DNA from: Leifsonia aquatica
GTDB lineage: Bacteria > Actinomycetota > Actinomycetes > Actinomycetales > Microbacteriaceae
NCBI RefSeq assembly: GCF_014190775.1
Contig: NZ_JACHVP010000005.1
Coordinates: forward strand, 62,001 to 126,000
Reading direction: 5' to 3'
DNA length: 64,000 bases
Shown piece after piece: positions 1 through 64,000 of this stretch (position 1 is its first letter; each line of letters starts with the position of its first letter). The position numbers and the translations under genes are program-made. A model generated the notes under the pieces. The model saw nothing but the letters and a program-made list of their open reading frames with translations. It was not told where the DNA came from and did not search any database.

Positions 1-425
1 TCCTCGATCCGCTCGTCCTGGCGCTCGGAGCCCGCTTCGCGATCGTCTTCGTCGGGGTGCTGCTCGCGCTGCCGGCGTGCGGCGTCCTCTACCGCTCGTT
101 CCGGTCCCGGACGGTCGACTGCATGCTGGAGGTGGACGGACGGGAGCTGCGCGTCGACGCGGGTGAGCGCTCGGTGATCGTCGCTCTCGCGTCGATCCAG
201 CGCCTCCGCTGGCGGACCGACAGCGAGTACGCGCGTGTCGTCGTGGCCACCCGCGACGGGGTGCAGCTGTCCCTCCTGGCCGGGATGGCCTCCTCCGCGC
301 CGGATGCTCCCGTCGGGCTGGCGCCGCTGCCCGGTCCCGTCATCGCCGCAGTGCGCGCGGCCGGCCTGAGTGCAGCGGTGTCGCGCACGCGGCCCGGGAC
401 GATCACGCTCACCCGGGAGGGCTGA
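1..425 (+). CDS. Partial membrane protein, PH-like C-terminal domain (5' end outside window)
   Basis: The reading frame is open from the first bases of the window (codons counted from position 3), so the start lies upstream. The visible N-terminus is hydrophobic (about residues 4-28) and reads as the end of a membrane helix. About 100 soluble residues follow, alternating short beta-like and charged stretches with an R-W-R-T motif, which resembles a small bacterial PH-type domain. A GTG at 57 could start a shorter protein but would cut the helix, so I prefer a truncated gene. It ends tail to tail with the LacI gene, 10 bp away. Function unknown. Confidence 0.55.
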   Translation, partial: LDPLVLALGARFAIVFVGVLLALPACGVLYRSFRSRTVDCMLEVDGRELRVDAGERSVIVALASIQRLRWRTDSEYARVVVATRDGVQLSLLAGMASSAPDAPVGLAPLPGPVIAAVRAAGLSAAVSRTRPGTITLTREG

Positions 426-435
426 GTCGGCGCGG

Positions 436-1500
436 CTACACGGCGCCCAGTGTCGACCCGCGCACCACGAGGCGGCAGGCGACCGTGTGCGTACCGCTCG
501 CGGTGCGGCCGTCGATCGCCTCGCCGAGGAGCCGGGCGGCGGTGCGGCCGAGCTCCTGGAGGTTCGAGTCGACCGTGGTGAGCTGCGGCCGGGACTGGGT
601 GACGAGCAGCTCCCAGTTGTCGTGGCCGATCACGGAGATGTCATTCGGGACATGCCGCCCCAGCTCCCGCAACGCATCGAGCACACCGCGCGCGACCTGG
701 TCGGAGCCGCAGACGATGCCGTCGACCTCCGGGTGCCGGGCGAGCAGGGAGCGCGCACCCGCTCGTCCCCAGATCTCGCTCCACTCGCCGTAGAGGGCCT
801 CGCCGCCCACGAGGTCGAGCCCGTGCTCGCGCAGCGCCGCCCGCGCCCCGGCGACGCGCTCGCCGGCGGCCGTGAACGCCGGATCGCCCGAGAGGTAGGC
901 GATGCGCGTGCGGCCGCAGGCCACCAGGTGCTCGGCCGCCATCCGCCCCGCACTCACGTTGTCGTTGACGGCGGACATGTCTCGCGGATCGCTGGAGGGC
1001 GCGTAGGCGTAGACCACAGGGACGGGGATGCTGCCGGCGAGCGGAACGCGCGGGTTCGTGGTGTCGCCGACGACGATCAGCCCGTCCACGCGCCGGGAGA
1101 GCAGAGCCCGGATGTGGTGCTGCTCCCGGATGGCGTCGCCCCGCGCATCGCACAGGAAGACCGACACGCTGCCGGCGCCGAACGCGTCCTCCGCGCCCAT
1201 GAGCACCGGGATGGAGAACCGCCCCTCGAGGTCGTTCGTCAGCAGTCCGACGGTGCCGGTGCGCCCGGCGAGCAGCCCCTGCGCGAGGGAGTTCGGCGTG
1301 AACTTCAGCCGGTCGGCGGCCTCCTGCACGCGCTGCCTGGTCGCGCGGCTGACGTCCGCGCGTCCGTTCAGGGCCTTCGAGACGGTCGCGATCGAGACGC
1401 CCGCGAGCGCGCCGATCTCCTTCAGCGTGGCGGGACGCGCTGGATGCCGGTCGCCGTGCGCGCCGGGTTCGTCGCGGGAGGGCGTGGAGTCGTCGAGCAT
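436..1500 (-). CDS. LacI-family transcriptional regulator
   Basis: Sugar-type repressor. The N-terminal helix-turn-helix (TLKEIGALAGVSIATVSKAL, about residues 25-44) has the classic LacI form and is followed by the hinge helix and a periplasmic-binding-like sensor domain with GLLTNDLEG, VDGLIVVGD and the CGSDQVARG and VIGHDNWE stretches. The ATG at 1500 is preferred over an in-frame ATG at 1551 because GGGGAGG lies just upstream. It follows the BMP-like lipoprotein gene on the same strand, so the two may be co-transcribed. The ligand is not deducible; no sugar enzymes are adjacent. Confidence 0.9.
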   Translation of the reverse strand: MLDDSTPSRDEPGAHGDRHPARPATLKEIGALAGVSIATVSKALNGRADVSRATRQRVQEAADRLKFTPNSLAQGLLAGRTGTVGLLTNDLEGRFSIPVLMGAEDAFGAGSVSVFLCDARGDAIREQHHIRALLSRRVDGLIVVGDTTNPRVPLAGSIPVPVVYAYAPSSDPRDMSAVNDNVSAGRMAAEHLVACGRTRIAYLSGDPAFTAAGERVAGARAALREHGLDLVGGEALYGEWSEIWGRAGARSLLARHPEVDGIVCGSDQVARGVLDALRELGRHVPNDISVIGHDNWELLVTQSRPQLTTVDSNLQELGRTAARLLGEAIDGRTASGTHTVACRLVVRGSTLGAV

Positions 1501-1578
1501 GGGGCCTCCCCGTCGCGCCGATCCGTCCTCGCGCGGATCCGTCCTCGCCATGATAGGTCGGGAGGAGGCTCGCGCCCC

Positions 1579-2265
1579 TCACCCCAGGTGCAGCACGATC
1601 CCGGTGAGTCCGTGCAGCACGCTCGCGACGCCCGCCGAGACCGCGTCGGATGCGCGGGCAGGCGTGACGGAGGAGGCGAAGCTGTCGCCATCGGTGCTGA
1701 TGCCGGTGCCGCGGAAGCTGGCGCCGTTCCACACGACCGAGGTCGCGTTGCCGGTCGGCTCGGGCAGCTCGGCGCCCACGACGAGGAACTGCTGGTGCAG
1801 ACTCTGCGCGGTGATCAGCGAGAACACGTCGACCACCCCGGCCCCGGCGCCGACGATCAGGTCGGGCGACTTCTCGATCGCGCGCAGGAGCTGCGTGTGG
1901 ACCTCGTCGTCGCCGGTCGCGGTCAGCGTCGTGAGCTCCACCTCCCGCTGCTCGGCCCACCGGGTAACCCCGGTCGCGAGGGTCGAGGTCGCGTCGTCGT
2001 CGCCCGCCGTGATGAGCACGACCTCGTAGCCGGCGGGAGGCTCGACCCCGCTCCAGGACCCGGGCTCCGGGTCGATCGTGGCCTCGGGGGTGGGTGTCGC
2101 GACGCTCCCCAGGAACCCGGCCCCCAGCGGCCGCAGCGAGGGGTCCGGCGTCGCGCCCGGCGTCCCGGCCGGGGCGGGCACGGCCGGCGCACACCCCGAG
2201 AGGGTCAGCGCGGCGACCACGCACAGAGCGGTGGCGAGCAGCGGGACGGAGGGGATCCGGGACAC
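1579..2265 (-). CDS. BMP/Med-like substrate-binding lipoprotein
   Basis: Secreted lipoprotein of about 228 residues. A GTG start at 2265 gives a short basic N-terminus, a hydrophobic segment (LLATALCVVAALTLSG) and a lipobox LSGC, then a Pro/Thr/Ala-rich spacer and an alpha/beta domain with VVLITAGDDD, LIVGAGAGVVDVFSLI and FLVVGAE. These match the type I periplasmic-binding fold of basic membrane (BMP/Med) proteins that bind nucleosides or similar solutes. It is shorter than full ABC binding proteins (about 330) and has no permease or ATPase beside it, so it may be a sensor or orphan binding protein. The frame stays open far upstream in Arg-rich sequence, which I treat as non-coding. Confidence 0.7.
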   Translation of the reverse strand: MSRIPSVPLLATALCVVAALTLSGCAPAVPAPAGTPGATPDPSLRPLGAGFLGSVATPTPEATIDPEPGSWSGVEPPAGYEVVLITAGDDDATSTLATGVTRWAEQREVELTTLTATGDDEVHTQLLRAIEKSPDLIVGAGAGVVDVFSLITAQSLHQQFLVVGAELPEPTGNATSVVWNGASFRGTGISTDGDSFASSVTPARASDAVSAGVASVLHGLTGIVLHLG

Positions 2266-2431
2266 GCTCCGACGCTCGCCGATGCGCGGGGCGACCCGAT
2301 GACTCCGCAGCGCCGGGCAGGTGAACGGGACGGAAACACTCGGTCCTGCACGGTCGCCGGCGGCCCATCGCGTTCCCGGCCGTTCCCGTCCCGGTCCCGT
2401 CGCGTTCACCCGCCTCGGACACCGTGTCGGG
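2266..2431. promoter_or_regulatory. Divergent intergenic region (lipoprotein / HupE-like gene)
   Basis: This 166-bp stretch separates the GTG of the lipoprotein gene from the GTG of the HupE-like gene and should hold both promoters. I see no clear palindrome. The open frames crossing it on both strands encode Arg/Pro-rich sequence typical of GC-rich non-coding DNA. Confidence 0.4.
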
Positions 2432-3712
2432 GTGATCCGCAGCCGCCGACCCCGCCAGAACCCCGCCCGCCCCCTCCGCCCGCGAGGCCGTTCCGCCTCC
2501 CTCGCCGTCGCCGCGCTCGCTGCGGCCGTCGCGGGGGTGCTCCTGCCGGCCACGGCGGCGAGCGCGCACGGTTTCTCGTCGGTGGTCTACGTGGATGCGA
2601 AGGCGGCCCCCGACGGCGGGGTGCGAACGACGCTCGACCTCGAGTACGACCTGCTCGTCGTGTCCGCCGCCGAGAAGGAGAAGGACCAGGGCCTCTTCGA
2701 CCAAGGGATGGACCTCTTCCAGACCGGGGAGGAGGCCACCGCGATGAACGCCCACGCCGACACGGTGGTCGCCTACGTCACCGACCGGTTCACCGTGAGC
2801 GCCGCCGGCGAGGCGTGCACGCCCTCCCGCGTGGGCGACATCACCGTGCACGAACGGGACGCGGTGCCATACGCGACGCTCGTACTCGACTTCGCCTGCG
2901 CCGACACCGGCCATGCGACGGGCCACGAGCTCCGGAGCGGGTTGTTCCCCGACTCGGAGGACTACGTCAGGGACACCAAGACGATCGTCACCTACGACCT
3001 CGACGGGAAGGACGGCAGCGCCGCGCTCGACGCCGCCCACCCGTCGTTCTCGACCGAGCAGACCGGGGGAGAGCGGTTCGGCGAGTTCTTCCTCCTCGGC
3101 GCCGAGCACCTCCTCGGCGGTATCGACCACATCCTGTTCCTCCTGGCGCTCATCGTGGGCTCGCGGCGGCTGCGGGATGTCGTGCTCGCCGCGACGACCT
3201 TCACCGTCGCGCACTCGATCACCTTCCTGCTCGCCGCCCTCGGTTTCGTCACGGTGCCGGCCGCGGTCGTCGAGCCGGTCATCGCGCTCTCGATCGCCGT
3301 CGTCGCGGCCTGGTACCTCTGGACGGTCCGGGGCCGCGTCACGATGTCGCCGGCCGAGCTGGCCATCGACGTGCGGCCGACCTCCTCCGGCCCGCTCGGA
3401 CTCGACCGCGCCGACTGGCTGCGGCTGGCCGTGGTGTTCCTCTTCGGCCTCGTGCACGGGCTCGGCTTCGCGAGCGCCCTCGGCATCGACGAGCCGTGGT
3501 CGTGGACGCTGCTGTGGTCTCTGCTGATCTTCAACGTCGGCATCGAGGCGGTGCAGCTCGGGATCATCGCGGTGGTCTTCCCGCTGCTCGTCCTGCTGCG
3601 CAAGCGCGCCCCCCGCGTCGGACTCTGGGTCGGGATCGCGGTCGCGGCGGTGGTCACCGCGGTCGCGCTGTTCTGGTTCGTCGGCCGCGTGCTGGGCCTC
3701 GAATGGGGGTGA
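2432..3712 (+). CDS. HupE/UreJ-family membrane protein with exported N-terminal domain
   Basis: About 426 residues. A signal peptide ends near ASAHG; an extracytoplasmic domain of about 180 residues follows (including YDLLVV and a Cys pair at ACT and FACAD), then a membrane domain of roughly seven helices. The membrane part has the HupE/UreJ_2 signature: GGIDHILFLLALIVGS, HSITFLLAALGF and GLVHGLGFASALG, with conserved His residues likely to handle metal. In other bacteria HupE/UreJ proteins are linked to nickel or cobalt uptake; no hydrogenase or urease is visible here, so the substrate is open. The GTG at 2432 is chosen because it gives a normal signal peptide; longer starts add Arg/Pro-rich sequence. 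Confidence 0.8.
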   Translation: MIRSRRPRQNPARPLRPRGRSASLAVAALAAAVAGVLLPATAASAHGFSSVVYVDAKAAPDGGVRTTLDLEYDLLVVSAAEKEKDQGLFDQGMDLFQTGEEATAMNAHADTVVAYVTDRFTVSAAGEACTPSRVGDITVHERDAVPYATLVLDFACADTGHATGHELRSGLFPDSEDYVRDTKTIVTYDLDGKDGSAALDAAHPSFSTEQTGGERFGEFFLLGAEHLLGGIDHILFLLALIVGSRRLRDVVLAATTFTVAHSITFLLAALGFVTVPAAVVEPVIALSIAVVAAWYLWTVRGRVTMSPAELAIDVRPTSSGPLGLDRADWLRLAVVFLFGLVHGLGFASALGIDEPWSWTLLWSLLIFNVGIEAVQLGIIAVVFPLLVLLRKRAPRVGLWVGIAVAAVVTAVALFWFVGRVLGLEWG

Positions 3713-3833
3713 CCTTCCGCTGGCGTCCACCCGTTGAACTCTGTGAATTCACTCAGGATTCACTGACGCCCGAGACGGTGGAAGCCGCGTCCGCGCGTCC
3801 GCGGACATCTCACTGAGAAAGGCATCGGACTCC

Positions 3834-5663
3834 ATGTCGAGTGACGACACCAGACGGGCCGCCAAGCCCGGTCACCGCACCACAACCCGCCTCGCCGCCG
3901 CAGCCGTCTGCGTCGGCGTGATGCTCGGAGGGGGCGCGATCGCCGCCCCCGCCGCCTTCGCCGCCTCCACCAACCAGACGGACATCGTCCTGGGCGTCGG
4001 CGCGGACCAATCGCAGCGCAACTTCTCCTGGTACTCCGCGGCCGACGTCGCCCAGGTCGTGCAGGTCGGCTACGCCTCCGAGGTCGTCGGCGGCGCGTTC
4101 CCGCAGGTCGTGAAGAGCATCCCCGCAACGGGCGGCCTCACCACCAGCAACGAGTACAACCGCTTCGCCACCGTGACCGGGCTCAAGGAGAACACCTCCT
4201 ACGTGTACCGCGTCGGCACCGAGGGCGACTGGTCGGCGACGTACACGTTCCGCACCCAGAAGTTCAGCGGCGACTTCAACTTCCTGTTCTTCGGCGACCC
4301 GCAGATCGGTTCGTCGGGCAACGTCACGAACGACGCGGCCGGCTGGGTCGACACCCTCAACGTCGCGACCTCCGCCTACCCGAACGCCGAGATGCTCTTC
4401 TCGGCCGGCGACCAGGTGGAGACGGCGAACAACGAGACCCAGTACGAGGCGTTCCTGCAGTCGGACAAGCTGCGCCAGATCCCGTTCGTCGCCACCAACG
4501 GCAACCACGACGTCGGCTCCAAGGCGTACGAGCAGCACTTCAACACCCCGAACGTCGACCGCACCGCGGGCGCGGGCACCGGGACCGGCTCGGGCGGCGA
4601 CTACTGGTTCATCTACAAGGACACGCTGTTCCTCGACATCAACTCGAACAGCCGCGACGCCTCCCACATCGCGTGGATGCAGAAGGTCGTCGCCGAGCAG
4701 GGCGCCAAGGCGAAGTGGAAGGTCCTCGCCTTCCACCACTCGATCTACTCGCCCGGCCCGCACGCCACCGACAGCGACGTGCTCGACCGCCGCAACGTCC
4801 TCCCCACCGCCATCTCGGACCTGGGCATCGACCTCGTCTTGCAGGGGCACGACCACAGCTACGCCCGCAGCTACCTCATCCACAACGGTGAGAAGGCCAA
4901 CGCCGACGAGCAGGCCGGCGCCGACCAGGTGGTCGCCGGTCCCGGCGGCGTGCTCTACGTGACGGCCAACTCGGCGTCCGGGTCGAAGTACTACGACCTG
5001 CAGAACAAGGGCTTCTGGTGGCTGTCGGTCCAGAACCAGGAGAAGGTCCGCAACTACAGCGCGATCGACATCACCAGCAGCGCGATCACGGTGAAGACCC
5101 TCCGCAGCCAGGCCAACGGCACCGACAAGCCGGTGAACAGCATCGTCGACCAGGTCACCCTGACCCGCGAGACGAAGCCCGACACCGACTCGCAGCAGCT
5201 GCAGGTCACCGTGCCGCAGGCCGCGCCGGGCGAGTTCGTCTGGAACGTCGACGGAACCAACGGCCTCGTCAACCTCGGCCAGGCCGTCGAGGCGGGCGAC
5301 CACTACGCCGCGGTCGGCTCGATCAACCCGATCCGCGTGACCGACACCCGCACCGCCGGCCCGCAGTGGTCGCTCTCGGCCCAGGTGAGCGACTTCACCT
5401 CCGGCGCGAAGTCCTTCTCGGGCAAGTACCTCGGCTGGACGCCGTCGGTCACCGAGGCAGGAGGCGACGCCAAGGCGGGAGACCGCGTGCAGTCCGGGTT
5501 CTCGGGCGGCGACGGCCTCTCGAAGTCGTCCACCCTCGGTTCGGCCGGGGCCGGCCACGCCAAGGGCTCGGCCAAGCTCGGCGCCGCTCTGGACCTCAAC
5601 ATCCCGATCGACGTCACCGACGGCACCTACCAGGCGACCCTGACGCTCACCGCGCTCAGCTAG
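3834..5663 (+). CDS. Secreted metallophosphoesterase with PAP-like N-domain and WxL-like C-domain
   Basis: 609 residues. Signal peptide up to AAPAAFA; an Fn3-like purple-acid-phosphatase N-domain (about 40-140); then a calcineurin-type phosphoesterase domain (about 145-400) with the metal motifs FFGDPQIG, GDQVE, NGNHD, FHHSIYS and GHDHSYARS all present. The last 150 residues are distinct: after VDGTNGLVNLG come PIRVTDTR, QWSLSAQVSDF and a final GTYQATLTLTA, the order seen in WxL cell-wall-binding domains, although the final W-x-L has become L-T-L. GAGAAAGG lies upstream of the ATG at 3834. The next gene encodes a DUF916 protein, the usual partner of WxL proteins. Likely surface-displayed and releasing phosphate from organic esters; the substrate is unknown. 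Confidence 0.85.
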   Translation: MSSDDTRRAAKPGHRTTTRLAAAAVCVGVMLGGGAIAAPAAFAASTNQTDIVLGVGADQSQRNFSWYSAADVAQVVQVGYASEVVGGAFPQVVKSIPATGGLTTSNEYNRFATVTGLKENTSYVYRVGTEGDWSATYTFRTQKFSGDFNFLFFGDPQIGSSGNVTNDAAGWVDTLNVATSAYPNAEMLFSAGDQVETANNETQYEAFLQSDKLRQIPFVATNGNHDVGSKAYEQHFNTPNVDRTAGAGTGTGSGGDYWFIYKDTLFLDINSNSRDASHIAWMQKVVAEQGAKAKWKVLAFHHSIYSPGPHATDSDVLDRRNVLPTAISDLGIDLVLQGHDHSYARSYLIHNGEKANADEQAGADQVVAGPGGVLYVTANSASGSKYYDLQNKGFWWLSVQNQEKVRNYSAIDITSSAITVKTLRSQANGTDKPVNSIVDQVTLTRETKPDTDSQQLQVTVPQAAPGEFVWNVDGTNGLVNLGQAVEAGDHYAAVGSINPIRVTDTRTAGPQWSLSAQVSDFTSGAKSFSGKYLGWTPSVTEAGGDAKAGDRVQSGFSGGDGLSKSSTLGSAGAGHAKGSAKLGAALDLNIPIDVTDGTYQATLTLTALS

Positions 5664-5746
5664 CCGACCCGCTCCACCGCCCGGGGCGGGTGCGCGTCAG
5701 CGCCCGTCCCGGGTCCACCAGACTCCCACCGCTCCCCAGGATGGTC

Positions 5747-6847
5747 ATGAACGCTCGTTCCTCCCGCACCGCGCCCAGAGGCGCGCGGCTCCTCGCCGGC
5801 CTGCTGCCGGCCCTCCTCGTCTCCGCCGTCCTCGCCGTCGGCGGGGTGTCCGCTCCCGCTCTGGCCGCGGACGGCGACGTCACCTGGGGCGTGCGCACCG
5901 CCTCCAACGCCAACGGCGCCGACCGCCAGAACTTCGCCTACCGCGTCGAGCCGGGCAAGCAGGTGTCCGACGCCCTGGTCGTGAGCAACCACGCCGCGAC
6001 CCCGCTCGAGCTCGACGTCTACGCCGCCGACGGCTTCACCACGACGAGCGGCCAGCTCGACCTCGTGACGCAGGACACGAAGTCCGTCGCCGTCGGCGCC
6101 TGGACGGCGCTGCCGAGCGGCCGCGTCACGGTCGCGCCCGGCGCCTCGGTCGAGGTTCCCTTCACGGTCAGCATCCCGGCGGACGCCACTCCCGGCGACT
6201 ACGCCGGAGGCCTCCTGACCTCGCTGCCGCACACCACCCAGGAGAGCGGCATCAGCGTCGACCGCCGCCTGGGCATCCGGATGCACGTGCGCGTCGAGGG
6301 TGCTCTCGCCCCGGCGATCGCGGTGGAGAAGATGCACGTCGACTATTCGGGATCGTTCAACCCGTTCGGTGCCGGATCCGCCACGGTCTCGTACACGGTT
6401 CACAACACCGGCAACGTGCGGCTCTCGGCCGGGCAGACGGTCGCGCTCGCGGGACCTTTCGGCTGGTTCCCCGTCGACACCGGCGAGGTCGCCGCCGTGC
6501 CGGAGCTGCTCCCCGGCGAATCGTGGACGGTGTCCGTGCCGGTCGACGGCGTCGTGCCGGCCTTCTGGCTGACGGCGAAGGCCGCGCTCAGCCCCAAGCT
6601 TCCGGCCGTCACGGGGTCCACCCCGGGCGTCGACGGCGTCGCGGCCGAGGCCGGAGCGCTCGCGGTGCCGTGGGCGCTGCTGGTGCTGGTGCTGCTGGTG
6701 GCCGCCGCGGTCGTGGCCGCGGTGCTGGTGCTGCGCCGTCGTGGGAAGGCGAGGGCAGAACGCGAGGACGCGCGGGTCAAGAAGGCCGTCGAGGAGGCGC
6801 TCCGCGACGCGGATGCGGATGCCTCGGAGCCGGAGCCGGTCGCCTGA
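5747..6847 (+). CDS. DUF916 (WxL-interacting) membrane-anchored surface protein
   Basis: About 366 residues. Signal peptide ending near ALA; a DUF916-type beta domain (about residues 40-155) beginning VTWGVRTASNANGADRQNF, with the typical G-x-x-xSDALVVSN and PGDYAGGLL motifs; a second beta domain (about 160-270); then a transmembrane helix (about 300-325) and a charged, acidic/basic cytoplasmic tail. DUF916 proteins bind WxL proteins and peptidoglycan in Firmicutes. The ATG at 5747 has AGGA at good spacing; one at 5741 is also possible. It follows the metallophosphoesterase by about 80 bp and is probably co-transcribed, so I infer it docks that enzyme at the cell surface. Confidence 0.8.
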   Translation: MNARSSRTAPRGARLLAGLLPALLVSAVLAVGGVSAPALAADGDVTWGVRTASNANGADRQNFAYRVEPGKQVSDALVVSNHAATPLELDVYAADGFTTTSGQLDLVTQDTKSVAVGAWTALPSGRVTVAPGASVEVPFTVSIPADATPGDYAGGLLTSLPHTTQESGISVDRRLGIRMHVRVEGALAPAIAVEKMHVDYSGSFNPFGAGSATVSYTVHNTGNVRLSAGQTVALAGPFGWFPVDTGEVAAVPELLPGESWTVSVPVDGVVPAFWLTAKAALSPKLPAVTGSTPGVDGVAAEAGALAVPWALLVLVLLVAAAVVAAVLVLRRRGKARAEREDARVKKAVEEALRDADADASEPEPVA

Positions 6848-6860
6848 CAACCTGGTCGAC

Positions 6861-6900
6861 GCAACACGCCGTCCCCACCGGGGTGGGAACGGCGTGTTGC
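6861..6900. terminator. Bidirectional hairpin terminator
   Basis: Inverted repeat with 12-bp perfect outer arms (GCAACACGCCGT / ACGGCGTGTTGC), extended by a further 6 bp after one mismatch. It sits between the convergent DUF916 and MFS genes. No T-tract follows, as is common for actinobacterial hairpin terminators. Confidence 0.75.
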
Positions 6901-6913
6901 GTCGGATGGATCG

Positions 6914-8467
6914 CTAGTGCGCGACCACCGGTTCGGGTGCGTCGGGCGCACCGGCCGGGTCGGCCGGGGCCGCGGCGGCCGCAGCGGCGGCAAGCGTGAC
7001 ACTCCGGCGGCGGTAGAGGAACGCGGTGAGCACGGCGCCGAAGGCGAAGAACGCCGCGCCCCACCAGTACGCCGTGGCGTAGCTGTGCACGGCCGCCTCG
7101 GCGGCGACGGACGCCGACGGCGGCAGGTGCGACGCGACGTAGTCGGTGGCCGCGGTGGCCGCGAGCGTGTTGAGCAGCGCGGTGCCGATCGACCCGCCCA
7201 CCTGCTGGCTCGTGTTGACCATCGCCGAGGCGACGCCGGCGAACCGGCGGTCGACGCCGAGCGTCGCGGTCTGGATCGCGGCGGGCATGATCGAGCCCAT
7301 CCCGACGCCGAGGATCATCAGCGGTGGCAGGAGGTCGGCGGCGTAGTTCGCGGTGACGCCGAGGTGGGTCAGGTAGACCATGCCGGTCGCGGCGATGGTC
7401 ATGCCGATCGGCACCATGAGCTTCGGTCCGAAGCGCGGCACGAAGATGTTGGTCGAGAGCTGCGCGGCGGTGACGAGCATCACGATCATCGGCAGGAAGG
7501 CGAGGCCGGTCTGGATGGGCGTGAACTTCAGGGTGGCCTGCAGGTAGTAGGTCACGAAGAGGAAGATGCCGAACATCCCGGCGCCCGCGATGAGGATCGC
7601 GCTGTACGAGGCGCCGCGGTTGCGGTTGATCACGATGGAGAGCGGCAGCAGCGGGTGGGCGGCGCGGCGCTGCCAGAGCACGAACGCGACCAGGAGCACC
7701 CCGGCCGCCGCGAGGAAGCCCCACGAGAGGGGCGAGTCCCAGCCGTCGGACTCGGCGTTGGAGAAGCCGTAGACCAGCGAGAACAGGGCGCCGGAGACGA
7801 GGATGGTGCCGGGCACGTCGAGCTTCGGGCGCGGGCCGCTGCGGGCGATGGAGGTCACGAAGATCGTGGCCCCGACGACCGCCACGATCGCGATCACGAC
7901 GTTGATGTAGAGGTTCCAGCGCCAGTCGAACTGCTCGGTGAGCACGCCGCCGAGCAGGAGGCCGACCGCGCCTCCCGCACCCGCGATCGCGCCGAAGATG
8001 CCGAACGCGCGCGCCCGCTCCTTCGGCACGGTGAAGGTGGTGGTCAGCACGGCCAGGGCTGTCGGGGCGAGCAGGGCCCCGAACGCGCCCTGCAGGGCGC
8101 GGGCGCCGACGAGCATCCCGAAGGAGTCCGCTGCGCCGCCGAGGGCGGACGCACCGGCGAAGCCGATGAGGCCGATGATGAAGGCGCGCTTGCGGCCGAT
8201 GAGGTCGGAGAGGCGGCCGCCGAAGAGCAGGAGGCTGCCGAAGGCGAGGGAGTAGGCGGTGACGATCCACTGGCGGTCGGCGTTCGAGAAGCCGAGGTCG
8301 GCCTGCGCGGAGGGCAGGGCGATGTTCACGACGGTCGAGTCGAGCACGACCATGAGCTGCGCGAGGGCGACGGTGACGAGCGTCCACCAGCGGCGGGTCG
8401 AGGGCGCCGCCGCGTCGGGTGCGGCGCTCGAGGGGGAGGGGTTTGTCTGCGGCATGCGGGCCAGCAT
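6914..8467 (-). CDS. MFS drug exporter, DHA2 (EmrB/QacA) type
   Basis: 517 residues with about 14 transmembrane helices. The motif LDSTVVNIALP in helix 1 and the loop GGRLSDLIGRKRAF are diagnostic of the DHA2 drug:proton antiporters. It probably exports hydrophobic or cationic toxicants. The ATG at 8467 lies 7 nt after a GATAGT -10 candidate with TGAACA 17 bp further upstream, so the mRNA may be leaderless; an ATG at 8455 is the alternative. It is divergent from a TetR gene 59 bp away, the standard arrangement for a repressor-controlled efflux pump. Confidence 0.9.
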   Translation of the reverse strand: MLARMPQTNPSPSSAAPDAAAPSTRRWWTLVTVALAQLMVVLDSTVVNIALPSAQADLGFSNADRQWIVTAYSLAFGSLLLFGGRLSDLIGRKRAFIIGLIGFAGASALGGAADSFGMLVGARALQGAFGALLAPTALAVLTTTFTVPKERARAFGIFGAIAGAGGAVGLLLGGVLTEQFDWRWNLYINVVIAIVAVVGATIFVTSIARSGPRPKLDVPGTILVSGALFSLVYGFSNAESDGWDSPLSWGFLAAAGVLLVAFVLWQRRAAHPLLPLSIVINRNRGASYSAILIAGAGMFGIFLFVTYYLQATLKFTPIQTGLAFLPMIVMLVTAAQLSTNIFVPRFGPKLMVPIGMTIAATGMVYLTHLGVTANYAADLLPPLMILGVGMGSIMPAAIQTATLGVDRRFAGVASAMVNTSQQVGGSIGTALLNTLAATAATDYVASHLPPSASVAAEAAVHSYATAYWWGAAFFAFGAVLTAFLYRRRSVTLAAAAAAAAPADPAGAPDAPEPVVAH

Positions 8468-8526
8468 ATACGAAACTATCCAGTTCCGGATCTAATCTGT
8501 TCAGAAATTCATCTACACTGGAGGAG
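8468..8526. promoter_or_regulatory. Divergent promoter/operator, MFS exporter and TetR
   Basis: AT-richer 59-bp region. It holds TACACT (8514-8519) as a -10 candidate for the TetR gene and an imperfect 14-bp palindrome ATCCAGTTCCGGAT (8478-8491), which overlaps the candidate promoter of the exporter and is a possible TetR operator. Assignment of the operator is tentative. Confidence 0.45.
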
Positions 8527-9156
8527 ATGGACACCTCAGCACCCGCCCCGGCGACGAAGCTCGGGCGCAAACGGGACCACACCCGCGACCCCGAGATCCT
8601 CGACGCCGCCCTCGACGTGCTGTCCGAGACCGGATACGACCGCATGACCATCGACATGGTCGCCGCGCGCGCGAAGGCCGGCAAGGCGACCCTCTACCGC
8701 CGGTGGGCGTCCAAGGCCGACCTCGTCATCGACGCGGTCGCCTGCATGAAGAAGGGCGACATCGACTTCGACGCGCTGCCCGACACCGGCACCCTCCGCG
8801 GCGACCTGGTCGCGATGATGAAGCCGCACACCATCGTCGACGCCGAGAAGAAGCTCCAGATCATGGCGGGCCTGGTCTCGATGCTCGCCAAGGACCCGGG
8901 GCTGGCCGACACGGTCAACGCCGCGATCGTCGAGCCCCGCGCCTCCGTCAACCGCATCTTCCTGCGGCGCGCGGTCGAGCGCGGCGAGATCCCCGCCGAC
9001 GCCGACATCGACAAGCTCGCGCTCCTGGCGCCCGCGATGGCGTCCTACCGGGTGCTCATCCTGCGCAAGCCCGTGGACCGGGAGTTCCTGCTCTCGATCA
9101 TGGACGACATCCTGCTGCCGGCCGTGGGGATCAGGCGCACGTCCACGCCACGATGA
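8527..9156 (+). CDS. TetR-family repressor of the adjacent exporter
   Basis: About 209 residues. The N-terminal TetR helix-turn-helix (ILDAALDVLSETGYDRMTID through KATLYRRWASKADLV) is complete, and the C-terminal ligand domain is of the TetR_C type found in AcrR-like drug regulators. The ATG at 8527 is directly abutted by GGAGGAG, an unusually short spacing; a -10 candidate only 7 nt upstream raises the possibility of a leaderless message. It is divergent from the MFS gene. Its last 26 bp overlap the 3' end of the convergent secreted-protein gene. Confidence 0.9.
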   Translation: MDTSAPAPATKLGRKRDHTRDPEILDAALDVLSETGYDRMTIDMVAARAKAGKATLYRRWASKADLVIDAVACMKKGDIDFDALPDTGTLRGDLVAMMKPHTIVDAEKKLQIMAGLVSMLAKDPGLADTVNAAIVEPRASVNRIFLRRAVERGEIPADADIDKLALLAPAMASYRVLILRKPVDREFLLSIMDDILLPAVGIRRTSTPR

Positions 9157-9610
9157 GGCTGAGCGCCCCGAGCACGGTCGTGATCGTCCGTGTCTGGAGC
9201 GAGACGGGCGACGTCCAGGTGCCGTAGTTCGCGGTGACGGTCACGGTGCTGGTGCCCAGCAGGGTCAGCGTCGCACCGGTCACACTGCCCGAGGTCGCCG
9301 GCGCCGCCACCGTCGTGCTGCCGGAGCCCGCGCTGCCGCTCCACGCGATCGTGTAGCTCTGCGGCGTCAGGGCGTTGCCGCCGGTCGGGGCCGCGGTCCA
9401 GGTGATCGGGATGTTCGCGGCGAGCAGGCCGCCCGCCGACCCGCAGGAGACGGTCGGCACCGCGCCGAGCACGCCCGCGTTCGCCGTGCCGGTGACGTAG
9501 GCGGAGCGCGACCAGCCCGCCTGCGCGGGCGAGCCTCCGGAGACCCCGAGCACGCCCGCGGCGAGCAGGACGAGCGCGCTCGCGGCGACGGTGCGCAGCA
9601 CCCCCCTCAC
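9131..9610 (-). CDS. Small secreted protein at the end of the SipW/TasA-like operon
   Basis: 159 residues, unrecognised family. A signal peptide (hydrophobic LVLLAAGVLGVSGG, cleavage near AQA) precedes a beta-rich Ser/Thr/Gly-rich body with WTAAPTGGNALTPQSYTI, which looks like an Fn3/Ig-like fold, and one Cys near each end (VSCGS and the C-terminal WTCA) that could form a disulfide. The GTG start overlaps the upstream signal peptidase stop (GTGA at 9607-9610), so translation is coupled. Context suggests a minor component of the surface structure. It converges with and overlaps the TetR gene by 26 bp. Confidence 0.7.
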   Translation of the reverse strand: MRGVLRTVAASALVLLAAGVLGVSGGSPAQAGWSRSAYVTGTANAGVLGAVPTVSCGSAGGLLAANIPITWTAAPTGGNALTPQSYTIAWSGSAGSGSTTVAAPATSGSVTGATLTLLGTSTVTVTANYGTWTSPVSLQTRTITTVLGALSLIVAWTCA

Positions 9611-10956
9611 GGTGTGCGCTCCGGGTGCCGGTGCCGCCGCGACCCGGCGACGCCGGCGATCGTAGCCCCGGCGACCACGGCGCCACCGGCCAGCAGAGGC
9701 GGGAGCAGGGGCGGGGCCGAGCCCGTCGCGGCCAGGGCGACCGGGGGAGCCGATGCCCGGGTGTCGTCGCCCGAGGTCCAGGCCCACACCTCCAGGTCGG
9801 CCGAGCCGGCGGAGGCGACGGTGCCGCCGGGCTGCAGCGTCACGTCGACGGCCAGCCAGCGCGGTTCGGCGGAAGGCATCCCCGCGATGCTGACGACGCC
9901 GGAGGGAGCAGGAGGCGCGCCCGCCGCGACTCCGGGGCCGGTCAGCAGTCCGGCCAGGGAGGTGGTGGCGATGACCGCCTGCGCCGTTCCGGGGCAGGCG
10001 TCGCCCGACCAGCGGACGGTGCACGAGCGCACGGCCACGTCGAGTGCGGAGGTGAGCGGGCCGGTCGACGAGAGCCCGAGGCCCACGGTCACGGGCCGGG
10101 GAGTGGAGGCGGCGACGCCGACCTCCCAGCGCACCGGGACGCCCGGACGCAGTTCTGCGAACGCGGCGGGATCGGCGATGGAGGTCAGGGTGAGGGAGCG
10201 GCCGGCGGAGACCGTCTCGTCGGCGCGGGCCGGTGCGGGGGAGGCGAGGACGAGGGCGGAGGCGCCACCCGCGGCCACCAGCAGCACGAAAGCGGACCCG
10301 CCCGCGCGCGGCGAGACGTGGCCGGCGCGCGCCTCCCTGCGCTCCCCGCGTCCGCGGCGGCCGTCTCGTCGGTCCCGGTCGCCGTCCCGCGGCCAGAAGG
10401 CCCACGCCACGAGCACGGTCGCCGCGAGGGTGGCGCTGCCGAGGAACAGCGGATTGGAGAAGAAGGCGATCACCTGCGCGCCGCCGGGCACGCTGGCGAT
10501 CACCAGGCGCACGTGCGCGACGTCGTAAGGGGCCGGGTCGGTCTCGGCGTTGGCGTCGCCGCGCAGCACGAGCTCGACCCGCCCGTCGGCAAGCGGCTGA
10601 GCCGAGACGACGCGGTGCGTGATCGGGAGCGCGCCCGGCCGGTCGACGGTCACGACGTCGCCGACCCGCGCCTCGCTCGCGGGGATCTCGCGCACCAGCG
10701 CGACCGCCCCGGCGGGGATGGTCGGACTCATCGACCCGGTGCTGAACAGGATGAGCGTGAGGTGGAGGACGGCTGCGGCGATGGCCCCGAGGATGCAGAG
10801 AGCACCGGCGATCGACGCGACCGTGAGCAGCACATCGCCGGCCCGGGAGGCGGCGCGTTTCGCGGTGCGCCGGTCCGGTGCGGCCGCGGCATGGGCGGCG
10901 GGAGGCTCGACGGTGTGGCGGCCGGCAGCGACGCCGGTCTCCTCGCGGATGCTCAT
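9607..10956 (-). CDS. sipW: SipW-type signal peptidase I fused to an exported LAATG-anchored domain
   Basis: 449 residues in two parts. Residues about 41-188 are a type I signal peptidase of the ER/SipW class: a helix, then GSMSP with catalytic Ser75, PITHRVV with His114 in place of the usual Lys, RGDANAETDP, and a second helix. A basic linker (about 189-217) leads to a second hydrophobic signal-like segment ending APARA at about 244. The rest (245-407) is a beta-rich domain with a Cys pair, then LAATG (408-412), a hydrophobic helix and a basic tail, which together form a class E sortase signal. The frame is intact, so this is a real fusion. It sits directly downstream of two TasA-like genes whose signal peptides it should process. 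Confidence 0.85.
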   Translation of the reverse strand: MSIREETGVAAGRHTVEPPAAHAAAAPDRRTAKRAASRAGDVLLTVASIAGALCILGAIAAAVLHLTLILFSTGSMSPTIPAGAVALVREIPASEARVGDVVTVDRPGALPITHRVVSAQPLADGRVELVLRGDANAETDPAPYDVAHVRLVIASVPGGAQVIAFFSNPLFLGSATLAATVLVAWAFWPRDGDRDRRDGRRGRGERREARAGHVSPRAGGSAFVLLVAAGGASALVLASPAPARADETVSAGRSLTLTSIADPAAFAELRPGVPVRWEVGVAASTPRPVTVGLGLSSTGPLTSALDVAVRSCTVRWSGDACPGTAQAVIATTSLAGLLTGPGVAAGAPPAPSGVVSIAGMPSAEPRWLAVDVTLQPGGTVASAGSADLEVWAWTSGDDTRASAPPVALAATGSAPPLLPPLLAGGAVVAGATIAGVAGSRRHRHPERTP

Positions 10957-10979
10957 CCCGCCTCCCTCTGCTCCGGTCG

Positions 10980-11618
10980 TCAGTTCGACGTGGTGACGAA
11001 CTGCCAGGTGGCGGTCGTCGTCTTGCCCTGCAACGAGTTGGGGGCGCCTGCCGGGAGGGTGACCTCGAAGCAGAAGCCGGTCGCGGCGCCGGGCGCGGTG
11101 CTGGTCGCGGCGGCCAGCGGGTTGGTGACGCCGGTCTCCTGACCGGCGGTGAGGGCGCGGGTGGTCGCCGCGGCGCCGACCACGAACGAGGGGGTGCCGG
11201 TGAAGGCCGCGGCGTTGCAGGTGCCGGTGGTGCGCACGACGCGGTAGACGAGTGCGGCGCCCAGCGTCGCGGCGTCCGTGCCGCCGAGCACGGCGCCGTT
11301 GAGCACGGCCGTGCCCGCGACGGAGTTGGCGGTCGTCTGGATGAGCACGGGGAAGTACGCGGAGACGCCCGGGGCGAACGGTCCCGCGACGGTGACGGTG
11401 GCCCCGGGGGAGACCGAGTTGTCGGCGTACGCGCCGCCGTTGACGCTGGACTGGGCGTTGAACACCGAGGTCTGGAACGAGCCGGTCGCGAACTCCCGGT
11501 CGGTCCAGCTGGCGAGGGTCACGGCCGCCCCCACCCCGAGCACGAGGCCCGAGGCGAGCACCGCCCGCAGCCGGAGGGCCCGAACTCCCCGGCTGCGGTA
11601 CGGCCGCCCCTCACGCAT
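10980..11618 (-). CDS. TasA-like protein with SipW-dependent signal peptide (second copy)
   Basis: 212 residues. The N-terminus LRAVLASGLVLGVGAAVTLA followed by SWTDREFATGSF is the alternate signal peptide of TasA/CalY-type proteins, normally cleaved by SipW. The body is beta-rich with two Cys (TGTCNA, GFCFEV) and ends TATWQFVTTSN. It is paralogous to the next upstream gene: same signal region, same W-x-D-x-E-F start of the mature protein, same ATWQF end. It begins 4 bp after that gene stops and lies 23 bp before the peptidase gene. In Bacillus such proteins form extracellular matrix fibres; that role is inferred here. Confidence 0.85.
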   Translation of the reverse strand: MREGRPYRSRGVRALRLRAVLASGLVLGVGAAVTLASWTDREFATGSFQTSVFNAQSSVNGGAYADNSVSPGATVTVAGPFAPGVSAYFPVLIQTTANSVAGTAVLNGAVLGGTDAATLGAALVYRVVRTTGTCNAAAFTGTPSFVVGAAATTRALTAGQETGVTNPLAAATSTAPGAATGFCFEVTLPAGAPNSLQGKTTTATWQFVTTSN

Positions 11619-11622
11619 GGGA

Positions 11623-12231
11623 TTACTGGCTCGCCGCCTGGAACTGCCAGGTGGCGGTGCCGGTCTGCCCCTGCGCGAGACCCGCTCCTCCGGTGACCTT
11701 GAAGCACAGGAAGACGGGGGCCCCCGCCGCGCCTCCCGTGCCCTGGCTCAGGGGGAACGTGGTCGAACCGGGAACCGTGGTGAGTGCCGTCCCCGCGGGG
11801 ACGAGGTCGGTGCCCGTCGTGCTCGCCGTGCAGCCGAACGTCGTCGTCTGCAGCAGCTCGTAGGTGAGATTGGTCACGGTCCCCGTCGTCGCCGCGCTCG
11901 AGACGGTGACGACGGCGGGGTTGGTGGTGTTCGCCGCCAGCTCGACGGCGAACGGAGCGGCGGTGACCGCCCCCGGCGACAGCGTGGCGGCGTTGACCGT
12001 GAAGGCGAGCGCGGCCGGCGAGCCCGCCGTCGCGTGATCCGTGTAGGTCGTGCCGTCGGTGCTGCCGACGAGGTTGAAGGTGCCCGCCGTGAAGGTGCCC
12101 CGGGCGAACTCGGAGTCGTTCCAGGCGGCGAGCGTCACGGCGGCCCCGGCGCCGAGCACGAGCCCGGCGGCCAGCACGGCCTTCAGCTTGCGGGCCCGCC
12201 TGGGGGCGGGCGCCACGTGTGTCTCAGTCAT
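11623..12231 (-). CDS. TasA-like protein with SipW-dependent signal peptide (first copy)
   Basis: 202 residues. The signal peptide KLKAVLAAGLVLGAGAAVTL and mature start AAWNDSEFARGTFTAGTFNL fit the alternate SipW-type family. The beta-rich body carries a Cys pair (TFGCTAS, FLCFKV) and the shared end GTATWQFQA. The start ATG at 12231 has a strong ribosome site (AAAGGAG), the best in the locus, suggesting abundant product. It starts 26 bp after the giant repeat-protein gene ends and is followed after 4 bp by its paralogue, so it is probably the major fibre subunit. Confidence 0.87.
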   Translation of the reverse strand: MTETHVAPAPRRARKLKAVLAAGLVLGAGAAVTLAAWNDSEFARGTFTAGTFNLVGSTDGTTYTDHATAGSPAALAFTVNAATLSPGAVTAAPFAVELAANTTNPAVVTVSSAATTGTVTNLTYELLQTTTFGCTASTTGTDLVPAGTALTTVPGSTTFPLSQGTGGAAGAPVFLCFKVTGGAGLAQGQTGTATWQFQAASQ

Positions 12232-12257
12232 CGACTTCTCCTTTCTCAGGCCGGGCG

Positions 12258-15200
12258 TCAGGCTCGGCGGGTGCGTCGAATCAGGATCAGGGCGCCGCAC
12301 GCGACCAGCAGAGCCGCGAGACCGCCGAGGAGGGCCGCCCCACCGGAGGTGGAGCCCGTGTCGGCGAGACCGCTGCCGGTGCTCGTCGACCCGGTGGTGC
12401 CGGTGCCGGGATCGGCCGGCAGCGGCACGTCGTAGCGGTAGCCGCCGGTGAGCACGCCGTTGCCGCACTCCACCCCGCCGGTGACCGTGACATCCACCGT
12501 CCCTGTTCCGGCCGGTGCGACCGCGGTGATGGTCGCGTCGTCGACCACGGTGAACGAGGTCGCCGGGGTGGTGCCGAAGAGCACGCCGGTCGCGCCGGTG
12601 AAGCAGCCGCCGGTGATGGTCACCGTCGTGCCGCCGGCCTGCGGCCCGTGCCCCGGGTCGACGCCGTCGACGGTGGTGCCCGGGTCGTACGTGAACGTCG
12701 CGGAGGGCGACGGTCCGACCGGGGTCGTCACGACGATCGGCACGGCGCCGGCCGTGTGCGGCGGCGTCGTCAGGGTGATCGTGGTGTCGTTCACGACCGT
12801 GAACGGCACGTCCACTCCGTCGACCGTCACGCTCGTGGCGCCGGTGAAGCCGGTGCCGGAGACGGTGACGACCGTGCCGCCGAGGAACGGCCCGTGGTCC
12901 GGGTCGAGTCCGCTGATGACGGGCGCGTTCGGCACCGGGTCGAAGGTGAAGTCGCCCGGCTGAGAGTCGCCGTTCGGGTGCTGCACGATCACGTCCACGC
13001 CGCCCGGAGTGTGGGCCGGTGTCGTCACCGTGATGGTGGTGTCGTTCACGACGGTGAACCCGGTGCCCGGCGTGCCGCCGAAGGTCACCCCGGTGGCGCC
13101 GGTGAACCCGGTGCCGGTGATGGTGACCGCGGTGCCGCCGGTCTGCGGACCGTTGGCGGGCGCGACGGAGGTGATCGCCGGGACGGGTAGGAAGGTGAAG
13201 TCACCGGGCTGCGAGTCGCCGTTGGGGTGCTGCACGATCACGTCCACGCCGCCGGGCGCGTGCGCCGGGGTCGTCACCGTGATCGTGGTGTCGTTCACGA
13301 CGGTGAAGGCCGTTCCCGCCGTGCCGCCGAAGGTCACTCCGGTGGCGCCGGTGAACCCGGTGCCCGTGATGGTGACCGCGGTGCCGCCGGTCTGCGGCCC
13401 GCTCGTCGGGGCGAGGGAGGTGATGGCCGGCAGCTGCAGGAAGGTGAAGTCACCGGGCTGCGAGTCGCCGTTCGGATGCTGCACGACCACATCCACCGCT
13501 CCCGGCAGGTGCGCCGGGGTGGTGACGGTGATGGTGGTGTCGTTCACGACGGTGAAGGCCGTCCCGGCGGTGCCGCCGAAGGTGACTCCGGTCGCGCCGG
13601 TGAAGCCGGTTCCCGTGATGGTGACGTCGGTGCCGCCGGTCTCCGGTCCGCTGGCCGGCGCCACCGAGGTGATCGCCGGGACCGCGTCGAAGGTGAAGTC
13701 GCCCGGCTCCGAGGGGCCGGCCGGCGTGGTCACGACGACGTCGACCGCACCCGGAGCGTGCGCCGGGGTGGTGGCCGTGATCGTGGTGTCGTCCACCACG
13801 GTGACGCCCGTCGCGGGCGTGCCGCCGAAGGTGACGCCCGTCGTGCCGGTGAAGCCGGTGCCGGTGATGGTGACGGCGGTGCCGCCGGTCTCCGGTCCGT
13901 TGGCGGGCGCGACTCCGGTGATGACGGGCAGGGGCAGGTAGGTGAACGTCGCCGGAGCGGAGTCCCCGACCGGCGCCTGCACGATCACGTCGACCGGTCC
14001 CTCCGCGTGGGCGGGGCTGGCGACGGTGATCGTCGTGTCGTTCACCACGCTGAACCCGACGCCCGGGGTCCCGTCGAAGGTCACGCCGGTCGCTCCGGTG
14101 AAGCCGCTGCCGGTGATGGTGACGGGTGTCCCTCCGGTCACCGGTCCGCTGGTCGGGGCGAGGGAGGTGATCGCCGGGAGGGCGATGAAGGTGAACGTGC
14201 CCGGTCCGGAGTTCCCGTTGGGGCTCTGCACGACCACGTCCGTCGCGCCCGGCGCGTGCGCCGGGGTGACCACGGTGATGGTGGTGTCGTTCACGACGGC
14301 GAAGCCGCTGCCTGCGGTGCCGCTGAAGGTCACTCCCGTGGCCCCGGTGAACCCGGTGCCGGTGATGGTGACGGTCGTGTCGCCGGTCTCCGGCCCGCTG
14401 GTCGGGGTGAGGGACAGGATGGCCGCCGCCGGGAGGAAGGTGAAGTCGCCCGGCTGCGAGTCGCCGTTCGGGTGCTGCACCACCACGTCGACCGTCGCCG
14501 GCACGTGCGCCGGAGTGGTCACCGTGATGGTGGTGTCGTCCACGACCGTGAAGGCCGTTCCCGTCGTGCCGCCGAACGTGGCTCCCGTGGCCCCGGTGAA
14601 CCCGGTGCCGGTGATGGTGACGGCCGTGCCTCCCGCTGCCGGACCGCTGGTCGGGGTCAGGGAGGTGATGGCCGGCAGCTGCAGGAAGGTGAAGTCGCCC
14701 GGCTGCGAGTCGCCGTTCGGGTGCTGGACGATCACGTCGACGGCCCCCGGCGCGTGCGCCGGAGTGGTGACGGTGATGGTGGTGTCGTTCACGACGGTGA
14801 ACGCGGTGCCCGCGTCTCCGCCGAACGTCACGCCCGTCGCCCCGGTGAACCCGGTGCCGGTGATGGTGACGTCCGTGCCGCCGGTCTCGGGCCCGCTGGC
14901 CGGAGCCAGGGAGGTGATGGCGGGGACCTGGAGGAAGGTGAAGTCCCCGGGCTGCGAGTCGCCGTTCGGGTGCTGCACCACGACATCCACGTCGCCGGGC
15001 GCGTGCGCCGGGGTGGTGACGGTGATCGTCGTGTCGTTCACCACGGTGAAGGCGGTGCCCGGGGTGCCGCCGAAGGTCACCCCGGTCGCACCGGTGAAGT
15101 TCGTCCCGGTGATCGTGACGTCGGTGCCGCCGGTCTCGGGCCCGCTGGCCGGGGCCACGGACGCGATGGTCGGAATCGGGTCGAACGTGAAGGCGCCGGG

Positions 15201-17948
15201 GGCGGACTCGCCGTCGGGGCTCTGCACGACCACGTCGGACGGGCCGGCCGCGTGCGCGGGCGTCGTGACGGTGATGGTGTTCGGATCGACGACGGTGAAG
15301 GCCGTGCCCGCGATGCCGTCGAACGTCACGCCGGTCGCTCCGGTGAAGCCGCTGCCGGTGATGGTCACGGGCGTGCCGCCGGTCTCCGGGCCGTGGTCGG
15401 GCGAGATCGTGCCGATCGCCGGGGGACCGACCACCGGGTTGAACGTGAAGCCGCCCGGAGCGGAGGGGCCGGCAGGAGTCGTCACGATCACGTCGACGGC
15501 GCCGGGCGCGTGGCCCGGGGTGGTGACCGTGATCGTCGTGTCGTCCACGACGGTGACGTTCGCGGCGGGGGTGCCGCCGAAGGTGACGCCCGTCGCTCCC
15601 GTGAAGCCGGATCCGGTGATCGTGACGGCGGTGCCGCCCGTCTCCGGTCCGCTGCCGGGCGTCACCGAGGTGATGACGGGCAGCGGGAGGTAGGTGAACG
15701 TCCCCGGGGCGGAGTCGCCGATCGGGTGCTGGACCACGACGTCCACGGGTCCCTGCGCGTGGGCCGGGGTCGCGACGGTGATGGTGGTGTCGTTCGTCAC
15801 GCTGAACCCGACGCCGGGCGTCCCGTCGAAGGTCACCCCGGTCGCTCCGGTGAAGCCGGTGCCGGTGATGGTGACGGGCGTGCCGCCGGTCACCGGGCCG
15901 CTCGGCGGGGTGATCGACGAGATGGCCGGCAGGGCCACGAAGGTGAAGGTGCCGGGGCCGGAGTCACCGTTGGGGCTCTGGACGACGACATCCGTCGCTC
16001 CGGGTGCGTGCGCCGGGCTGCTGGCCGTGATGGTGGTGTCGTTCACGACCGTGACGCCGGTCGCGGGAGTGCCGCCGAACGTCACGCCCGTCGCGCCGGT
16101 GAACCCGGTGCCCGTGATCGTGACGGCGGTGCCGCCGGTCTCCGGACCGCTGGTCGGGGTGAGGGAGCCGATGGTGGGTGCAGCCAGGAAGGTGAAGGTG
16201 CCGGGGCCCGAATCACCGTTCGGCCCCTGCACGACGGCGTCCGTCGCGCCGGGGGCGTGTGCCGGGGTGGTCACCGTGATGGTGGTGTCGTCCACGACCG
16301 TGAAGGCCGTTCCCGCCGTGCCGCCGAAGGTGACGCCCGTGGTCCCGGTGAAGCCGCTGCCGGTGATGGTGACGGGTGTCCCGCCGGTCGCCGGTCCGCT
16401 GGTCGGGGTGAGCGAGCCGATGACCGGCGGGACGGCGAGTGCGTTCGGCCCGACGGTCGCGTTCGCGACGTTGAGCGTCAGCGCCTGGGTGCCGGGGAGC
16501 ACGGAGGCGCGCAGCGCGGTCTCGGTGAAGACGCCGCCGGTGGTGGACTGGTTGTTGGCGGTCAGCGAGACGACGCCGTTGAGCACGGGCGCGATCGCCG
16601 GGACGAGCGTGGCCGTCACGGGGGCGAGCACCGAGGTGCCGAGGGTGGTGATCGCGGTGCCGATGCCGCCCAGCGGGCCGAGCACAGCGCTGAGCACGGT
16701 GCTGAGGGGCAGACCGATGGCGATGCCGGCGACGCTGATGCCCGTCGTGTTGCCGGCCAGCAGCTGACCGACCGACTCGTTCACGTTGATGACCGGGAGG
16801 CCGAGCGCCGTCACCTGCGCGGTGACCGTGAGAGCGTTCGTCGTGTTCGTGAGCACCGTCTGCACGCGCGAGACCAGCGAACCCAGCAGACCGGTGACAC
16901 TGGTCTCGATGCTGGTGAGCGTGGCGGCGCTGAGCAGGTTGGTGTTCGGCGCCAATCCCTCGAGCGTGGTGATCGCGCCCAGGTCGACGGAGATGTCGCC
17001 TGTTCCGAGGTCGATGCTCACCCCCGGGTAGGCCGGGTCGGTGAGCGTCCCGGCCAGCAGCGGTGCGACCGCCGCCTGCAGGTTCGACGCGCTCACCGAC
17101 GCCGTCGTGCTGAGGACGGGGCCGAGGTTGATCAGGTTCAGGGCCTGCGCGAGCGTGCCGCCCGGTCCGGCGAGGCCGTTGACGACCGTCTGCACGTTCC
17201 CGACCTGGGTGTTGATCGCCGAGGTGAGCCCCGCGACCGTCGCGCTGTGGAAGGTGAGGCCCGTCCCGGCGAGGGAGTACGAGCCGGTCGGTGCACCGGG
17301 AGCGGTCTGAGTGGCCCGCGCGCCGGTGACGCCGATCGAGAGGTCGAGCTGCGCCAGCTCGTTCAGGGTGGCCGTCGGCAGCCCGAGGGAGGAGACCGCC
17401 TGCGCGAGGTTGACGTGCAGCGGTCCGGGGGCGATCCCGGGCTTGGGGGTGATGCCGGTGCCGATGTCGCCGCTCGCCGAGGTCAGGCCGGAGGCGCCGA
17501 CCGAGGTGCCGGTCTGCAACGCCGACGCGTACTGGGAGACGACTCCCGCGCCGCCGAGGTCCAGCGGGATCTGGATGCCGCCGGGCGCCGCGATGTTCAC
17601 GACGCCGAGCACGCCGACGTCGAGGTTGTTCGCGTTCGTCTGGTCCGCCGTCCCGTTGCTGGCGGCCGCCTCGCCGCCGAGCGAAGCCACGAGTCCCGCG
17701 TTCAGCCCGATGAGCGTGCCGCTGAGGTACTGCCCGGTCGCGTTCGAAGTGTCCCCGGGGGCGGCCTGGGCCGGGATGGCCCACAGCCCGGCGCCCGCGA
17801 GCGTCAGCGCGACGGCGGCGCCGGCTGCGGTGGTGCCGAGCAGCCTGCGGCCTCCCCTCCTCCTCTCGCGCGCTCTGCGTGCTCCATTGCCGATATCGAG
17901 ACGTGTTACCACGGTGCTTACCCCCAGCGAGATTGAGAGACCTTTCAC
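12258..17948 (-). CDS. Giant surface protein: anchor-G-like N-domain, 16 IPT/TIG repeats, LADTG anchor
   Basis: 1896 residues. A long basic N-terminus and signal peptide ends near IPAQA (about 63). Residues about 65-500 match the choice-of-anchor G type of surface domain (ISVDLGAI, many Thr/Ala/Leu). Sixteen IPT/TIG Ig-like repeats of about 83 residues follow (about 500-1850), most opening I-x-S-x-x-P-x-x-GP-x-x-GGT and VTITG. The C-terminus has LADTG (1861-1865), a hydrophobic helix and RRTRRA, a class E sortase signal. The GTG at 17948 has only a weak ribosome site; a GTG at 17912 with GGGGG upstream gives a normal signal peptide and may be the true start. It heads the TasA/SipW-like operon. 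Probably a fibrillar adhesin or matrix scaffold. Confidence 0.88.
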   Translation of the reverse strand: MKGLSISLGVSTVVTRLDIGNGARRARERRRGGRRLLGTTAAGAAVALTLAGAGLWAIPAQAAPGDTSNATGQYLSGTLIGLNAGLVASLGGEAAASNGTADQTNANNLDVGVLGVVNIAAPGGIQIPLDLGGAGVVSQYASALQTGTSVGASGLTSASGDIGTGITPKPGIAPGPLHVNLAQAVSSLGLPTATLNELAQLDLSIGVTGARATQTAPGAPTGSYSLAGTGLTFHSATVAGLTSAINTQVGNVQTVVNGLAGPGGTLAQALNLINLGPVLSTTASVSASNLQAAVAPLLAGTLTDPAYPGVSIDLGTGDISVDLGAITTLEGLAPNTNLLSAATLTSIETSVTGLLGSLVSRVQTVLTNTTNALTVTAQVTALGLPVINVNESVGQLLAGNTTGISVAGIAIGLPLSTVLSAVLGPLGGIGTAITTLGTSVLAPVTATLVPAIAPVLNGVVSLTANNQSTTGGVFTETALRASVLPGTQALTLNVANATVGPNALAVPPVIGSLTPTSGPATGGTPVTITGSGFTGTTGVTFGGTAGTAFTVVDDTTITVTTPAHAPGATDAVVQGPNGDSGPGTFTFLAAPTIGSLTPTSGPETGGTAVTITGTGFTGATGVTFGGTPATGVTVVNDTTITASSPAHAPGATDVVVQSPNGDSGPGTFTFVALPAISSITPPSGPVTGGTPVTITGTGFTGATGVTFDGTPGVGFSVTNDTTITVATPAHAQGPVDVVVQHPIGDSAPGTFTYLPLPVITSVTPGSGPETGGTAVTITGSGFTGATGVTFGGTPAANVTVVDDTTITVTTPGHAPGAVDVIVTTPAGPSAPGGFTFNPVVGPPAIGTISPDHGPETGGTPVTITGSGFTGATGVTFDGIAGTAFTVVDPNTITVTTPAHAAGPSDVVVQSPDGESAPGAFTFDPIPTIASVAPASGPETGGTDVTITGTNFTGATGVTFGGTPGTAFTVVNDTTITVTTPAHAPGDVDVVVQHPNGDSQPGDFTFLQVPAITSLAPASGPETGGTDVTITGTGFTGATGVTFGGDAGTAFTVVNDTTITVTTPAHAPGAVDVIVQHPNGDSQPGDFTFLQLPAITSLTPTSGPAAGGTAVTITGTGFTGATGATFGGTTGTAFTVVDDTTITVTTPAHVPATVDVVVQHPNGDSQPGDFTFLPAAAILSLTPTSGPETGDTTVTITGTGFTGATGVTFSGTAGSGFAVVNDTTITVVTPAHAPGATDVVVQSPNGNSGPGTFTFIALPAITSLAPTSGPVTGGTPVTITGSGFTGATGVTFDGTPGVGFSVVNDTTITVASPAHAEGPVDVIVQAPVGDSAPATFTYLPLPVITGVAPANGPETGGTAVTITGTGFTGTTGVTFGGTPATGVTVVDDTTITATTPAHAPGAVDVVVTTPAGPSEPGDFTFDAVPAITSVAPASGPETGGTDVTITGTGFTGATGVTFGGTAGTAFTVVNDTTITVTTPAHLPGAVDVVVQHPNGDSQPGDFTFLQLPAITSLAPTSGPQTGGTAVTITGTGFTGATGVTFGGTAGTAFTVVNDTTITVTTPAHAPGGVDVIVQHPNGDSQPGDFTFLPVPAITSVAPANGPQTGGTAVTITGTGFTGATGVTFGGTPGTGFTVVNDTTITVTTPAHTPGGVDVIVQHPNGDSQPGDFTFDPVPNAPVISGLDPDHGPFLGGTVVTVSGTGFTGATSVTVDGVDVPFTVVNDTTITLTTPPHTAGAVPIVVTTPVGPSPSATFTYDPGTTVDGVDPGHGPQAGGTTVTITGGCFTGATGVLFGTTPATSFTVVDDATITAVAPAGTGTVDVTVTGGVECGNGVLTGGYRYDVPLPADPGTGTTGSTSTGSGLADTGSTSGGAALLGGLAALLVACGALILIRRTRRA
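12420..16440 (-). repeat. Tandem coding repeats, about 249 bp each, 16 units
   Basis: DNA period is about 249-250 bp (83 codons), seen from the spacing of the GTGCCGCCGGTCTCCGG motif along the top strand. Units differ mainly at the loop before VVVQ or VVTTP. The order of unit types is itself repeated: units 2-3-4-6-7-8 resemble units 9-10-11-12-13-14, indicating duplication of a block of several units. The most distal units (15 and 16) are divergent and unit 16 carries a Cys pair. Confidence 0.85.
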
Positions 17949-17981
17949 GGACTCTCGCGGGCGGGAGCCGGTCTCTCAATC
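17931..17981. promoter_or_regulatory. Perfect 12-bp inverted repeat over the 5' end of the giant gene
   Basis: GATTGAGAGACC (17931-17942) is inverted as GGTCTCTCAATC (17970-17981) with a 27-bp spacer. It lies in the 80-bp gap downstream of the LuxR gene and covers the GTG at 17948. Candidate roles: operator for the LuxR-type regulator, or an RNA hairpin that hides or exposes the start. Confidence 0.6.
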
Positions 17982-18028
17982 GCCCGGAGCGGGTGATCTC
18001 GGGGTACAGATCGGGGTGACGCCGCGCC

Positions 18029-20548
18029 TCAGAGCAGGCCGAGGGCGCGCGCGTTGTCGACCGCCTGAGCGCGGTCGCGGGCGTCGAGTTTGGCGTAGAT
18101 GGAGCGCAGGTGGGTCTTCACCGTGTTGGCGCTCACGCTGTGCTTCGCGGCGATCTGGCCGATGCTCTGGTGCAGGGGGAGCTCCCTCAGCAGTTCTCGC
18201 TCCTTCGCGGTCAGCATCGGCGAGTTCTCCGGCCCGTCGACGCGGTGGTCGAGGGCGCCGGCGGCGGCGAGGACCGACCGGGCGAACTCCTCGCACTCGC
18301 CGAAGCCGCCCAGCCGATCGGAGACGAGCCGGGCGAAGGTTCCGCCCCGGGCCAGGAAGGGACGGCGGGTGCCGGTGCGCTCGGCGACGCTCAGCGCCTC
18401 CATCAGCCGTGCCTGCACGAGATCCTCGCGGTCGCGCTCGGCGGCGTGCGCGGCCAGCAGCAGCCAGCCGAAGACGATGTTGCTGCCGTGCCAGGCCGGC
18501 GCGCCGGTGCGCAGCAAGAGCTCCAGGGTGCGGTCGTCCGCATCCTGGGTGACGGTGCCCTCGCGGACGATGGAGCCGCCGAGTGCCGCCTCCAGCGACC
18601 GCGCACCGAGCATCTGCTCCAGCTCGTCCACCAGACCGCGGACCGCCGCGCGCCCGCGGTAGTGCATGGTGAGGTCGAGGAAGCGGAAGGCGCCGATGGC
18701 GATGGTGCGCGGGTTGCGTCGCACGGAGACGGAGAAGAGGTGCTCCATCTCCTCGAAGATCGCGCGGGTGTCATCCTCTTCGTCCAGCCGGAAGAGCAGG
18801 TGGAGAGCGCGGGGGGCGGCGACGTCGCCCGTGTCGAGGCCGCGCCACCGGGCCTGCACGATGTCGGCGACATGCGCCGACCGGAACGGTTCGCAGGACT
18901 GGTAGGCGGCGGAGGCGGCGCGCAGCAGAGCGCTCGCCGCCACGATGCTGTCGGTGCGGGGCTCGGCTCCGGCGAGGCCGGCGATCCGACGCTCGAAGAG
19001 GTGCACCATCGGCCACGAGCGATGGGAGGCGGCGGCTCCCGCGGCGAGCTCGAGGCAGAGCATCTGCAACCAGGGCAGGCCGGTCTCCTCCGCGCTGGCC
19101 GCCGTCGCCTCGGCGACTGCGAGCGCGTCAGCCGCCCGCCCCGACCGCAGGAGGAGCGAGGCCCGCGCCGCCTCGGCGAAGATGCGGGCGTCGAGCACCG
19201 CAAGGGCGCCTCCCTCCCCGGCCGGCCGGCGCAGCGAGATCCGGACGGCGTTCTCGATACGGGTGAGGGCGCGGTCGCGCGCCTCTTGTCCCTCGCCGTC
19301 GGCGCGGAGCCCGAGGATACCCGCCAGCACGAGCTCGGACTCCGGGGAGCGTGCGGCCTCGTCCTCCGCGAGCGCCAGGAAGTGGTCGGTCCGCACCGAG
19401 TCGAACCGGGTGGGGGAGGTGACGAGCGCGGCGAGCAGGCCGGTCGTCCCGGACATCACGCCGCGGTCCTCGAGGGCGGCGAGCGCGTCGCGGACGGGCG
19501 CGGTGTCACCGGAGAAGACCATCCCGAGACCGTACCGGCGCAGGATCTCCTCGACGAGGTCGGTGGAGCGGGAGGCCACCGCGAGCGCGAGGCCGCCGTG
19601 CACGTCGCCGCTCTCGAGGTGCCAGCGCGCCGCCGTGCGACGCAGATCGTCGAGGCGGCGGGCATCCCGTCGCGACAGCTCGGTGAGGAGGGTGCGGCGG
19701 AGCGACTCGTCGAATCGGTACTCGCATCCCTCGTCGCCGCCGTCGATGCGCTGCAGCAGGTCGTTGCCGTCCCGCAGCCGCTCGACCGTCGTGCCCGCGT
19801 CGGGGCAGCCCGTGAGCTCTGCGGCGAGGCCGACACTGAACGACGGGACCGCGGAGAGGGAGAGGAGCAGGTCGGCCTCGGCAGGGTCGAGCGTGCCGAG
19901 CAGAGCGCCGACGAAGTACTCGTCGGCGCCCGCGGGGGAGTGGGCGAGTCGGTGGATCGCTTCGCGCGGGTCGGCCATGCGGGCGAGCGCCGCGACGGCC
20001 AGCGTCAGGGTCATGGCTCGGCCGCCCGTGCGATCGAGGAGCTCGAAGACGTCCTGGGGAGGCAGGAGCACGCCGGCGCCGCGCAGCAGCTCGTCGGCCT
20101 CCCGCTGGCCGAAGGCGAGGTCGGCGACACCGACCATGATGAGCGGGCGCTCGGGGGACAGCGCGTCGAGCGCGAGCGGTTGGGTGCGCCCGCTGAGCAC
20201 GATCGCGCTGCCCGCCGCCGCGACGGCATCCTGGAGCAGTTCGCGATCGCTGTGGCTGTTGATCCGTTCGATGCCGTCGATCACGGTGGTCGCGCGGCCG
20301 GTCTGACCGCAGAGTGCGCTGATGCGGTCGCGCCAGTCGCGGTCGCCCACGCTGCCTGCTCGCGGCGGGCCGTCGACCTCGACGAGGATGCGGTCGGCCG
20401 GTTCGAGGTCGCACCAGGCGCGCAGCAACGAGGTCTTGCCGGTGCCGCCGGAGGCGACGATGGAGACGACCGCGGCGCGACCCTCGCCCTCGTCGAGGAC
20501 CCGCCGGAGCCCCCGGCGGTCCACCACGGCCGTACCGCTAGGCGTCAT
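18029..20548 (-). CDS. Large ATP-binding LuxR-family (LAL/MalT-like) regulator
   Basis: 839 residues. An N-terminal P-loop ASGGTGKTSLL (about 34-44) starts a STAND-type NTPase domain; a long helical TPR-like middle region (about 300-760) follows; the C-terminus is a LuxR/GerE helix-turn-helix with LTAKERELLREL and SVSANTVKTHLRSIYAKLDA (about 775-835). Family members are ATP- and ligand-dependent activators. It lies 80 bp upstream of, and on the same strand as, the giant surface-protein operon, so I infer that it controls that locus. The first P-loop Gly is Ala, a tolerated variation in this family. Confidence 0.9.
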   Translation of the reverse strand: MTPSGTAVVDRRGLRRVLDEGEGRAAVVSIVASGGTGKTSLLRAWCDLEPADRILVEVDGPPRAGSVGDRDWRDRISALCGQTGRATTVIDGIERINSHSDRELLQDAVAAAGSAIVLSGRTQPLALDALSPERPLIMVGVADLAFGQREADELLRGAGVLLPPQDVFELLDRTGGRAMTLTLAVAALARMADPREAIHRLAHSPAGADEYFVGALLGTLDPAEADLLLSLSAVPSFSVGLAAELTGCPDAGTTVERLRDGNDLLQRIDGGDEGCEYRFDESLRRTLLTELSRRDARRLDDLRRTAARWHLESGDVHGGLALAVASRSTDLVEEILRRYGLGMVFSGDTAPVRDALAALEDRGVMSGTTGLLAALVTSPTRFDSVRTDHFLALAEDEAARSPESELVLAGILGLRADGEGQEARDRALTRIENAVRISLRRPAGEGGALAVLDARIFAEAARASLLLRSGRAADALAVAEATAASAEETGLPWLQMLCLELAAGAAASHRSWPMVHLFERRIAGLAGAEPRTDSIVAASALLRAASAAYQSCEPFRSAHVADIVQARWRGLDTGDVAAPRALHLLFRLDEEDDTRAIFEEMEHLFSVSVRRNPRTIAIGAFRFLDLTMHYRGRAAVRGLVDELEQMLGARSLEAALGGSIVREGTVTQDADDRTLELLLRTGAPAWHGSNIVFGWLLLAAHAAERDREDLVQARLMEALSVAERTGTRRPFLARGGTFARLVSDRLGGFGECEEFARSVLAAAGALDHRVDGPENSPMLTAKERELLRELPLHQSIGQIAAKHSVSANTVKTHLRSIYAKLDARDRAQAVDNARALGLL

Positions 20549-20689
20549 CGCATGTCCCGAATCCGATCATCCGCATCCCCCGACGAAGAACGCCGTGCAA
20601 ATAGACCACGTGCTATGGATGCTAAGCGCGCTAAACGGATCGGTCTATCACCCCCTCCGGGTGATACGACGAGTACACCCTAAGTTGCA
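20549..20689. promoter_or_regulatory. Divergent promoter region with small hairpin
   Basis: AT-richer DNA between the LuxR gene and the iron-regulated gene. It holds a 7-bp inverted repeat ATCACCC/GGGTGAT with a 5-nt loop (20647-20665), role unknown, and should carry the LuxR-gene promoter. Confidence 0.4.
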
Positions 20690-20708
20690 TTAGGTTAGCC
20701 TTACCTAA
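20690..20708. promoter_or_regulatory. DtxR/IdeR iron box
   Basis: TTAGGTTAGCCTTACCTAA is a 19-bp near-palindrome matching 17 of 19 positions of the known DtxR/IdeR consensus (TTAGGTTAGGCTAACCTAA). It is 42 bp upstream of the siderophore-interacting protein start, where a repressor would block transcription in iron-replete cells. Confidence 0.9.
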
Positions 20709-20750
20709 ATACGCATGCTTTCCCGTGACCCATCTTGGAGGGACAGAGCC

Positions 20751-21587
20751 ATGGCTCGCACCAATATGCAGTCCACCCGCGTCAAGCCCGAGCGCTCGGA
20801 GCTGTTGGTGCTGCACGTGCTCCGGCGCGAGCGGATCTCGAGCGGCTTCGTCCGGATCACCCTCGGGGGAGGCGACATCGCCGGCTTCGTCCCGCTCGGC
20901 GCCGACCAGTGGTTCCGGCTGTTCCTCCCGGTCGGCGGCGAGGAGGGGGCTCTCAGTCGTCTGCCGGCGAAACTCGACACCCTCGCCTTCGCGCGCTACC
21001 TGACCATGTCGAAGACGGTGCGGCCGGTGCTGCGCAACTACTCGGTCCGCGCCTATCGACCCGACGGCGCCGACGGTCCCGAGCTCGACGTCGACTTCGT
21101 GCTCCACGGGTCAGCAGCGGACGGTACGAGCGGCCCCGCCGCCGCCTGGGCTGAGACCTGCGCGGTGGGAGACGCCGTCGCGATCATCGACGAAGGCATC
21201 TCGTTCACTCCGCCGACCGGCGTCGACCGCGTCCGCCTGGTCGCCGACGAGACCGGGGTGCCGGCCGCCGCGAACATCCTCGCCTCCCTCGACGTGGGCG
21301 TCCAGGGCGTCGCCGTCCTGGAGATCCCGCACGCCGACGACGCCCAGGAGCTGGTGACGCCGCCCGGCGTGGAGGTCGAGTGGGTCGTCCGCACGGACCC
21401 GCACGCCGTTCCCGGTGTCGCCGCGGGCACCCGCGCACGTCTCCTGCCGTCGACCGGCGAGCGCTTCTACGGCTGGGCCGTCGGCGAGTCCGCCCTCCCG
21501 ATCGCGATGCGCCGGCACTGGATCGCCGCGGGCGTCGCAAAGAGCGACATCCTCTTCTGCGGGTACTGGAAGGCGGGACGGCGCTAG
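20751..21587 (+). CDS. Siderophore-interacting protein (FAD-dependent ferric reductase, ViuB/SIP type)
   Basis: 278 residues. A ferredoxin-reductase-like FAD domain contains the flavin motif RNYSVRAYR (about 99-107), and the C-terminal SIP domain contains VRLVADETGVPAAANIL and ends RFYGWAVGES...HW...GYWKAGRR, as in SIP reductases. It reduces Fe(III)-siderophore complexes in the cytosol to release iron. The start at 20751 has GGAGGG upstream; an earlier in-frame ATG at 20715 has no such site. An iron box just upstream predicts induction under iron limitation. No siderophore transporter is adjacent. Confidence 0.92.
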   Translation: MARTNMQSTRVKPERSELLVLHVLRRERISSGFVRITLGGGDIAGFVPLGADQWFRLFLPVGGEEGALSRLPAKLDTLAFARYLTMSKTVRPVLRNYSVRAYRPDGADGPELDVDFVLHGSAADGTSGPAAAWAETCAVGDAVAIIDEGISFTPPTGVDRVRLVADETGVPAAANILASLDVGVQGVAVLEIPHADDAQELVTPPGVEVEWVVRTDPHAVPGVAAGTRARLLPSTGERFYGWAVGESALPIAMRRHWIAAGVAKSDILFCGYWKAGRR

Positions 21588-21606
21588 GCCGCCGCCCCGC
21601 GCCTGG

Positions 21607-23349
21607 TCAGATGACCTCGTACTCCTCGAGCAGTCGCCCGATCTCCGTGCGCTCGACGAAGCGCTTCGCGAATCCCGGGATCGGGAGCTTCTTGCCGTCG
21701 CGCAGGTACCGGGTGGACTTGATCAGCTCGCGCACGTCGTAGACCGAGCCGAACACCTCGGGAACGCCGCGTTCCACGTCGAGCAGCTGGTAGACCGCCT
21801 CCATCGCCGTACGAACCGAGTACTCGGTGGTGAAGATGCAGTCGCGGGTCGACTCGGCGAACTGGCCGATGAAGGCGAAGTTGGTCACGCCCTCCGGCAC
21901 GACCGCGGGACGGTCGCCCGCGGTGCGGGGCAGGAAGAACGCGGTGATGAAGGGCATCATGCACGGCCGGGTGATCGCACCGGTCGCCGCGAGCTCATCG
22001 ATCTCGTCGATCGGGACGCCCAGGTGGTACAGCCACTCCTGGGTGATCTCCTCGCCGGTGCACTCGCGCATCGGCTTCTTCACATAGTCGCCTGGTACGT
22101 CCGTGAACAGCCCGTAGAACCACACGACGGTCTGGTCGTCCGGCTGCTTCGAGAAGTGCGGCTGGCGGTTGACCGTCCAGCTGAGCAGCCACGAGGAGTC
22201 GCGCGCGGTCACGATGCCGCCGGTCACGACCTTGCCGCTGCGCGTCGGGCGCTTGGCGATCCGCTCGATGTGGGCGGGGATGCGCTCGTCGAGGGTGGTG
22301 ATCGATGCGGACTCCCACTGCGACTTCTCCGGGAAGGTGCAGAACTTGTCGGGGTGCCCGAACGACGGATCCTGCGCCGCGATGTTGCGCCAGAGGTGCC
22401 AGCTGCCACCGTCGTGGACTACCGGATCCCACTCCGCCTTCGTGTGGTGGTCGCCCCAGCGCGAGTTCTCGACGAGGGACCCGTTGGTGACGAACACCAG
22501 GTCGTCGTCGCCGAGGTCGACGCCGCCCTCCACGCCCTCGCGGATCCACTCGATGCGGCGGGCGGTCTTCCGGTCGGGGGCGATGTCGAAGCCGACGTCC
22601 ATCACCCGGGTGTCGAACTGCACGGTGACGCCGTGCTCGCGCAGCCAGTTGATGAGCGGCAGGACCAGCGACTCGTACTGGTTGTACTTCGTGAACTTGA
22701 GGGCGCTGAAATCCGGCAGGCCGTCGATGTGGTGGATGAACCGCTGCACGTACAGCTTCATCTCCAGGGCGCTGTGCCACTCCTCGAAGGCGAACATCGT
22801 GCGCCAGTACAACCAGAAGTTCGAGGCGAGGAAGTCCGGTCCCATCACCTCGTCGATCCGCTTGTCGTACAACGACTCCGGCAGGGCGAGCACGAGGTCG
22901 ACGAGGTCCTTCGTGGCCTTCTTGTCGAGCGTGAACGTCATCCCCGTCTTCGCATCCTGTCCTCGGTCGACGGTCGCGCGCTGCAGCGAGTAGTTGGGGT
23001 CGTCTTTGTTGAGCCAGTAGAACTCGTCGAGCACCGAGCCGTCGACCTCGAGCGACGGGATGGAGCGGTACAGGTCCCAGAGGCACTCGAAGTGGTCCTC
23101 CATCTCGCGGCCGCCGCGGATGAGCCAGCCGGTCTCCGCGTCGCCGGCGCCGTCGAGCGCGCCGCCGCCGACGGCGGACGCCTCCAGGATGGTGATCCGC
23201 TCGCCCGGCACCTGGCCGTCGCGGATCAGGAAGGCGGCGGCGGCGAGTGACGCCAGGCCTCCGCCGACCAGATATGCCGACACGCGCTCCGATCGCTCCG
23301 GCTTGCGCGGGCGTGCGAACGCCTCGTAGTTCCCCTTCGAGTAGTACAT
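21607..23349 (-). CDS. ohyA: Oleate hydratase
   Basis: 580 residues, the usual length. The N-terminal FAD fold AYLVGGGLASLAAAAFLIRDG is followed by ITILEAS and the family stretches GWLIRGGREMEDHFECLWDL, MGPDFLASNFWLYWRTMFAF and NFAFIGQFAES. It adds water to the double bond of oleate and related free fatty acids to give 10-hydroxy products and is thought to detoxify unsaturated fatty acids. The ATG at 23349 has GGGAGG upstream. A 26-bp perfect palindrome just upstream suggests tight repression, but no TetR gene is beside it. Confidence 0.95.
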   Translation of the reverse strand: MYYSKGNYEAFARPRKPERSERVSAYLVGGGLASLAAAAFLIRDGQVPGERITILEASAVGGGALDGAGDAETGWLIRGGREMEDHFECLWDLYRSIPSLEVDGSVLDEFYWLNKDDPNYSLQRATVDRGQDAKTGMTFTLDKKATKDLVDLVLALPESLYDKRIDEVMGPDFLASNFWLYWRTMFAFEEWHSALEMKLYVQRFIHHIDGLPDFSALKFTKYNQYESLVLPLINWLREHGVTVQFDTRVMDVGFDIAPDRKTARRIEWIREGVEGGVDLGDDDLVFVTNGSLVENSRWGDHHTKAEWDPVVHDGGSWHLWRNIAAQDPSFGHPDKFCTFPEKSQWESASITTLDERIPAHIERIAKRPTRSGKVVTGGIVTARDSSWLLSWTVNRQPHFSKQPDDQTVVWFYGLFTDVPGDYVKKPMRECTGEEITQEWLYHLGVPIDEIDELAATGAITRPCMMPFITAFFLPRTAGDRPAVVPEGVTNFAFIGQFAESTRDCIFTTEYSVRTAMEAVYQLLDVERGVPEVFGSVYDVRELIKSTRYLRDGKKLPIPGFAKRFVERTEIGRLLEEYEVI

Positions 23350-23381
23350 GCGGACCTCCCTCTCCGTTCGAGTACTCCGAA

Positions 23382-23407
23382 TAACTTGCACATTGCAGTG
23401 CAAGTTA
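23382..23407. promoter_or_regulatory. Palindromic operator upstream of oleate hydratase
   Basis: TAACTTGCAC (23382-23391) and its exact complement GTGCAAGTTA (23398-23407) flank a 6-bp centre ATTGCA. The form and position, 33 bp upstream of the ATG, are typical of a TetR-family operator. Confidence 0.8.
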
Positions 23408-23711
23408 GTGATCATTCTACCGAGGGCCATCTCGGAGCGACAGGGGTGACCTGACGGGTGGGAGGACGTGCACGCGACCCGTCTCATCCTGTGTAACGTC
23501 TCAGAAACACGATCGCGCGCTGCCGGAAACAGCGGTTCCGTAACGTCGGCCGTGTCGATGGCGCCGCTTCCTCAGCCGCTGGCCCACCCCCGGAGCCGGC
23601 CCTGGACCGTTCGCAGGTCGTGCTCCCCGGCGCCTCGAGTCTCCCCTTCCTCGCCGCTGACAGCGGTCTCCTCGGCGTCCCCTTTCGCCCCCAGAGGAAG
23701 GCTCCACCCGA
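23408..23711. other. Long upstream region of the cohesin gene
   Basis: About 300 bp without a gene I can support. It must hold the promoter and a leader for the plus-strand cohesin gene. GAGGAAGG (23693-23700) is the ribosome site, spaced 11 nt from the ATG. I see no strong -10/-35 pair or long palindrome. Confidence 0.4.
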
Positions 23712-24434
23712 ATGCATCAGAATCCCAGGCGACTCGTGCGCCTCCTCGCCGTCGCCACGGCCGCGCTCGCGGGCCTCGGGCTCGCGGTCGGCGCTGCAGC
23801 GCCCGCCGTCGCCGCCCCGGCCGTCTCGAGCGTCTCCGTCTCGGCGCCCGCCACCGCGACCGCCGGCGACACGTTCGACGTGACCGTGACGCTGACCGGA
23901 GCGACCGACGTGTACGGCTACGAGTCCGTGCTCGCCTTCGACCCGGCGGTCGTCTCCTACGTGGACGGGAGCGCGGTCGTCACGGCGGGCGGCTTCGACT
24001 CGGTCCGCACCGGAGCCGGCTCCGTCGACGTCGTCTACACGCGCCTCGGCACGTCCCCGGCGCTGTCGGGCGACATCAGCTACACGCTGACGTTCGCCGC
24101 GACGGCGGAGGGCTCGACGGCGTTCACCGTGCGCTCGCTCTCGCTGGTCGACTCCGCCTCCGCGGTGACGGCCTCCACCGACGCGGCGACCAGCCCGGCC
24201 GTCGCGATCGCGCCCGCCGCAGTGACCTCGCCGACGCCCACCCCGTCGACCGGCGTGGCCGGATCCGGCGGGACCGGCACGGGAGGCTCCTCCACCTCGA
24301 CCGCAGCCGACGACCTCGCCTCCACCGGCTCCAACGCCCTGCCGTACGTGATCGCCGCCCTGGTGCTGCTCGCCCTGGGCGCCGCCGCCGTGCTGTTCAC
24401 CGTCCGCCGCCGCCGGGCAGGAGACGCCCGATGA
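23712..24434 (+). CDS. Cell-wall-anchored cohesin-domain protein (LASTG sortase substrate)
   Basis: 240 residues. Signal peptide to about residue 34 (PAVAA), then one cohesin-like beta domain (about 36-165): VSVSAPATATAGDTFDVTVT, LTGATDVYGYESVLAFDPAV, TRLGT and TLTFAATAEGSTAFTV follow the cohesin strand pattern. A Thr/Pro/Gly/Ser-rich wall-spanning linker (about 170-200) precedes LASTG (202-206), a hydrophobic helix and RRRR, a class E sortase signal. It overlaps the next gene by 4 bp (ATGA), and that gene encodes a dockerin-bearing amidase. The simplest reading is a single-cohesin anchor that holds the enzyme on the cell wall. Cohesin assignment is by pattern; binding is inferred. Confidence 0.82.
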   Translation: MHQNPRRLVRLLAVATAALAGLGLAVGAAAPAVAAPAVSSVSVSAPATATAGDTFDVTVTLTGATDVYGYESVLAFDPAVVSYVDGSAVVTAGGFDSVRTGAGSVDVVYTRLGTSPALSGDISYTLTFAATAEGSTAFTVRSLSLVDSASAVTASTDAATSPAVAIAPAAVTSPTPTPSTGVAGSGGTGTGGSSTSTAADDLASTGSNALPYVIAALVLLALGAAAVLFTVRRRRAGDAR

Positions 24435-26320
24435 CCGCCCGCCGATCGACCCCGAGGAGCACGACCGCCATGCACACCCGCACGAAGAGCCGCCGCGCCG
24501 CGACCGCCACGGGCGTCGTCGCCGCCCTGGCCGCGCTCGTCGCGACCGGAGCGGTCGTCGCTCCCGCCGCCTCCGCCGCGCCGGCCGCCGCCGCACCCAC
24601 GGCCGCCTTCCTCGCGCCGTACTACACCGCGCACGACCTGACCGGCGACAAGCAGGTCACCACCGCCGACCTGGATGCGCTGACGACGCACCTCGGCGAG
24701 ACGTCCGCGTCGGCGGGCTGGTCCGCCGCGGCCGATGTGGACGGCGACGGCACCATCACCGTGAAGGACCTCGTCGGCCTCTCGCAGCGCATGATCTACG
24801 ACGACGGTCCCTTCCAGCTGGTGGAGGCGTCCGCCCTCGACATGCAGGCCGCGATGAACGCCGGCGTCACCACCTCGGTAAAGATCACGCAGGAGTATCT
24901 CGACCGCATCGCCGCCCTCGACCGCACCGTCGTCGACACCGGCACCGGCGGCCGCGCGCTCAACTCGATCATCTCGAAGAACCCGCAGGCGCTGACGATC
25001 GCCGCCCAGGCCGACGCCACCCGCGCGCAGAAGGGGATGACGAGCATGCTCCTCGGCGTCCCGATCGCGGTGAAGGACAACTACGACACCGTCGACATGC
25101 CCACCACGGGCGGCTGCGGCTGCTGGGACGGCAACCAGACCAGCGACGACGCCACGATGGTGAAGGGGCTCCGCGCGGCGGGCGCCGTCATCCTCGCGAA
25201 GGCCAGTCTGGACGAGTTCGCGTACGGCTTCGTGTCCGAGTTCTCCTCGTTCCAGGACCCGGGCAAGAGCCTCCTGGTCGCCAGCCCGCTCAACACCAGC
25301 AAGACGGCCGGCGGCTCGAGCGGTGGAACGGGTGCGGCCATCGCCGCGAACCTGGCGGGCATCGGCTTCGGCACCGACACGGGAGGCTCGATCCGCGTCC
25401 CGTCGACGTACAACTCGCTCGTCGGCATCCGCCCGACCGTCGGCCTGACCAGCCGGGACGGCATCATCCCGCTCGCGCTCAGCCAGGACACCGGCGGCCC
25501 GATCGCCCGCAGCGTCACCGACGCGGCCGTCGCCCTCGACGCCGTGACCGGAGTGGATGCGGCCGACCCGATCACCGCCGAGCAGTCCGGCAAGGTGCCG
25601 ACGTCGTACACCGCGGCGCTCGACCCGGAGGCCCTGAAGGGCAAGCGGATCGGCATCGTCACCTCGATGCTGGGCACCAACGCGACGGTCACGCGCCTGT
25701 GGGCCGCTGCGAAGGCCACGCTCCAGGCTCAGGGTGCGACGGTCGTCGAGCTGAGCACGGTCCCGACCGCGTTCACGGCGACCCTCAACGAGGGCAGCGG
25801 CAGCACGAACGAGTTCAAGCACGACCTGGACGTCTACATCCAGAACCACCTCGCGCCGGCCGTGACCGCCCGCTCCATCGCCGACATCCTGGCCACCGGC
25901 CGCAACGTCACCTCCCGCAACAGCATCTACACCTCGCGGAACAACGTGACCGACGCCCAGTACCAGGCGTGGGCGGGTCCGACGGGGACGCACACCACGG
26001 CCATCGCGACGGGGAACGCCACCGTCACGCAGCTGATGAACGACAACCAGCTCGACTCGCTGGTCTACCCGAGCGGTTCGCCGTACAACACCATCGGCAC
26101 GAACATGCGCCTCAGCCCGAACACCGGGATGCCGGCCATCACCGTCCCGATGGGGCAGGCCATCGCCTCTGACGGCACCAACCCGGTCGTCGGCGCCAAC
26201 GTCAACCTCGAGTTCCTCGGGCGCGACTACGACGAGAGCGGCATCATCGGGCTGGCGTACGCCTTCGAGCAGGCGACCCACGCCCGCGCGACCGCGTCGC
26301 TGTACGGCCCCCTCAAGTAG
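24431..26320 (+). CDS. Secreted amidase-signature enzyme with N-terminal dockerin
   Basis: 629 residues. A signal peptide (cleavage near ASA, about residue 49) is followed by a dockerin type I module (about 64-122) with two calcium loops, DLTGDKQVTTAD (from 69) and DVDGDGTITVKD (from 102). An amidase-signature domain fills the rest: catalytic Lys215 in AVKDNYD, cis-Ser296 in GGSSGGTG and nucleophile Ser320 in TDTGGSIRVPS, all present. It hydrolyses an amide of unknown identity outside the cell. The ATG at 24431 overlaps the cohesin stop and has GGAG 7 nt upstream, so the two are translated together. An ATG at 24470 would give a shorter signal peptide. Dockerins usually sit on glycoside hydrolases, so this pairing is unusual. 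Confidence 0.88.
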   Translation: MTARRSTPRSTTAMHTRTKSRRAATATGVVAALAALVATGAVVAPAASAAPAAAAPTAAFLAPYYTAHDLTGDKQVTTADLDALTTHLGETSASAGWSAAADVDGDGTITVKDLVGLSQRMIYDDGPFQLVEASALDMQAAMNAGVTTSVKITQEYLDRIAALDRTVVDTGTGGRALNSIISKNPQALTIAAQADATRAQKGMTSMLLGVPIAVKDNYDTVDMPTTGGCGCWDGNQTSDDATMVKGLRAAGAVILAKASLDEFAYGFVSEFSSFQDPGKSLLVASPLNTSKTAGGSSGGTGAAIAANLAGIGFGTDTGGSIRVPSTYNSLVGIRPTVGLTSRDGIIPLALSQDTGGPIARSVTDAAVALDAVTGVDAADPITAEQSGKVPTSYTAALDPEALKGKRIGIVTSMLGTNATVTRLWAAAKATLQAQGATVVELSTVPTAFTATLNEGSGSTNEFKHDLDVYIQNHLAPAVTARSIADILATGRNVTSRNSIYTSRNNVTDAQYQAWAGPTGTHTTAIATGNATVTQLMNDNQLDSLVYPSGSPYNTIGTNMRLSPNTGMPAITVPMGQAIASDGTNPVVGANVNLEFLGRDYDESGIIGLAYAFEQATHARATASLYGPLK

Positions 26321-26337
26321 CGACACCCCCCCGCGAC

Positions 26338-26390
26338 ATTCGGCCCGAATGTCGGGAATCGCTCACGCATTCCCGACATTCGGGCCGAAT
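26338..26390. terminator. Perfect 22-bp hairpin downstream of the amidase gene
   Basis: Perfect 22-bp arms (26338-26359 and 26369-26390) with a 9-nt loop; each arm contains the shorter palindrome ATTCGGCCCGAAT or its complement. It probably ends the cohesin-amidase operon. Related ATTCG..CGAATGTCG words recur at 54693-54757. Confidence 0.75.
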
Positions 26391-26453
26391 CGCGTGCTGT
26401 GGAATCGACGGGGCGCGCGTAGCGTTCCCCGTGAGAGACAGCAGGAGGCGACG

Positions 26454-26927
26454 ATGGGCAGCACGACCACCGAGCGCGGCGCGTTCTACGACGGCGTCGC
26501 GGCGGAGTTCCGGCAGCACTACACGCGCGGACCGCGGTTCGTCGCGGTCACGGGCGTCCCGGAGGCGGATGTCGCGGGAGCGGCGGATGCGCTCGCGGAC
26601 GCGCTGCGCGCCGCAGGAGAGACCGTCGAGCGCGCGAGCGCAACGGACGGCACCGATGCAGACGCGTTCCGTGCCGAGGTCGTCGCACCCTTCCGGCAGC
26701 GGGAGGGCGTCCTCGTCGTCGACGGGCCCGCCCTGCTCACGCCCGCGTTCCGTGGGTTCTGGAACTTCTCGCTCTGGGTCGAGCACGACCCGGAGCGCAG
26801 CCCGGACTGGTCGTTCGTGGCCACCGGGCGCAAGGATCCGCTCGGGGCGCCGCGCGAGGTCGCATCCGTCCTGCTGGACGACGCCGACCCCGCGCGGCCA
26901 CGGCGGCTCTTCGCCGACTCCTGCTGA
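26454..26927 (+). CDS. Small uridine-kinase-like protein lacking a P-loop
   Basis: 157 residues. The layout follows small nucleoside-kinase-like proteins: RFVAVTGVPEADVAGAADAL in the position of the P-loop strand, EGVLVVDGPALLTPAFRGFW in the position of the Walker B/DG strand, and a C-terminal part with FVATGRKDPLGAPREVASV. The Walker A residues (GxxGxGKT) are absent, so nucleotide phosphorylation is doubtful; it may be a pseudokinase. GGAGG precedes the ATG at 26454. It lies alone between a terminator and a convergent DUF805 gene. Confidence 0.55.
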   Translation: MGSTTTERGAFYDGVAAEFRQHYTRGPRFVAVTGVPEADVAGAADALADALRAAGETVERASATDGTDADAFRAEVVAPFRQREGVLVVDGPALLTPAFRGFWNFSLWVEHDPERSPDWSFVATGRKDPLGAPREVASVLLDDADPARPRRLFADSC

Positions 26928-26937
26928 CGCGGAGCGG

Positions 26938-27426
26938 CTACGGGCGCGGACGGTCGAAGCGCGCGCCCTCGGGCTTCGAGGGCAGCAGCGTGAAGACGAG
27001 CACCACGATGCTGCCGAACGGGATGAACGACAGGAAGAAGAACGGACCGGCGAGGTTCGCGTCGTGCAGTCGGCGCCAGATCAGGGCCAGGTGCGGGATG
27101 ATCGTGCCGAGGAACCAGAGGACGATGAGGATCCCGGCGACCGCGAAGAGCGGACCCGGCGTCGTGGTCCCGTCGGCGTTGGTGGTCGCGCCCGCATAGC
27201 CGAGCGCGAGGCCGAGTCCTTCGAGGACGACGCCGACGATGAACACGAACAGCACCCACCACCAGTACTCGCTGCGGCTCGCTCGACCGGTGAAGTCGGC
27301 GTACTTCGTGAAGGAGCGCTTGATGGCGGCGCCGAACGACGCTCCGTAGAGCGGCGCCCAGAGGGGCACGGCCTGTCCGGCCGCCGGGGCGGGAGGTGCG
27401 GGAGGTGCGGGCTGTTCGTAGCTCAT
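26938..27426 (-). CDS. DUF805 membrane protein
   Basis: 162 residues. After a Pro/Ala-rich cytoplasmic N-terminus, the DUF805 core begins at KRSFTKYADFTGRASRSEYWWWVLF and continues through three or four helices with the family motif WRRLHDANLAGPFFFL. Function unknown; DUF805 proteins are common small inner-membrane proteins. AGAGGAAA lies upstream of the ATG. It is convergent with the kinase-like gene, 10 bp apart. Confidence 0.88.
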   Translation of the reverse strand: MSYEQPAPPAPPAPAAGQAVPLWAPLYGASFGAAIKRSFTKYADFTGRASRSEYWWWVLFVFIVGVVLEGLGLALGYAGATTNADGTTTPGPLFAVAGILIVLWFLGTIIPHLALIWRRLHDANLAGPFFFLSFIPFGSIVVLVFTLLPSKPEGARFDRPRP

Positions 27427-27641
27427 GACGGTTTCCTCTCAGGGGGCAGCGCTCAGGAGGATGTCGGCATCCCCCGCCGCGCGCCCGGCGGGTCGGTGCC
27501 GGGCGCGCATAGTCAACCGCATTCCGGGCCCGGGAGGCGGGATGTGTGACGCGGCGTGTCCGACGCTGCCCCCTGTCCCGGGCGGTACAGTTGCCGCCGG
27601 GGGGACGCCGCACGTCTCATCGACCGGAGGACCCCCGCCTC

Positions 27642-28211
27642 ATGCCACGACAGGAACGCGCCGAGCGCAGCCGTGCCGAGATCCTCGACGCCGCTGCCGA
27701 CGAGTTCGACGCCCACGGATACGCCGGCGCCCGGCTCGATCGCATCATCGAGCGCACCCAGCTGACCAAGGGCGCCGTCTACTTCCACTTCCGCTCCAAG
27801 CACGATCTCGCCGAGGCGCTCGTCGCCGAGAAGTACGGCAATTGGCCCGCCGTCGCCCAGGAGGTCGAGGAGGCCGGACTCACCGGTATCGCCGCCGCGC
27901 GCGAGCTGAGCCGTCGCGTCGCCGTGGTGTTCGCGACCGATGCGCACGTGCGGGCGGCGATGAAACTCACGCAGACGATCCTGCCGCCGGCTCCCGAGGA
28001 CGATCCGTACGTCCGCTGGGTGGCGCTGATCGGCCGATACCTCGACGAGGCCGTGCGGGCAGGCGAGTTGCCGCCCGGGTCCGACCCGGAGGCCCTCGCG
28101 ACCGTCGCGGTGCAGGCCTTCTTCGGCGCCTACATGATCGCGGACGAGCGCGGGCGCTTGGACGGCCTGGTGGAGGACGCGTCCCGTCTCTGGGACGTCA
28201 TCGCCGGCTGA
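27642..28211 (+). CDS. TetR-family regulator, ScbR/gamma-butyrolactone-receptor-like
   Basis: 189 residues. The N-terminal DNA-binding part RAEILDAAADEFDAHGYAGA and LTKGAVYFHFRSKHDLAEAL is very close in form to ScbR/ArpA-type receptors, as is the AAARELSRRVAVVFATD segment. GGAGG lies 12 nt upstream of the ATG at 27642, a long spacing. No butyrolactone synthase is nearby, so the ligand is uncertain; the downstream MFS exporter is on the opposite strand and convergent. I am sure of the TetR family, less sure of the receptor subclass. Confidence 0.85.
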   Translation: MPRQERAERSRAEILDAAADEFDAHGYAGARLDRIIERTQLTKGAVYFHFRSKHDLAEALVAEKYGNWPAVAQEVEEAGLTGIAAARELSRRVAVVFATDAHVRAAMKLTQTILPPAPEDDPYVRWVALIGRYLDEAVRAGELPPGSDPEALATVAVQAFFGAYMIADERGRLDGLVEDASRLWDVIAG

Positions 28212-28238
28212 GGTGCCACCGCCTCCCGGTGCGCCGCG

Positions 28239-29561
28239 TCAGGTGCCCGCTCCGTGGAGCAGACCCGCTTCCCGGTAGACCTCGGTCAGATCCGGCTGGA
28301 CACGCACGTCCGGCATCCGGTAGGTGCGCAGCGGACGGTTGACGGCGCCGACGACGAGCACGGCCGCGGTCGCGGTGAGGCCGCCGATGGCGAGGGCGAT
28401 CGGGGCGCCTACGAGTCCGCCGAGCACGCCGCCGCGGAAGTTGCCGATCTGCGGGCACGCGACGCCGATCACGTGCTCCACCGCGGAGACCCGCCCCCGG
28501 AACCCGTCCGGCGTCTCCAACTGGACCAGCGCTCCGCGGGTGACGACGGAGACGGTGTCGGCCGCCCCGGCCACGGCCAGGCAGGCGAGCGCGAGCCAGA
28601 GCGGCCCGGCGAGCCCGAAGCCGGCGAGGGCGACCCCCCACACCGAGGCGGCGCCGAGCTGCAGCATCCCGGACCGCCGCGCGCGGGTCACGGTGCCGGA
28701 GAGCGCCCCGGCCACGATGCCGCCGACCGCGATCGCGGAGAGGAAGAGCCCGAGCGTGCGCGGGTCGCCGCCGAACCGCTCCTCGTTCACGAGCGGGAAG
28801 AGGGCGATCGGCATCGCGAGCACGGTCGCGGCGAGGTCGACGGCGAACGCGCCCCAGAGGGTCGGCCGGCGCAGGACGTACATCCAGGCGCCGCGCTCGG
28901 CGGCGGGACGCAGGCGTGCGGTCGCCGACCGGGCTGCTCGTGGGTCCGCCGGTGCGCTCTGCGGCGGGATCGCCGGGAGGGCGAGCAGGCACAGCAACGA
29001 GAACCCGATCGCGATCGCCTCCGCCGAGTACGCCACCGGGAGCGACCACGCGACGAGCAGGCCGCCCAGAGCAGGACCGGCGAGCATCGACCCCTGGAAG
29101 GCCAGGTTCTGCAGCGCGAGCCCGGCCGCGACCTCGCCGGCGGGGAGCAGGCGCGGCGGGAGGGTGCGGCGAGCCGGTGCGCCGAACGCGGCGACGGCCG
29201 ACTGCACTGCGATCAGGGCGAGCAGGAGGGGCACGGAGTCGAGCCCGAGCGCGGCCTGCGCCGTCAGCGCCAGCGCGGCGACGGCCTGTCCGGCCGTGCT
29301 GAGCCGCACGATGGAGCGGCGGTCGAACCGGTCGGCCAGGCTGCCGCCCAGCGGGCCGAAGGCGAGCATCGCGACGCCGCTCGCGAGGCCGAGCGTGCCG
29401 GTCCACATCGGGCTCTTCGTCAGGTCCCACACCTGGGCGAGGGCGGCGACCGAGGCGATCTGACCCCCGAACCCGGCGAGGGAGGTGCCGGCCCAGAGCG
29501 CGAGGAACGCCGGGCTCGACCGCAGGGGGCGCAGGTCGGTGACGTGGGAGCGCAGGCTCAC
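28239..29561 (-). CDS. MFS transporter, DHA3/EntS-like
   Basis: 440 residues with about 12 helices. It has MFS_3 features: LRSSPAFLALWAGTSLAGFG, GPLGGSLADRFDRRSIV and LLALIAVQSAVAAFGAPARR. Members export drugs, macrolides or siderophores. The GTG at 29561 overlaps the stop of the upstream MarR gene (GTGA), so translation is coupled and expression should follow the MarR promoter. The C-terminal tail is polar. Substrate not deducible. Confidence 0.88.
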   Translation of the reverse strand: MSLRSHVTDLRPLRSSPAFLALWAGTSLAGFGGQIASVAALAQVWDLTKSPMWTGTLGLASGVAMLAFGPLGGSLADRFDRRSIVRLSTAGQAVAALALTAQAALGLDSVPLLLALIAVQSAVAAFGAPARRTLPPRLLPAGEVAAGLALQNLAFQGSMLAGPALGGLLVAWSLPVAYSAEAIAIGFSLLCLLALPAIPPQSAPADPRAARSATARLRPAAERGAWMYVLRRPTLWGAFAVDLAATVLAMPIALFPLVNEERFGGDPRTLGLFLSAIAVGGIVAGALSGTVTRARRSGMLQLGAASVWGVALAGFGLAGPLWLALACLAVAGAADTVSVVTRGALVQLETPDGFRGRVSAVEHVIGVACPQIGNFRGGVLGGLVGAPIALAIGGLTATAAVLVVGAVNRPLRTYRMPDVRVQPDLTEVYREAGLLHGAGT

Positions 29562-30067
29562 GCGCGCACCGGCGGGTCCGGCTCGACGAGGTGGGCGTCC
29601 AGGCGCTCGGACATCGGCCGCGCATCCACGGCGCGCTGCAGCTCGGCCACCACGGACGAGAGAGTCACGGCGGTCTCGTCGTCGAGCTCGGCGATGGCGG
29701 CGTCGGTGGCGCGCCACTCCGCCTCCAGCAGCGGGACGATCTCGCGGCCGCGGTCGGTGAGGCTGATGACGCGCGTGCGCGCGTCGGGGCCGGGCTCGGT
29801 CGTCACGAAGCCGGCCTGGCGCATCCCGGCGACCGTCTGACTCACGGCGGAGTGGGTGCGCTCGAGGGAGGCGGCCAGCTCGCGGATCGTCAGCGGCCCC
29901 TCGTGGGCGAGGCGCATCATCGGCCGGGCGAAGCGGGAGCGCATCCCGCTCACGCCGCGGCGGGCGTAGAGGCCGTCGATGTCGTCGTCGAGCCGGCGGA
30001 GCAGGGCGAAAAGCGCATCCCAGCGTGCGGGGATGCGCGTCGGGTCGCCGGAGGAAGAATTCGTCAC
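29558..30067 (-). CDS. MarR-family regulator of the MFS exporter
   Basis: 169 residues. The winged-helix domain is recognisable: RLAHEGPLTIRELAASLERT, HSAVSQTVAGMRQAGFVTTE and the wing PGPDARTRVISLTDRG. It is the first gene of a two-gene operon with the exporter. The GTG at 30067 lies 6 nt after a TATAAC -10 box that has TTGCTT 17 bp upstream, and no ribosome site is present, so the mRNA is probably leaderless. Repeated ACAGTGCTGTT words overlie this promoter and predict autoregulation. Confidence 0.9.
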   Translation of the reverse strand: MTNSSSGDPTRIPARWDALFALLRRLDDDIDGLYARRGVSGMRSRFARPMMRLAHEGPLTIRELAASLERTHSAVSQTVAGMRQAGFVTTEPGPDARTRVISLTDRGREIVPLLEAEWRATDAAIAELDDETAVTLSSVVAELQRAVDARPMSERLDAHLVEPDPPVRA

Positions 30068-30102
30068 AGTGCTGTTATAACAGTGCTGTTGTATTTAAGC
30101 AA
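30066..30102 (-). promoter_or_regulatory. Leaderless promoter and MarR operator
   Basis: On the minus strand: TTGCTT (30097-30102), 17-bp spacer, TATAAC (30074-30079), then 6 nt to the GTG. ACAGTGCTGTT occurs twice on the plus strand (30066-30076 and 30080-30090, 14 bp apart), with the palindrome TGTTATAACA between them, covering the -10 box and start. This is a textbook position for autorepression. Confidence 0.75.
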
Positions 30103-30131
30103 AGAGCGATCGAGCCCTCCCACTGGGACGA

Positions 30132-31007
30132 TCACTCCAGCGGGCCGAGCTCCTCGCGCACGAAACGCGCGAACTGTGCCGCCGCCGCGGACTCCGACCG
30201 CGTGCGGTTGCGGGCGAGCCCGATGACGCGGGTCGCCTCGTCGGTGAGCGGCACGGCCACGAGCCCGGGCTCCGCCGGGGTGTCCGGGATGAGCGCCACG
30301 CCGACCCCGTCGCGCACGAGCGCGCGCAGCGTCGCCAGCTCGGTCACCTCGATCACCGGCGCCATGACGACGCCGTGGGCGGAGAAGTACGCGTCCGCGA
30401 TGTGGCGCAGGCCGGAGCCCGGCCGCAGTGAGACGAGCTCGTAGGGGGCGAGGTCGTCCACGGTCACGTGCTCGCGCTCGGCGAGGGGATGTCCGAGCGG
30501 CACGCCCAGCACCAGGCGCTCGGCCGTGAGCGGGTGCCAGTCGATCTCGGGGTCGCGCGGATCGGGGCTCAGGAACGCGACGTCGGCCGAGCCCTCCCGC
30601 AGCGCGTCGAGCACGGTGTCGGCGGTGCCGCCGCGCAGCACGAACCGGATGTCGGGGAACAGCGCCCGGTACTCGCTCACGACGCGGGGGATGAGCCAGC
30701 CGCCGAACGACGAGACGTACGCGATCGACACGATCCCCGCCGCCGGGTCGCGCAGGGCGGCGATGCGGGCGCGGGCGTTCTCGAGCTCCATCTCGGCGCG
30801 CGCCGCGTGCGCGAGCAGGATCTCGCCGTACTGGTTCAGCTCCAGGTGCCCGCGGCGGCGGTCGAGCAGCTCGACGCCGGCCTCGGCCTCCAGCCGCGCC
30901 AGCGAGCGCGAGAGGGTCGACTGCGAGACGCCGAGGGACTGCGCCGCGAGCGCCAGGTGCCCTTCGGCGGCCAGCGCCCGGAAGTGGGCGATCTCGTCGA
31001 TCCGCAT
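30132..31007 (-). CDS. LysR-family transcriptional regulator
   Basis: About 291 residues from the ATG at 31007. The helix-turn-helix HFRALAAEGHLALAAQSLGV and SQSTLSRSLARLEAEAGVEL is standard, followed by the LysR substrate domain with SIAYVSSFGGWLIPRVVSEY and VALIPDTPAEPGLVAVPL. The sensor part resembles the GltC/CynR-like group. Earlier in-frame starts (31070, 31019) would add a basic leader and are less likely. Its targets are not obvious: the neighbours are the MarR gene and, divergent, the large nuclease gene. Confidence 0.88.
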   Translation of the reverse strand: MRIDEIAHFRALAAEGHLALAAQSLGVSQSTLSRSLARLEAEAGVELLDRRRGHLELNQYGEILLAHAARAEMELENARARIAALRDPAAGIVSIAYVSSFGGWLIPRVVSEYRALFPDIRFVLRGGTADTVLDALREGSADVAFLSPDPRDPEIDWHPLTAERLVLGVPLGHPLAEREHVTVDDLAPYELVSLRPGSGLRHIADAYFSAHGVVMAPVIEVTELATLRALVRDGVGVALIPDTPAEPGLVAVPLTDEATRVIGLARNRTRSESAAAAQFARFVREELGPLE

Positions 31008-31229
31008 GTGACCCATCATGACGTACGCGCGCCGGATCCGGCCCGGCGCGGGCCTTCGGAGGGCCGTCATCCTGGCACGCGAACAGGGTTAGCCGCGCGC
31101 GTCTGCTCAAATGAGCGGTCTACCCCCGAACGAGTTTTCTGTACGTTCACACAAGAGACAGAGTCCCGACGATCGCGGTTCCTACTCTGACCGTCGGATC
31201 CATCCCACTTCCACCGACCAGGGAGAGCA

Positions 31230-34200
31230 ATGTCAATCAGGAACGGCAGGGTGTGGCGCAGCGCCGCGGCCGCGATCGTCGGGGCCGGGCTCGCAGCCGG
31301 CGCCCTCGTCGCGACGCCGGCGTACGCCAGCACCGACGGCACCGGAGTCGTCATCAACGAGGCCTATCTCAGCGGCGGCAGCGCCGGTGCGGCCTACACG
31401 AACAAGTTCGTCGAGCTGTACAACCCGAGCGACGCGCCCGTCGCCCTCACCGGCTGGAGCGTGCAGTACCGCTCGGCGACCAGCACCGGTGCGGCGAACG
31501 GCGTCGTCCCGCTCACCGGCTCGATCGCCGCCAAGGGCTACTACCTCGTCGCGGGAGGCTCGAACGGCACGAACGGCGCCGCCCTCCCGACGCCCGACGC
31601 CGCGAGCAACGCGCTGAACCCCAGCGGCACCACCGGCACCCTCATCCTGTCCAGCTCCGCCTCCGCTCTCACCCTGCCCGCGGGCTCGGTGTCGGGCGCG
31701 GCCGGCGTGGTCGACCTCGTCGGCTACGGCACGTCCAACACGTTCGAGAAGGCCAAGGCGCCTGCGCCGTCGGCCAACACGGACGTCAAGTCGCTGAACC
31801 GCACCTCGTTCACCGACACGGACGACAACAGCGCCGACATCACCCTGAGCGGCACGATCAGCCCGCAGAACTCGGCGACCACGCCGGGCGGCGGCACGAC
31901 CGACCCCGGTGAGGGCACCGACCCCGGCACCGGGACCGACCCGGGGCCGCCGGGCGACGCGATCGCCATCTCCGAGATCCAGGGAACCGGTGACACCAGC
32001 CCCAAGGCCGGCCAGACCGTCACCACCGTCGGCGTCGTCACAGCGCAGTACGCCACCGGCGGCTTCAACGGGTTCTACATCCAGACCCCCGGCACGGGCG
32101 GCGCGGTCGACCTCGCCACCCACACCGCCTCCGACGCCGTCTTCGTCTACGGCTCGTCGTACGCCGCCTCCGTGGCCGCGGGCGACTACGTGCAGGTGAC
32201 CGGCGCCGTCAGCGAGTTCAACGGCCTCACCGAGCTCACCGCCTCGAAGGTCGACAAGCTCGACGCGAGCACGGTCACCGCTCCGGCCCCCGCCACCGTC
32301 GGCCTCCCGGCCACGGACGCCCAGCGCGAGAGCCTCGAGGGGATGCTGATCGCACCGCAGGGCGCGTTCACCGTCACCGACACCTACTCCACCAACCAGT
32401 ACGGCGAGATCGGCCTCGCGGCCGGCGACACCCCGCTGCTGCAGCCGACCGACGTCGCCCGCCCCGGCACCGCCGAGTACGCGGCCGCCGTCGCCGACGT
32501 GAAGGCCCGCGGCGTCATCCTGGACGACGGAGCCTCCACCAACTTCCTCAGCGCGGCAGGCAAGTCCAAGCCGCTGCCGTACGTGTCGCTGACGGATCCC
32601 GTGCGCGTCAGCGCGCCGGTGACCTTCACCACGCCGGTCGTCCTCGACTACCGCAACGACGCGTGGAAGTTCCAGCCGACCGCCGAGCTCACCCCGGCGA
32701 ACGCCGCCGCGGTGCAGCCCGCGACCTTCGCCAACACCCGCACGGCCTCCCCGGCCGACGTCGGCGGCGACCTGAAGCTCGCCACCTTCAACGTCCTGAA
32801 CTACTTCACGACGACCGGCGACCAGCTCAGCGGCTGCACGTTCTACACCGACCGCGACGGCAACAAGATCACCGTGAACAGCGGATGCGACGCCCGCGGC
32901 GCCGCCGACGCCGCCAACCTGAAGCGCCAGCAGGACAAGATCGTCGCCGCGATCAACGGCCTGACCGCCGACGTCGTCTCCCTCGAGGAGATCGAGAACT
33001 CGGCCCGCTTCGGACTGGACCGCGACGACGCGCTGAAGACGCTCGTCGGCGCGCTCAACGCCGCGGCCGGCAGCGAGGTCTGGGCGTACGTGAAGTCGCC
33101 GTCGACCCTGCCGTCCACCGAGGACGTCATCCGCACCGCCTTCATCTACAAGAAGGCCGTCGCGGAGCCCGTCGGCTCCTCCCGCATCCTCGACGACGCG
33201 GCGTTCGCGAACGCCCGCCAGCCGCTCGCCCAGGCCTTCAAGAAGGTCGGCGCGAAGGACGCGAACGCCTTCATCGCCATCGTGAACCACTTCAAGTCGA
33301 AGGGCTCGGGAACCGGTGCGGACGCCGACCAGGGCGACGGTCAGGGCGCGTCCAACGCGTCCCGCGTGAAGCAGGCGAAGGCGCTGGTCGCGTTCGCCGA
33401 CGAGCGCAAGGCCAGCCTCGGCCTCGACAAGGTGCTGCTGATCGGCGACTTCAACGCGTACCTGCAGGAGGACCCGATCACGATCCTCACGGACGCGGGC
33501 TACGTCGACCAGGTCAGCACCCGGACGAACAAGCACACCTACTCGTTCGACGGCACGGTCGGCTCCCTCGACCACGTCTTCGCCTCGCCGGCCGCCAACG
33601 CGGCGATCACCGGCGCGGACGTGTGGAACATCAACTCGGGCGAGTCCATCGCGCTGGAGTACAGCCGGTACAACTACAACGTCACCAACTTCTACGCCGC
33701 CGACCCGTACCGGTCGAGCGACCACGACCCGATCGTGGTGGGCCTCGGCCTGACCGCGAAGCCGGTGACGCTCAACCTGCTGAACATCAACGACTTCCAC
33801 GGGCGCATCGACGCCAACACCGTGAAGTTCGCCGGCACGATCGAGAAGCTGCGCGCGGAGGGCGGCGAGGGCAACACCCTCTTCCTCTCCGACGGCGACA
33901 ACATCGGCGCCTCCCTGTTCGCCTCGGCGTCGGCCGGCGACATCCCGACCATCGACGTGCTGAACGCGCTGGGCCTCAAGACCAGCGCCGTGGGCAACCA
34001 CGAGTTCGACAAGGGCTTCTCCGACCTGACCGGCCGGGTGAAGGATGCGGCGGACTTCAGCTACCTCGGCGCGAACGTCTACACGAAGGGCACCAAGGAC
34101 CCGGCACTGCCGGAGTACGCGACGTTCGACGTGAACGGCGTGACGGTGGGCGTCATCGGCGCGGTCACGCAGGAGACCCCGACCCTCGTCTCGCCGGGCG

Positions 34201-36026
34201 GCATCTCGACGCTCGACTTCGGCGACCCGGTGGAGGCCGTCAACCGCGTGGCGGGCGAGCTCACCGACGGCGACCCGTCGAACGGCGAGGCCGACGTGCT
34301 CGTGGCCGAGTACCACGAGGGTGCCGGAGCGGGCACGCCCGACGGAGCCACGCTCGAGCAGGAGGTCGCGGCCGGCGGCGCGTTCGCCGACATCGTCACC
34401 AAGACGAGCGCGAAGGTCTCTGCGATCTTCACCGGCCACACGCACAAGCAGTACGCGTGGGACGCCCCCGTCCCCGGAGTCGACGGCGCCACCCGCCCGG
34501 TCGTGCAGACCGGCAGCTACGGCGAGAACATCGGCCAGGTGACGCTCACGGTCGACCCCGAGACCGACACGGTCACCGCCCACACCCTCCGCAACGTCGC
34601 CCGCACCACGGACGCCGACGCGGACCTCGTGGCGGCGTACCCGCGGGTCGCGCAGGTCAAGACGATCGTCGACAAGGCGCTCGCCGCGGCCGACGTCATC
34701 GGCAGCCAGAAGATCGGCTCCGTGACGAAGGACATCACCACCGCCTACATCGGCGCCGCGCGCGACGACCGCTCCAGCGAGTCCACCCTCGGCAACCTCG
34801 TCGCGGACTCCCTGCTGTCGACCCTGTCGCCGGCCGAACTCGGCGGCGCCGAGATCGGCGTGGTGAACCCGGGCGGCCTGCGCGCCGAGCTGCTGTACGG
34901 CACCGACGGCTCCGTCACCTACGCGCAGGCGAACGCCGTCCTGCCGTTCGTGAACAACCTGTGGACGACGAGCCTGACCGGCGCGCAGTTCAAGCAGGCG
35001 CTGGAGCAGCAGTGGCAGACGAACGCCGACGGCACCGTGCCGAGCCGGCCGTTCCTCAACCTCGGCCTGTCGAAGAACGTCAGCTACACCTACGACGCGA
35101 GCCGCGCGGCGGGCGACCGGATCACGAGCATCCTCGTGAACGGGAAGCCCATCGACCCGGCGAAGTCGTACCGGATCGGCTCGTTCTCGTTCCTGATCCA
35201 GGGCGGTGACAACTTCCGCGCCTTCGCGGCCGGGACCGACACCAAGGACTCCGGCCTCATCGACCGGGACGCCTGGATCAGCTACCTGCAGCAGAACAGC
35301 CCGGTGTCGCCGAGCTTCGCCCGCCGTGGCGTCGCCGTCAGCGGCGTGCCGACCGGCACCCTGCAGCCCGGCCAGCAGGTCTCCTTCACCGTGTCGAAGC
35401 TGAACCTGACCTCCCTCGGCAGCCCGGCGAACACCTCGCTGACGCTCTCGTGGACGGGCAGCGGGACCAGCCTCGGCAGCGTCCCGGTGGACGCCGCCGG
35501 CAGCGCGACCGTCGCGTTCACCGTCCCGGCCGACGCGGCCGGCGCGAGCACGCTCGTGCTGACCGCTCCGGAGTCGGGCACCACCGTCACGGTGGCGCTG
35601 ACCGTCGCGGACCAGCCGGTGGAGAACCCGAAGCCGACGAAGGACCCGAAGGCCGCCAAGGAGTCGGCCCTCACCAAGGCGCTCTTCGGCAAGATCACCC
35701 TCGACAAGACCAGCTACAAGGCGGGCGACCCGGTCCAGGTGACCGTGGACACGAAGCTCGCCGGCCAGTGGGTCTCGGTCTGGGTGTACTCCACGCCGAA
35801 GAACATCTCGGCCGGATGGGCGAAGGTGCCGGCCGACGGCATCCTGAAGCTCACCCTCCCGCCCAAGCTGGACAAGGGCGACCACAAGCTCTCCGTCCAG
35901 AACGCGTCGGACGCCGTGGTCGGCTGGAGCGCCTTCCAGGTGAAGTCCTCCGGCGGCGGCTGGTGGGACTGGATTTGCGACCTCGGCTGGCTGTGGGACT
36001 GGTTCCACAAGCTGTTCGGGTGGTGA
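31230..36026 (+). CDS. Secreted ExeM/NucH-type endonuclease fused to 5'-nucleotidase, Trp-rich tail
   Basis: 1598 residues. Signal peptide ending AYA; lamin-tail domain (about 38-205; VVINEAYLSGGSAG, NKFVELYNPS); Gly/Asp/Thr/Pro linker; OB-like segment (about 246-350); endonuclease/exonuclease/phosphatase domain (about 511-830; LKLATFNVLNYF, GDFNAYLQ, SDHDPIVVGL); calcineurin-like phosphoesterase (about 850-1100; NINDFHGRID, GNHEFD, GHTHK); 5'-nucleotidase C domain (about 1150-1335); an Ig-like region; and a last 24 residues with seven Trp. It probably degrades extracellular DNA and dephosphorylates the nucleotides, providing phosphate and nucleosides. GGGAGAG precedes the ATG. It lacks a sortase motif, so the Trp-rich tail may be the attachment element. 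Confidence 0.92.
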   Translation: MSIRNGRVWRSAAAAIVGAGLAAGALVATPAYASTDGTGVVINEAYLSGGSAGAAYTNKFVELYNPSDAPVALTGWSVQYRSATSTGAANGVVPLTGSIAAKGYYLVAGGSNGTNGAALPTPDAASNALNPSGTTGTLILSSSASALTLPAGSVSGAAGVVDLVGYGTSNTFEKAKAPAPSANTDVKSLNRTSFTDTDDNSADITLSGTISPQNSATTPGGGTTDPGEGTDPGTGTDPGPPGDAIAISEIQGTGDTSPKAGQTVTTVGVVTAQYATGGFNGFYIQTPGTGGAVDLATHTASDAVFVYGSSYAASVAAGDYVQVTGAVSEFNGLTELTASKVDKLDASTVTAPAPATVGLPATDAQRESLEGMLIAPQGAFTVTDTYSTNQYGEIGLAAGDTPLLQPTDVARPGTAEYAAAVADVKARGVILDDGASTNFLSAAGKSKPLPYVSLTDPVRVSAPVTFTTPVVLDYRNDAWKFQPTAELTPANAAAVQPATFANTRTASPADVGGDLKLATFNVLNYFTTTGDQLSGCTFYTDRDGNKITVNSGCDARGAADAANLKRQQDKIVAAINGLTADVVSLEEIENSARFGLDRDDALKTLVGALNAAAGSEVWAYVKSPSTLPSTEDVIRTAFIYKKAVAEPVGSSRILDDAAFANARQPLAQAFKKVGAKDANAFIAIVNHFKSKGSGTGADADQGDGQGASNASRVKQAKALVAFADERKASLGLDKVLLIGDFNAYLQEDPITILTDAGYVDQVSTRTNKHTYSFDGTVGSLDHVFASPAANAAITGADVWNINSGESIALEYSRYNYNVTNFYAADPYRSSDHDPIVVGLGLTAKPVTLNLLNINDFHGRIDANTVKFAGTIEKLRAEGGEGNTLFLSDGDNIGASLFASASAGDIPTIDVLNALGLKTSAVGNHEFDKGFSDLTGRVKDAADFSYLGANVYTKGTKDPALPEYATFDVNGVTVGVIGAVTQETPTLVSPGGISTLDFGDPVEAVNRVAGELTDGDPSNGEADVLVAEYHEGAGAGTPDGATLEQEVAAGGAFADIVTKTSAKVSAIFTGHTHKQYAWDAPVPGVDGATRPVVQTGSYGENIGQVTLTVDPETDTVTAHTLRNVARTTDADADLVAAYPRVAQVKTIVDKALAAADVIGSQKIGSVTKDITTAYIGAARDDRSSESTLGNLVADSLLSTLSPAELGGAEIGVVNPGGLRAELLYGTDGSVTYAQANAVLPFVNNLWTTSLTGAQFKQALEQQWQTNADGTVPSRPFLNLGLSKNVSYTYDASRAAGDRITSILVNGKPIDPAKSYRIGSFSFLIQGGDNFRAFAAGTDTKDSGLIDRDAWISYLQQNSPVSPSFARRGVAVSGVPTGTLQPGQQVSFTVSKLNLTSLGSPANTSLTLSWTGSGTSLGSVPVDAAGSATVAFTVPADAAGASTLVLTAPESGTTVTVALTVADQPVENPKPTKDPKAAKESALTKALFGKITLDKTSYKAGDPVQVTVDTKLAGQWVSVWVYSTPKNISAGWAKVPADGILKLTLPPKLDKGDHKLSVQNASDAVVGWSAFQVKSSGGGWWDWICDLGWLWDWFHKLFGW

Positions 36027-36073
36027 CCGCCCGACCGGCTGACCGCTTGACCAGCTGATCGCTCCGTGACGCG

Positions 36074-36116
36074 AACGGAGGGGATCCCCACCATCTCGGT
36101 AGGAATCCCCTCCGTT
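36074..36116. terminator. 12-bp hairpin after the nuclease gene
   Basis: AACGGAGGGGAT (36074-36085) is inverted as ATCCCCTCCGTT (36105-36116) with a 19-nt loop. It is the first of two hairpins in the 209-bp space between convergent genes. Confidence 0.7.
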
Positions 36117-36161
36117 CCTCGCGTTTCCGGGGTCGCGCGGTGCGGATCTCCTCCGCTTCCG

Positions 36162-36221
36162 TCGAGTACGCAGAAAGTGGGGCCCAAACCGCCGAGTACG
36201 CAGAGAATCCGCGTACTCGGC
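36162..36221. terminator. Hairpin with a duplicated arm before the biotin operon end
   Basis: GCCGAGTACGC (36191-36201) pairs perfectly with GCGTACTCGGC (36211-36221), loop 9 nt. The left arm is also present as a direct copy CGAGTACGCAGA at 36162. It lies 15 bp past the stop of the CHY zinc-protein gene and probably terminates the biotin operon. Confidence 0.7.
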
Positions 36222-36235
36222 GTCGGGGCTCGCGC

Positions 36236-36550
36236 TCAGTCGAAGTAGAGGTGGCGGTGGAGTTTGCAGCCGGGGTTGAAAGCCGCGCCGCACGCCGGGC
36301 ATCCCTCCACGCCGAGGTACGCGTCGATCGTCAGCTCCTCGCCGCACACACCGCAGAGCACCGCGCGCTCGGCGCCCGAGCCCTCCGGCCAGGCCTGCGC
36401 GGGATGGTCGGCCGCCTCCGCGTGGCACAGGTGGCACGGGTAGTACTCGCCGCAGCAGGCGAAGCGGATGGCGATGACGTCCAGCTCCGTCCGGTAGTGG
36501 ATGCAGCGGGTCTGGTCGTCGACCGTCGGGCCGAGCACGCGGGGCGTCAT
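36236..36550 (-). CDS. CHY zinc-finger protein
   Basis: 104 residues with nine Cys and several His arranged as in CHY-type zinc fingers: TRCIHYRTELDVIAIRFACC, YYPCHLCHAE, LCGVCGEELT, CPACGAAFNPGC and KLHRHLYFD. Bacterial CHY proteins are small, soluble zinc binders with no settled role. It is the last gene of the biotin operon; its ATG overlaps the bioN stop (ATGA at 36547-36550), so it is translated with the transporter. Why a zinc protein is co-expressed with biotin uptake is unclear. Confidence 0.88.
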   Translation of the reverse strand: MTPRVLGPTVDDQTRCIHYRTELDVIAIRFACCGEYYPCHLCHAEAADHPAQAWPEGSGAERAVLCGVCGEELTIDAYLGVEGCPACGAAFNPGCKLHRHLYFD

Positions 36551-37143
36551 CGCACGCCCCGGGCGGTGAGGGCGTCGCCGAGCTGGTCGGCGTGCTTCAG
36601 CGCGACCACCAGGAACGGCACCGCGAACAGGCGGAGGCTGGCCCGTCCGCCCCGCGCCCGCTGCGCCTCCCGCACATCGTGGGCGAGCCGTGCGAGCACC
36701 GGGAGGGTGCTCAGCGTGACCGTGAGGAGCAGGGCGACGCGCTGCGGGTCGATGCGGATCCGCGCGAGCGGCCCCATCCCGCGCTCGATCGCGTCGAGCA
36801 GCGCCGTGACGCGTGTCGTCAGCACGAGCAGCGCGGCGAGCACGATCGCGCCCGTCACGCGCGCGGTGTTGGCGACGGCCGCCTCCGTGCCGAGGAAGAT
36901 CAGCTGTCCGGCGAGCGTCACGACGACCACCCAGCGCACGGCCACGACCTGACGGCCGAGCTCCGCGATCCCGAGCCCGGAGACGAGGTAGGCGAGCACG
37001 CACACCCCCGCCGCGGCCGCCGCGGTCCACCACAGGGAGGGGAGCAGGGAGACCGTCAGCACCAGCGCGAGGAGCAGCAGCGTCTTCGGGCCGGCGGCCA
37101 TGCGATGCAGGAGGCCGTCGCCCGGCCGGTAGAGCGTCACCAC
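36547..37143 (-). CDS. bioN: Biotin ECF transporter T component
   Basis: 198 residues, about five helices: LLLLALVLTVSLLP, WWTAAAAAGVCVLAYLVSGL, VVVVTLAGQLIFLG, VTGAIVLAALLVLTTRV. The cytoplasmic coupling region DVREAQRARGGR and the later DALTARGVR carry the two A-R-G motifs that contact the ATPase. It is on the short side for the family, as BioN proteins are. It links ATP hydrolysis in BioM to substrate movement by BioY. GTG start at 37143, 7 bp after the bioM stop. Confidence 0.9.
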   Translation of the reverse strand: MVTLYRPGDGLLHRMAAGPKTLLLLALVLTVSLLPSLWWTAAAAAGVCVLAYLVSGLGIAELGRQVVAVRWVVVVTLAGQLIFLGTEAAVANTARVTGAIVLAALLVLTTRVTALLDAIERGMGPLARIRIDPQRVALLLTVTLSTLPVLARLAHDVREAQRARGGRASLRLFAVPFLVVALKHADQLGDALTARGVR

Positions 37144-37150
37144 CGCCGAA

Positions 37151-37840
37151 TCACCACCGGAGCGCCGCCTCGTACTCGGCGATGATCTCGGCGGGTGCGC
37201 CGACCCCGGCGACCCGGCCGCCGGCGAACAGCACGGCGGCGTCGCAGCGGTCCGCGAGCGCCAGGTCGTGCGTCACGAGCACCAGCCGGTGGCCGTGCTC
37301 CTCGGCGAAGAGATGGTCGGCGACGCGGCGGGCGTTGCGGGCGTCGAGGTACGCGGTCGGCTCGTCGGCGATCACCAGCCCCGGGTTGCGGATGAACGCG
37401 CCGCACAGCGCGAGCAACTGCTTCTGGCCTCCCGAGAGGTCGTGCGAGGGATACTCGGCCAGCGCGGTCAACCCGAACCGGTCGAGGGCGCGGGCGACCC
37501 GGTCGGCCGCTTCGGCCCGCGACGGCTTCTCCGCGCGCAGCGAGAAGGCGACGTCCTCCGCGACGGTCGGCAGCACGATCTGCGCGTCGGGGTTGCTGAA
37601 CACGACCGCGACCCGTCGCCGCAGTTCGGCCGCCTGCCGCACCGGGTCGAGGCCGAGCACGCGGAGCGAGCCGCCCGTCGGCGGAGTGAGCCCGCCGAGC
37701 AACCGGGCGAAGGTCGACTTGCCCGACCCGTTCTCGCCGATGACGGCGATCGTGCGTGCGTCGAGGTCCAGCGTGACGTCGTGCAGGATGTCGGCGTCGC
37801 CGAGCCGCACGGAGACGCCGTCGAGCGCGATGCCGTTCAT
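37151..37840 (-). CDS. bioM: Biotin ECF transporter ATP-binding protein
   Basis: 229 residues, single ABC domain. Walker A GENGSGKST, Q-loop region VFSNPDAQIVLPTVAEDVAF, signature LSGGQKQLLAL, Walker B LVIADEPT and the switch His in LVTHD are all intact. It powers the BioYMN importer at the cytoplasmic face. The ATG at 37840 overlaps the thiolase stop (ATGA at 37837-37840). Only one ATPase gene is present, consistent with a homodimer as in BioM systems. Confidence 0.92.
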   Translation of the reverse strand: MNGIALDGVSVRLGDADILHDVTLDLDARTIAVIGENGSGKSTFARLLGGLTPPTGGSLRVLGLDPVRQAAELRRRVAVVFSNPDAQIVLPTVAEDVAFSLRAEKPSRAEAADRVARALDRFGLTALAEYPSHDLSGGQKQLLALCGAFIRNPGLVIADEPTAYLDARNARRVADHLFAEEHGHRLVLVTHDLALADRCDAAVLFAGGRVAGVGAPAEIIAEYEAALRW

Positions 37841-39036
37841 CGGACCACCTCCAGCACCGCCGCCACGCCGAGTCCGCCGCCGACGGAGGCTGCGGCGACG
37901 CCGATCGTACCGGCCGGAGCCCCGCCCCGCACGAGTCGGCTGAACAGGCGCACGATGCTGACGGCGCCGCTCGCGCCCCACGGGTGGCCGAGCGCGAGCG
38001 CCCCGCCGTCGGCGCAGACGCGCGCGTCGTCGTCGGCGATCCCGAGCCGGTCGAGCACGGCGAGGCTCTGCGCAGCGAACGCCTCGACGATCTCGAAAGC
38101 CGCCACGTCGTCCGTCCCGAGCCCTGCGCGTTCGAGCGCGGCGAGCACAGCCGGTGCCGCGCCGATCCCGGGGAGGGCCGGGTCGCAGCCGACGACGGCG
38201 TGGGCGCGGATCGCCAGCCCCGGGAGGCCGCGCCCCGGGAGGCCGCGCCCCGGGAGGCCGCGCCCCGGGATGCCGCCGCTCGCGACGCTCCGGTCGCCCG
38301 GCACCACCACGACCGCCGCCGCCCCGTCGCCGATCCGCGTCGAGGTCCCCGCGGTGAGCGTCCCGTCCGGGAAGAGCGCCGGCAGTCGCGGCAGCAGCCT
38401 TTCGGCGCCGCCGATCGCGTCGTCCGCCGTCATCCCGGCGAGAGGGACGAGCTCGTCCGTGAACCGTCCGGCCACGAGCGCCGCCCGCGCCCGGGCGTGA
38501 CTGCGTGCCGCGTGAGCGTCCTGCCGCGAGCGGGGGATGCCGTCGTGCCGCGCGAGGTCCTCTGCGGCCCGTGTCATGTCCGGGTCGGGCCAGCCGTCCG
38601 GGGCGAACGCCGCGCGGTCGTACGCGATGCCGTCCACCGAGCGGACGGGCGAGGTCGAGGCGCTCTCGACGCCGCCGGCGATCCGCGGGCGCGCATCCCC
38701 GGCCCGGATGGCCGTCGCCGCGTCGAGCACCGCCGCCAGCCCGCTGCCGCACTGCCGGTCGACCGTCGCGCCGGGCACGCCGGAACCCAAACCGGCCGCG
38801 AGTGCGGCGACCCGCGCGGGATTGCCACCGGGGCCCATGCAGTTGCCGAGCACGACGTCCGCGATCTCGATCGGCGAGCCGGCGTCGGAGTCGGAGCCAT
38901 CGGAACCGCCGGCCGCATCCCCCAGCGCGGCCCGGATCACGGGAGCCGCCAGCTCCTCCACCCGCAGCCCGGCGAGGGCGCGCCCGCGCGTCCCGATGGG
39001 CGTGCGGCGCGCGGCGATGATCACGGGGTCAGCCAA
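37837..39036 (-). CDS. Thiolase-family acyltransferase within the biotin operon
   Basis: 399 residues. Thiolase features: PVIIAARRTPIGTRGRALAG, the nucleophile in DRQCGSGLAAV, and GGALALGHPWGASG with the catalytic His. The C-terminal motif normally C-x-GGG reads SVGGG, so the second catalytic Cys is replaced by Ser, and the usual NEAFA reads VEAFA. Both changes make a standard beta-oxidation role uncertain. A Gly-Leu-Pro-Gly-Arg stretch (about 257-272) is coded by a 15-bp tandem repeat. The TTG at 39036 (GGAGG upstream) overlaps the ligase stop by 8 bp; a GTG at 39024 is possible. I infer a role in acyl-chain metabolism linked to biotin or its precursors. Confidence 0.82.
   Translation of the reverse strand: MADPVIIAARRTPIGTRGRALAGLRVEELAAPVIRAALGDAAGGSDGSDSDAGSPIEIADVVLGNCMGPGGNPARVAALAAGLGSGVPGATVDRQCGSGLAAVLDAATAIRAGDARPRIAGGVESASTSPVRSVDGIAYDRAAFAPDGWPDPDMTRAAEDLARHDGIPRSRQDAHAARSHARARAALVAGRFTDELVPLAGMTADDAIGGAERLLPRLPALFPDGTLTAGTSTRIGDGAAAVVVVPGDRSVASGGIPGRGLPGRGLPGRGLPGLAIRAHAVVGCDPALPGIGAAPAVLAALERAGLGTDDVAAFEIVEAFAAQSLAVLDRLGIADDDARVCADGGALALGHPWGASGAVSIVRLFSRLVRGGAPAGTIGVAAASVGGGLGVAAVLEVVR
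38221..38270 (-). repeat. 15-bp minisatellite inside the thiolase gene
   Basis: CGGGAGGCCGCGCCC occurs three times in exact tandem (38221-38265) with a partial fourth unit to 38270. The unit is 5 codons, so copy-number change would keep the frame and alter a surface loop of the thiolase. Confidence 0.9.
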
Positions 39037-40174
39037 GACGCGGCACCTCCCCGGCGACCGCGCGGCGGGCGGCCTCGGCGCGTGCCGGCTTGCCCGACGC
39101 GGTGCGGGGCAGGGGAGCGGCGAACCAGTGCCGCGGCCGATGGGCGGGCGCGAGCTGCTCCTCGGCCGCCGTCCGCAGCGCGGCGAGGCTGGGACCGTCG
39201 CCGCCCTCCGGCTCGATCACGGCGGCCACAAACGCGCCAACGCGCTCGCGTGGTAGGGCGAACACGACGGCGTCGCGCACGCCCGGCACCGTACGCAGGA
39301 CGGCCTCCACCTCCTCCGGCACCACGGTCGCGGAGGCGCTCAGGATGGCGTCGTCCGCCCTCCCGAGCAGCCGCAGCCGGCCGTCGAGCAGCTCCGCCCG
39401 GTCGCCGACCGAGGCCCAGTCGCCGTCGCGTCGCAACGGGCCGGCGGTGGATACGCCCGCGGTCGCGCCCAGGTACCCGAGCGCGATGAACGGCGACCGC
39501 ACCCACAGCTCGCCGTCGCGCACGTCCAGCTCCACTCCCGGGAACGCGCGCAGGCCGTCGCCGGTGTCGATCGCCGCGTACGAGAGCTCGGCGGCGCCGT
39601 AGTACGCGGCGACGCGGATGCCCGCAGCCTCGGCACGCCCACGCAATGCGGGGTCGAGGTGCGAGCCGCCGACGAGCGCGGCGCGCAACCGGGGCGGAGC
39701 GCCCGCGTCGAGCAGCGCCCGCAGCGCGTGGGGCGTGCCGTGGAAGCAGGTCGCGTCAGCGGCGTCGTCCGCCGTGAGCACGTGGCCGCGCGGCAGGATC
39801 GGTCGCGGGCCGCCCGCGAGGGCGTGCGCGAGCGAGAACAGGGTCAGCGACGACGCGGGAGGCGCGGGCAGCGCGACCGCGCCGTCCGGTCCGGCATCGA
39901 GGAGCGCGGCGACGGCGGCGAACGAATCGGCCCAGGATGCCGCGGTGCGCTGCACGATGCGGGGCGCCCCGCTGCTGCCGGAGGTGAGCGTCGCCCAGGC
40001 CGCGTCGGGATGCGGCTCCGCGCCCTCCGCGACCGCCACCAGCGTCGACCACTGCGCGTCCGGCGCGCGATCGTCGCCGACGAGCGGCACGTCGCCCGCG
40101 GCGCGCACCGCTCCGACCTGCTCGAGCAGCGTGCGCGCGGGCCCGCGCAGCGGGACGATCCGGGGGGACGTCAC
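39029..40174 (-). CDS. Short AMP-dependent acyl-CoA ligase within the biotin operon
   Basis: 381 residues, shorter than usual acyl-CoA synthetases (500 or more) and near the size of actinobacterial MenE-like ligases. The P-loop LTSGSSGAPRIVQRT, the YYGAAELSYAA motif, DWASVGDRAEL and LLGRADDAI (hinge) are present; the C-terminal catalytic Lys is likely in PRTASGKPARAEA. It should activate a carboxylic acid with ATP and CoA. The GTG at 40174 overlaps the bioY stop (GTGA), so it is co-translated with the biotin-binding subunit; pimelate or the biotin side chain are candidate substrates, but that is inference. MenE itself is an alternative, though no other men genes are visible. Confidence 0.78.
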   Translation of the reverse strand: MTSPRIVPLRGPARTLLEQVGAVRAAGDVPLVGDDRAPDAQWSTLVAVAEGAEPHPDAAWATLTSGSSGAPRIVQRTAASWADSFAAVAALLDAGPDGAVALPAPPASSLTLFSLAHALAGGPRPILPRGHVLTADDAADATCFHGTPHALRALLDAGAPPRLRAALVGGSHLDPALRGRAEAAGIRVAAYYGAAELSYAAIDTGDGLRAFPGVELDVRDGELWVRSPFIALGYLGATAGVSTAGPLRRDGDWASVGDRAELLDGRLRLLGRADDAILSASATVVPEEVEAVLRTVPGVRDAVVFALPRERVGAFVAAVIEPEGGDGPSLAALRTAAEEQLAPAHRPRHWFAAPLPRTASGKPARAEAARRAVAGEVPRLG

Positions 40175-40812
40175 GGCGTGGGCGTCCCCGCAGCGACCGG
40201 CTCGGCTGCGACCGGCCGGGGCGCCGCCTTCCACGTCCGGCGGAAGGCCCGCGGGTAGGTCCGCACGAGCGTGGTCACGATCAGCGTCGCGAGCACCGCC
40301 TTCACGAGGTCGCCCGGCAGGAACACCAGGCTGGTCAGCGCGGTCTCGCCGAGCGGCAGGCGGGTGACGAGGCTCTGCACCGGGATGCCGACGGCGTAGA
40401 TCACGAGGATGCCGCCCACGATCATCCCGAGCAGCGTGCGCCACCAGACGGGCTTGCGCCCCGCCGCGTGCACGATCAGCCCGATCACCAGGGCGCCGAC
40501 GATCCAGCCGAGCGCGTATCCGGCCGACGGCCCGAGGAAGACGCCGATCCCGCCGCGACCACCGGCGAGCAGGGGGAGGCCGGCGGCGACGAGCGCGAGC
40601 AGCACCGCCATCGAGAGCGCTCCGAGCCACGGGCCCAGGATGGCGCCGGCAAGCATCACGCCGAGGGTCTGCGCGGTGATCGGCACGCCGCCGAAGAACG
40701 TGAAGCCGCCCGGCAGGCCGAGCACGGCGACGATCGCGGCGAACACGGCGACGCGCGCCAGATCGGTCGCGTCGAGACGGCGGCGCGGGGCCGGGGTCGG
40801 GGCATCGGTCAT
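40171..40812 (-). CDS. bioY: Biotin ECF transporter S component
   Basis: 213 residues with six helices. BioY features: VFAAIVAVLGLPGGFTFFGG, VPITAQTLGVMLAGAILGP, PSAGYALGWIVGALVIG and VFLPGDLVKAVLATLIV. It binds biotin in the membrane and works with BioM and BioN encoded downstream. The ATG at 40812 has GAGG 9 nt upstream. It is the first gene of a six-gene operon in which almost every stop overlaps the next start. Two operator palindromes lie just upstream, shared with the divergent regulator. Confidence 0.94.
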   Translation of the reverse strand: MTDAPTPAPRRRLDATDLARVAVFAAIVAVLGLPGGFTFFGGVPITAQTLGVMLAGAILGPWLGALSMAVLLALVAAGLPLLAGGRGGIGVFLGPSAGYALGWIVGALVIGLIVHAAGRKPVWWRTLLGMIVGGILVIYAVGIPVQSLVTRLPLGETALTSLVFLPGDLVKAVLATLIVTTLVRTYPRAFRRTWKAAPRPVAAEPVAAGTPTP

Positions 40813-40827
40813 GATCGGATCCTCACC

Positions 40828-40855
40828 TGAACACTGTTCACCTGAACGGTGTTCA
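40828..40855. promoter_or_regulatory. Twin BioQ-type operators
   Basis: TGAACACTGTTCA (40828-40840) and TGAACGGTGTTCA (40843-40855) are two 13-bp TGAAC-N3-GTTCA palindromes, 15 bp apart, between bioY and the TetR-type bioQ. The form agrees with what I recall of the corynebacterial BioQ site (TGAAC-N3-GTTAC). Confidence 0.88.
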
Positions 40856-40856
40856 C

Positions 40857-40868
40857 TATAGTGGGATC
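40857..40868 (+). promoter_or_regulatory. Candidate leaderless promoter of bioQ
   Basis: TATAGT (40857-40862) lies 6 nt before the GTG at 40869 and no ribosome site is present; the operators occupy the -35 region. A leaderless, autorepressed transcript is likely. Confidence 0.55.
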
Positions 40869-41537
40869 GTGAGCGGGATCGAAAGCGGACGCAGGCACAC
40901 ACGCGACGATGTGGCGCGCACCGCGCTGCGGATCCTCGACGACCACGGCCTCCCCGACCTCACCATGCGCCGCCTGGCCGCCGCGCTCGACGTACAGCCG
41001 AGCGCCCTCTACTGGCACTTCCCGAACAAGCAGTCCCTGCTCGCCGAGCTCGCCGACCGCATCGTCGCCGGGCCGTCGCCCTCGGCCGGCCCGTCGCCCT
41101 CGGCCGCCCCCGCACCGGACGGCGAATGGATGGATGCCGTGCGCACCGAGGCCGCCGCCCTCCGCGACGCCCTCCTCGCCTATCGCGATGGAGCGGAGGT
41201 CGTGGCGAGCACCCTCGCGCTCGGGCTCGGCTCCGGGGTCGCCCTCGACCGGCTGACCCGCGCGGTGGCTCGCGGCGGCTTCGACGAGGCGACCGCCCGT
41301 CGCGCGGCGACCGCGCTGCTGCACTTCCTGCTCGGGCACGTCTCGCACGAGCAGCAGCGCCTGCAGTACGACAGCCTCGGGGTCCTGGCCGACCCGGCCG
41401 ATCCCGTCGCCGCGGGTGCGGGCGCGAGCGGCGAGAGGGCCGACGATCCCGCAACGGACTTCGCCTTCGGCGTCGACCTGTTCGCGGGTGGCCTCGAGCG
41501 CCTCCGGGTGGGGGAGCTCAGTCGCCCCCGAAGGTGA
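40869..41537 (+). CDS. bioQ: TetR-family biotin regulator
   Basis: 222 residues. The helix-turn-helix DVARTALRILDDHGLPDLTM and QPSALYWHFPNKQSLLAELA is followed by a TetR_C_1-type ligand domain, as in BioQ of corynebacteria and mycobacteria. A Pro/Ser/Ala repeat (GPSPSAGPSPSA) forms the inter-domain linker. It is divergent from bioY with two matching operators between, so it should repress biotin uptake and itself. GTG start; probably leaderless. Its last 20 bp overlap the convergent DUF3566 gene. Confidence 0.85.
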   Translation: MSGIESGRRHTRDDVARTALRILDDHGLPDLTMRRLAAALDVQPSALYWHFPNKQSLLAELADRIVAGPSPSAGPSPSAAPAPDGEWMDAVRTEAAALRDALLAYRDGAEVVASTLALGLGSGVALDRLTRAVARGGFDEATARRAATALLHFLLGHVSHEQQRLQYDSLGVLADPADPVAAGAGASGERADDPATDFAFGVDLFAGGLERLRVGELSRPRR

Positions 41538-41895
41538 CCTTCCAGCCGCCGACCACGTTCGTCGCGAGGTTGAACAGTGCGGCGAAGATGGCGCCCAGCG
41601 CCGAGACGACGATCAGCTCCAGCAGCGCGACGACCAGGGTGAACGTCATGAAGTTCGGGAAGGTGATGCCCGCGACGAGCTGAGCGCCCTGCGCTCCGGC
41701 GACGTCCTCGAGGAAGCTGCGGGCGAGCGCGACCGCGCCGAACTTCTCCAGGGCGGTCCAGAGCAGCAGCGCGACGACGACGGTGATGGCCGCAACGATC
41801 AGGCTGACCAGGAACGACATCTTGAGCGCCGACCAGAAGTCGATGTAGACCAGGCGCATGACGGCCCGTTTCGACTGCTTCTTGCGTGCCGACAT
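41518..41895 (-). CDS. DUF3566 transmembrane protein
   Basis: 125 residues. A basic N-terminus (SARKKQSKRAVMRLVYID) precedes WSALKMSFLVSLIVAAITVV and a second helix FTLVVALLELIVVSALGAIF, the two-helix plan of DUF3566. In many actinobacteria such a gene lies next to gyrA near the chromosome origin, but no gyrase gene is visible here. The ATG at 41895 has GGGAGG at 10 nt. Function unknown. Convergent with and overlapping bioQ by 20 bp. Confidence 0.85.
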   Translation of the reverse strand: MSARKKQSKRAVMRLVYIDFWSALKMSFLVSLIVAAITVVVALLLWTALEKFGAVALARSFLEDVAGAQGAQLVAGITFPNFMTFTLVVALLELIVVSALGAIFAALFNLATNVVGGWKVTFGGD

Positions 41896-42044
41896 CCCTG
41901 CGCGACCTCCCCTGCCCTGCCGACCCGCAGCGCGAGACGGTCCCCTCGGCACAGTCTAACCGCCCGCCGCGCAACCCCTCGTCAGGGCCGTGGGCGGGGG
42001 CGTAGCGTGGAGCACATCGCCCGCCGAACGTGAGGAGCATCCCT

Positions 42045-43778
42045 ATGCCGACCGTCGCCGACACCATCGTGGAGATCATTCGGGACGCGGGGGTGAAGCG
42101 CGTCTACGGCATCCCGGGCGACTCCCTCAACGGGTTCACCGACGCCCTCCGGCGCGCGGGCGACGTCGCCTGGGAGCACGTGCGGCACGAGGAGGCGGCG
42201 GCCTTCGCGGCGGCGGCGGAGGCGGCACTGACCGGCGAGTTGGCCGTTTGCGCGGGCAGCTGCGGACCGGGCAACCTCCACCTCATCAACGGCCTCTTCG
42301 ACGCCAACCGCAGCCGCGTGCCCGTGCTCGCGATCGCTGCGCAGATCCCCGGCCCCGAGATCGGCAGCACCTACTTCCAGGAGACCCACCCGCAGGACAT
42401 GTTCCGGGAGGCGGCCGTCTACACCGAGCTCGTGTCCATCCCGGAGCAGCTGCCGCGCGTGCTGGAGATCGCGATGCGCACCGCGATCGAGCGGCGCGGG
42501 GTGGCGGTGGTGGTCGTCCCGGGCGAGATCTTCCTGAAGGAGAGCGCCGGACGCCGCAAGTCCGCGCCCATCCTCTACTCGCCGCGCGTCACGCGCCCGG
42601 CCGATGACGAGCTGCGCGCCGCCGCCGACATCCTGAACGGCGCCAAGAAGGTCACCATCCTGGCCGGCGCGGGCGTCGAGGGCGGCCACCCCGAGCTGAT
42701 CCGACTGGCCGGCGCGCTCAAGGCCCCGGTCGTGCACGCGCTCCGCGGCAAGGAGTTCGTCGAGTACGACAACCCCTACGACGTCGGCATGACCGGGCTG
42801 CTCGGCTTCTCGTCCGGCTACCGGGCGATGGAGTCGTGCGACGCGCTGCTGATGCTGGGCACCGACTTCCCGTACCAGCAGTTCTATCCGTCGAAGGCGA
42901 AGATCATCCAGGTCGACATCCGCGGCGAGAACCTCGGCCGGCGCACGCCCGTCGACCTCGGACTGGTCGGCAGCGTGAAGGACACCGCGGAGGCGCTGAT
43001 CCCGCTGCTGAAGGAGCGCTCCGACACCAAGCACCTGGACTCCTCGACCGCCCACTACGCCAAGGCCCGCAAGAGCCTCGACGAGCTGGCCGTCAACGAC
43101 CACAACCGCACGCCCATCCACCCCCAGTACGTCGCGCGGCTCATCAGCGAACTGGCCACCGACGACGCGGTCTTCATCCCCGACGTCGGGTCGCCGGTCG
43201 TCTGGGCCGCCCGCTACCTGCGGATGAACGGCAAGCGGCGCCTCATCGGGTCGTTCTCGCACGGGTCGATGGCCAACGCCGTCCCGCACGCGATCGGTGC
43301 GCAGGCCGCCTTCCCCGAGCGCCAGGTGGTCGCGCTCGCCGGAGACGGCGGTCTCGCCATGCTGCTCGGCGAGCTGCTGACGCTGCGGCAGAACAAGCTG
43401 CCGGTGAAGATCGTGGTGTTCAACAACTCCTCCCTCAACTTCGTCGAGGTGGAGATGAAGGCGGCCGGATTCGTCAACTTCGGCACCGGGCTCGAGAACC
43501 CCGACTTCGCGCAGGTCGCGCAGGCGATCGGCCTGCACGGGCAGCGGGTGGAGAAGCCGGACGAGCTCGAGAGCGCCCTGCGCACGGCGTTCGCGCACGA
43601 CGGCCCCGCGCTGATCGATGTCGTGACCGCGCGGCAGGAGCTCAGCATCCCGCCGGCGATCACCGCCGAGCAGGTCAAGGGCTTCACGCTCTACGCGCTG
43701 CGCACCATCATGTCTGGTCGCGGCGACGAGCTGGTCGACCTCGCGGACACGAACATCTTCCGCCGCCTGTTCGACTGA
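42045..43778 (+). CDS. poxB: Pyruvate:quinone oxidoreductase (pyruvate oxidase, PoxB type)
   Basis: 577 residues, the usual size. ThDP-enzyme family: N-terminal pyrimidine-binding domain with VKRVYGIPGDSLNGFTDALR and HEEAAAFAAAAEA, a central FAD-binding domain, and the C-terminal cofactor motif GDGGLAMLLGELLTL to NNSSLN. The last 25 residues resemble the membrane-binding tail of PoxB. It converts pyruvate to acetate and CO2, passing electrons to the quinone pool. The ATG at 42045 has GAGGAG 7-8 nt upstream. Monocistronic, ending in a strong hairpin. Confidence 0.93.
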   Translation: MPTVADTIVEIIRDAGVKRVYGIPGDSLNGFTDALRRAGDVAWEHVRHEEAAAFAAAAEAALTGELAVCAGSCGPGNLHLINGLFDANRSRVPVLAIAAQIPGPEIGSTYFQETHPQDMFREAAVYTELVSIPEQLPRVLEIAMRTAIERRGVAVVVVPGEIFLKESAGRRKSAPILYSPRVTRPADDELRAAADILNGAKKVTILAGAGVEGGHPELIRLAGALKAPVVHALRGKEFVEYDNPYDVGMTGLLGFSSGYRAMESCDALLMLGTDFPYQQFYPSKAKIIQVDIRGENLGRRTPVDLGLVGSVKDTAEALIPLLKERSDTKHLDSSTAHYAKARKSLDELAVNDHNRTPIHPQYVARLISELATDDAVFIPDVGSPVVWAARYLRMNGKRRLIGSFSHGSMANAVPHAIGAQAAFPERQVVALAGDGGLAMLLGELLTLRQNKLPVKIVVFNNSSLNFVEVEMKAAGFVNFGTGLENPDFAQVAQAIGLHGQRVEKPDELESALRTAFAHDGPALIDVVTARQELSIPPAITAEQVKGFTLYALRTIMSGRGDELVDLADTNIFRRLFD

Positions 43779-43785
43779 GGGCGCC

Positions 43786-43857
43786 CGGACGACTGCGCTC
43801 GCCTGGTACTTCTGCGGCGCGGCGACGCCGCAGAAGTACCGCCGTGTGGCAGTCGTC
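43786..43857. terminator. Two-tier hairpin after poxB
   Basis: Outer arms GGACGACTGC / GCAGTCGTCC (43786-43795, 43848-43857) enclose a perfect 15-bp inner stem GGTACTTCTGCGGCG / CGCCGCAGAAGTACC (43804-43818, 43825-43839) with a 6-nt loop. Probably a bidirectional terminator. Confidence 0.8.
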
Positions 43858-43872
43858 CGCGAGAGGGCCCGG

Positions 43873-43918
43873 CGTCAGTTGATGCAGACCGTGTCGCTGT
43901 AGCTGGTCGCCGGGGACG
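43873..43918. repeat. 46-bp direct repeat, left copy
   Basis: Identical to 45444-45489, which is the 3' end of the LytR-CpsA-Psr gene. Weaker similarity continues for some 20 bp. The two copies bracket the secreted-protein/membrane-protein pair, giving an attL/attR-like arrangement. Confidence 0.9.
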
Positions 43919-43949
43919 CCGGGGTCGCTGCGGCAGCGTCCGCCGTGGG
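43875..43949 (-). pseudogene. Remnant of an LCP gene 3' end
   Basis: 24 codons plus stop encoding a tail that ends SPATSYSDTVCIN, the same last 13 residues as the intact LytR-CpsA-Psr protein encoded from 47218 to 45446; the preceding residues (TADAAAATPA) are similar but not identical. It starts immediately after, and in the same frame as, the TGA of the small membrane-protein gene. It is either a duplication made by an insertion or the stub of a lost tandem LCP paralogue. Confidence 0.8.
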
Positions 43950-44342
43950 TCAGCGGCTCCGGTGCCGGGCCGCGCCGATCGCGACGGCGATCAGGAGCAG
44001 CGCCTGCACCGCCACCCCCACGACGAACAGCCACCCGAGGTCGGCGATGGCGACCGCCGGATATAGCAGCGCCAACGGTACGACGATCGCCGCGGTGATC
44101 GCGACCAGGATGACGGTCCGCTGTGTCCGGGGAGCGGCCGGCGCGCGGTGATTCAGCGCCGGCACGACCAGGAACGCAGCGAACACGAGGGCGAAAGACG
44201 CGGCGGTGAGGCCCACCGGAGGGGATTCCTCTCGCGCGATGAACACGGCCGGCGCGGCGGTAACCACCACCAGGACCCCGAGCAGCAGAATCGCCGACGA
44301 TGCTGCTGTCGGGACGTAAGGGTGTCGCAGCGTGTCAGTCAT
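43950..44342 (-). CDS. Small four-helix membrane protein (candidate immunity partner)
   Basis: 130 residues, unrecognised family. Four hydrophobic helices (about 14-34, 43-62, 76-96 and 101-123) joined by short polar loops, ending GAARHRSR. It starts 22 bp after the Cys-rich secreted-protein gene and is on the same strand, so the two form an operon. Size and position fit immunity proteins of bacteriocin loci, but nothing in the sequence proves this. The stop is followed in frame by the LCP remnant. Confidence 0.6.
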   Translation of the reverse strand: MTDTLRHPYVPTAASSAILLLGVLVVVTAAPAVFIAREESPPVGLTAASFALVFAAFLVVPALNHRAPAAPRTQRTVILVAITAAIVVPLALLYPAVAIADLGWLFVVGVAVQALLLIAVAIGAARHRSR

Positions 44343-44364
44343 GATGGGTCCGTCGCGTCCTGGG

Positions 44365-45231
44365 TCAGCACTTCTCGATCACGAGATGGGTCGTCGACGT
44401 AGGCACGTAGATCAGAGCGCGCATACCGAGACACTTCCCCTGATTGAGGGCGTTCTGGGCCTGCTGACCAACGTACGCGACGGCAAAACCGCACGACAGT
44501 CCCCCGATCGGCCCCGCGAGCATGGTGCAGCCACCCGTGATCAGAACTCCCGCCGTACCGCTCGAGGCAGCCAGTTGTTGTGTCTCCGCTTTGTTGTACA
44601 TCACTGTGCAGAACACTCCATCACACAGGAGCCGTGGATCTGCGACGACCGGGTAAGCCGCACCGCGATGGTCGACGTGCTGAATGACCGTGCCGCCATC
44701 GAGCGTGTACCAGCTCGGAAGCTGCTTTCCGGTGGCGTCGACGGCCCACGCGGCGGCGAGGGCGTTCACAGTCTGTCCTTCCGGGTTTTTGACAAGCACG
44801 CCGCCGTCGCTCGTCGGCTCTAGTCGTGCGGGTTTGCCAGCCGAGGCAACGTCGAATCGGAAGTCGTTCGGCGCCTCGGCACTATCGATCACGACATAGC
44901 CAGCGTCAGCGCGAGCGCCCGCGCCGGTCACCGCGTAGTGGAATCCCGCCTCGGAATAGACCACAGCGCTGCCATCAGCGACGATTGCTCCGGGGGAATC
45001 GGTATCGGGTTGGAGTGACACCATCGCATCCCCAGTCCCGACCGTCACCCCGGTCCGAGCCGAGACAGCGCCCGCGGCGGAGACGTCCTCCGAGCCAGTC
45101 AATAGGCCACGCTGGTCGAGCGCGCGCAGGGCTTGCACGGTTGGACCTGGTTCAGCCGACGCCGGAGCTACCGATGCGACCGCGAAGGCCGAAGCAGCCG
45201 CGAGGACAAATAGAGCTTTGAGTGGAGACAT
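44365..45231 (-). CDS. Secreted Cys-rich protein with bacteriocin-like C-terminus
   Basis: 288 residues. Signal peptide ending ASA (about 26). A pro-region-like domain (about 27-200) ends HRGAAYPVVADP, a motif I associate with the junction before variable C-terminal modules of secreted actinobacterial proteins. The final 85 residues hold six Cys (LLCDGVFC, GGCTML, LSCGFA, GKCLG, EKC) around a Gly-rich hydrophobic stretch, AGPIGGLSCGFAVAYVGQQA, that could insert in membranes. This resembles Cys-rich peptide bacteriocins released from a precursor, but function is inferred. Its DNA is AT-richer than the neighbours (31 of 60 G+C at 44581-44640), suggesting transfer. Confidence 0.6.
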   Translation of the reverse strand: MSPLKALFVLAAASAFAVASVAPASAEPGPTVQALRALDQRGLLTGSEDVSAAGAVSARTGVTVGTGDAMVSLQPDTDSPGAIVADGSAVVYSEAGFHYAVTGAGARADAGYVVIDSAEAPNDFRFDVASAGKPARLEPTSDGGVLVKNPEGQTVNALAAAWAVDATGKQLPSWYTLDGGTVIQHVDHRGAAYPVVADPRLLCDGVFCTVMYNKAETQQLAASSGTAGVLITGGCTMLAGPIGGLSCGFAVAYVGQQAQNALNQGKCLGMRALIYVPTSTTHLVIEKC

Positions 45232-45287
45232 CTTTGTCGCCCTCTTCCTGTACCCGGAAGACGCCCCTGTCGCGTCCGCGGTCCAGG

Positions 45288-45317
45288 TACATACTCACTC
45301 TCGCAGTTAATGCTCAA
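45288..45317 (-). promoter_or_regulatory. Candidate promoter of the secreted Cys-rich protein gene
   Basis: On the minus strand: TTGAGC (45312-45317), an 18-bp spacer and TATGTA (45288-45293). The region is notably AT-rich (27 of 60 G+C at 45301-45360). The expected leader is about 50 nt, with GAAGAGGG ahead of the ATG. Confidence 0.5.
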
Positions 45318-45443
45318 GAGTTCCAGAGCAAGAACGCTGGATTTAGGATTTTACGCACAGCTCTCATCGCATAGTCGCGAGGACCGGCCCGTCGATCTCG
45401 CGTGCACGAAAATCTGCCGCTGCCTTTTCGGCTGATCGGAGGT

Positions 45444-45489
45444 CGTCAGTTGATGCAGACCGTGTCGCTGTAGCTGGTCGCCGGGGACG
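45444..45489. repeat. 46-bp direct repeat, right copy (LCP gene 3' end)
   Basis: Same sequence as 43873-43918; it includes the last 14 codons and stop of the LCP gene. Confidence 0.9.
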
Positions 45490-47218
45490 ACGGCGTCGGC
45501 GCGGGCGCCGATCCCGAGCCCGACGATCCCGAACCGGAGGACGAGCCGGAGCCGGACCCGCTGGACGCGCCCCCAGCCCCCGGCATGATGCCGTCGTCGC
45601 CCAGCACCACGGTCACACCGGAGACGCTGCTCGTCTCCTGCACGGCGGCGCCCGGGAGGAGGGCCGCCACGGCCTTCGCCTGCGCCTCCTGTCCCGAGGG
45701 GTACTGGATGGTGGTCGTCGCGATGGTGTCCGCATCGCCCGGGGTCCCGGTCTTGAAGCCGGCTGCGGCGAACGCCTGCGTGGCGGTCCCGGCGGCGCCG
45801 TTCTGGCTTCCGCCGTTCAGCACGGTCACGGTCGTGTCGGCCGGCTTCGCCGCGGTCGCCTTGTCGTAGGCGCTCGGCGTGCCCATCAGGCTCTGGATGA
45901 ACGCGGGCATCGCGGCCGTGTCCACCTCCACGATCGAGAGGTCCTCGCCGTCGACCGTGATCGTCGGGGTGCCCGAGATCGGGATGGTCGCCGACTGGAT
46001 CTTGCCGCCCGTGAGTCCCTGCATCTGGGCGCCGAGCTGCAGGAAGTTGAGTCCGGGATCGGTCTCGAGCGAGCCGCTGACCGCATCCAGGACGTTGGTC
46101 AGCTTGCCCGGGTTGAGCAGCGTCCCGGCGGAGAGGAACTTGTGCGCCTCCACCGACAGGAAGTACTGCTGACGCACGACGCGGTCGAGGTCGCCGCGAG
46201 GGAGGCCGTGGCGCTGGCGCACGAACGAGAGCGCCTGCTTGGCGTCGAGCGTCGAGACCCCCGCCGGGAAGTTCGCGCCCGAGTACGGGTCGTCGACGGC
46301 CTCGTTGAGACACACCTGCACCGGTCCGAGCGCCTGGGCGATCGTGTAGAAGCCGAGCAGGGAGACGCGCACGTAGTGGTCGATCGACAGACCCGTGAGG
46401 TTCTGGACCGTCTGGATCAGCAGCTTCGCGCCGCTCGTCGGATCGGTGGCGCCGCCGCCGAGGGAGAACGCGGAGTTGAGCTTGTTCATCCCGTGGCCCG
46501 GCACCTCCACCCACGAGTCGCGGGGCAGCGAGATGAGCGTCGCCGACTTCCCGTCCGCCGGGATGTGCAGGATCATCATCGTGTCGGTGTTCGTGCCGCC
46601 GCCGTCGTCGGTGGTGCTGAGCTGGTCGAGCTCGGCCTGGGTGGCGCCTTCGGGACGGTGGTCGTCCCCGACGAGGAGGATGTTCTGGTCGGTGCCGTCC
46701 ACATCCGTGCCCGACTTGGAGATCACGTCGACATGGCTCACGCCGTTGACGAAGCGGAAGTAGCTGTAGGCCGCGTAACCGCCGAGCACTACGAGGAGCA
46801 CGGCCAGGGTGCCGGCCGTCCACGCGACGATCCGCTTGGTGCGGCGGCGCTTGCGCGGGTCGCGCCCGCGCTTGCCCGGGGTGCCGTCGCCGGGCCCGCC
46901 GGTGTTGCCGCCGTCGCCGGAGCCGCCGCGTCCGCCGTTCCCGCGACCGCCGCCGCCTCCACCGTTCCCGCGACCGCCGCCGCGTCCGCCGTCGTACGGC
47001 TCGTCGGCCCCTGCACCGGTGCCGAACGGGTCGAACCCGCCGCCGGCCGCGGCACCGCCTGCGGCCGCGCCGGAGCGCACCTGGGAGGCGGGGCGCGTCG
47101 CCCGCACCGGCCGGCGCGGGTCGGCGGCGGGCGCACGGCCGAAGACCTCGGTCGCCGGCTCGCGGTCATCGCCGCGTCCGTCGGCGCCGGGGGTGTCGGG
47201 GAGGTTCGGTCGTCGCAC
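45446..47218 (-). CDS. LytR-CpsA-Psr (LCP) family cell-wall glycopolymer transferase
   Basis: 590 residues. A long cytoplasmic N-terminus rich in Gly/Arg/Asn (about 75-125) leads to one transmembrane helix (about 129-152). The LCP domain (about 175-360) has NILLVGDDHRP, DTMMILHIPADGKSATLISL, PRDSWVEVPGHGMNKLN and the Arg-rich FVRQRHGLPRGDLDRV region. A LytR_C domain (about 450-540) and a Ser/Gly-rich tail end SYSDTVCIN. It attaches teichoic-acid-like or arabinogalactan-like polymers to peptidoglycan. GTG start. Its 3' end is duplicated 1.5 kb downstream. Confidence 0.92.
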   Translation of the reverse strand: MRRPNLPDTPGADGRGDDREPATEVFGRAPAADPRRPVRATRPASQVRSGAAAGGAAAGGGFDPFGTGAGADEPYDGGRGGGRGNGGGGGGRGNGGRGGSGDGGNTGGPGDGTPGKRGRDPRKRRRTKRIVAWTAGTLAVLLVVLGGYAAYSYFRFVNGVSHVDVISKSGTDVDGTDQNILLVGDDHRPEGATQAELDQLSTTDDGGGTNTDTMMILHIPADGKSATLISLPRDSWVEVPGHGMNKLNSAFSLGGGATDPTSGAKLLIQTVQNLTGLSIDHYVRVSLLGFYTIAQALGPVQVCLNEAVDDPYSGANFPAGVSTLDAKQALSFVRQRHGLPRGDLDRVVRQQYFLSVEAHKFLSAGTLLNPGKLTNVLDAVSGSLETDPGLNFLQLGAQMQGLTGGKIQSATIPISGTPTITVDGEDLSIVEVDTAAMPAFIQSLMGTPSAYDKATAAKPADTTVTVLNGGSQNGAAGTATQAFAAAGFKTGTPGDADTIATTTIQYPSGQEAQAKAVAALLPGAAVQETSSVSGVTVVLGDDGIMPGAGGASSGSGSGSSSGSGSSGSGSAPAPTPSSPATSYSDTVCIN

Positions 47219-47346
47219 ATCAGAACGCTAGAGGGCGCCGCCTGAAGAGGTCCTGGTTTCCGCGGCGTTCCCGACGAATCGCCAGGTTTTCGCCTCCGAC
47301 CTCCCAGGCCCGGCTCAGGTGGCGGGCGACGGCTCTGCGAGAACGC

Positions 47347-47853
47347 TCAGTCCGTGGCGCCCGTGGCGCCGCCAGCGTCCGTGGCATCCATCGCGGCCGT
47401 CATCCGCTCGGAGATCGCGAGCAGGGCCTCCTGCTGCTCGGGTGTGATCGCGTCGTACAGGATGCGGCGGATCGTCGCCGTGTGCTCCGGCAGCGCGCGC
47501 ACCACGACCCGGCGCCCCTCGCCGGTGAGCTGGATCCAGCTGGCCCGGCGGTCCTCCGCGCAGTCCTGGCGCTCGACGAGCCCGCGCGCCGCCATGCGGG
47601 TCACCTGGTGCGAGACGCGGCTCTTCTCCCAGCCGGTGAGGGCGACGAGATCGCGCACCCGCAGACGCCGCCCGGGGGAGCGGACGAGGGCCATCAGCAC
47701 CTCCAGCTCGGAGATCGAGATGCCGTTGTCGTGCTGCAGCTGCACGTCGAGCGTGCGGTCGAATCCCCGGCGCATCAGATAGAACGCGTGGAAGAGGCGC
47801 TCTTCGTCGTCGCTGAGCTTGCGCGGGTCTGGCTGGGTGCGCGCGGTGGGCAT
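47347..47853 (-). CDS. MarR-family regulator
   Basis: 168 residues. The winged helix is clear: GISISELEVLMALVRSPG, LVALTGWEKSRVSHQVTRMA and the wing DCAEDRRASWIQLTGEG. The N-terminal helix LFHAFYLMRRGFDRTLDVQL supports dimerisation. GAGG lies 8 nt before the ATG. It is downstream of, and on the same strand as, a small membrane-protein gene (47 bp apart), possibly as an operon. Target unknown. Confidence 0.88.
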   Translation of the reverse strand: MPTARTQPDPRKLSDDEERLFHAFYLMRRGFDRTLDVQLQHDNGISISELEVLMALVRSPGRRLRVRDLVALTGWEKSRVSHQVTRMAARGLVERQDCAEDRRASWIQLTGEGRRVVVRALPEHTATIRRILYDAITPEQQEALLAISERMTAAMDATDAGGATGATD

Positions 47854-47899
47854 ACGTCATCCTCGCACGCGTCGGGCGACGGCGGGCGTGCCCGGGCCG

Positions 47900-48445
47900 T
47901 CAGTGGGCGAGCTGCTCCAGGAACACGACCAGCACTCCGAGCGCGACGATCACGGCGAGCACGAGCAGCTGCTTCCAGCCGGCGAGTCCCGTGCGCGAGA
48001 CGGCGATCCGCGCCACGACCGCGAGGGAGACGATCAGCGCGATGATCGCGACGGTCATCGCCGTGTGGACCGCCACGACACCGCCGATGGCCAACAGCAG
48101 CATGATCACCGGGACGACGAGCACGCCGAGCGCGCGGGAGGCGACCGCGACCATGTGCCGGAACTCGAGGGCGCTGGGCAGTGTGGTGTGCACGATCATG
48201 TGCGAGACCAGGTCGGAGGCGAGGCCCGCGAGCAGCACACCGACCACCGAGATCAGCATCGTCCACAGCACGTCTCCCGGGACGAGGTGCTCGCCGTGGC
48301 CGTTCAGCGCGACCAGCACGGCGAGGGCGGTGAACGTCGCGTAGATCCGCTCGCGCAGGCGGTCGCCCGCCTGCCGGCGCTGCTCCTCGGTCGCGTCTGC
48401 GGGCAGGCGTGTGTCGTCGGGCCGGTCGTCATCCCGCGGAGGCAT
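47900..48445 (-). CDS. Integral membrane protein of unknown function
   Basis: 181 residues. A charged N-terminus (PPRDDDRPDDTR) precedes about five helices (near 36-50, 60-80, 105-125, 126-148 and 157-177). His residues in SDLVSHMIVHTTLPSALEFRHM lie in a loop between helices 2 and 3 and could bind metal. I do not recognise the family. It is divergent from the FMN reductase gene (84 bp) and possibly co-transcribed with the MarR gene downstream. Confidence 0.65.
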   Translation of the reverse strand: MPPRDDDRPDDTRLPADATEEQRRQAGDRLRERIYATFTALAVLVALNGHGEHLVPGDVLWTMLISVVGVLLAGLASDLVSHMIVHTTLPSALEFRHMVAVASRALGVLVVPVIMLLLAIGGVVAVHTAMTVAIIALIVSLAVVARIAVSRTGLAGWKQLLVLAVIVALGVLVVFLEQLAH

Positions 48446-48529
48446 GCGAGAAGCCTACGGGACGGGAATGCAGGAGGCCGGGCCGAGGTTCGAACTCGGT
48501 GACACGTCACCCAAAACGAAGGATGGACA

Positions 48530-49120
48530 ATGACGAAGATCGCGATCATCATCGGCAGCACCCGGCCGGGCCGCAACGGCGAGGCCGTCGCCCGCTGGGT
48601 CTACGAGCATGCCGCGAAGCGCGCGGGCGTCGAGTACGAGCTCGTCGACCTCGCCGACTGGAACCTCCCGCACCTCGACGAGGCGATGCCCGCCGCGATG
48701 GGGCAGTACGCGAACGACCACACCAAGGCGTGGGCGGCGAAGATCGCCGAGTTCGACGGCTACCTGTTCGTGACTCCCGAGTACAACCACAGCACCTCCG
48801 GCGCGCTCAAGAACGCGATCGACTTCGTCGGCGCCGAGTGGGCCAACAAGGCCGCGGGTTTCGTCAGCTACGGCGTCTTCGGCGGTGCGCGTGCCGTCGA
48901 GCACCTGCGTCTCGTGCTGTCGCAGCTCCAGGTCGCGACCGTCAGCGCCTTCGTCGGCCTGAGCCTCGCGCACGACTTCGAGAACTGGTCGCTGAAGCCC
49001 ACCGCGCAGCAGGAGGCGGCCCTCACCCCGCTCTTCGCCCAGCTCGAGTCCTGGTCGGCCGCCCTCGAGAGCGTCCGCACGGCGGCTGCCGCTGCGCCCG
49101 CCGAGGACGCCGCCGCCTGA
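48530..49120 (+). CDS. NAD(P)H-dependent FMN reductase
   Basis: 196 residues, flavodoxin-like fold. The FMN phosphate loop IIGSTRPGRNGEAVARWV and the second flavin contact TPEYNHSTSGALKNAIDFV are diagnostic of the NADPH-dependent FMN reductase family (YieF/azoreductase-like). It reduces flavin or quinones and may serve in redox stress defence. AAGGA precedes the ATG. An Ala/Glu-rich C-terminal tail is dispensable-looking. Ends at a hairpin shared with nei2. Confidence 0.92.
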   Translation: MTKIAIIIGSTRPGRNGEAVARWVYEHAAKRAGVEYELVDLADWNLPHLDEAMPAAMGQYANDHTKAWAAKIAEFDGYLFVTPEYNHSTSGALKNAIDFVGAEWANKAAGFVSYGVFGGARAVEHLRLVLSQLQVATVSAFVGLSLAHDFENWSLKPTAQQEAALTPLFAQLESWSAALESVRTAAAAAPAEDAAA

Positions 49121-49141
49121 CCTGACCCGCGTGGCACCCCG

Positions 49142-49176
49142 CCGCCGAGAGTGCGAACATTCCGCCCTCTCGGCGG
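49142..49176. terminator. Hairpin between FMN reductase and nei2
   Basis: CCGCCGAGAG (49142-49151) pairs with CTCTCGGCGG (49167-49176), 15-nt loop, followed by TTT on the plus strand. It lies between convergent genes. Confidence 0.75.
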
Positions 49177-49221
49177 TTTCGCGTGCACTTCGTGCCGCCT
49201 CGACGCAGAGCGCGCTCCGCG

Positions 49222-49998
49222 CTAGGTCTGGCAGACGGGGCAGAAGTATGTCACGCGCTCCTCGAGCTCGGTGCGGCCGAGCTCGGTGCGCCGGATGCGC
49301 GTCCCGCAGCGGCGGCAGGGCTGCCCGCCGCGGCCGTACACCCAGGTGTTGCGGCCGCGGCGGGTGTCGCCGGTCGTCACCCGCCGCGGCCGGTCGCGGT
49401 TGGCGACGATGAGCCGGTGGCCGAGGTCGACCGCCGCGGGCACATCCACTTCGGCGACGGGACGCGTGGGCAGCATCCCGCGCAGGAAGCACAGCTCGTT
49501 CGCGTAGACGTTGCCCAGCCCGGCGAGGTTGCGCTGATCGAGCAGGGCGACGGCGATCGGGGTGTCCGGGTGCGCGGCGATGCGCCGCACGGCCTCCTCC
49601 GCGACCCAATCGGGCCCGAGCAGGTCGGGGCCGAGGTGGCCGACGACCTCCTCTTCGCGCGCTCGCGGCAGCACCTCCAGCACGCCGAGCAGGAAGCCGA
49701 CCGCATCGGCCTCCGCGGTCCGCAGCACGGCGCGCGCCTGGAACGCGGGATGCCGCCACCGCTCGCCCGGCCGGTAGACCTCCCACGAGCCGTCCATCTT
49801 CAGGTGCGAGTGGATGGTGTGCTCGCCGACCCGCATCAGCAGGTGCTTGCCCCGGCTCACGACCTCGTCCACGCGCTCGCCGGAGAGGTCGACGGTCGCA
49901 TACGCCGGGACGCGGAAGTCGCTCGCCGTCAGCACCCGCCCGGCCAGGGCCTCCCGCAGCCGCCGCGCCGCCTGGTAGACGGTGTCACCCTCGGGCAC
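49222..49998 (-). CDS. nei2: DNA glycosylase/AP lyase, endonuclease VIII (Nei2) type
   Basis: 258 residues. The N-terminal Pro-Glu nucleophile motif is PEGDTVYQAARRLREAL, typical of Nei rather than Fpg. The beta-sandwich Lys is in VVSRGKHLLMRV, the helix-two-turn-helix includes LDQRNLAGLGNVYANELCFL, and the C-terminal zinc finger is CRRCGT...YFCPVCQT. It removes oxidised pyrimidines and nicks the strand. It lies 48 bp downstream of lhr, an association that recurs in actinobacteria and supports a joint repair role. Confidence 0.93.
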   Translation of the reverse strand: MPEGDTVYQAARRLREALAGRVLTASDFRVPAYATVDLSGERVDEVVSRGKHLLMRVGEHTIHSHLKMDGSWEVYRPGERWRHPAFQARAVLRTAEADAVGFLLGVLEVLPRAREEEVVGHLGPDLLGPDWVAEEAVRRIAAHPDTPIAVALLDQRNLAGLGNVYANELCFLRGMLPTRPVAEVDVPAAVDLGHRLIVANRDRPRRVTTGDTRRGRNTWVYGRGGQPCRRCGTRIRRTELGRTELEERVTYFCPVCQT

Positions 49999-50046
49999 GC
50001 GGCCTCCTCGGCCCGGGCGCAGCCCTCACCAGCGCAGCCGCAGCCG

Positions 50047-54648
<4,602 letters not shown>

Positions 54649-54692
54649 CCACACCATCCTGCCCCCGACCTCCGACACCCGTAACCGCCCGC

Positions 54693-54757
54693 CGCGATTC
54701 GTGCCGAATGTCGACTTTGGGGTGCCGTATCCCGCGATTCGTGCCGAATGTCGCGGG
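54693..54757. repeat. Two direct copies of an intergenic palindromic word, second forming a hairpin
   Basis: CGCGATTCGTGCCGAATGTC occurs at 54693 and again at 54733. The second copy is bounded by CCCGCGA (54731-54737) and TCGCGGG (54751-54757), making a stem. It lies between lhr's 5' end and the convergently read-in esterase terminus and resembles the hairpin arms at 26338-26390. Confidence 0.75.
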
Positions 54758-54768
54758 AGGGGTGAGCC

Positions 54769-55428
54769 TCAGCGGGGCAGCCGCGCGCGGATGAAGGTGG
54801 AGATGTCGCCCAGCTCCAGCGGCGAGATGCCGTGGCCGAGCCCCTCGTAGATGCGCGCGTCGAGCGCCGAATGCCCGGGCAGCCACTCCGCCGTGCGGTC
54901 GATGGAGGCGGCCGGGATGGTGTCGTCCATCGTCCCGCGCCCCCAGAACACCGGCACCGGGTCGCGCGTGAGCGCGGCGTCGCCCTCCTGCTCGCCCTGC
55001 ACGACGAAGCCCGAGAGCTGCACGGCGTAGTCGAAGCGCTCCGGCGCGAGCCGCAGCAGCTGGAGGGCCATCGCGCCGCCCTGGGAGAACCCGAGCAGAC
55101 CGGTCGGCGCGGCCGGTTGCTCGTCGAGCCACGTGAGCACCGCGCGGGCGGCGGCGTCGGCGTTGCCGGCGAGGGGGTCGCTCGGCACGTTCGTGAAGCG
55201 GGAGAACCAGGCGAAGCCCGGCCCTTCGGGGATGGGCGCGCGCAGCGACGCGATCACCGGCTCCAGGGGGAGGTATGCCGCGATCCCGAAGAGGTCCGCC
55301 TCGTCCGACCCGTAGCCGTGCAGGAGCACCAGCAGCGGCCGGCCTGCCCGGTCCTTCTCGCCGGCTGACCAGAGCACGGCATCGCGGTCGATGTGGAGGT
55401 CGGGTGTGGGGAACGGCACACCGACCAT
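54769..55428 (-). CDS. Carboxylesterase/phospholipase of the alpha/beta-hydrolase family
   Basis: 219 residues. Abhydrolase_2 type: RPLLVLLHGYGSDEADLFGI (oxyanion region), the nucleophile elbow GLLGFSQGGAMALQLLRL, an Asp in GTMDDTIPAAS and a His in GLGHGISPLE complete the triad. Related enzymes cleave short-chain or lysophospholipid esters in the cytosol. The ATG at 55428 with GGGGA close by is preferred over one at 55482. It is divergent from the Nudix-like gene. Confidence 0.88.
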   Translation of the reverse strand: MVGVPFPTPDLHIDRDAVLWSAGEKDRAGRPLLVLLHGYGSDEADLFGIAAYLPLEPVIASLRAPIPEGPGFAWFSRFTNVPSDPLAGNADAAARAVLTWLDEQPAAPTGLLGFSQGGAMALQLLRLAPERFDYAVQLSGFVVQGEQEGDAALTRDPVPVFWGRGTMDDTIPAASIDRTAEWLPGHSALDARIYEGLGHGISPLELGDISTFIRARLPR

Positions 55429-55535
55429 TCTGTCCCCCTGCCGAACCGCTTCACAGCCCCCGATCGCGTGCCGCTTGTCCACAGATCTCCGGGTCCCTGG
55501 GGGTCTCGCGGGCGCGCGTTCCGTACTATCGACCC

Positions 55536-56120
55536 ATGAGCGTTCGCACCCCGGATCCCGATCCGACCCCCGACCCGCTGCCCGGCAACGGCGGCCAGCC
55601 CGGTCCGGCGTGGCTGAGCGACATCGAGTTGGAGCAGATCCGGCGCCGACTGCCGCTGCTGTACGTGGAGGCGGTCCCGGTGCGCGTCGACGGCCTCGGC
55701 CAGGTGACGCAGGTCGGCATCCTGCTCCGCGCCAACGCGGTGGGGGAGATGACGCGCACGCTCGTCTCCGGCCGGGTGATGTACGGCGAGACCCTGCGTG
55801 AGGCGCTGTTCCGCCACCTCGAGAAGGATCTCGGCCCCATGGCTTTCCCGCTGCTCCCCGCGAGCCCGGTGCCGTTCCAGGTCGCCGAGTACTTCCCGAT
55901 GCCGGGCGTCACGGCCTACACCGATGAGCGTCAGCACGCCGTCTCCCTGGCGTACGTGGTCCCCGTCACCGGCACCTGCGAGCCGCGTCAGGATGCGCTG
56001 GAGCTCACGTGGATGACGCCGGAGGAGGCCGTCTCCCCGACGGTCGCCGAAGAGATGGAGGGCGGTCGCGGCGCTCTGGTCAAGACCGCCATGGCGTCGG
56101 TCGGGTGCGTCGCGCCCTAG
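55536..56120 (+). CDS. Nudix-fold protein with degenerate Nudix box (DUF4916-like)
   Basis: 194 residues. Nudix-type fold with a Pro/Asp-rich N-terminus (about 1-25). The Nudix box G-x5-E-x7-REUxEExGU is partly kept: G-RVMYG-E-TLREALF-RHLEKDLGP. The REUxEE metal-binding core has become RHLEKD, so catalysis in the usual way is doubtful. DUF4916 proteins are widespread in actinobacteria and share this. TACTAT lies 6 nt before the ATG with no ribosome site, suggesting a leaderless message, though the -35 is poor. Role unknown. Confidence 0.8.
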   Translation: MSVRTPDPDPTPDPLPGNGGQPGPAWLSDIELEQIRRRLPLLYVEAVPVRVDGLGQVTQVGILLRANAVGEMTRTLVSGRVMYGETLREALFRHLEKDLGPMAFPLLPASPVPFQVAEYFPMPGVTAYTDERQHAVSLAYVVPVTGTCEPRQDALELTWMTPEEAVSPTVAEEMEGGRGALVKTAMASVGCVAP

Positions 56121-56129
56121 CCGTCCTGG

Positions 56130-56792
56130 CTACTTATCCTCCGCGTCCATCCCCGCCAGCAGGGCCGTGAGCACCCGCGTGAGTCTCGGCCCGACCTCGA
56201 CGATCGCGTGGCGCAGCCGCGGGTCGCTGCGGTAGACGGCCTCCAGCTCCGGCCCGGGCGTCGCCATCTGCCATTGCGCCCCGGCCATGCTCGTCGCCGT
56301 GGCGATCACGTCGATCGCCTGCAGTTCGGTGAGCCCCGGCCGCAGTCGGCGCAGCTCGCCGGCGATCACCTCGACGTGCACGTGCACGTCGAGCTTGAAG
56401 CCGCGCACCGTCTCGACCGACACGTTCCGTTCGAGGTTGAGCGGGGTGTGGGCCAGGAGGTCGCAGAACAGCGGCCGCGCCACGAGCGTGTCGCTCAGGG
56501 CCGAGGCCAGCCGCAGGGGTGATGCGGTGCGCCACGACGACAGGAGCGGCAGGAGCCAGCCCGCCCACGACCGCCACTCCTCCGCCGTGAGGCGCAGGAA
56601 GATCTGCTCCCGCGTCTCGAAATACCGCAGCAGGCCCGACTTGTGCATGCCGACCGCGTCTGCGATGTCGGTGAGGGTGACCTCCCGGGTGCCGCGACGC
56701 TCCGCCTCTGCGCGTGCTGCGGCCAGGATCGCCTCCTCGCGCGCCAGCTTGGCGTCGGCGGAGCGCGCTCGTTCGAACGGTGCCGTCGTCAT
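56130..56792 (-). CDS. TetR-family repressor divergent from a short-chain dehydrogenase
   Basis: 220 residues. The helix-turn-helix is EEAILAAARAEAERRGTREV and TDIADAVGMHKSGLLRYFET; the C-terminal domain is TetR_C-like with LERNVSVETVRGFKLDVHVH. TAGAAT lies 6 nt before the ATG and no ribosome site is seen, so the mRNA is probably leaderless. The operator GCAACGAGGTTGC in the 59-bp divergent space overlies both promoters, predicting control of itself and the SDR gene. Confidence 0.9.
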   Translation of the reverse strand: MTTAPFERARSADAKLAREEAILAAARAEAERRGTREVTLTDIADAVGMHKSGLLRYFETREQIFLRLTAEEWRSWAGWLLPLLSSWRTASPLRLASALSDTLVARPLFCDLLAHTPLNLERNVSVETVRGFKLDVHVHVEVIAGELRRLRPGLTELQAIDVIATATSMAGAQWQMATPGPELEAVYRSDPRLRHAIVEVGPRLTRVLTALLAGMDAEDK

Positions 56793-56798
56793 GGGTCC

Positions 56799-56844
56799 AT
56801 TCTAGTGCAACGAGGTTGCGTTATTAACGAAACAGTGTTGTACT
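56799..56844. promoter_or_regulatory. Divergent leaderless promoters with GCAAC-N3-GTTGC operator
   Basis: Plus strand: TTGCGT (56816-56821), 17-bp spacer, TGTACT (56839-56844), then 7 nt to the SDR ATG. Minus strand: TAGAAT (56799-56804) 6 nt from the TetR ATG. GCAACGAGGTTGC (56807-56819) overlaps the SDR -35 and abuts the TetR -10. Confidence 0.7.
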
Positions 56845-56851
56845 AACTCGC

Positions 56852-57718
56852 ATGACTGAGTTCACCTGGTTCATCACCGGTTCGTCGCGCGGTTTCGGCC
56901 GCGCCCTCGCCGAGGCGGCCCTGCGCCACGGCGACCGCGTCGCCGCCACGGCACGCACCCCCGAGCAACTCGACGACCTGATCGCCGAATACGGCGCGGA
57001 CCGCGTCGTCGCCCTGCCGCTCGACGTCACCGATCCCGGCGCCGCCGCGTCCGCGCTCGCCGCTGCCCGCGACCGTTTCGGCCGCATCGATGTGCTGGTC
57101 AACAACGCCGGCTACGCCAACGTCGCGCCGATCGAGACGGGCTCTCCCAGCGACTTCCGCACACAGTTCGAGACCAACTTCTGGGGTGTGTACACCGTCT
57201 CGACCGCGGCCATCCCTCTCCTCCGCGAGCAGGGCGGCGGCCTCATCGTGCAGTTCTCGTCGGTGGGCGGCCGGGTCGGCGGCTCGCCGGGCATCGGCTC
57301 CTACCAGGCGGCGAAGTTCGCGGTCGACGGCTTCAGCCGCGTGCTCGCGGCGGAGACGGCGCCGTTCGGCGTGCGGGTGATGGTCGTCGAACCGAGCGGT
57401 TTCGCGACCGACTGGGCGGGTTCGTCCATGGGCGTCGGCGACATCCCCGCCGAGTACGAGCAGACCGTGGGAGCGATGGGGGCGATGCGCGGCACGCGGG
57501 TCATGGCGGGTGATCCGGCGCGCGCGGCGGAGATCCTGGTGCGTGTCGCGCACGCGGACGAGCAGCCGTCGCATCTCCTGCTCGGCCGCACCGCCCAGGC
57601 CATGGCGATCGACTACTCCGAGCGGCAGCTGGAGGAGGCGCGCACCTGGAGCGCCGTCAGCATCTCCGCCGACAGCGGCGAGGAGTACCCCGTCGCGCTC
57701 CCGGTCGACGCGGACTGA
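56852..57718 (+). CDS. Short-chain dehydrogenase/reductase (SDR)
   Basis: 288 residues, classical SDR. NAD(P) motif TGSSRGFGRALAEAA (T-G-x3-G-x-G), NNAGY, the catalytic Ser in FSSVGGR and Tyr/Lys in SYQAAKFAVDGF are all present. The Arg after the first motif (ARTPEQL) suggests NADP(H). The C-terminal extension is typical of oxidoreductases annotated as YjgI/retinol-dehydrogenase-like. Divergent from a TetR gene that should repress it; probably a leaderless mRNA. Substrate unknown. Confidence 0.9.
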   Translation: MTEFTWFITGSSRGFGRALAEAALRHGDRVAATARTPEQLDDLIAEYGADRVVALPLDVTDPGAAASALAAARDRFGRIDVLVNNAGYANVAPIETGSPSDFRTQFETNFWGVYTVSTAAIPLLREQGGGLIVQFSSVGGRVGGSPGIGSYQAAKFAVDGFSRVLAAETAPFGVRVMVVEPSGFATDWAGSSMGVGDIPAEYEQTVGAMGAMRGTRVMAGDPARAAEILVRVAHADEQPSHLLLGRTAQAMAIDYSERQLEEARTWSAVSISADSGEEYPVALPVDAD

Positions 57719-57757
57719 CACTCCGGCGAGGAGTGTGAGAAAAGTCCTTGCGCAAAG

Positions 57758-57776
57758 AAGCTAATGGTATTAGCTT
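57758..57776. promoter_or_regulatory. Palindromic operator over a leaderless promoter
   Basis: AAGCTAAT-GGT-ATTAGCTT is a perfect 8-bp inverted repeat with a 3-bp centre. It overlaps the -10 (TAGCTT, 57771-57776) of a promoter with TTGCGC 17 bp upstream (57748-57753); the hydrolase ATG follows 7 nt after the -10. The TetR gene two cistrons in is the likely ligand-responsive repressor. Confidence 0.75.
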
Positions 57777-57783
57777 TACGGCT

Positions 57784-58641
57784 ATGAACACTTCCATCGC
57801 CTCGCAGGTCCACTTCCTGCAGCGCCCCGAGGGACGCATCAGCTACACCGTCGAGGGCTCCGGCCCGCTCGTGGTCGCCGTCCCGGGGATGGGCGACCTC
57901 CGCTCCAGCTATCGCGAGCTCGTCGGCCCTCTGGTCGACGCCGGGTACTGCGTGGCGGTCACCGACCTCCGCTCCCACGGCGACTCCGACACGGGCTTCA
58001 CCACCTTCGGCGACATCGCCACGGGGGAAGACCTGATCGCGCTGATCGACGAGCTCGGCGGCCCGGCCGTCGTGCTCGGCAACTCCATGGGCGCGGCGGC
58101 AGCCGCCTGGGCCGCGGCCGAGCGACCAGACGCCATCGCCGGGCTGGCGCTCTACGGACCGCTGCTGCGGGATCCCGCTGCGAGCCGCGCGACGGCCGCC
58201 TTCCAGAAGGCGCTGTTCGGCGTGGTCCTCGCCCGCCCCTGGGGCGCCGCGTTCTGGGCGGGCTACTACAAGAAGCCGCTCAACAAGGGACACGCGGCAC
58301 CGTGGCTCGACGAGCACGTCACCGCCATCCGCGCGAATCTGCGTGAGCCCGGCCGGCTGCGCGACTTCCGGCGCCTGGCGCTTCAGCTGACGCACTCCGT
58401 CGTGGAGCCGCGGCTGCCCGAGGTGCAGGCGCCGATGATCGCGTTCGTCGGCGAGTTCGACCCCGACTTCCCCGACGCCGCGGCGGAGGCCGACTGGATC
58501 GAGTCGCTCGGCGCTCGCGTCGTCCGCGTCTCCGATGCCGCCCACTACCCGCACGCGCAGCGCCCGGACGTCACGGTCCCGGCGACGCTCGAGTTCCTCC
58601 AGGAGCGCCGTGCGGCGGGATGGGCGGGTACGCGTGCCTAG
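57784..58641 (+). CDS. Alpha/beta hydrolase
   Basis: 285 residues. The hydrolase core has LVVAVPGMGDLRSSYREL, VTDLRSHGDSDTGF, the nucleophile elbow VVLGNSMGAAAAAW, an acid in GEFDPDFPD and the His in AAHYPHAQRP. The cap region (about 130-190) is helical. Similar enzymes are general esterases or lactonases. First gene of a two-gene unit with a TetR repressor whose GTG overlaps its stop by 8 bp. Substrate unknown. Confidence 0.9.
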   Translation: MNTSIASQVHFLQRPEGRISYTVEGSGPLVVAVPGMGDLRSSYRELVGPLVDAGYCVAVTDLRSHGDSDTGFTTFGDIATGEDLIALIDELGGPAVVLGNSMGAAAAAWAAAERPDAIAGLALYGPLLRDPAASRATAAFQKALFGVVLARPWGAAFWAGYYKKPLNKGHAAPWLDEHVTAIRANLREPGRLRDFRRLALQLTHSVVEPRLPEVQAPMIAFVGEFDPDFPDAAAEADWIESLGARVVRVSDAAHYPHAQRPDVTVPATLEFLQERRAAGWAGTRA

Positions 58642-59254
58642 GGCGGGCCTCAGCCGGGCGTCGGTCACGGACGTCGCGCTCGAACTCGTCGACGAGGGCG
58701 GGGTGAGCGGCTTCGATCGCCTCACCCTCGCCGCCGTCGCAGCGCGCGCCGGCGTCGCCGTCCCGAGCCTCTACAAGCACGTCGCGTCGCTCGTGGATCT
58801 GCGCCGCCTGGTCGCCACGGAGGCCGTGGCCGAGCTCACCAGGGCCCTCGCGGCGGCGACCATCGGCCGGTCGGGGGAGGAGGCCGTGCGAGCGGCGGCG
58901 GTCGCCCTCCGCGGCTACGCGCACATGCATCCCGGGCGCTACGCGTCCACGCAGGTCGCTCCGCACCTGGCCGAGTCGGCCGACGCTGAGCTGGCGGCAC
59001 GTGCAGGGGAGACCGTGCAGGTGCTGTCCGCCGCCCTTCGCGCCTTCGGGCTGCCGGACGACGCGAACGTGGACGCCATCCGCATCCTCCGCAGTTCGCT
59101 CCACGGCTTCATCAGCCTGGAGCTGGGTGGTGGCTTCGGCCTCCCGGACGACCTCGATCGCACCTTCGACCGCCTGGTCGCCGTGGTCATTGCGGGACTG
59201 GAGGCGATGGCGGCGCAGGGCGCGGAAGAGATCCTGGAGTCTCGCCCCGCCTAG
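58634..59254 (+). CDS. TetR-family regulator with WHG-type C-domain
   Basis: 206 residues. N-terminal ASVTDVALELVDEGGVSGFD and LAAVAARAGVAVPSLYKHVA give the DNA-binding domain; the C-terminal part with AVALRGYAHMHPGRYAST and ILRSSLHGFISLELGGGFGL is the WHG form. The GTG at 58634 overlaps the hydrolase stop by 8 bp. It probably represses the operon through the palindrome at 57758-57776. Its TAG stop and the stop of the convergent gene share the same CTAG tetranucleotide. Confidence 0.88.
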   Translation: MPRAGLSRASVTDVALELVDEGGVSGFDRLTLAAVAARAGVAVPSLYKHVASLVDLRRLVATEAVAELTRALAAATIGRSGEEAVRAAAVALRGYAHMHPGRYASTQVAPHLAESADAELAARAGETVQVLSAALRAFGLPDDANVDAIRILRSSLHGFISLELGGGFGLPDDLDRTFDRLVAVVIAGLEAMAAQGAEEILESRPA

Positions 59255-59700
59255 GGCCGCTCGCGGCTCGCGATGTCGTCGGAGAGCCGCTGCACCTCGG
59301 CGGGATCCGCGTCCCGGGCGAGGGCGACGTAGTGGTCCATGACCGCCGGCCGGTAGCGCACGGGCAGCGTCTGTCCGGGCGAGAGCCGCGTGAGCTCGGT
59401 GATGGTGAGGTCTTCGTCAGCGATACCGCGGAACGAGATACCGTCGGCCGTCTCCACGTCGAGCATCAGGACCACACGTGGGCTGCCGTCGCTGCTGACC
59501 TCGCGCCAGTCGACGAGGACTCCGAGCGCAAGCGTCCCCGTGCGCAGTTCCGCCTTGCGCTTGCGGGCAGCACTGCTCAGGTACGGGTTCGGGACGACGC
59601 CCGGGAAGTCGGGCCCGACGCCCAGCGATTCCCGGCTGAGGTCGGGCCGGAGCTGCTCCACCAGATCGCTGAGACTGCGCTTCTTCTTCGAACCGAACAT
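59251..59700 (-). CDS. Conserved small protein of unknown function
   Basis: 149 residues, soluble. A basic N-terminus (FGSKKKRSLSDLVEQL) is followed by a Pro/Asn-rich stretch and a beta-rich domain (about 55-135) with LALGVLVDWREVSSDG and QTLPVRYRPAVMDHYVALAR. The LPVRYRP motif occurs in SHOCT/DUF3592-like beta-barrel proteins, but I cannot name the family. GGGGGAG precedes the ATG at 59700. Convergent with the TetR gene with a 4-bp overlap at the stops. Confidence 0.6.
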   Translation of the reverse strand: MFGSKKKRSLSDLVEQLRPDLSRESLGVGPDFPGVVPNPYLSSAARKRKAELRTGTLALGVLVDWREVSSDGSPRVVLMLDVETADGISFRGIADEDLTITELTRLSPGQTLPVRYRPAVMDHYVALARDADPAEVQRLSDDIASRERP

Positions 59701-59867
59701 CCCGATCTCCCCCTCGCATCGGTGCCGGAGTCTGAGTCCGGCGCTTCGCATCACCGCGATCCTATGCGGTGGCCCGCGAAACGAGAGCGGGGCCGCGACG
59801 CGCCCCGGCCGTGATGACCGGATGGCGTGTCGCGACCCCGCTCTGCGTGGAGTGCCGGGTGCCGGGC

Positions 59868-61553
59868 TCAGCCGCGCGCGCGGCGCGAGCCGAGGCCGCG
59901 GCTGGTGCTGCCGTTGACCAGGTCGCCCATGCGGATCTGTCCGCCCGAGCGACGGTTGTCACCGCCGCGCGACGGCGACTGCTTCGCCGACGAGCGCTCG
60001 GTGCCGTGGCGACCGCCCTCGACCGCGTCGCGTCCGCGACCGCCGTGCGAGCCGCTGCCGGCCTGGCCGCCGCGACCCTGACCGCCCTGGCCGTTCTGGC
60101 CCTGGCCGCCCTGGCCGCCCTGGCCGCGGCGACGCCCCTGGCCGTTCTGCTGCTGACCATCGCGCTGCTGACCGTCGCGCTGGCTCGCGCCCGCGCCGTC
60201 ACCGGCCGAGCCGTTCCCGCGTCCGCGGCGACGGCGTCCGCCGCCGGCCGACTCGCCGGAGGGGGCCTGCGTGCGGCGCTGGCCGCCCGACTTCTGCGCG
60301 CCGGAGCGTCCGCCGCCGGCCTGTGCGCCGCCCTGGCGTCCGCCGCCCGATGCCGCGGGGGCGTCGGTGGGGGCGATGCGCTCGGCCGGCTCGCCGACGA
60401 GCTCGGTGACGGCCGGGGAGTCGGCGGTGACCTTCTGCGGGGTCACAGTGATGGCGGCGTTGCGCAGGAGGACCTTCACATCGCCGGCCTGCTCGGTGAG
60501 CATCACGGTGACCACGTCGCCCGCGCTGCCCGCACGAGCGGTGCGGCCGGAGCGGTGGAGGTACGCCTTGTGCTCCGCCGGCGGATCCACGTGCACGACG
60601 AGCTCGACGTCGTCCACGTGCACGCCGCGCGCGGCGACGTCCGTGGCGACGAGCACGCGCACCTCGCCCGAGCCGAACGCGGCCAGGTTGCGGTCGCGGG
60701 CGGGCTGGGAGAGGTTGCCGTGCAGGTCGACCGCGGGCACGCCCGACGAGGTGAGCTGCTTGGCGAGGCGCTTGGCCTGGTGCTTGGTGCGGGTGAAGAG
60801 GATGCGGCGGCCGCGCCCCGAGGCGAGGGCCGTCACGAGGTCCTTCTTGGCGTCGGCGTCCCGCACCTCGAAGACGTGGTGGGTCATCGCCGCGACGTGG
60901 CTGGTGGCCTCGTCGACGGAGTGCATCGCCTCGTTCTGCAGGAACCGCTTCACGAGCTTGTCCACGCCGTTGTCGAGCGTGGCGGAGAACAGCATGCGCT
61001 GGCCGCCGGTGGGGGTCTTGTCCATGATGCGCGTGACGACGGGCAGGAAGCCGAGGTCGGCCATGTGGTCGGCCTCGTCGAGCACGGTGATCTCGATCCG
61101 GTCGAGCGAGATCTCGCCCTGCTTCATCAGGTCGTCGAGGCGGCCGGGGCAGGCGACGACGATGTCGACGCCGGCACGGAGGGCCGCGACCTGACGGCTC
61201 TGCGAGACGCCGCCGAAGATCGTGGTGATGGCGAGGCCGGCCGAGTCGGCGAGCGGCTTCAGGGTCGCGGCGATCTGCGTGGCGAGCTCGCGGGTCGGGG
61301 CGAGCACGAGGCCGCGCGGGCGGCTGCTGCGGCCGCGGCTGGGCGCGCCGTCGGAGAGCCGGGCGACGAGGGGGAGGCTGAAGGCGATGGTCTTGCCGGA
61401 GCCGGTCTTGCCGCGTCCGAGGACGTCGCGGCCCGACAGGGTGTCGGGCAGGGTGTCGGCCTGGATGGGGAACGCCTCGGTCTTGCCGTCGGCCGCGAGA
61501 ACGGCGACGAGAGGAGCGGGCACGCCGAGATCGGCGAAGGTCGTGGTGGTCAC
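59868..61553 (-). CDS. DEAD-box RNA helicase with Gly/Arg/Gln-rich tail
   Basis: 561 residues. Complete DEAD-box core (about 1-370): Q motif region with FPIQADTLPD, Walker A GKTGSGKT, PTRELA, DEAD in VLDEADHMADLGF, SATL, VATDVAARGVHVDD and HRSGRTARAG. The last 170 residues are low-complexity (Gly, Gln, Arg, Ser, with RGG-like and GQ runs), typical of cold-adapted or ribosome-assembly helicases and likely to bind RNA or phase-separate. The GTG at 61553 has AAAGG 6 nt upstream. The frame stays open far upstream opposite helD; that part is not coding. Confidence 0.93.
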   Translation of the reverse strand: MTTTTFADLGVPAPLVAVLAADGKTEAFPIQADTLPDTLSGRDVLGRGKTGSGKTIAFSLPLVARLSDGAPSRGRSSRPRGLVLAPTRELATQIAATLKPLADSAGLAITTIFGGVSQSRQVAALRAGVDIVVACPGRLDDLMKQGEISLDRIEITVLDEADHMADLGFLPVVTRIMDKTPTGGQRMLFSATLDNGVDKLVKRFLQNEAMHSVDEATSHVAAMTHHVFEVRDADAKKDLVTALASGRGRRILFTRTKHQAKRLAKQLTSSGVPAVDLHGNLSQPARDRNLAAFGSGEVRVLVATDVAARGVHVDDVELVVHVDPPAEHKAYLHRSGRTARAGSAGDVVTVMLTEQAGDVKVLLRNAAITVTPQKVTADSPAVTELVGEPAERIAPTDAPAASGGGRQGGAQAGGGRSGAQKSGGQRRTQAPSGESAGGGRRRRGRGNGSAGDGAGASQRDGQQRDGQQQNGQGRRRGQGGQGGQGQNGQGGQGRGGQAGSGSHGGRGRDAVEGGRHGTERSSAKQSPSRGGDNRRSGGQIRMGDLVNGSTSRGLGSRRARG

Positions 61554-61811
61554 TGGTGCCTTTCGGGCATAAGGCCCCGGCGCGGGTTTTTCGGACGCAC
61601 GGGACGTAATGGCGAAGGTGCGGGATGCACGTTTCGTTCGCCGTGAGAAAGTGGCGCAGGCGGGGCGGTGCCCGTCGCTTGCGCGGTGCGTTCTACGACG
61701 CAGGAGCCGTCGGATGGCTCGCAGTGACACCATCCTACCGTGTCTGGCTGGGAGCGCAGTCCCGGGTGGAGGTCGTAGACTTTCGGCCCGGAATCGAGAG
61801 GCGGTCATCGG
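61554..61811. promoter_or_regulatory. Divergent region between the RNA helicase and helD
   Basis: 258 bp containing both promoters and, on the helicase side, room for a long 5' leader as expected for cold-regulated helicase genes. I see no strong palindrome. GAGAGG (about 61796) can serve as the helD ribosome site. Confidence 0.4.
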
Positions 61812-64000
61812 GTGCACGAATCGGAGCTCGATCGCGAACGCGCGGTCGTCGAGGGCCTGTACGAGCGTCTGGACGCCCTGCGCGCCGAAACGGCCGAACG
61901 CCTGACCCGGGTGCGCCGCGAATCGGTGGGCGGAAACCACCAGGCCCGCAGCGAGCGGGACGCGTTCGCCCGGCTCTATGAGGATCAACTCATCCAGCTG
62001 CGCGACGTGGATGCCCGCCTGGTCTTCGGCCGCCTCCTGCTGGAGGAGACCGTCGACGGCTCGGCCCACCGGTACATCGGACGCATCGGCCTGCGCGACG
62101 ACGACCAGCGCTCGCTGCTGATCGACTGGCGTGCGCAGCAGGCCGGCGCCTTCTATCAGGCGACGGCGAACGAGCGGATGGGCGTGCGCGCCCGCCGCCA
62201 CCTGACCATGACCGGCCGGGAAGTCGTCCGGATCGACGACGAGGTCTTCGACGAGGCCCTGCTGTCCGGCGACCGGGCCGCGGGCGAGAGCGTGCAGGGC
62301 GAGGGCGCGCTCCTCGCCGCGCTCAGCGCGCAGCGCACCGGCCGCATGGGCGACATCGTCGCGACCATCCAGGCCGAGCAGGACCGCATCATCCGCTCCG
62401 ACCTGCGCGGTGCGCTCGTCGTGCAGGGCGGCCCCGGCACCGGCAAGACCGCCGTCGCGCTGCACCGCGCCGCGTACCTGCTCTACGCGAACCGGCAGCG
62501 GCTGGGTTCGTCCGGTGTGCTGGTGGTGGGCCCGTCGACCGCGTTCCTGCGCTATATCGAGGCCGTGCTGCCCTCGCTCGGCGAGACCGGCGTCGTGCTG
62601 CAGACGCTCGGCGAGCTGTTCCCCGGGGTGGAGGCGACGACCGACGACGAGGCCGAGGCCGCGCGCCTGAAGGGGTCGGCGCAGATGGCGCGGTTGCTCT
62701 CGCGGGCCGTGCGGTCGCGGCAGAAGGCGCCGGATGCGCCGCAGACCGTGGTCGTCGACAACGAGCGCCTCGTGGTGCAGCCCGACCTGGTCCAGCGCGC
62801 CATCGCCAAGGCCCAGCGCTCCGGCAAGCCGCACAACGTCGCGCGCGTCACGTTCGTCAAGCACGCCCTCGGCGAGCTGACGGATCAGCTCGCCGCCCAG
62901 CTGCGGGCCTCCGGCTCCACGTTGGACGAGGCGGATCTGAAGGTGCTGCGGGAGGACCTGCGCACCTCCTACGACATCCGCGTCCTGCTCAACACGGCCT
63001 GGCTGCCGCTCACCCCGCAGAAGCTCCTGCAGGACCTGTACGCGCGTCCCGCCTGGCTCACGGAACTGACCCCGCGGTGGAGCGCCGAGCAGCGCGCCGC
63101 CCTGCTGCGTGAGCGCTCCGCGCCGTTCACCGTCTCCGACGTGCCCCTGCTCGACGAGGCCGCCGAACTGCTCGGCGACTTCCCGGGCCGGCCCGATCCC
63201 GCCGCCCGCGAGCGCGACCGGCAGCGCAAGCGCGACATCGAGAACGCCAAGGCCGCCATCCGCAACATGGGGGTGGAGGGCCTGGTCAGCGCCGAGCAGC
63301 TGGCCGACGGGTTCGCCGAGCAGGAGGACCGCGGCACCACGGCCGAGCGCGCCTCCGCCGACCGGTCGTGGACCTACGGGCACGTGGTGGTCGACGAGGC
63401 CCAGGAGCTCTCGCCGATGCAGTGGCGCGTGCTCGTCCGCCGGTGCCCGATGCGGTCGTTCACCATCGTCGGCGATATCGCGCAGGTGTCGTCGCCGGCC
63501 GGCGCGACCAGCTGGGCCGCTGCGCTGCAGCCGTACTTCAAGGACTCCTGGCGGCTCGAGGAGCTCACGGTCAACTACCGCACGCCGGCCCAGATCGCCC
63601 AGGAGGCGGAGCGCATGGCGCAGAGCGCGGGCCTCCCGATCACCCCGACGCGCTCCGTGCGCGAGGGCGACTGGCCCATCCGTCGCGTGAGCGCGGACGG
63701 CGCCACTCTGCCCGACGCGGTGGTGGCGGCGGTCGAGCACGATCGGGGCATCGATACCCAGGGCACGCTCGCGGTGATCGCTCCGGTGCGGGAGGTGGAG
63801 GCGGTCGCGGCGGCGATCACGGCGCGCTACGGCGAGCACGCGGGCCGCGGCGCCGCTGGTCTGAACCGCCCGATCGCGGTGCTCAGCGGCTACGAGGCCA
63901 AGGGGCTCGAGTTCGACGCCGTCGTGCTCGCCGATCCCGGTGCGCTCGCCGCGGAGACCGCCCGTGGGGCGGCGACCCTGTACGTCGCGATGACCCGGCC
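61812..64000 (+). CDS. helD: HelD-type helicase/RNA polymerase-recycling factor (3' end outside window)
   Basis: At least 729 residues, still open at the window end. The coiled-coil N-terminal arm (about 1-75: DRERAVVEGLYERLDALRAE, RLTRVRRESVGGNHQARSER) is typical of actinobacterial (class II) HelD, which inserts into RNA polymerase. The UvrD-like motor has Walker A VVQGGPGTGKTAVALHRAAY (about 205-224), VVDEAQELSPMQW (motif II), GDIAQ, TVNYRTP and a late GLEFDAVVLADP. It releases stalled RNA polymerase using ATP and can confer rifampicin tolerance in relatives. GTG start with GAGAGG upstream; divergent from the RNA helicase. Confidence 0.92.
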   Translation, partial: MHESELDRERAVVEGLYERLDALRAETAERLTRVRRESVGGNHQARSERDAFARLYEDQLIQLRDVDARLVFGRLLLEETVDGSAHRYIGRIGLRDDDQRSLLIDWRAQQAGAFYQATANERMGVRARRHLTMTGREVVRIDDEVFDEALLSGDRAAGESVQGEGALLAALSAQRTGRMGDIVATIQAEQDRIIRSDLRGALVVQGGPGTGKTAVALHRAAYLLYANRQRLGSSGVLVVGPSTAFLRYIEAVLPSLGETGVVLQTLGELFPGVEATTDDEAEAARLKGSAQMARLLSRAVRSRQKAPDAPQTVVVDNERLVVQPDLVQRAIAKAQRSGKPHNVARVTFVKHALGELTDQLAAQLRASGSTLDEADLKVLREDLRTSYDIRVLLNTAWLPLTPQKLLQDLYARPAWLTELTPRWSAEQRAALLRERSAPFTVSDVPLLDEAAELLGDFPGRPDPAARERDRQRKRDIENAKAAIRNMGVEGLVSAEQLADGFAEQEDRGTTAERASADRSWTYGHVVVDEAQELSPMQWRVLVRRCPMRSFTIVGDIAQVSSPAGATSWAAALQPYFKDSWRLEELTVNYRTPAQIAQEAERMAQSAGLPITPTRSVREGDWPIRRVSADGATLPDAVVAAVEHDRGIDTQGTLAVIAPVREVEAVAAAITARYGEHAGRGAAGLNRPIAVLSGYEAKGLEFDAVVLADPGALAAETARGAATLYVAMTR

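Follow-up and report, generated by a model that had tools for sequence, protein, structure and literature searches.

Cohesins are known outside cellulosomes, as parts of PMC9012536 describe, and the solved cohesins that come closest to the one discussed here, by profile as well as by structure, are of this kind: those of Clostridium perfringens (GH84C/NagJ, 2jh2 and 2w1n; GH33, 2vo8) and of Archaeoglobus fulgidus (2xdh). The C. perfringens cohesins, judging by the titles of the entries, lie inside glycoside hydrolases, whereas at the present locus the cohesin stands alone on a protein with a sorting signal and the enzyme is an amidase. A wall-linked cohesin protein together with a dockerin-bearing enzyme also resembles a cellulosome with a non-SLH anchoring scaffoldin, and sorting-signal anchoring is listed among the scaffoldin types in parts of PMC11557425. 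Unlike a cellulosome, however, the pair consists of one cohesin and one dockerin-enzyme, with no multi-cohesin scaffold and no polysaccharide-degrading enzyme in it; where a cellulosome would call for a multi-cohesin scaffoldin and several dockerin enzymes, the whole genome gave one cohesin match (E<=1) and one dockerin over the cut-off, and both belong to this pair. Cohesins and dockerins that serve something other than cellulose have their precedents in the 'planctosome' of Nemodlikiaceae, proposed for peptides in parts of PMC6461901, and in the Limousia mucinolysome, as presented in parts of PMC12997984; both are multi-component assemblies, whereas here there are two proteins only.

In PMC3544764 Cellulomonas genomes were analysed and neither cohesins nor dockerins were found in them, and the main text of PMC11557425 has no words beginning with actinobacteri-, actinomyc- or microbacteri-. 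Among the papers listed in our literature searches none described this pair, or any cohesin-dockerin system from Microbacteriaceae; the older survey of non-cellulosomal cohesins and dockerins (Peer et al. 2009) may include an actinobacterial case. As far as this literature goes, the parts belong to known families and the adjacent two-gene unit appears to be a new observation.

The pair lies in a window of 64,000 nucleotides (the whole stretch of DNA that was analysed) from a genome of 4.41 Mb in 9 contigs; its nearest named relative is that of Leifsonia aquatica H1aii, in the lineage Micrococcales, Microbacteriaceae, and on this ground the genome is taken to belong to Microbacteriaceae. The first gene, P0001 (23712..24434, forward strand, as are all features below), encodes a predicted exported single-cohesin anchor protein of 240 aa including the stop, and the second, P0002 (24431..26320), a predicted exported dockerin-amidase of 629 aa, or 616 aa from the ATG at 24470, including the stop. 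By eye, P0001 starts like a signal peptide and P0002 contains a stretch of that kind. The stop of P0001 and the start of P0002 share an ATGA (24431..24434), preceded by a ribosome-site-like AGGAG (24419..24423). Two start candidates of P0002 look usable, 24431 with its AGGAG 7 nt upstream and the ATG at 24470 with an AGGAG 10 nt upstream. Among 39 pairs in which the cohesin comes first and the two parts have separate frames, the overlap was ATGA in 31, GTGA in five and TGATG in two, and one (L133) had no overlap; 12 of these pairs had a ribosome-site-like sequence ahead of the overlap start, 25 had one ahead of a later start, and four, among them the pair of the window, had both. Coupling is therefore likely, with either start a candidate. 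From the overlap we infer that both proteins are made from one message; a simple scan found no promoter-like and no terminator-like sites.

The sequence-only reading of this DNA had described a wall-anchored protein with one cohesin and an LASTG at residues 202-206, overlapping by 4 bp with the gene of an amidase-signature hydrolase with the residues K215, S296 and S320. Its coordinates, frames and overlap were all correct, the three profile searches that it proposed (PF00963, PF00404 and PF01425) all gave matches over the cut-off, and LASTG and the three catalytic residues were found where it had placed them. It had further suggested that an amide hydrolase is displayed by a minimal system with one site, and we likewise consider it probable, largely from comparison of sequences, that the pair serves to display a secreted enzyme resembling peptide amidases on the cell surface by way of a single socket. 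In such a system P0001 would be exported and its LASTG processed by a class E sortase, by which the single cohesin would become fixed to the wall. P0002 would likewise be exported, and its N-terminal dockerin, with calcium in its loops, would plug into the one cohesin, presumably 1:1, so that one enzyme would be held per anchor. The stop/start overlap would let both proteins be made in step, and the enzyme, working at the cell surface, may strip amide nitrogen off small peptides or amides outside the cell.

The search across Microbacteriaceae that had also been proposed was carried out on 398 genomes of the family. The Pfam Cohesin profile matched 27 of them at E<=0.01 (20 over the cut-off) and Dockerin_1 matched 32 (25 over the cut-off). 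When the fetched regions were compared with the window pair, a dockerin-amidase was found in 29 genomes, 27 of them with a complete locus, meaning that the cohesin part was adjacent or in the same frame; one of the 27 (L072 of G185) matched only weakly (BLAST E 0.005) and is included because of where it lies. The remaining two are interrupted by assembly, G056 being cut by a contig end and G155 having one half at the end of each of two contigs. The 29 include every one of the 20 genomes whose cohesin is over the cut-off, and 24 of the 25 with a dockerin over the cut-off, the exception being G264. The profile A1, made from 29 aligned cohesins with L072 among its rows, matched 20 of 396 genomes over the order, of which 15 represent four other families and five, counting the own genome, the own family; 18 of these 20 were newly fetched, of which 17 had a complete pair and one ended at a contig end. 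Over the phylum the same profile matched three of 396 genomes, namely the own genome and two with weak matches in other kinds of protein. The 45 complete loci referred to below are thus 27 from the family, 17 from the order level and one L. aquatica locus. Within the genus the pair was present in three of the ten listed genomes. The seven genomes without it had no cohesin match at E<=0.01, and their amidases found at E<=1e-30 were only 37-41% identical, so that neither a cohesin match nor a close amidase is present in these congeners; one of them (G304) had a weak dockerin match (E 0.0095).

The cohesin part and the dockerin-amidase were adjacent on one strand in all 45 complete loci, in the own family and in four other families of the order, and this recurrence rules out chance profile matches. 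The cohesin came first in 40 loci and the amidase in five (L078, L139, L143, L148 and L149), and in two loci, L091 and L148, both parts were in one open frame. The 874-aa frame of L091 runs from the cohesin through LSATG, a membrane stretch and a second signal-peptide-like stretch to the dockerin and the amidase; at E 0.01 Pfam detected its cohesin and amidase but not its dockerin, which BLAST found at 2.3e-15. The 980-aa frame of L148, whose genome has a listed completeness of 69%, has the order dockerin, amidase, cohesin, LAVTG and tail, with a dockerin at 21 bits, below the cut-off of 22.9. As anchor and enzyme form one chain in L148, a docking role is not obvious there.

Around the pair the genes vary. 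In a survey of neighbour families at 31 loci, which used crude gene calls and lay outside the 17 order-level loci, the pair was the only family present in 31 of 31, the next most shared one being present in six. The downstream neighbour in the window has a homologue in eight of the ten genomes of the genus, but in G267 and G360 this homologue is either distant from the pair or on a different contig. The gene lying upstream of the oleate hydratase has a homologue in two of the ten, the own one included. Since the pair is kept while its neighbours vary, it behaves as a unit gained, lost or moved whole. Mirror-tree correlations, uncorrected for kinship, were 0.62 for cohesin-dockerin, 0.66 for cohesin-amidase and 0.76 for dockerin-amidase (0 of 2000 shuffles each), and the partial cohesin-dockerin correlation with the amidase removed, also uncorrected for kinship, was 0.24 (0 of 5000 shuffles); for want of that correction these values lend weak support. 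Taken together, the 45 loci keep the pair with a conserved overlap, with swapped order, in shared frames and between changing flanks, and this conserved pairing argues for the display system.

The wall-anchoring step was examined at the C terminus of P0001, where LASTG (202-206) is followed by a hydrophobic membrane stretch and RRRR, the latter within RRRRAGDAR (the whole signal at 24315..24431). The LPXTG_anchor profile TIGR01167 gave 16.5 bits against a cut-off of 15.9, and the LAVTG profile NF058582 gave 24.5 bits, just below its cut-off of 27. LAXTG is the signal of class E sortases, according to parts of PMC5148588. Two sortase-domain matches were found in the own genome: L108, a class E sortase by its NF033747 score (244.2 bits, cut-off 160), in which a TITTC motif was seen by eye, and L109, a sortase-domain protein at 52.6 bits that by eye does not have the TITTC cysteine of L108. 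With LAxTG, a hydrophobic stretch, a positive tail and a class E sortase encoded in the genome, P0001 has the features of a class E sortase substrate, and the matching sortase in the same genome supports the anchoring step; P0001 would be located in the wall. A loose pattern found a sorting-type motif in 42 of 47 cohesin proteins. Two of the other five are cut by contig ends; the remaining three speak against simple wall anchoring, L064 and L072 having a membrane-type tail only and L149 neither motif nor tail.

The enzyme part of P0002 is an amidase-signature domain (residues 176-556; 24956..26098) that matched PF01425 with an E-value of 2e-75 and 255 bits against a cut-off of 27, and its Lys-Ser-Ser triad (K215, S296 and S320) was present in 45 of 45 complete loci. 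The best solved relatives are the peptide amidase 1m21 (E 9.5e-75, residues 127-620) and 5ac3, which align to residues 126-620 with the triad in place; the aligned part of 1m21/5ac3 contains no dockerin. A C-x-C motif (C229 and C231; 25115..25123), formed by the sole cysteines of the domain, follows just after the catalytic lysine. Exactly two cysteines and this C-x-C were found in 46 of 47 amidase domains, the exception being L147, which has no cysteine in its amidase domain; 1m21 has no C-x-C at the aligned place. The indoleacetamide hydrolase profile NF005688 gave 212.4 bits, below its cut-off of 532, and P0002 falls outside that family; a structure model of the dockerin-amidase had a pLDDT of 30.3 and was not used. 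The best reading is that P0002 would be a peptide-amidase-like secreted enzyme. That its substrate is a small extracellular peptide or amide is a tentative guess from the nearest characterised relative, for which we would claim somewhat less than an even chance.

A further relative, L101 of genome G007, is an exported amidase of the same superfamily and the same bacterial family, 39% identical to P0002, that carries its own LAATG signal for sortase anchoring. Pfam found only Amidase in it and no dockerin, and by eye the C-x-C is absent at the corresponding place. Direct anchoring, as in L101, is the alternative solution and offers a parallel for showing an amidase of this kind on the wall.

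The same display system might serve an enzyme that acts on the cell's own envelope, on amidated peptidoglycan peptides or other wall amides, and the predicted wall location would indeed put the enzyme next to wall peptides. We regard this as unlikely, since a core wall function would not be expected to be absent from seven of ten genomes of the genus and present in only 29 of 398 genomes of the family, and since the nearest solved relative is named a peptide amidase.

The cohesin domain of P0001 (residues 47-157; 23850..24182) matched PF00963 with an E-value of 4.9e-8 and 33.7 bits, over the Pfam cut-off of 24.1. Searched alone against the PDB, P0001 gave a weak cohesin match (E 0.24); with the profile A1 the E-values were 1.5e-8 for NagJ cohesins and 1.8e-7 for a cohesin from a scaffoldin, and at E 0.01 PF00963 matched 26 of the 29 A1 cohesins and left three without a match. 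The best of five models of the domain, for which two sequences were the input, had a pLDDT of 86.8, the other four ranging from 56.5 to 67.5. Rows 1-6 of the Foldseek result for the model were non-cellulosomal cohesins of Archaeoglobus and C. perfringens. VIA-align superposed it on 2vo8 with Z 16.1 and an rmsd of 2.1 over 126 aligned residues; rows 1-39 of its list were all cohesins, with pilin and adhesin domains from Z 12.3 down. By profile and by its modelled fold, the domain is a cohesin. An [RK]LGxS within a TRLGTSP-like motif was found in 45 of 45 complete loci, and the cohesin is the proposed dockerin-binding module.

The dockerin of P0002 (residues 68-120; 24632..24790) matched PF00404 with an E-value of 3.5e-7 and 30.8 bits, over the cut-off of 22.9, and was found at the same place in the genome search. 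Two intact calcium loops had been read here from residues 69 and 102. The positions D69 and D102 were right and loop 2 (DVDGDGTITVKD) is canonical, but loop 1 (DLTGDKQVTTAD) is not, since the third of its calcium-ligand positions, normally occupied by Asp or Asn, is a threonine. Of the 45 loci, 44 have Thr here and the remaining one has Ser, with positions 1, 5 and 12 of the loop acidic in all 45; because the change is conserved, loop 1 seems to be maintained in an altered form and not decayed. In clostridial dockerins positions 10 and 11 set specificity, and as these differ between the two halves of the P0002 dockerin, a symmetric double binding mode seems unlikely.

The non-canonical loop 1 counts against calcium docking, and it would fit a different explanation, in which the two proteins do not bind each other: the cohesin-like domain would be an adhesin or a substrate-binding wall protein, the dockerin a calcium-dependent folding or regulatory module, and both would be kept together via one pathway. 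The adhesin and pilin domains that match the cohesin model from Z 12.3 down would fit as well. The structural ranks above them, 1-39, are cohesins, however, and the only cohesin match and the only dockerin over the cut-off in the own genome are those of this pair. Adjacency in 45 of 45 loci, two open-frame fusions and loop positions 1, 5 and 12 kept acidic or nearly so in both dockerin halves also speak against it, and we consider it rather improbable. That the anchor is instead a regulator whose cohesin masks or shapes the active site, as inhibitor or partner chaperone, until release activates the enzyme would be suited by strict 1:1 pairing with coupled genes too, but is very improbable, given a dockerin that is N-terminal, before the catalytic domain, as in ordinary docking, and no sign of inhibition. 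For the display system, mutual cohesin-dockerin binding and 1:1 docking are the predicted interactions.

Several further matches were followed. The weak cohesin match L025 (G132), below the cut-off, was set aside as an independent candidate, as it belongs to a pair; L026 and L029 by eye resembled another exported protein family and L031 and L034 other surface proteins, this reading covering the weak cohesin matches apart from L027, L028, L030, L032, L033 and a second match in G021. Among the dockerin matches, followed up apart from L062, L063 and that of G072, L060 and L061 were parts of pairs or of a cut pair (L077, L072), and L075 (G304) had no match to the pair. L065, the over-cut-off dockerin of G264, is an 86-aa frame near a contig end, and the fetched contig had only a 30% identical amidase. 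G360 and G321 each have a second dockerin-like match, in frames (1241 and 1259 aa) where Pfam finds nothing else. A match in Streptomyces niger was discarded because it aligned with no more than the tail of P0001 (residues 121-237). The phylum-level cohesin matches L150 and L151 were set aside as well: both are in frames of >2000 aa, and the DNA fetched around them holds no dockerin-amidase; FIVAR and SLH domains accompany GH31 in L150. A tblastn search of plasmids with P0002 at E 1e-40 gave six records with amidases 35.6-40.2% identical, and in the record H1, whose gene table is incomplete, no cohesin was annotated beside the amidase.

A bolder reading, which we put forward as possible at somewhat under even chances, is that the pair is a self-contained two-gene cassette, not a cellulosome, that within one actinobacterial order was moved or rearranged as a whole in five families. 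A single socket, a single plug and a single enzyme would be made in step and held by a reversible calcium joint with a retuned loop 1, and the C-x-C may be a redox- or metal-sensitive switch. If so, it would be the first strictly 1:1 cohesin-dockerin system for an amide hydrolase within the literature searched.

Cohesin-dockerin joints have been studied mostly in large polysaccharide-degrading complexes, and a 1:1 pair from overlapping genes may be about the simplest natural version of such a joint. The 45 matched sets could be used for learning specificity, with the two natural single-frame versions as controls. They also pose a testable question, namely why the enzyme should be joined non-covalently when a related amidase carries its own sorting signal. 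The pair also suggests an actinobacterial route of wall display that annotation would treat as two unrelated proteins.

Immediately past the stop codon of the dockerin-amidase gene, a strong hairpin (26321-26407; z -6.75) was observed, in which a 20-base core is present as an inverted pair. Because this core was matched at 16 places in the organism's own genome with up to two mismatches allowed, and at none in the control, the hairpin is a member of a repeated palindrome family. Alongside this membership, it may also serve as a terminator.

On the other side, the cohesin/dockerin-amidase pair is oriented divergently from an oleate hydratase-type gene (21607-23346, minus strand; MCRA family, 698.8 bits). 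At locus L004, the crude gene calls include none of this type in the interval that separates the pair from the shared upstream gene.

Dockerin-like and cohesin-like stretches were also noticed elsewhere. In the own genome, a GH101 endo-alpha-N-acetylgalactosaminidase-type protein (region L003, 124-3057, plus strand) matched Dockerin_1 weakly, at 14.5 bits, over a single calcium loop. The second dockerin-like stretches of the relatives G360 and G321 lay in large frames of 1241 aa (L073, 3969-7691, minus strand) and 1259 aa (L074, 5333-9109, plus strand), respectively, for which Pfam gave nothing else. In another family of the same phylum, a GH31 protein that carries FIVAR and SLH domains (L150, 3693-10511, minus strand) contained a cohesin-like stretch.

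An exported amidase of the relative G007 (L101, 1249-3705, minus strand), 39% identical to the dockerin-amidase, carried an LAATG anchor of its own and no Pfam dockerin match. Of the two proteins in the own genome that match a sortase domain, the second (L109, 1213-2124, plus strand) scored 52.6 bits as class E, far under the cut-off; by eye, its catalytic cysteine seemed to be absent.

Directly past the catalytic lysine of the dockerin-amidase, and also in relatives, we noticed a C-x-C motif (25115-25123, plus strand). Its cysteines were the only two of the amidase domain in 46 of the 47 domains compared, the sole exception (L147) having none and GAGAW instead. The motif could possibly form a disulfide, a metal site or a redox switch.
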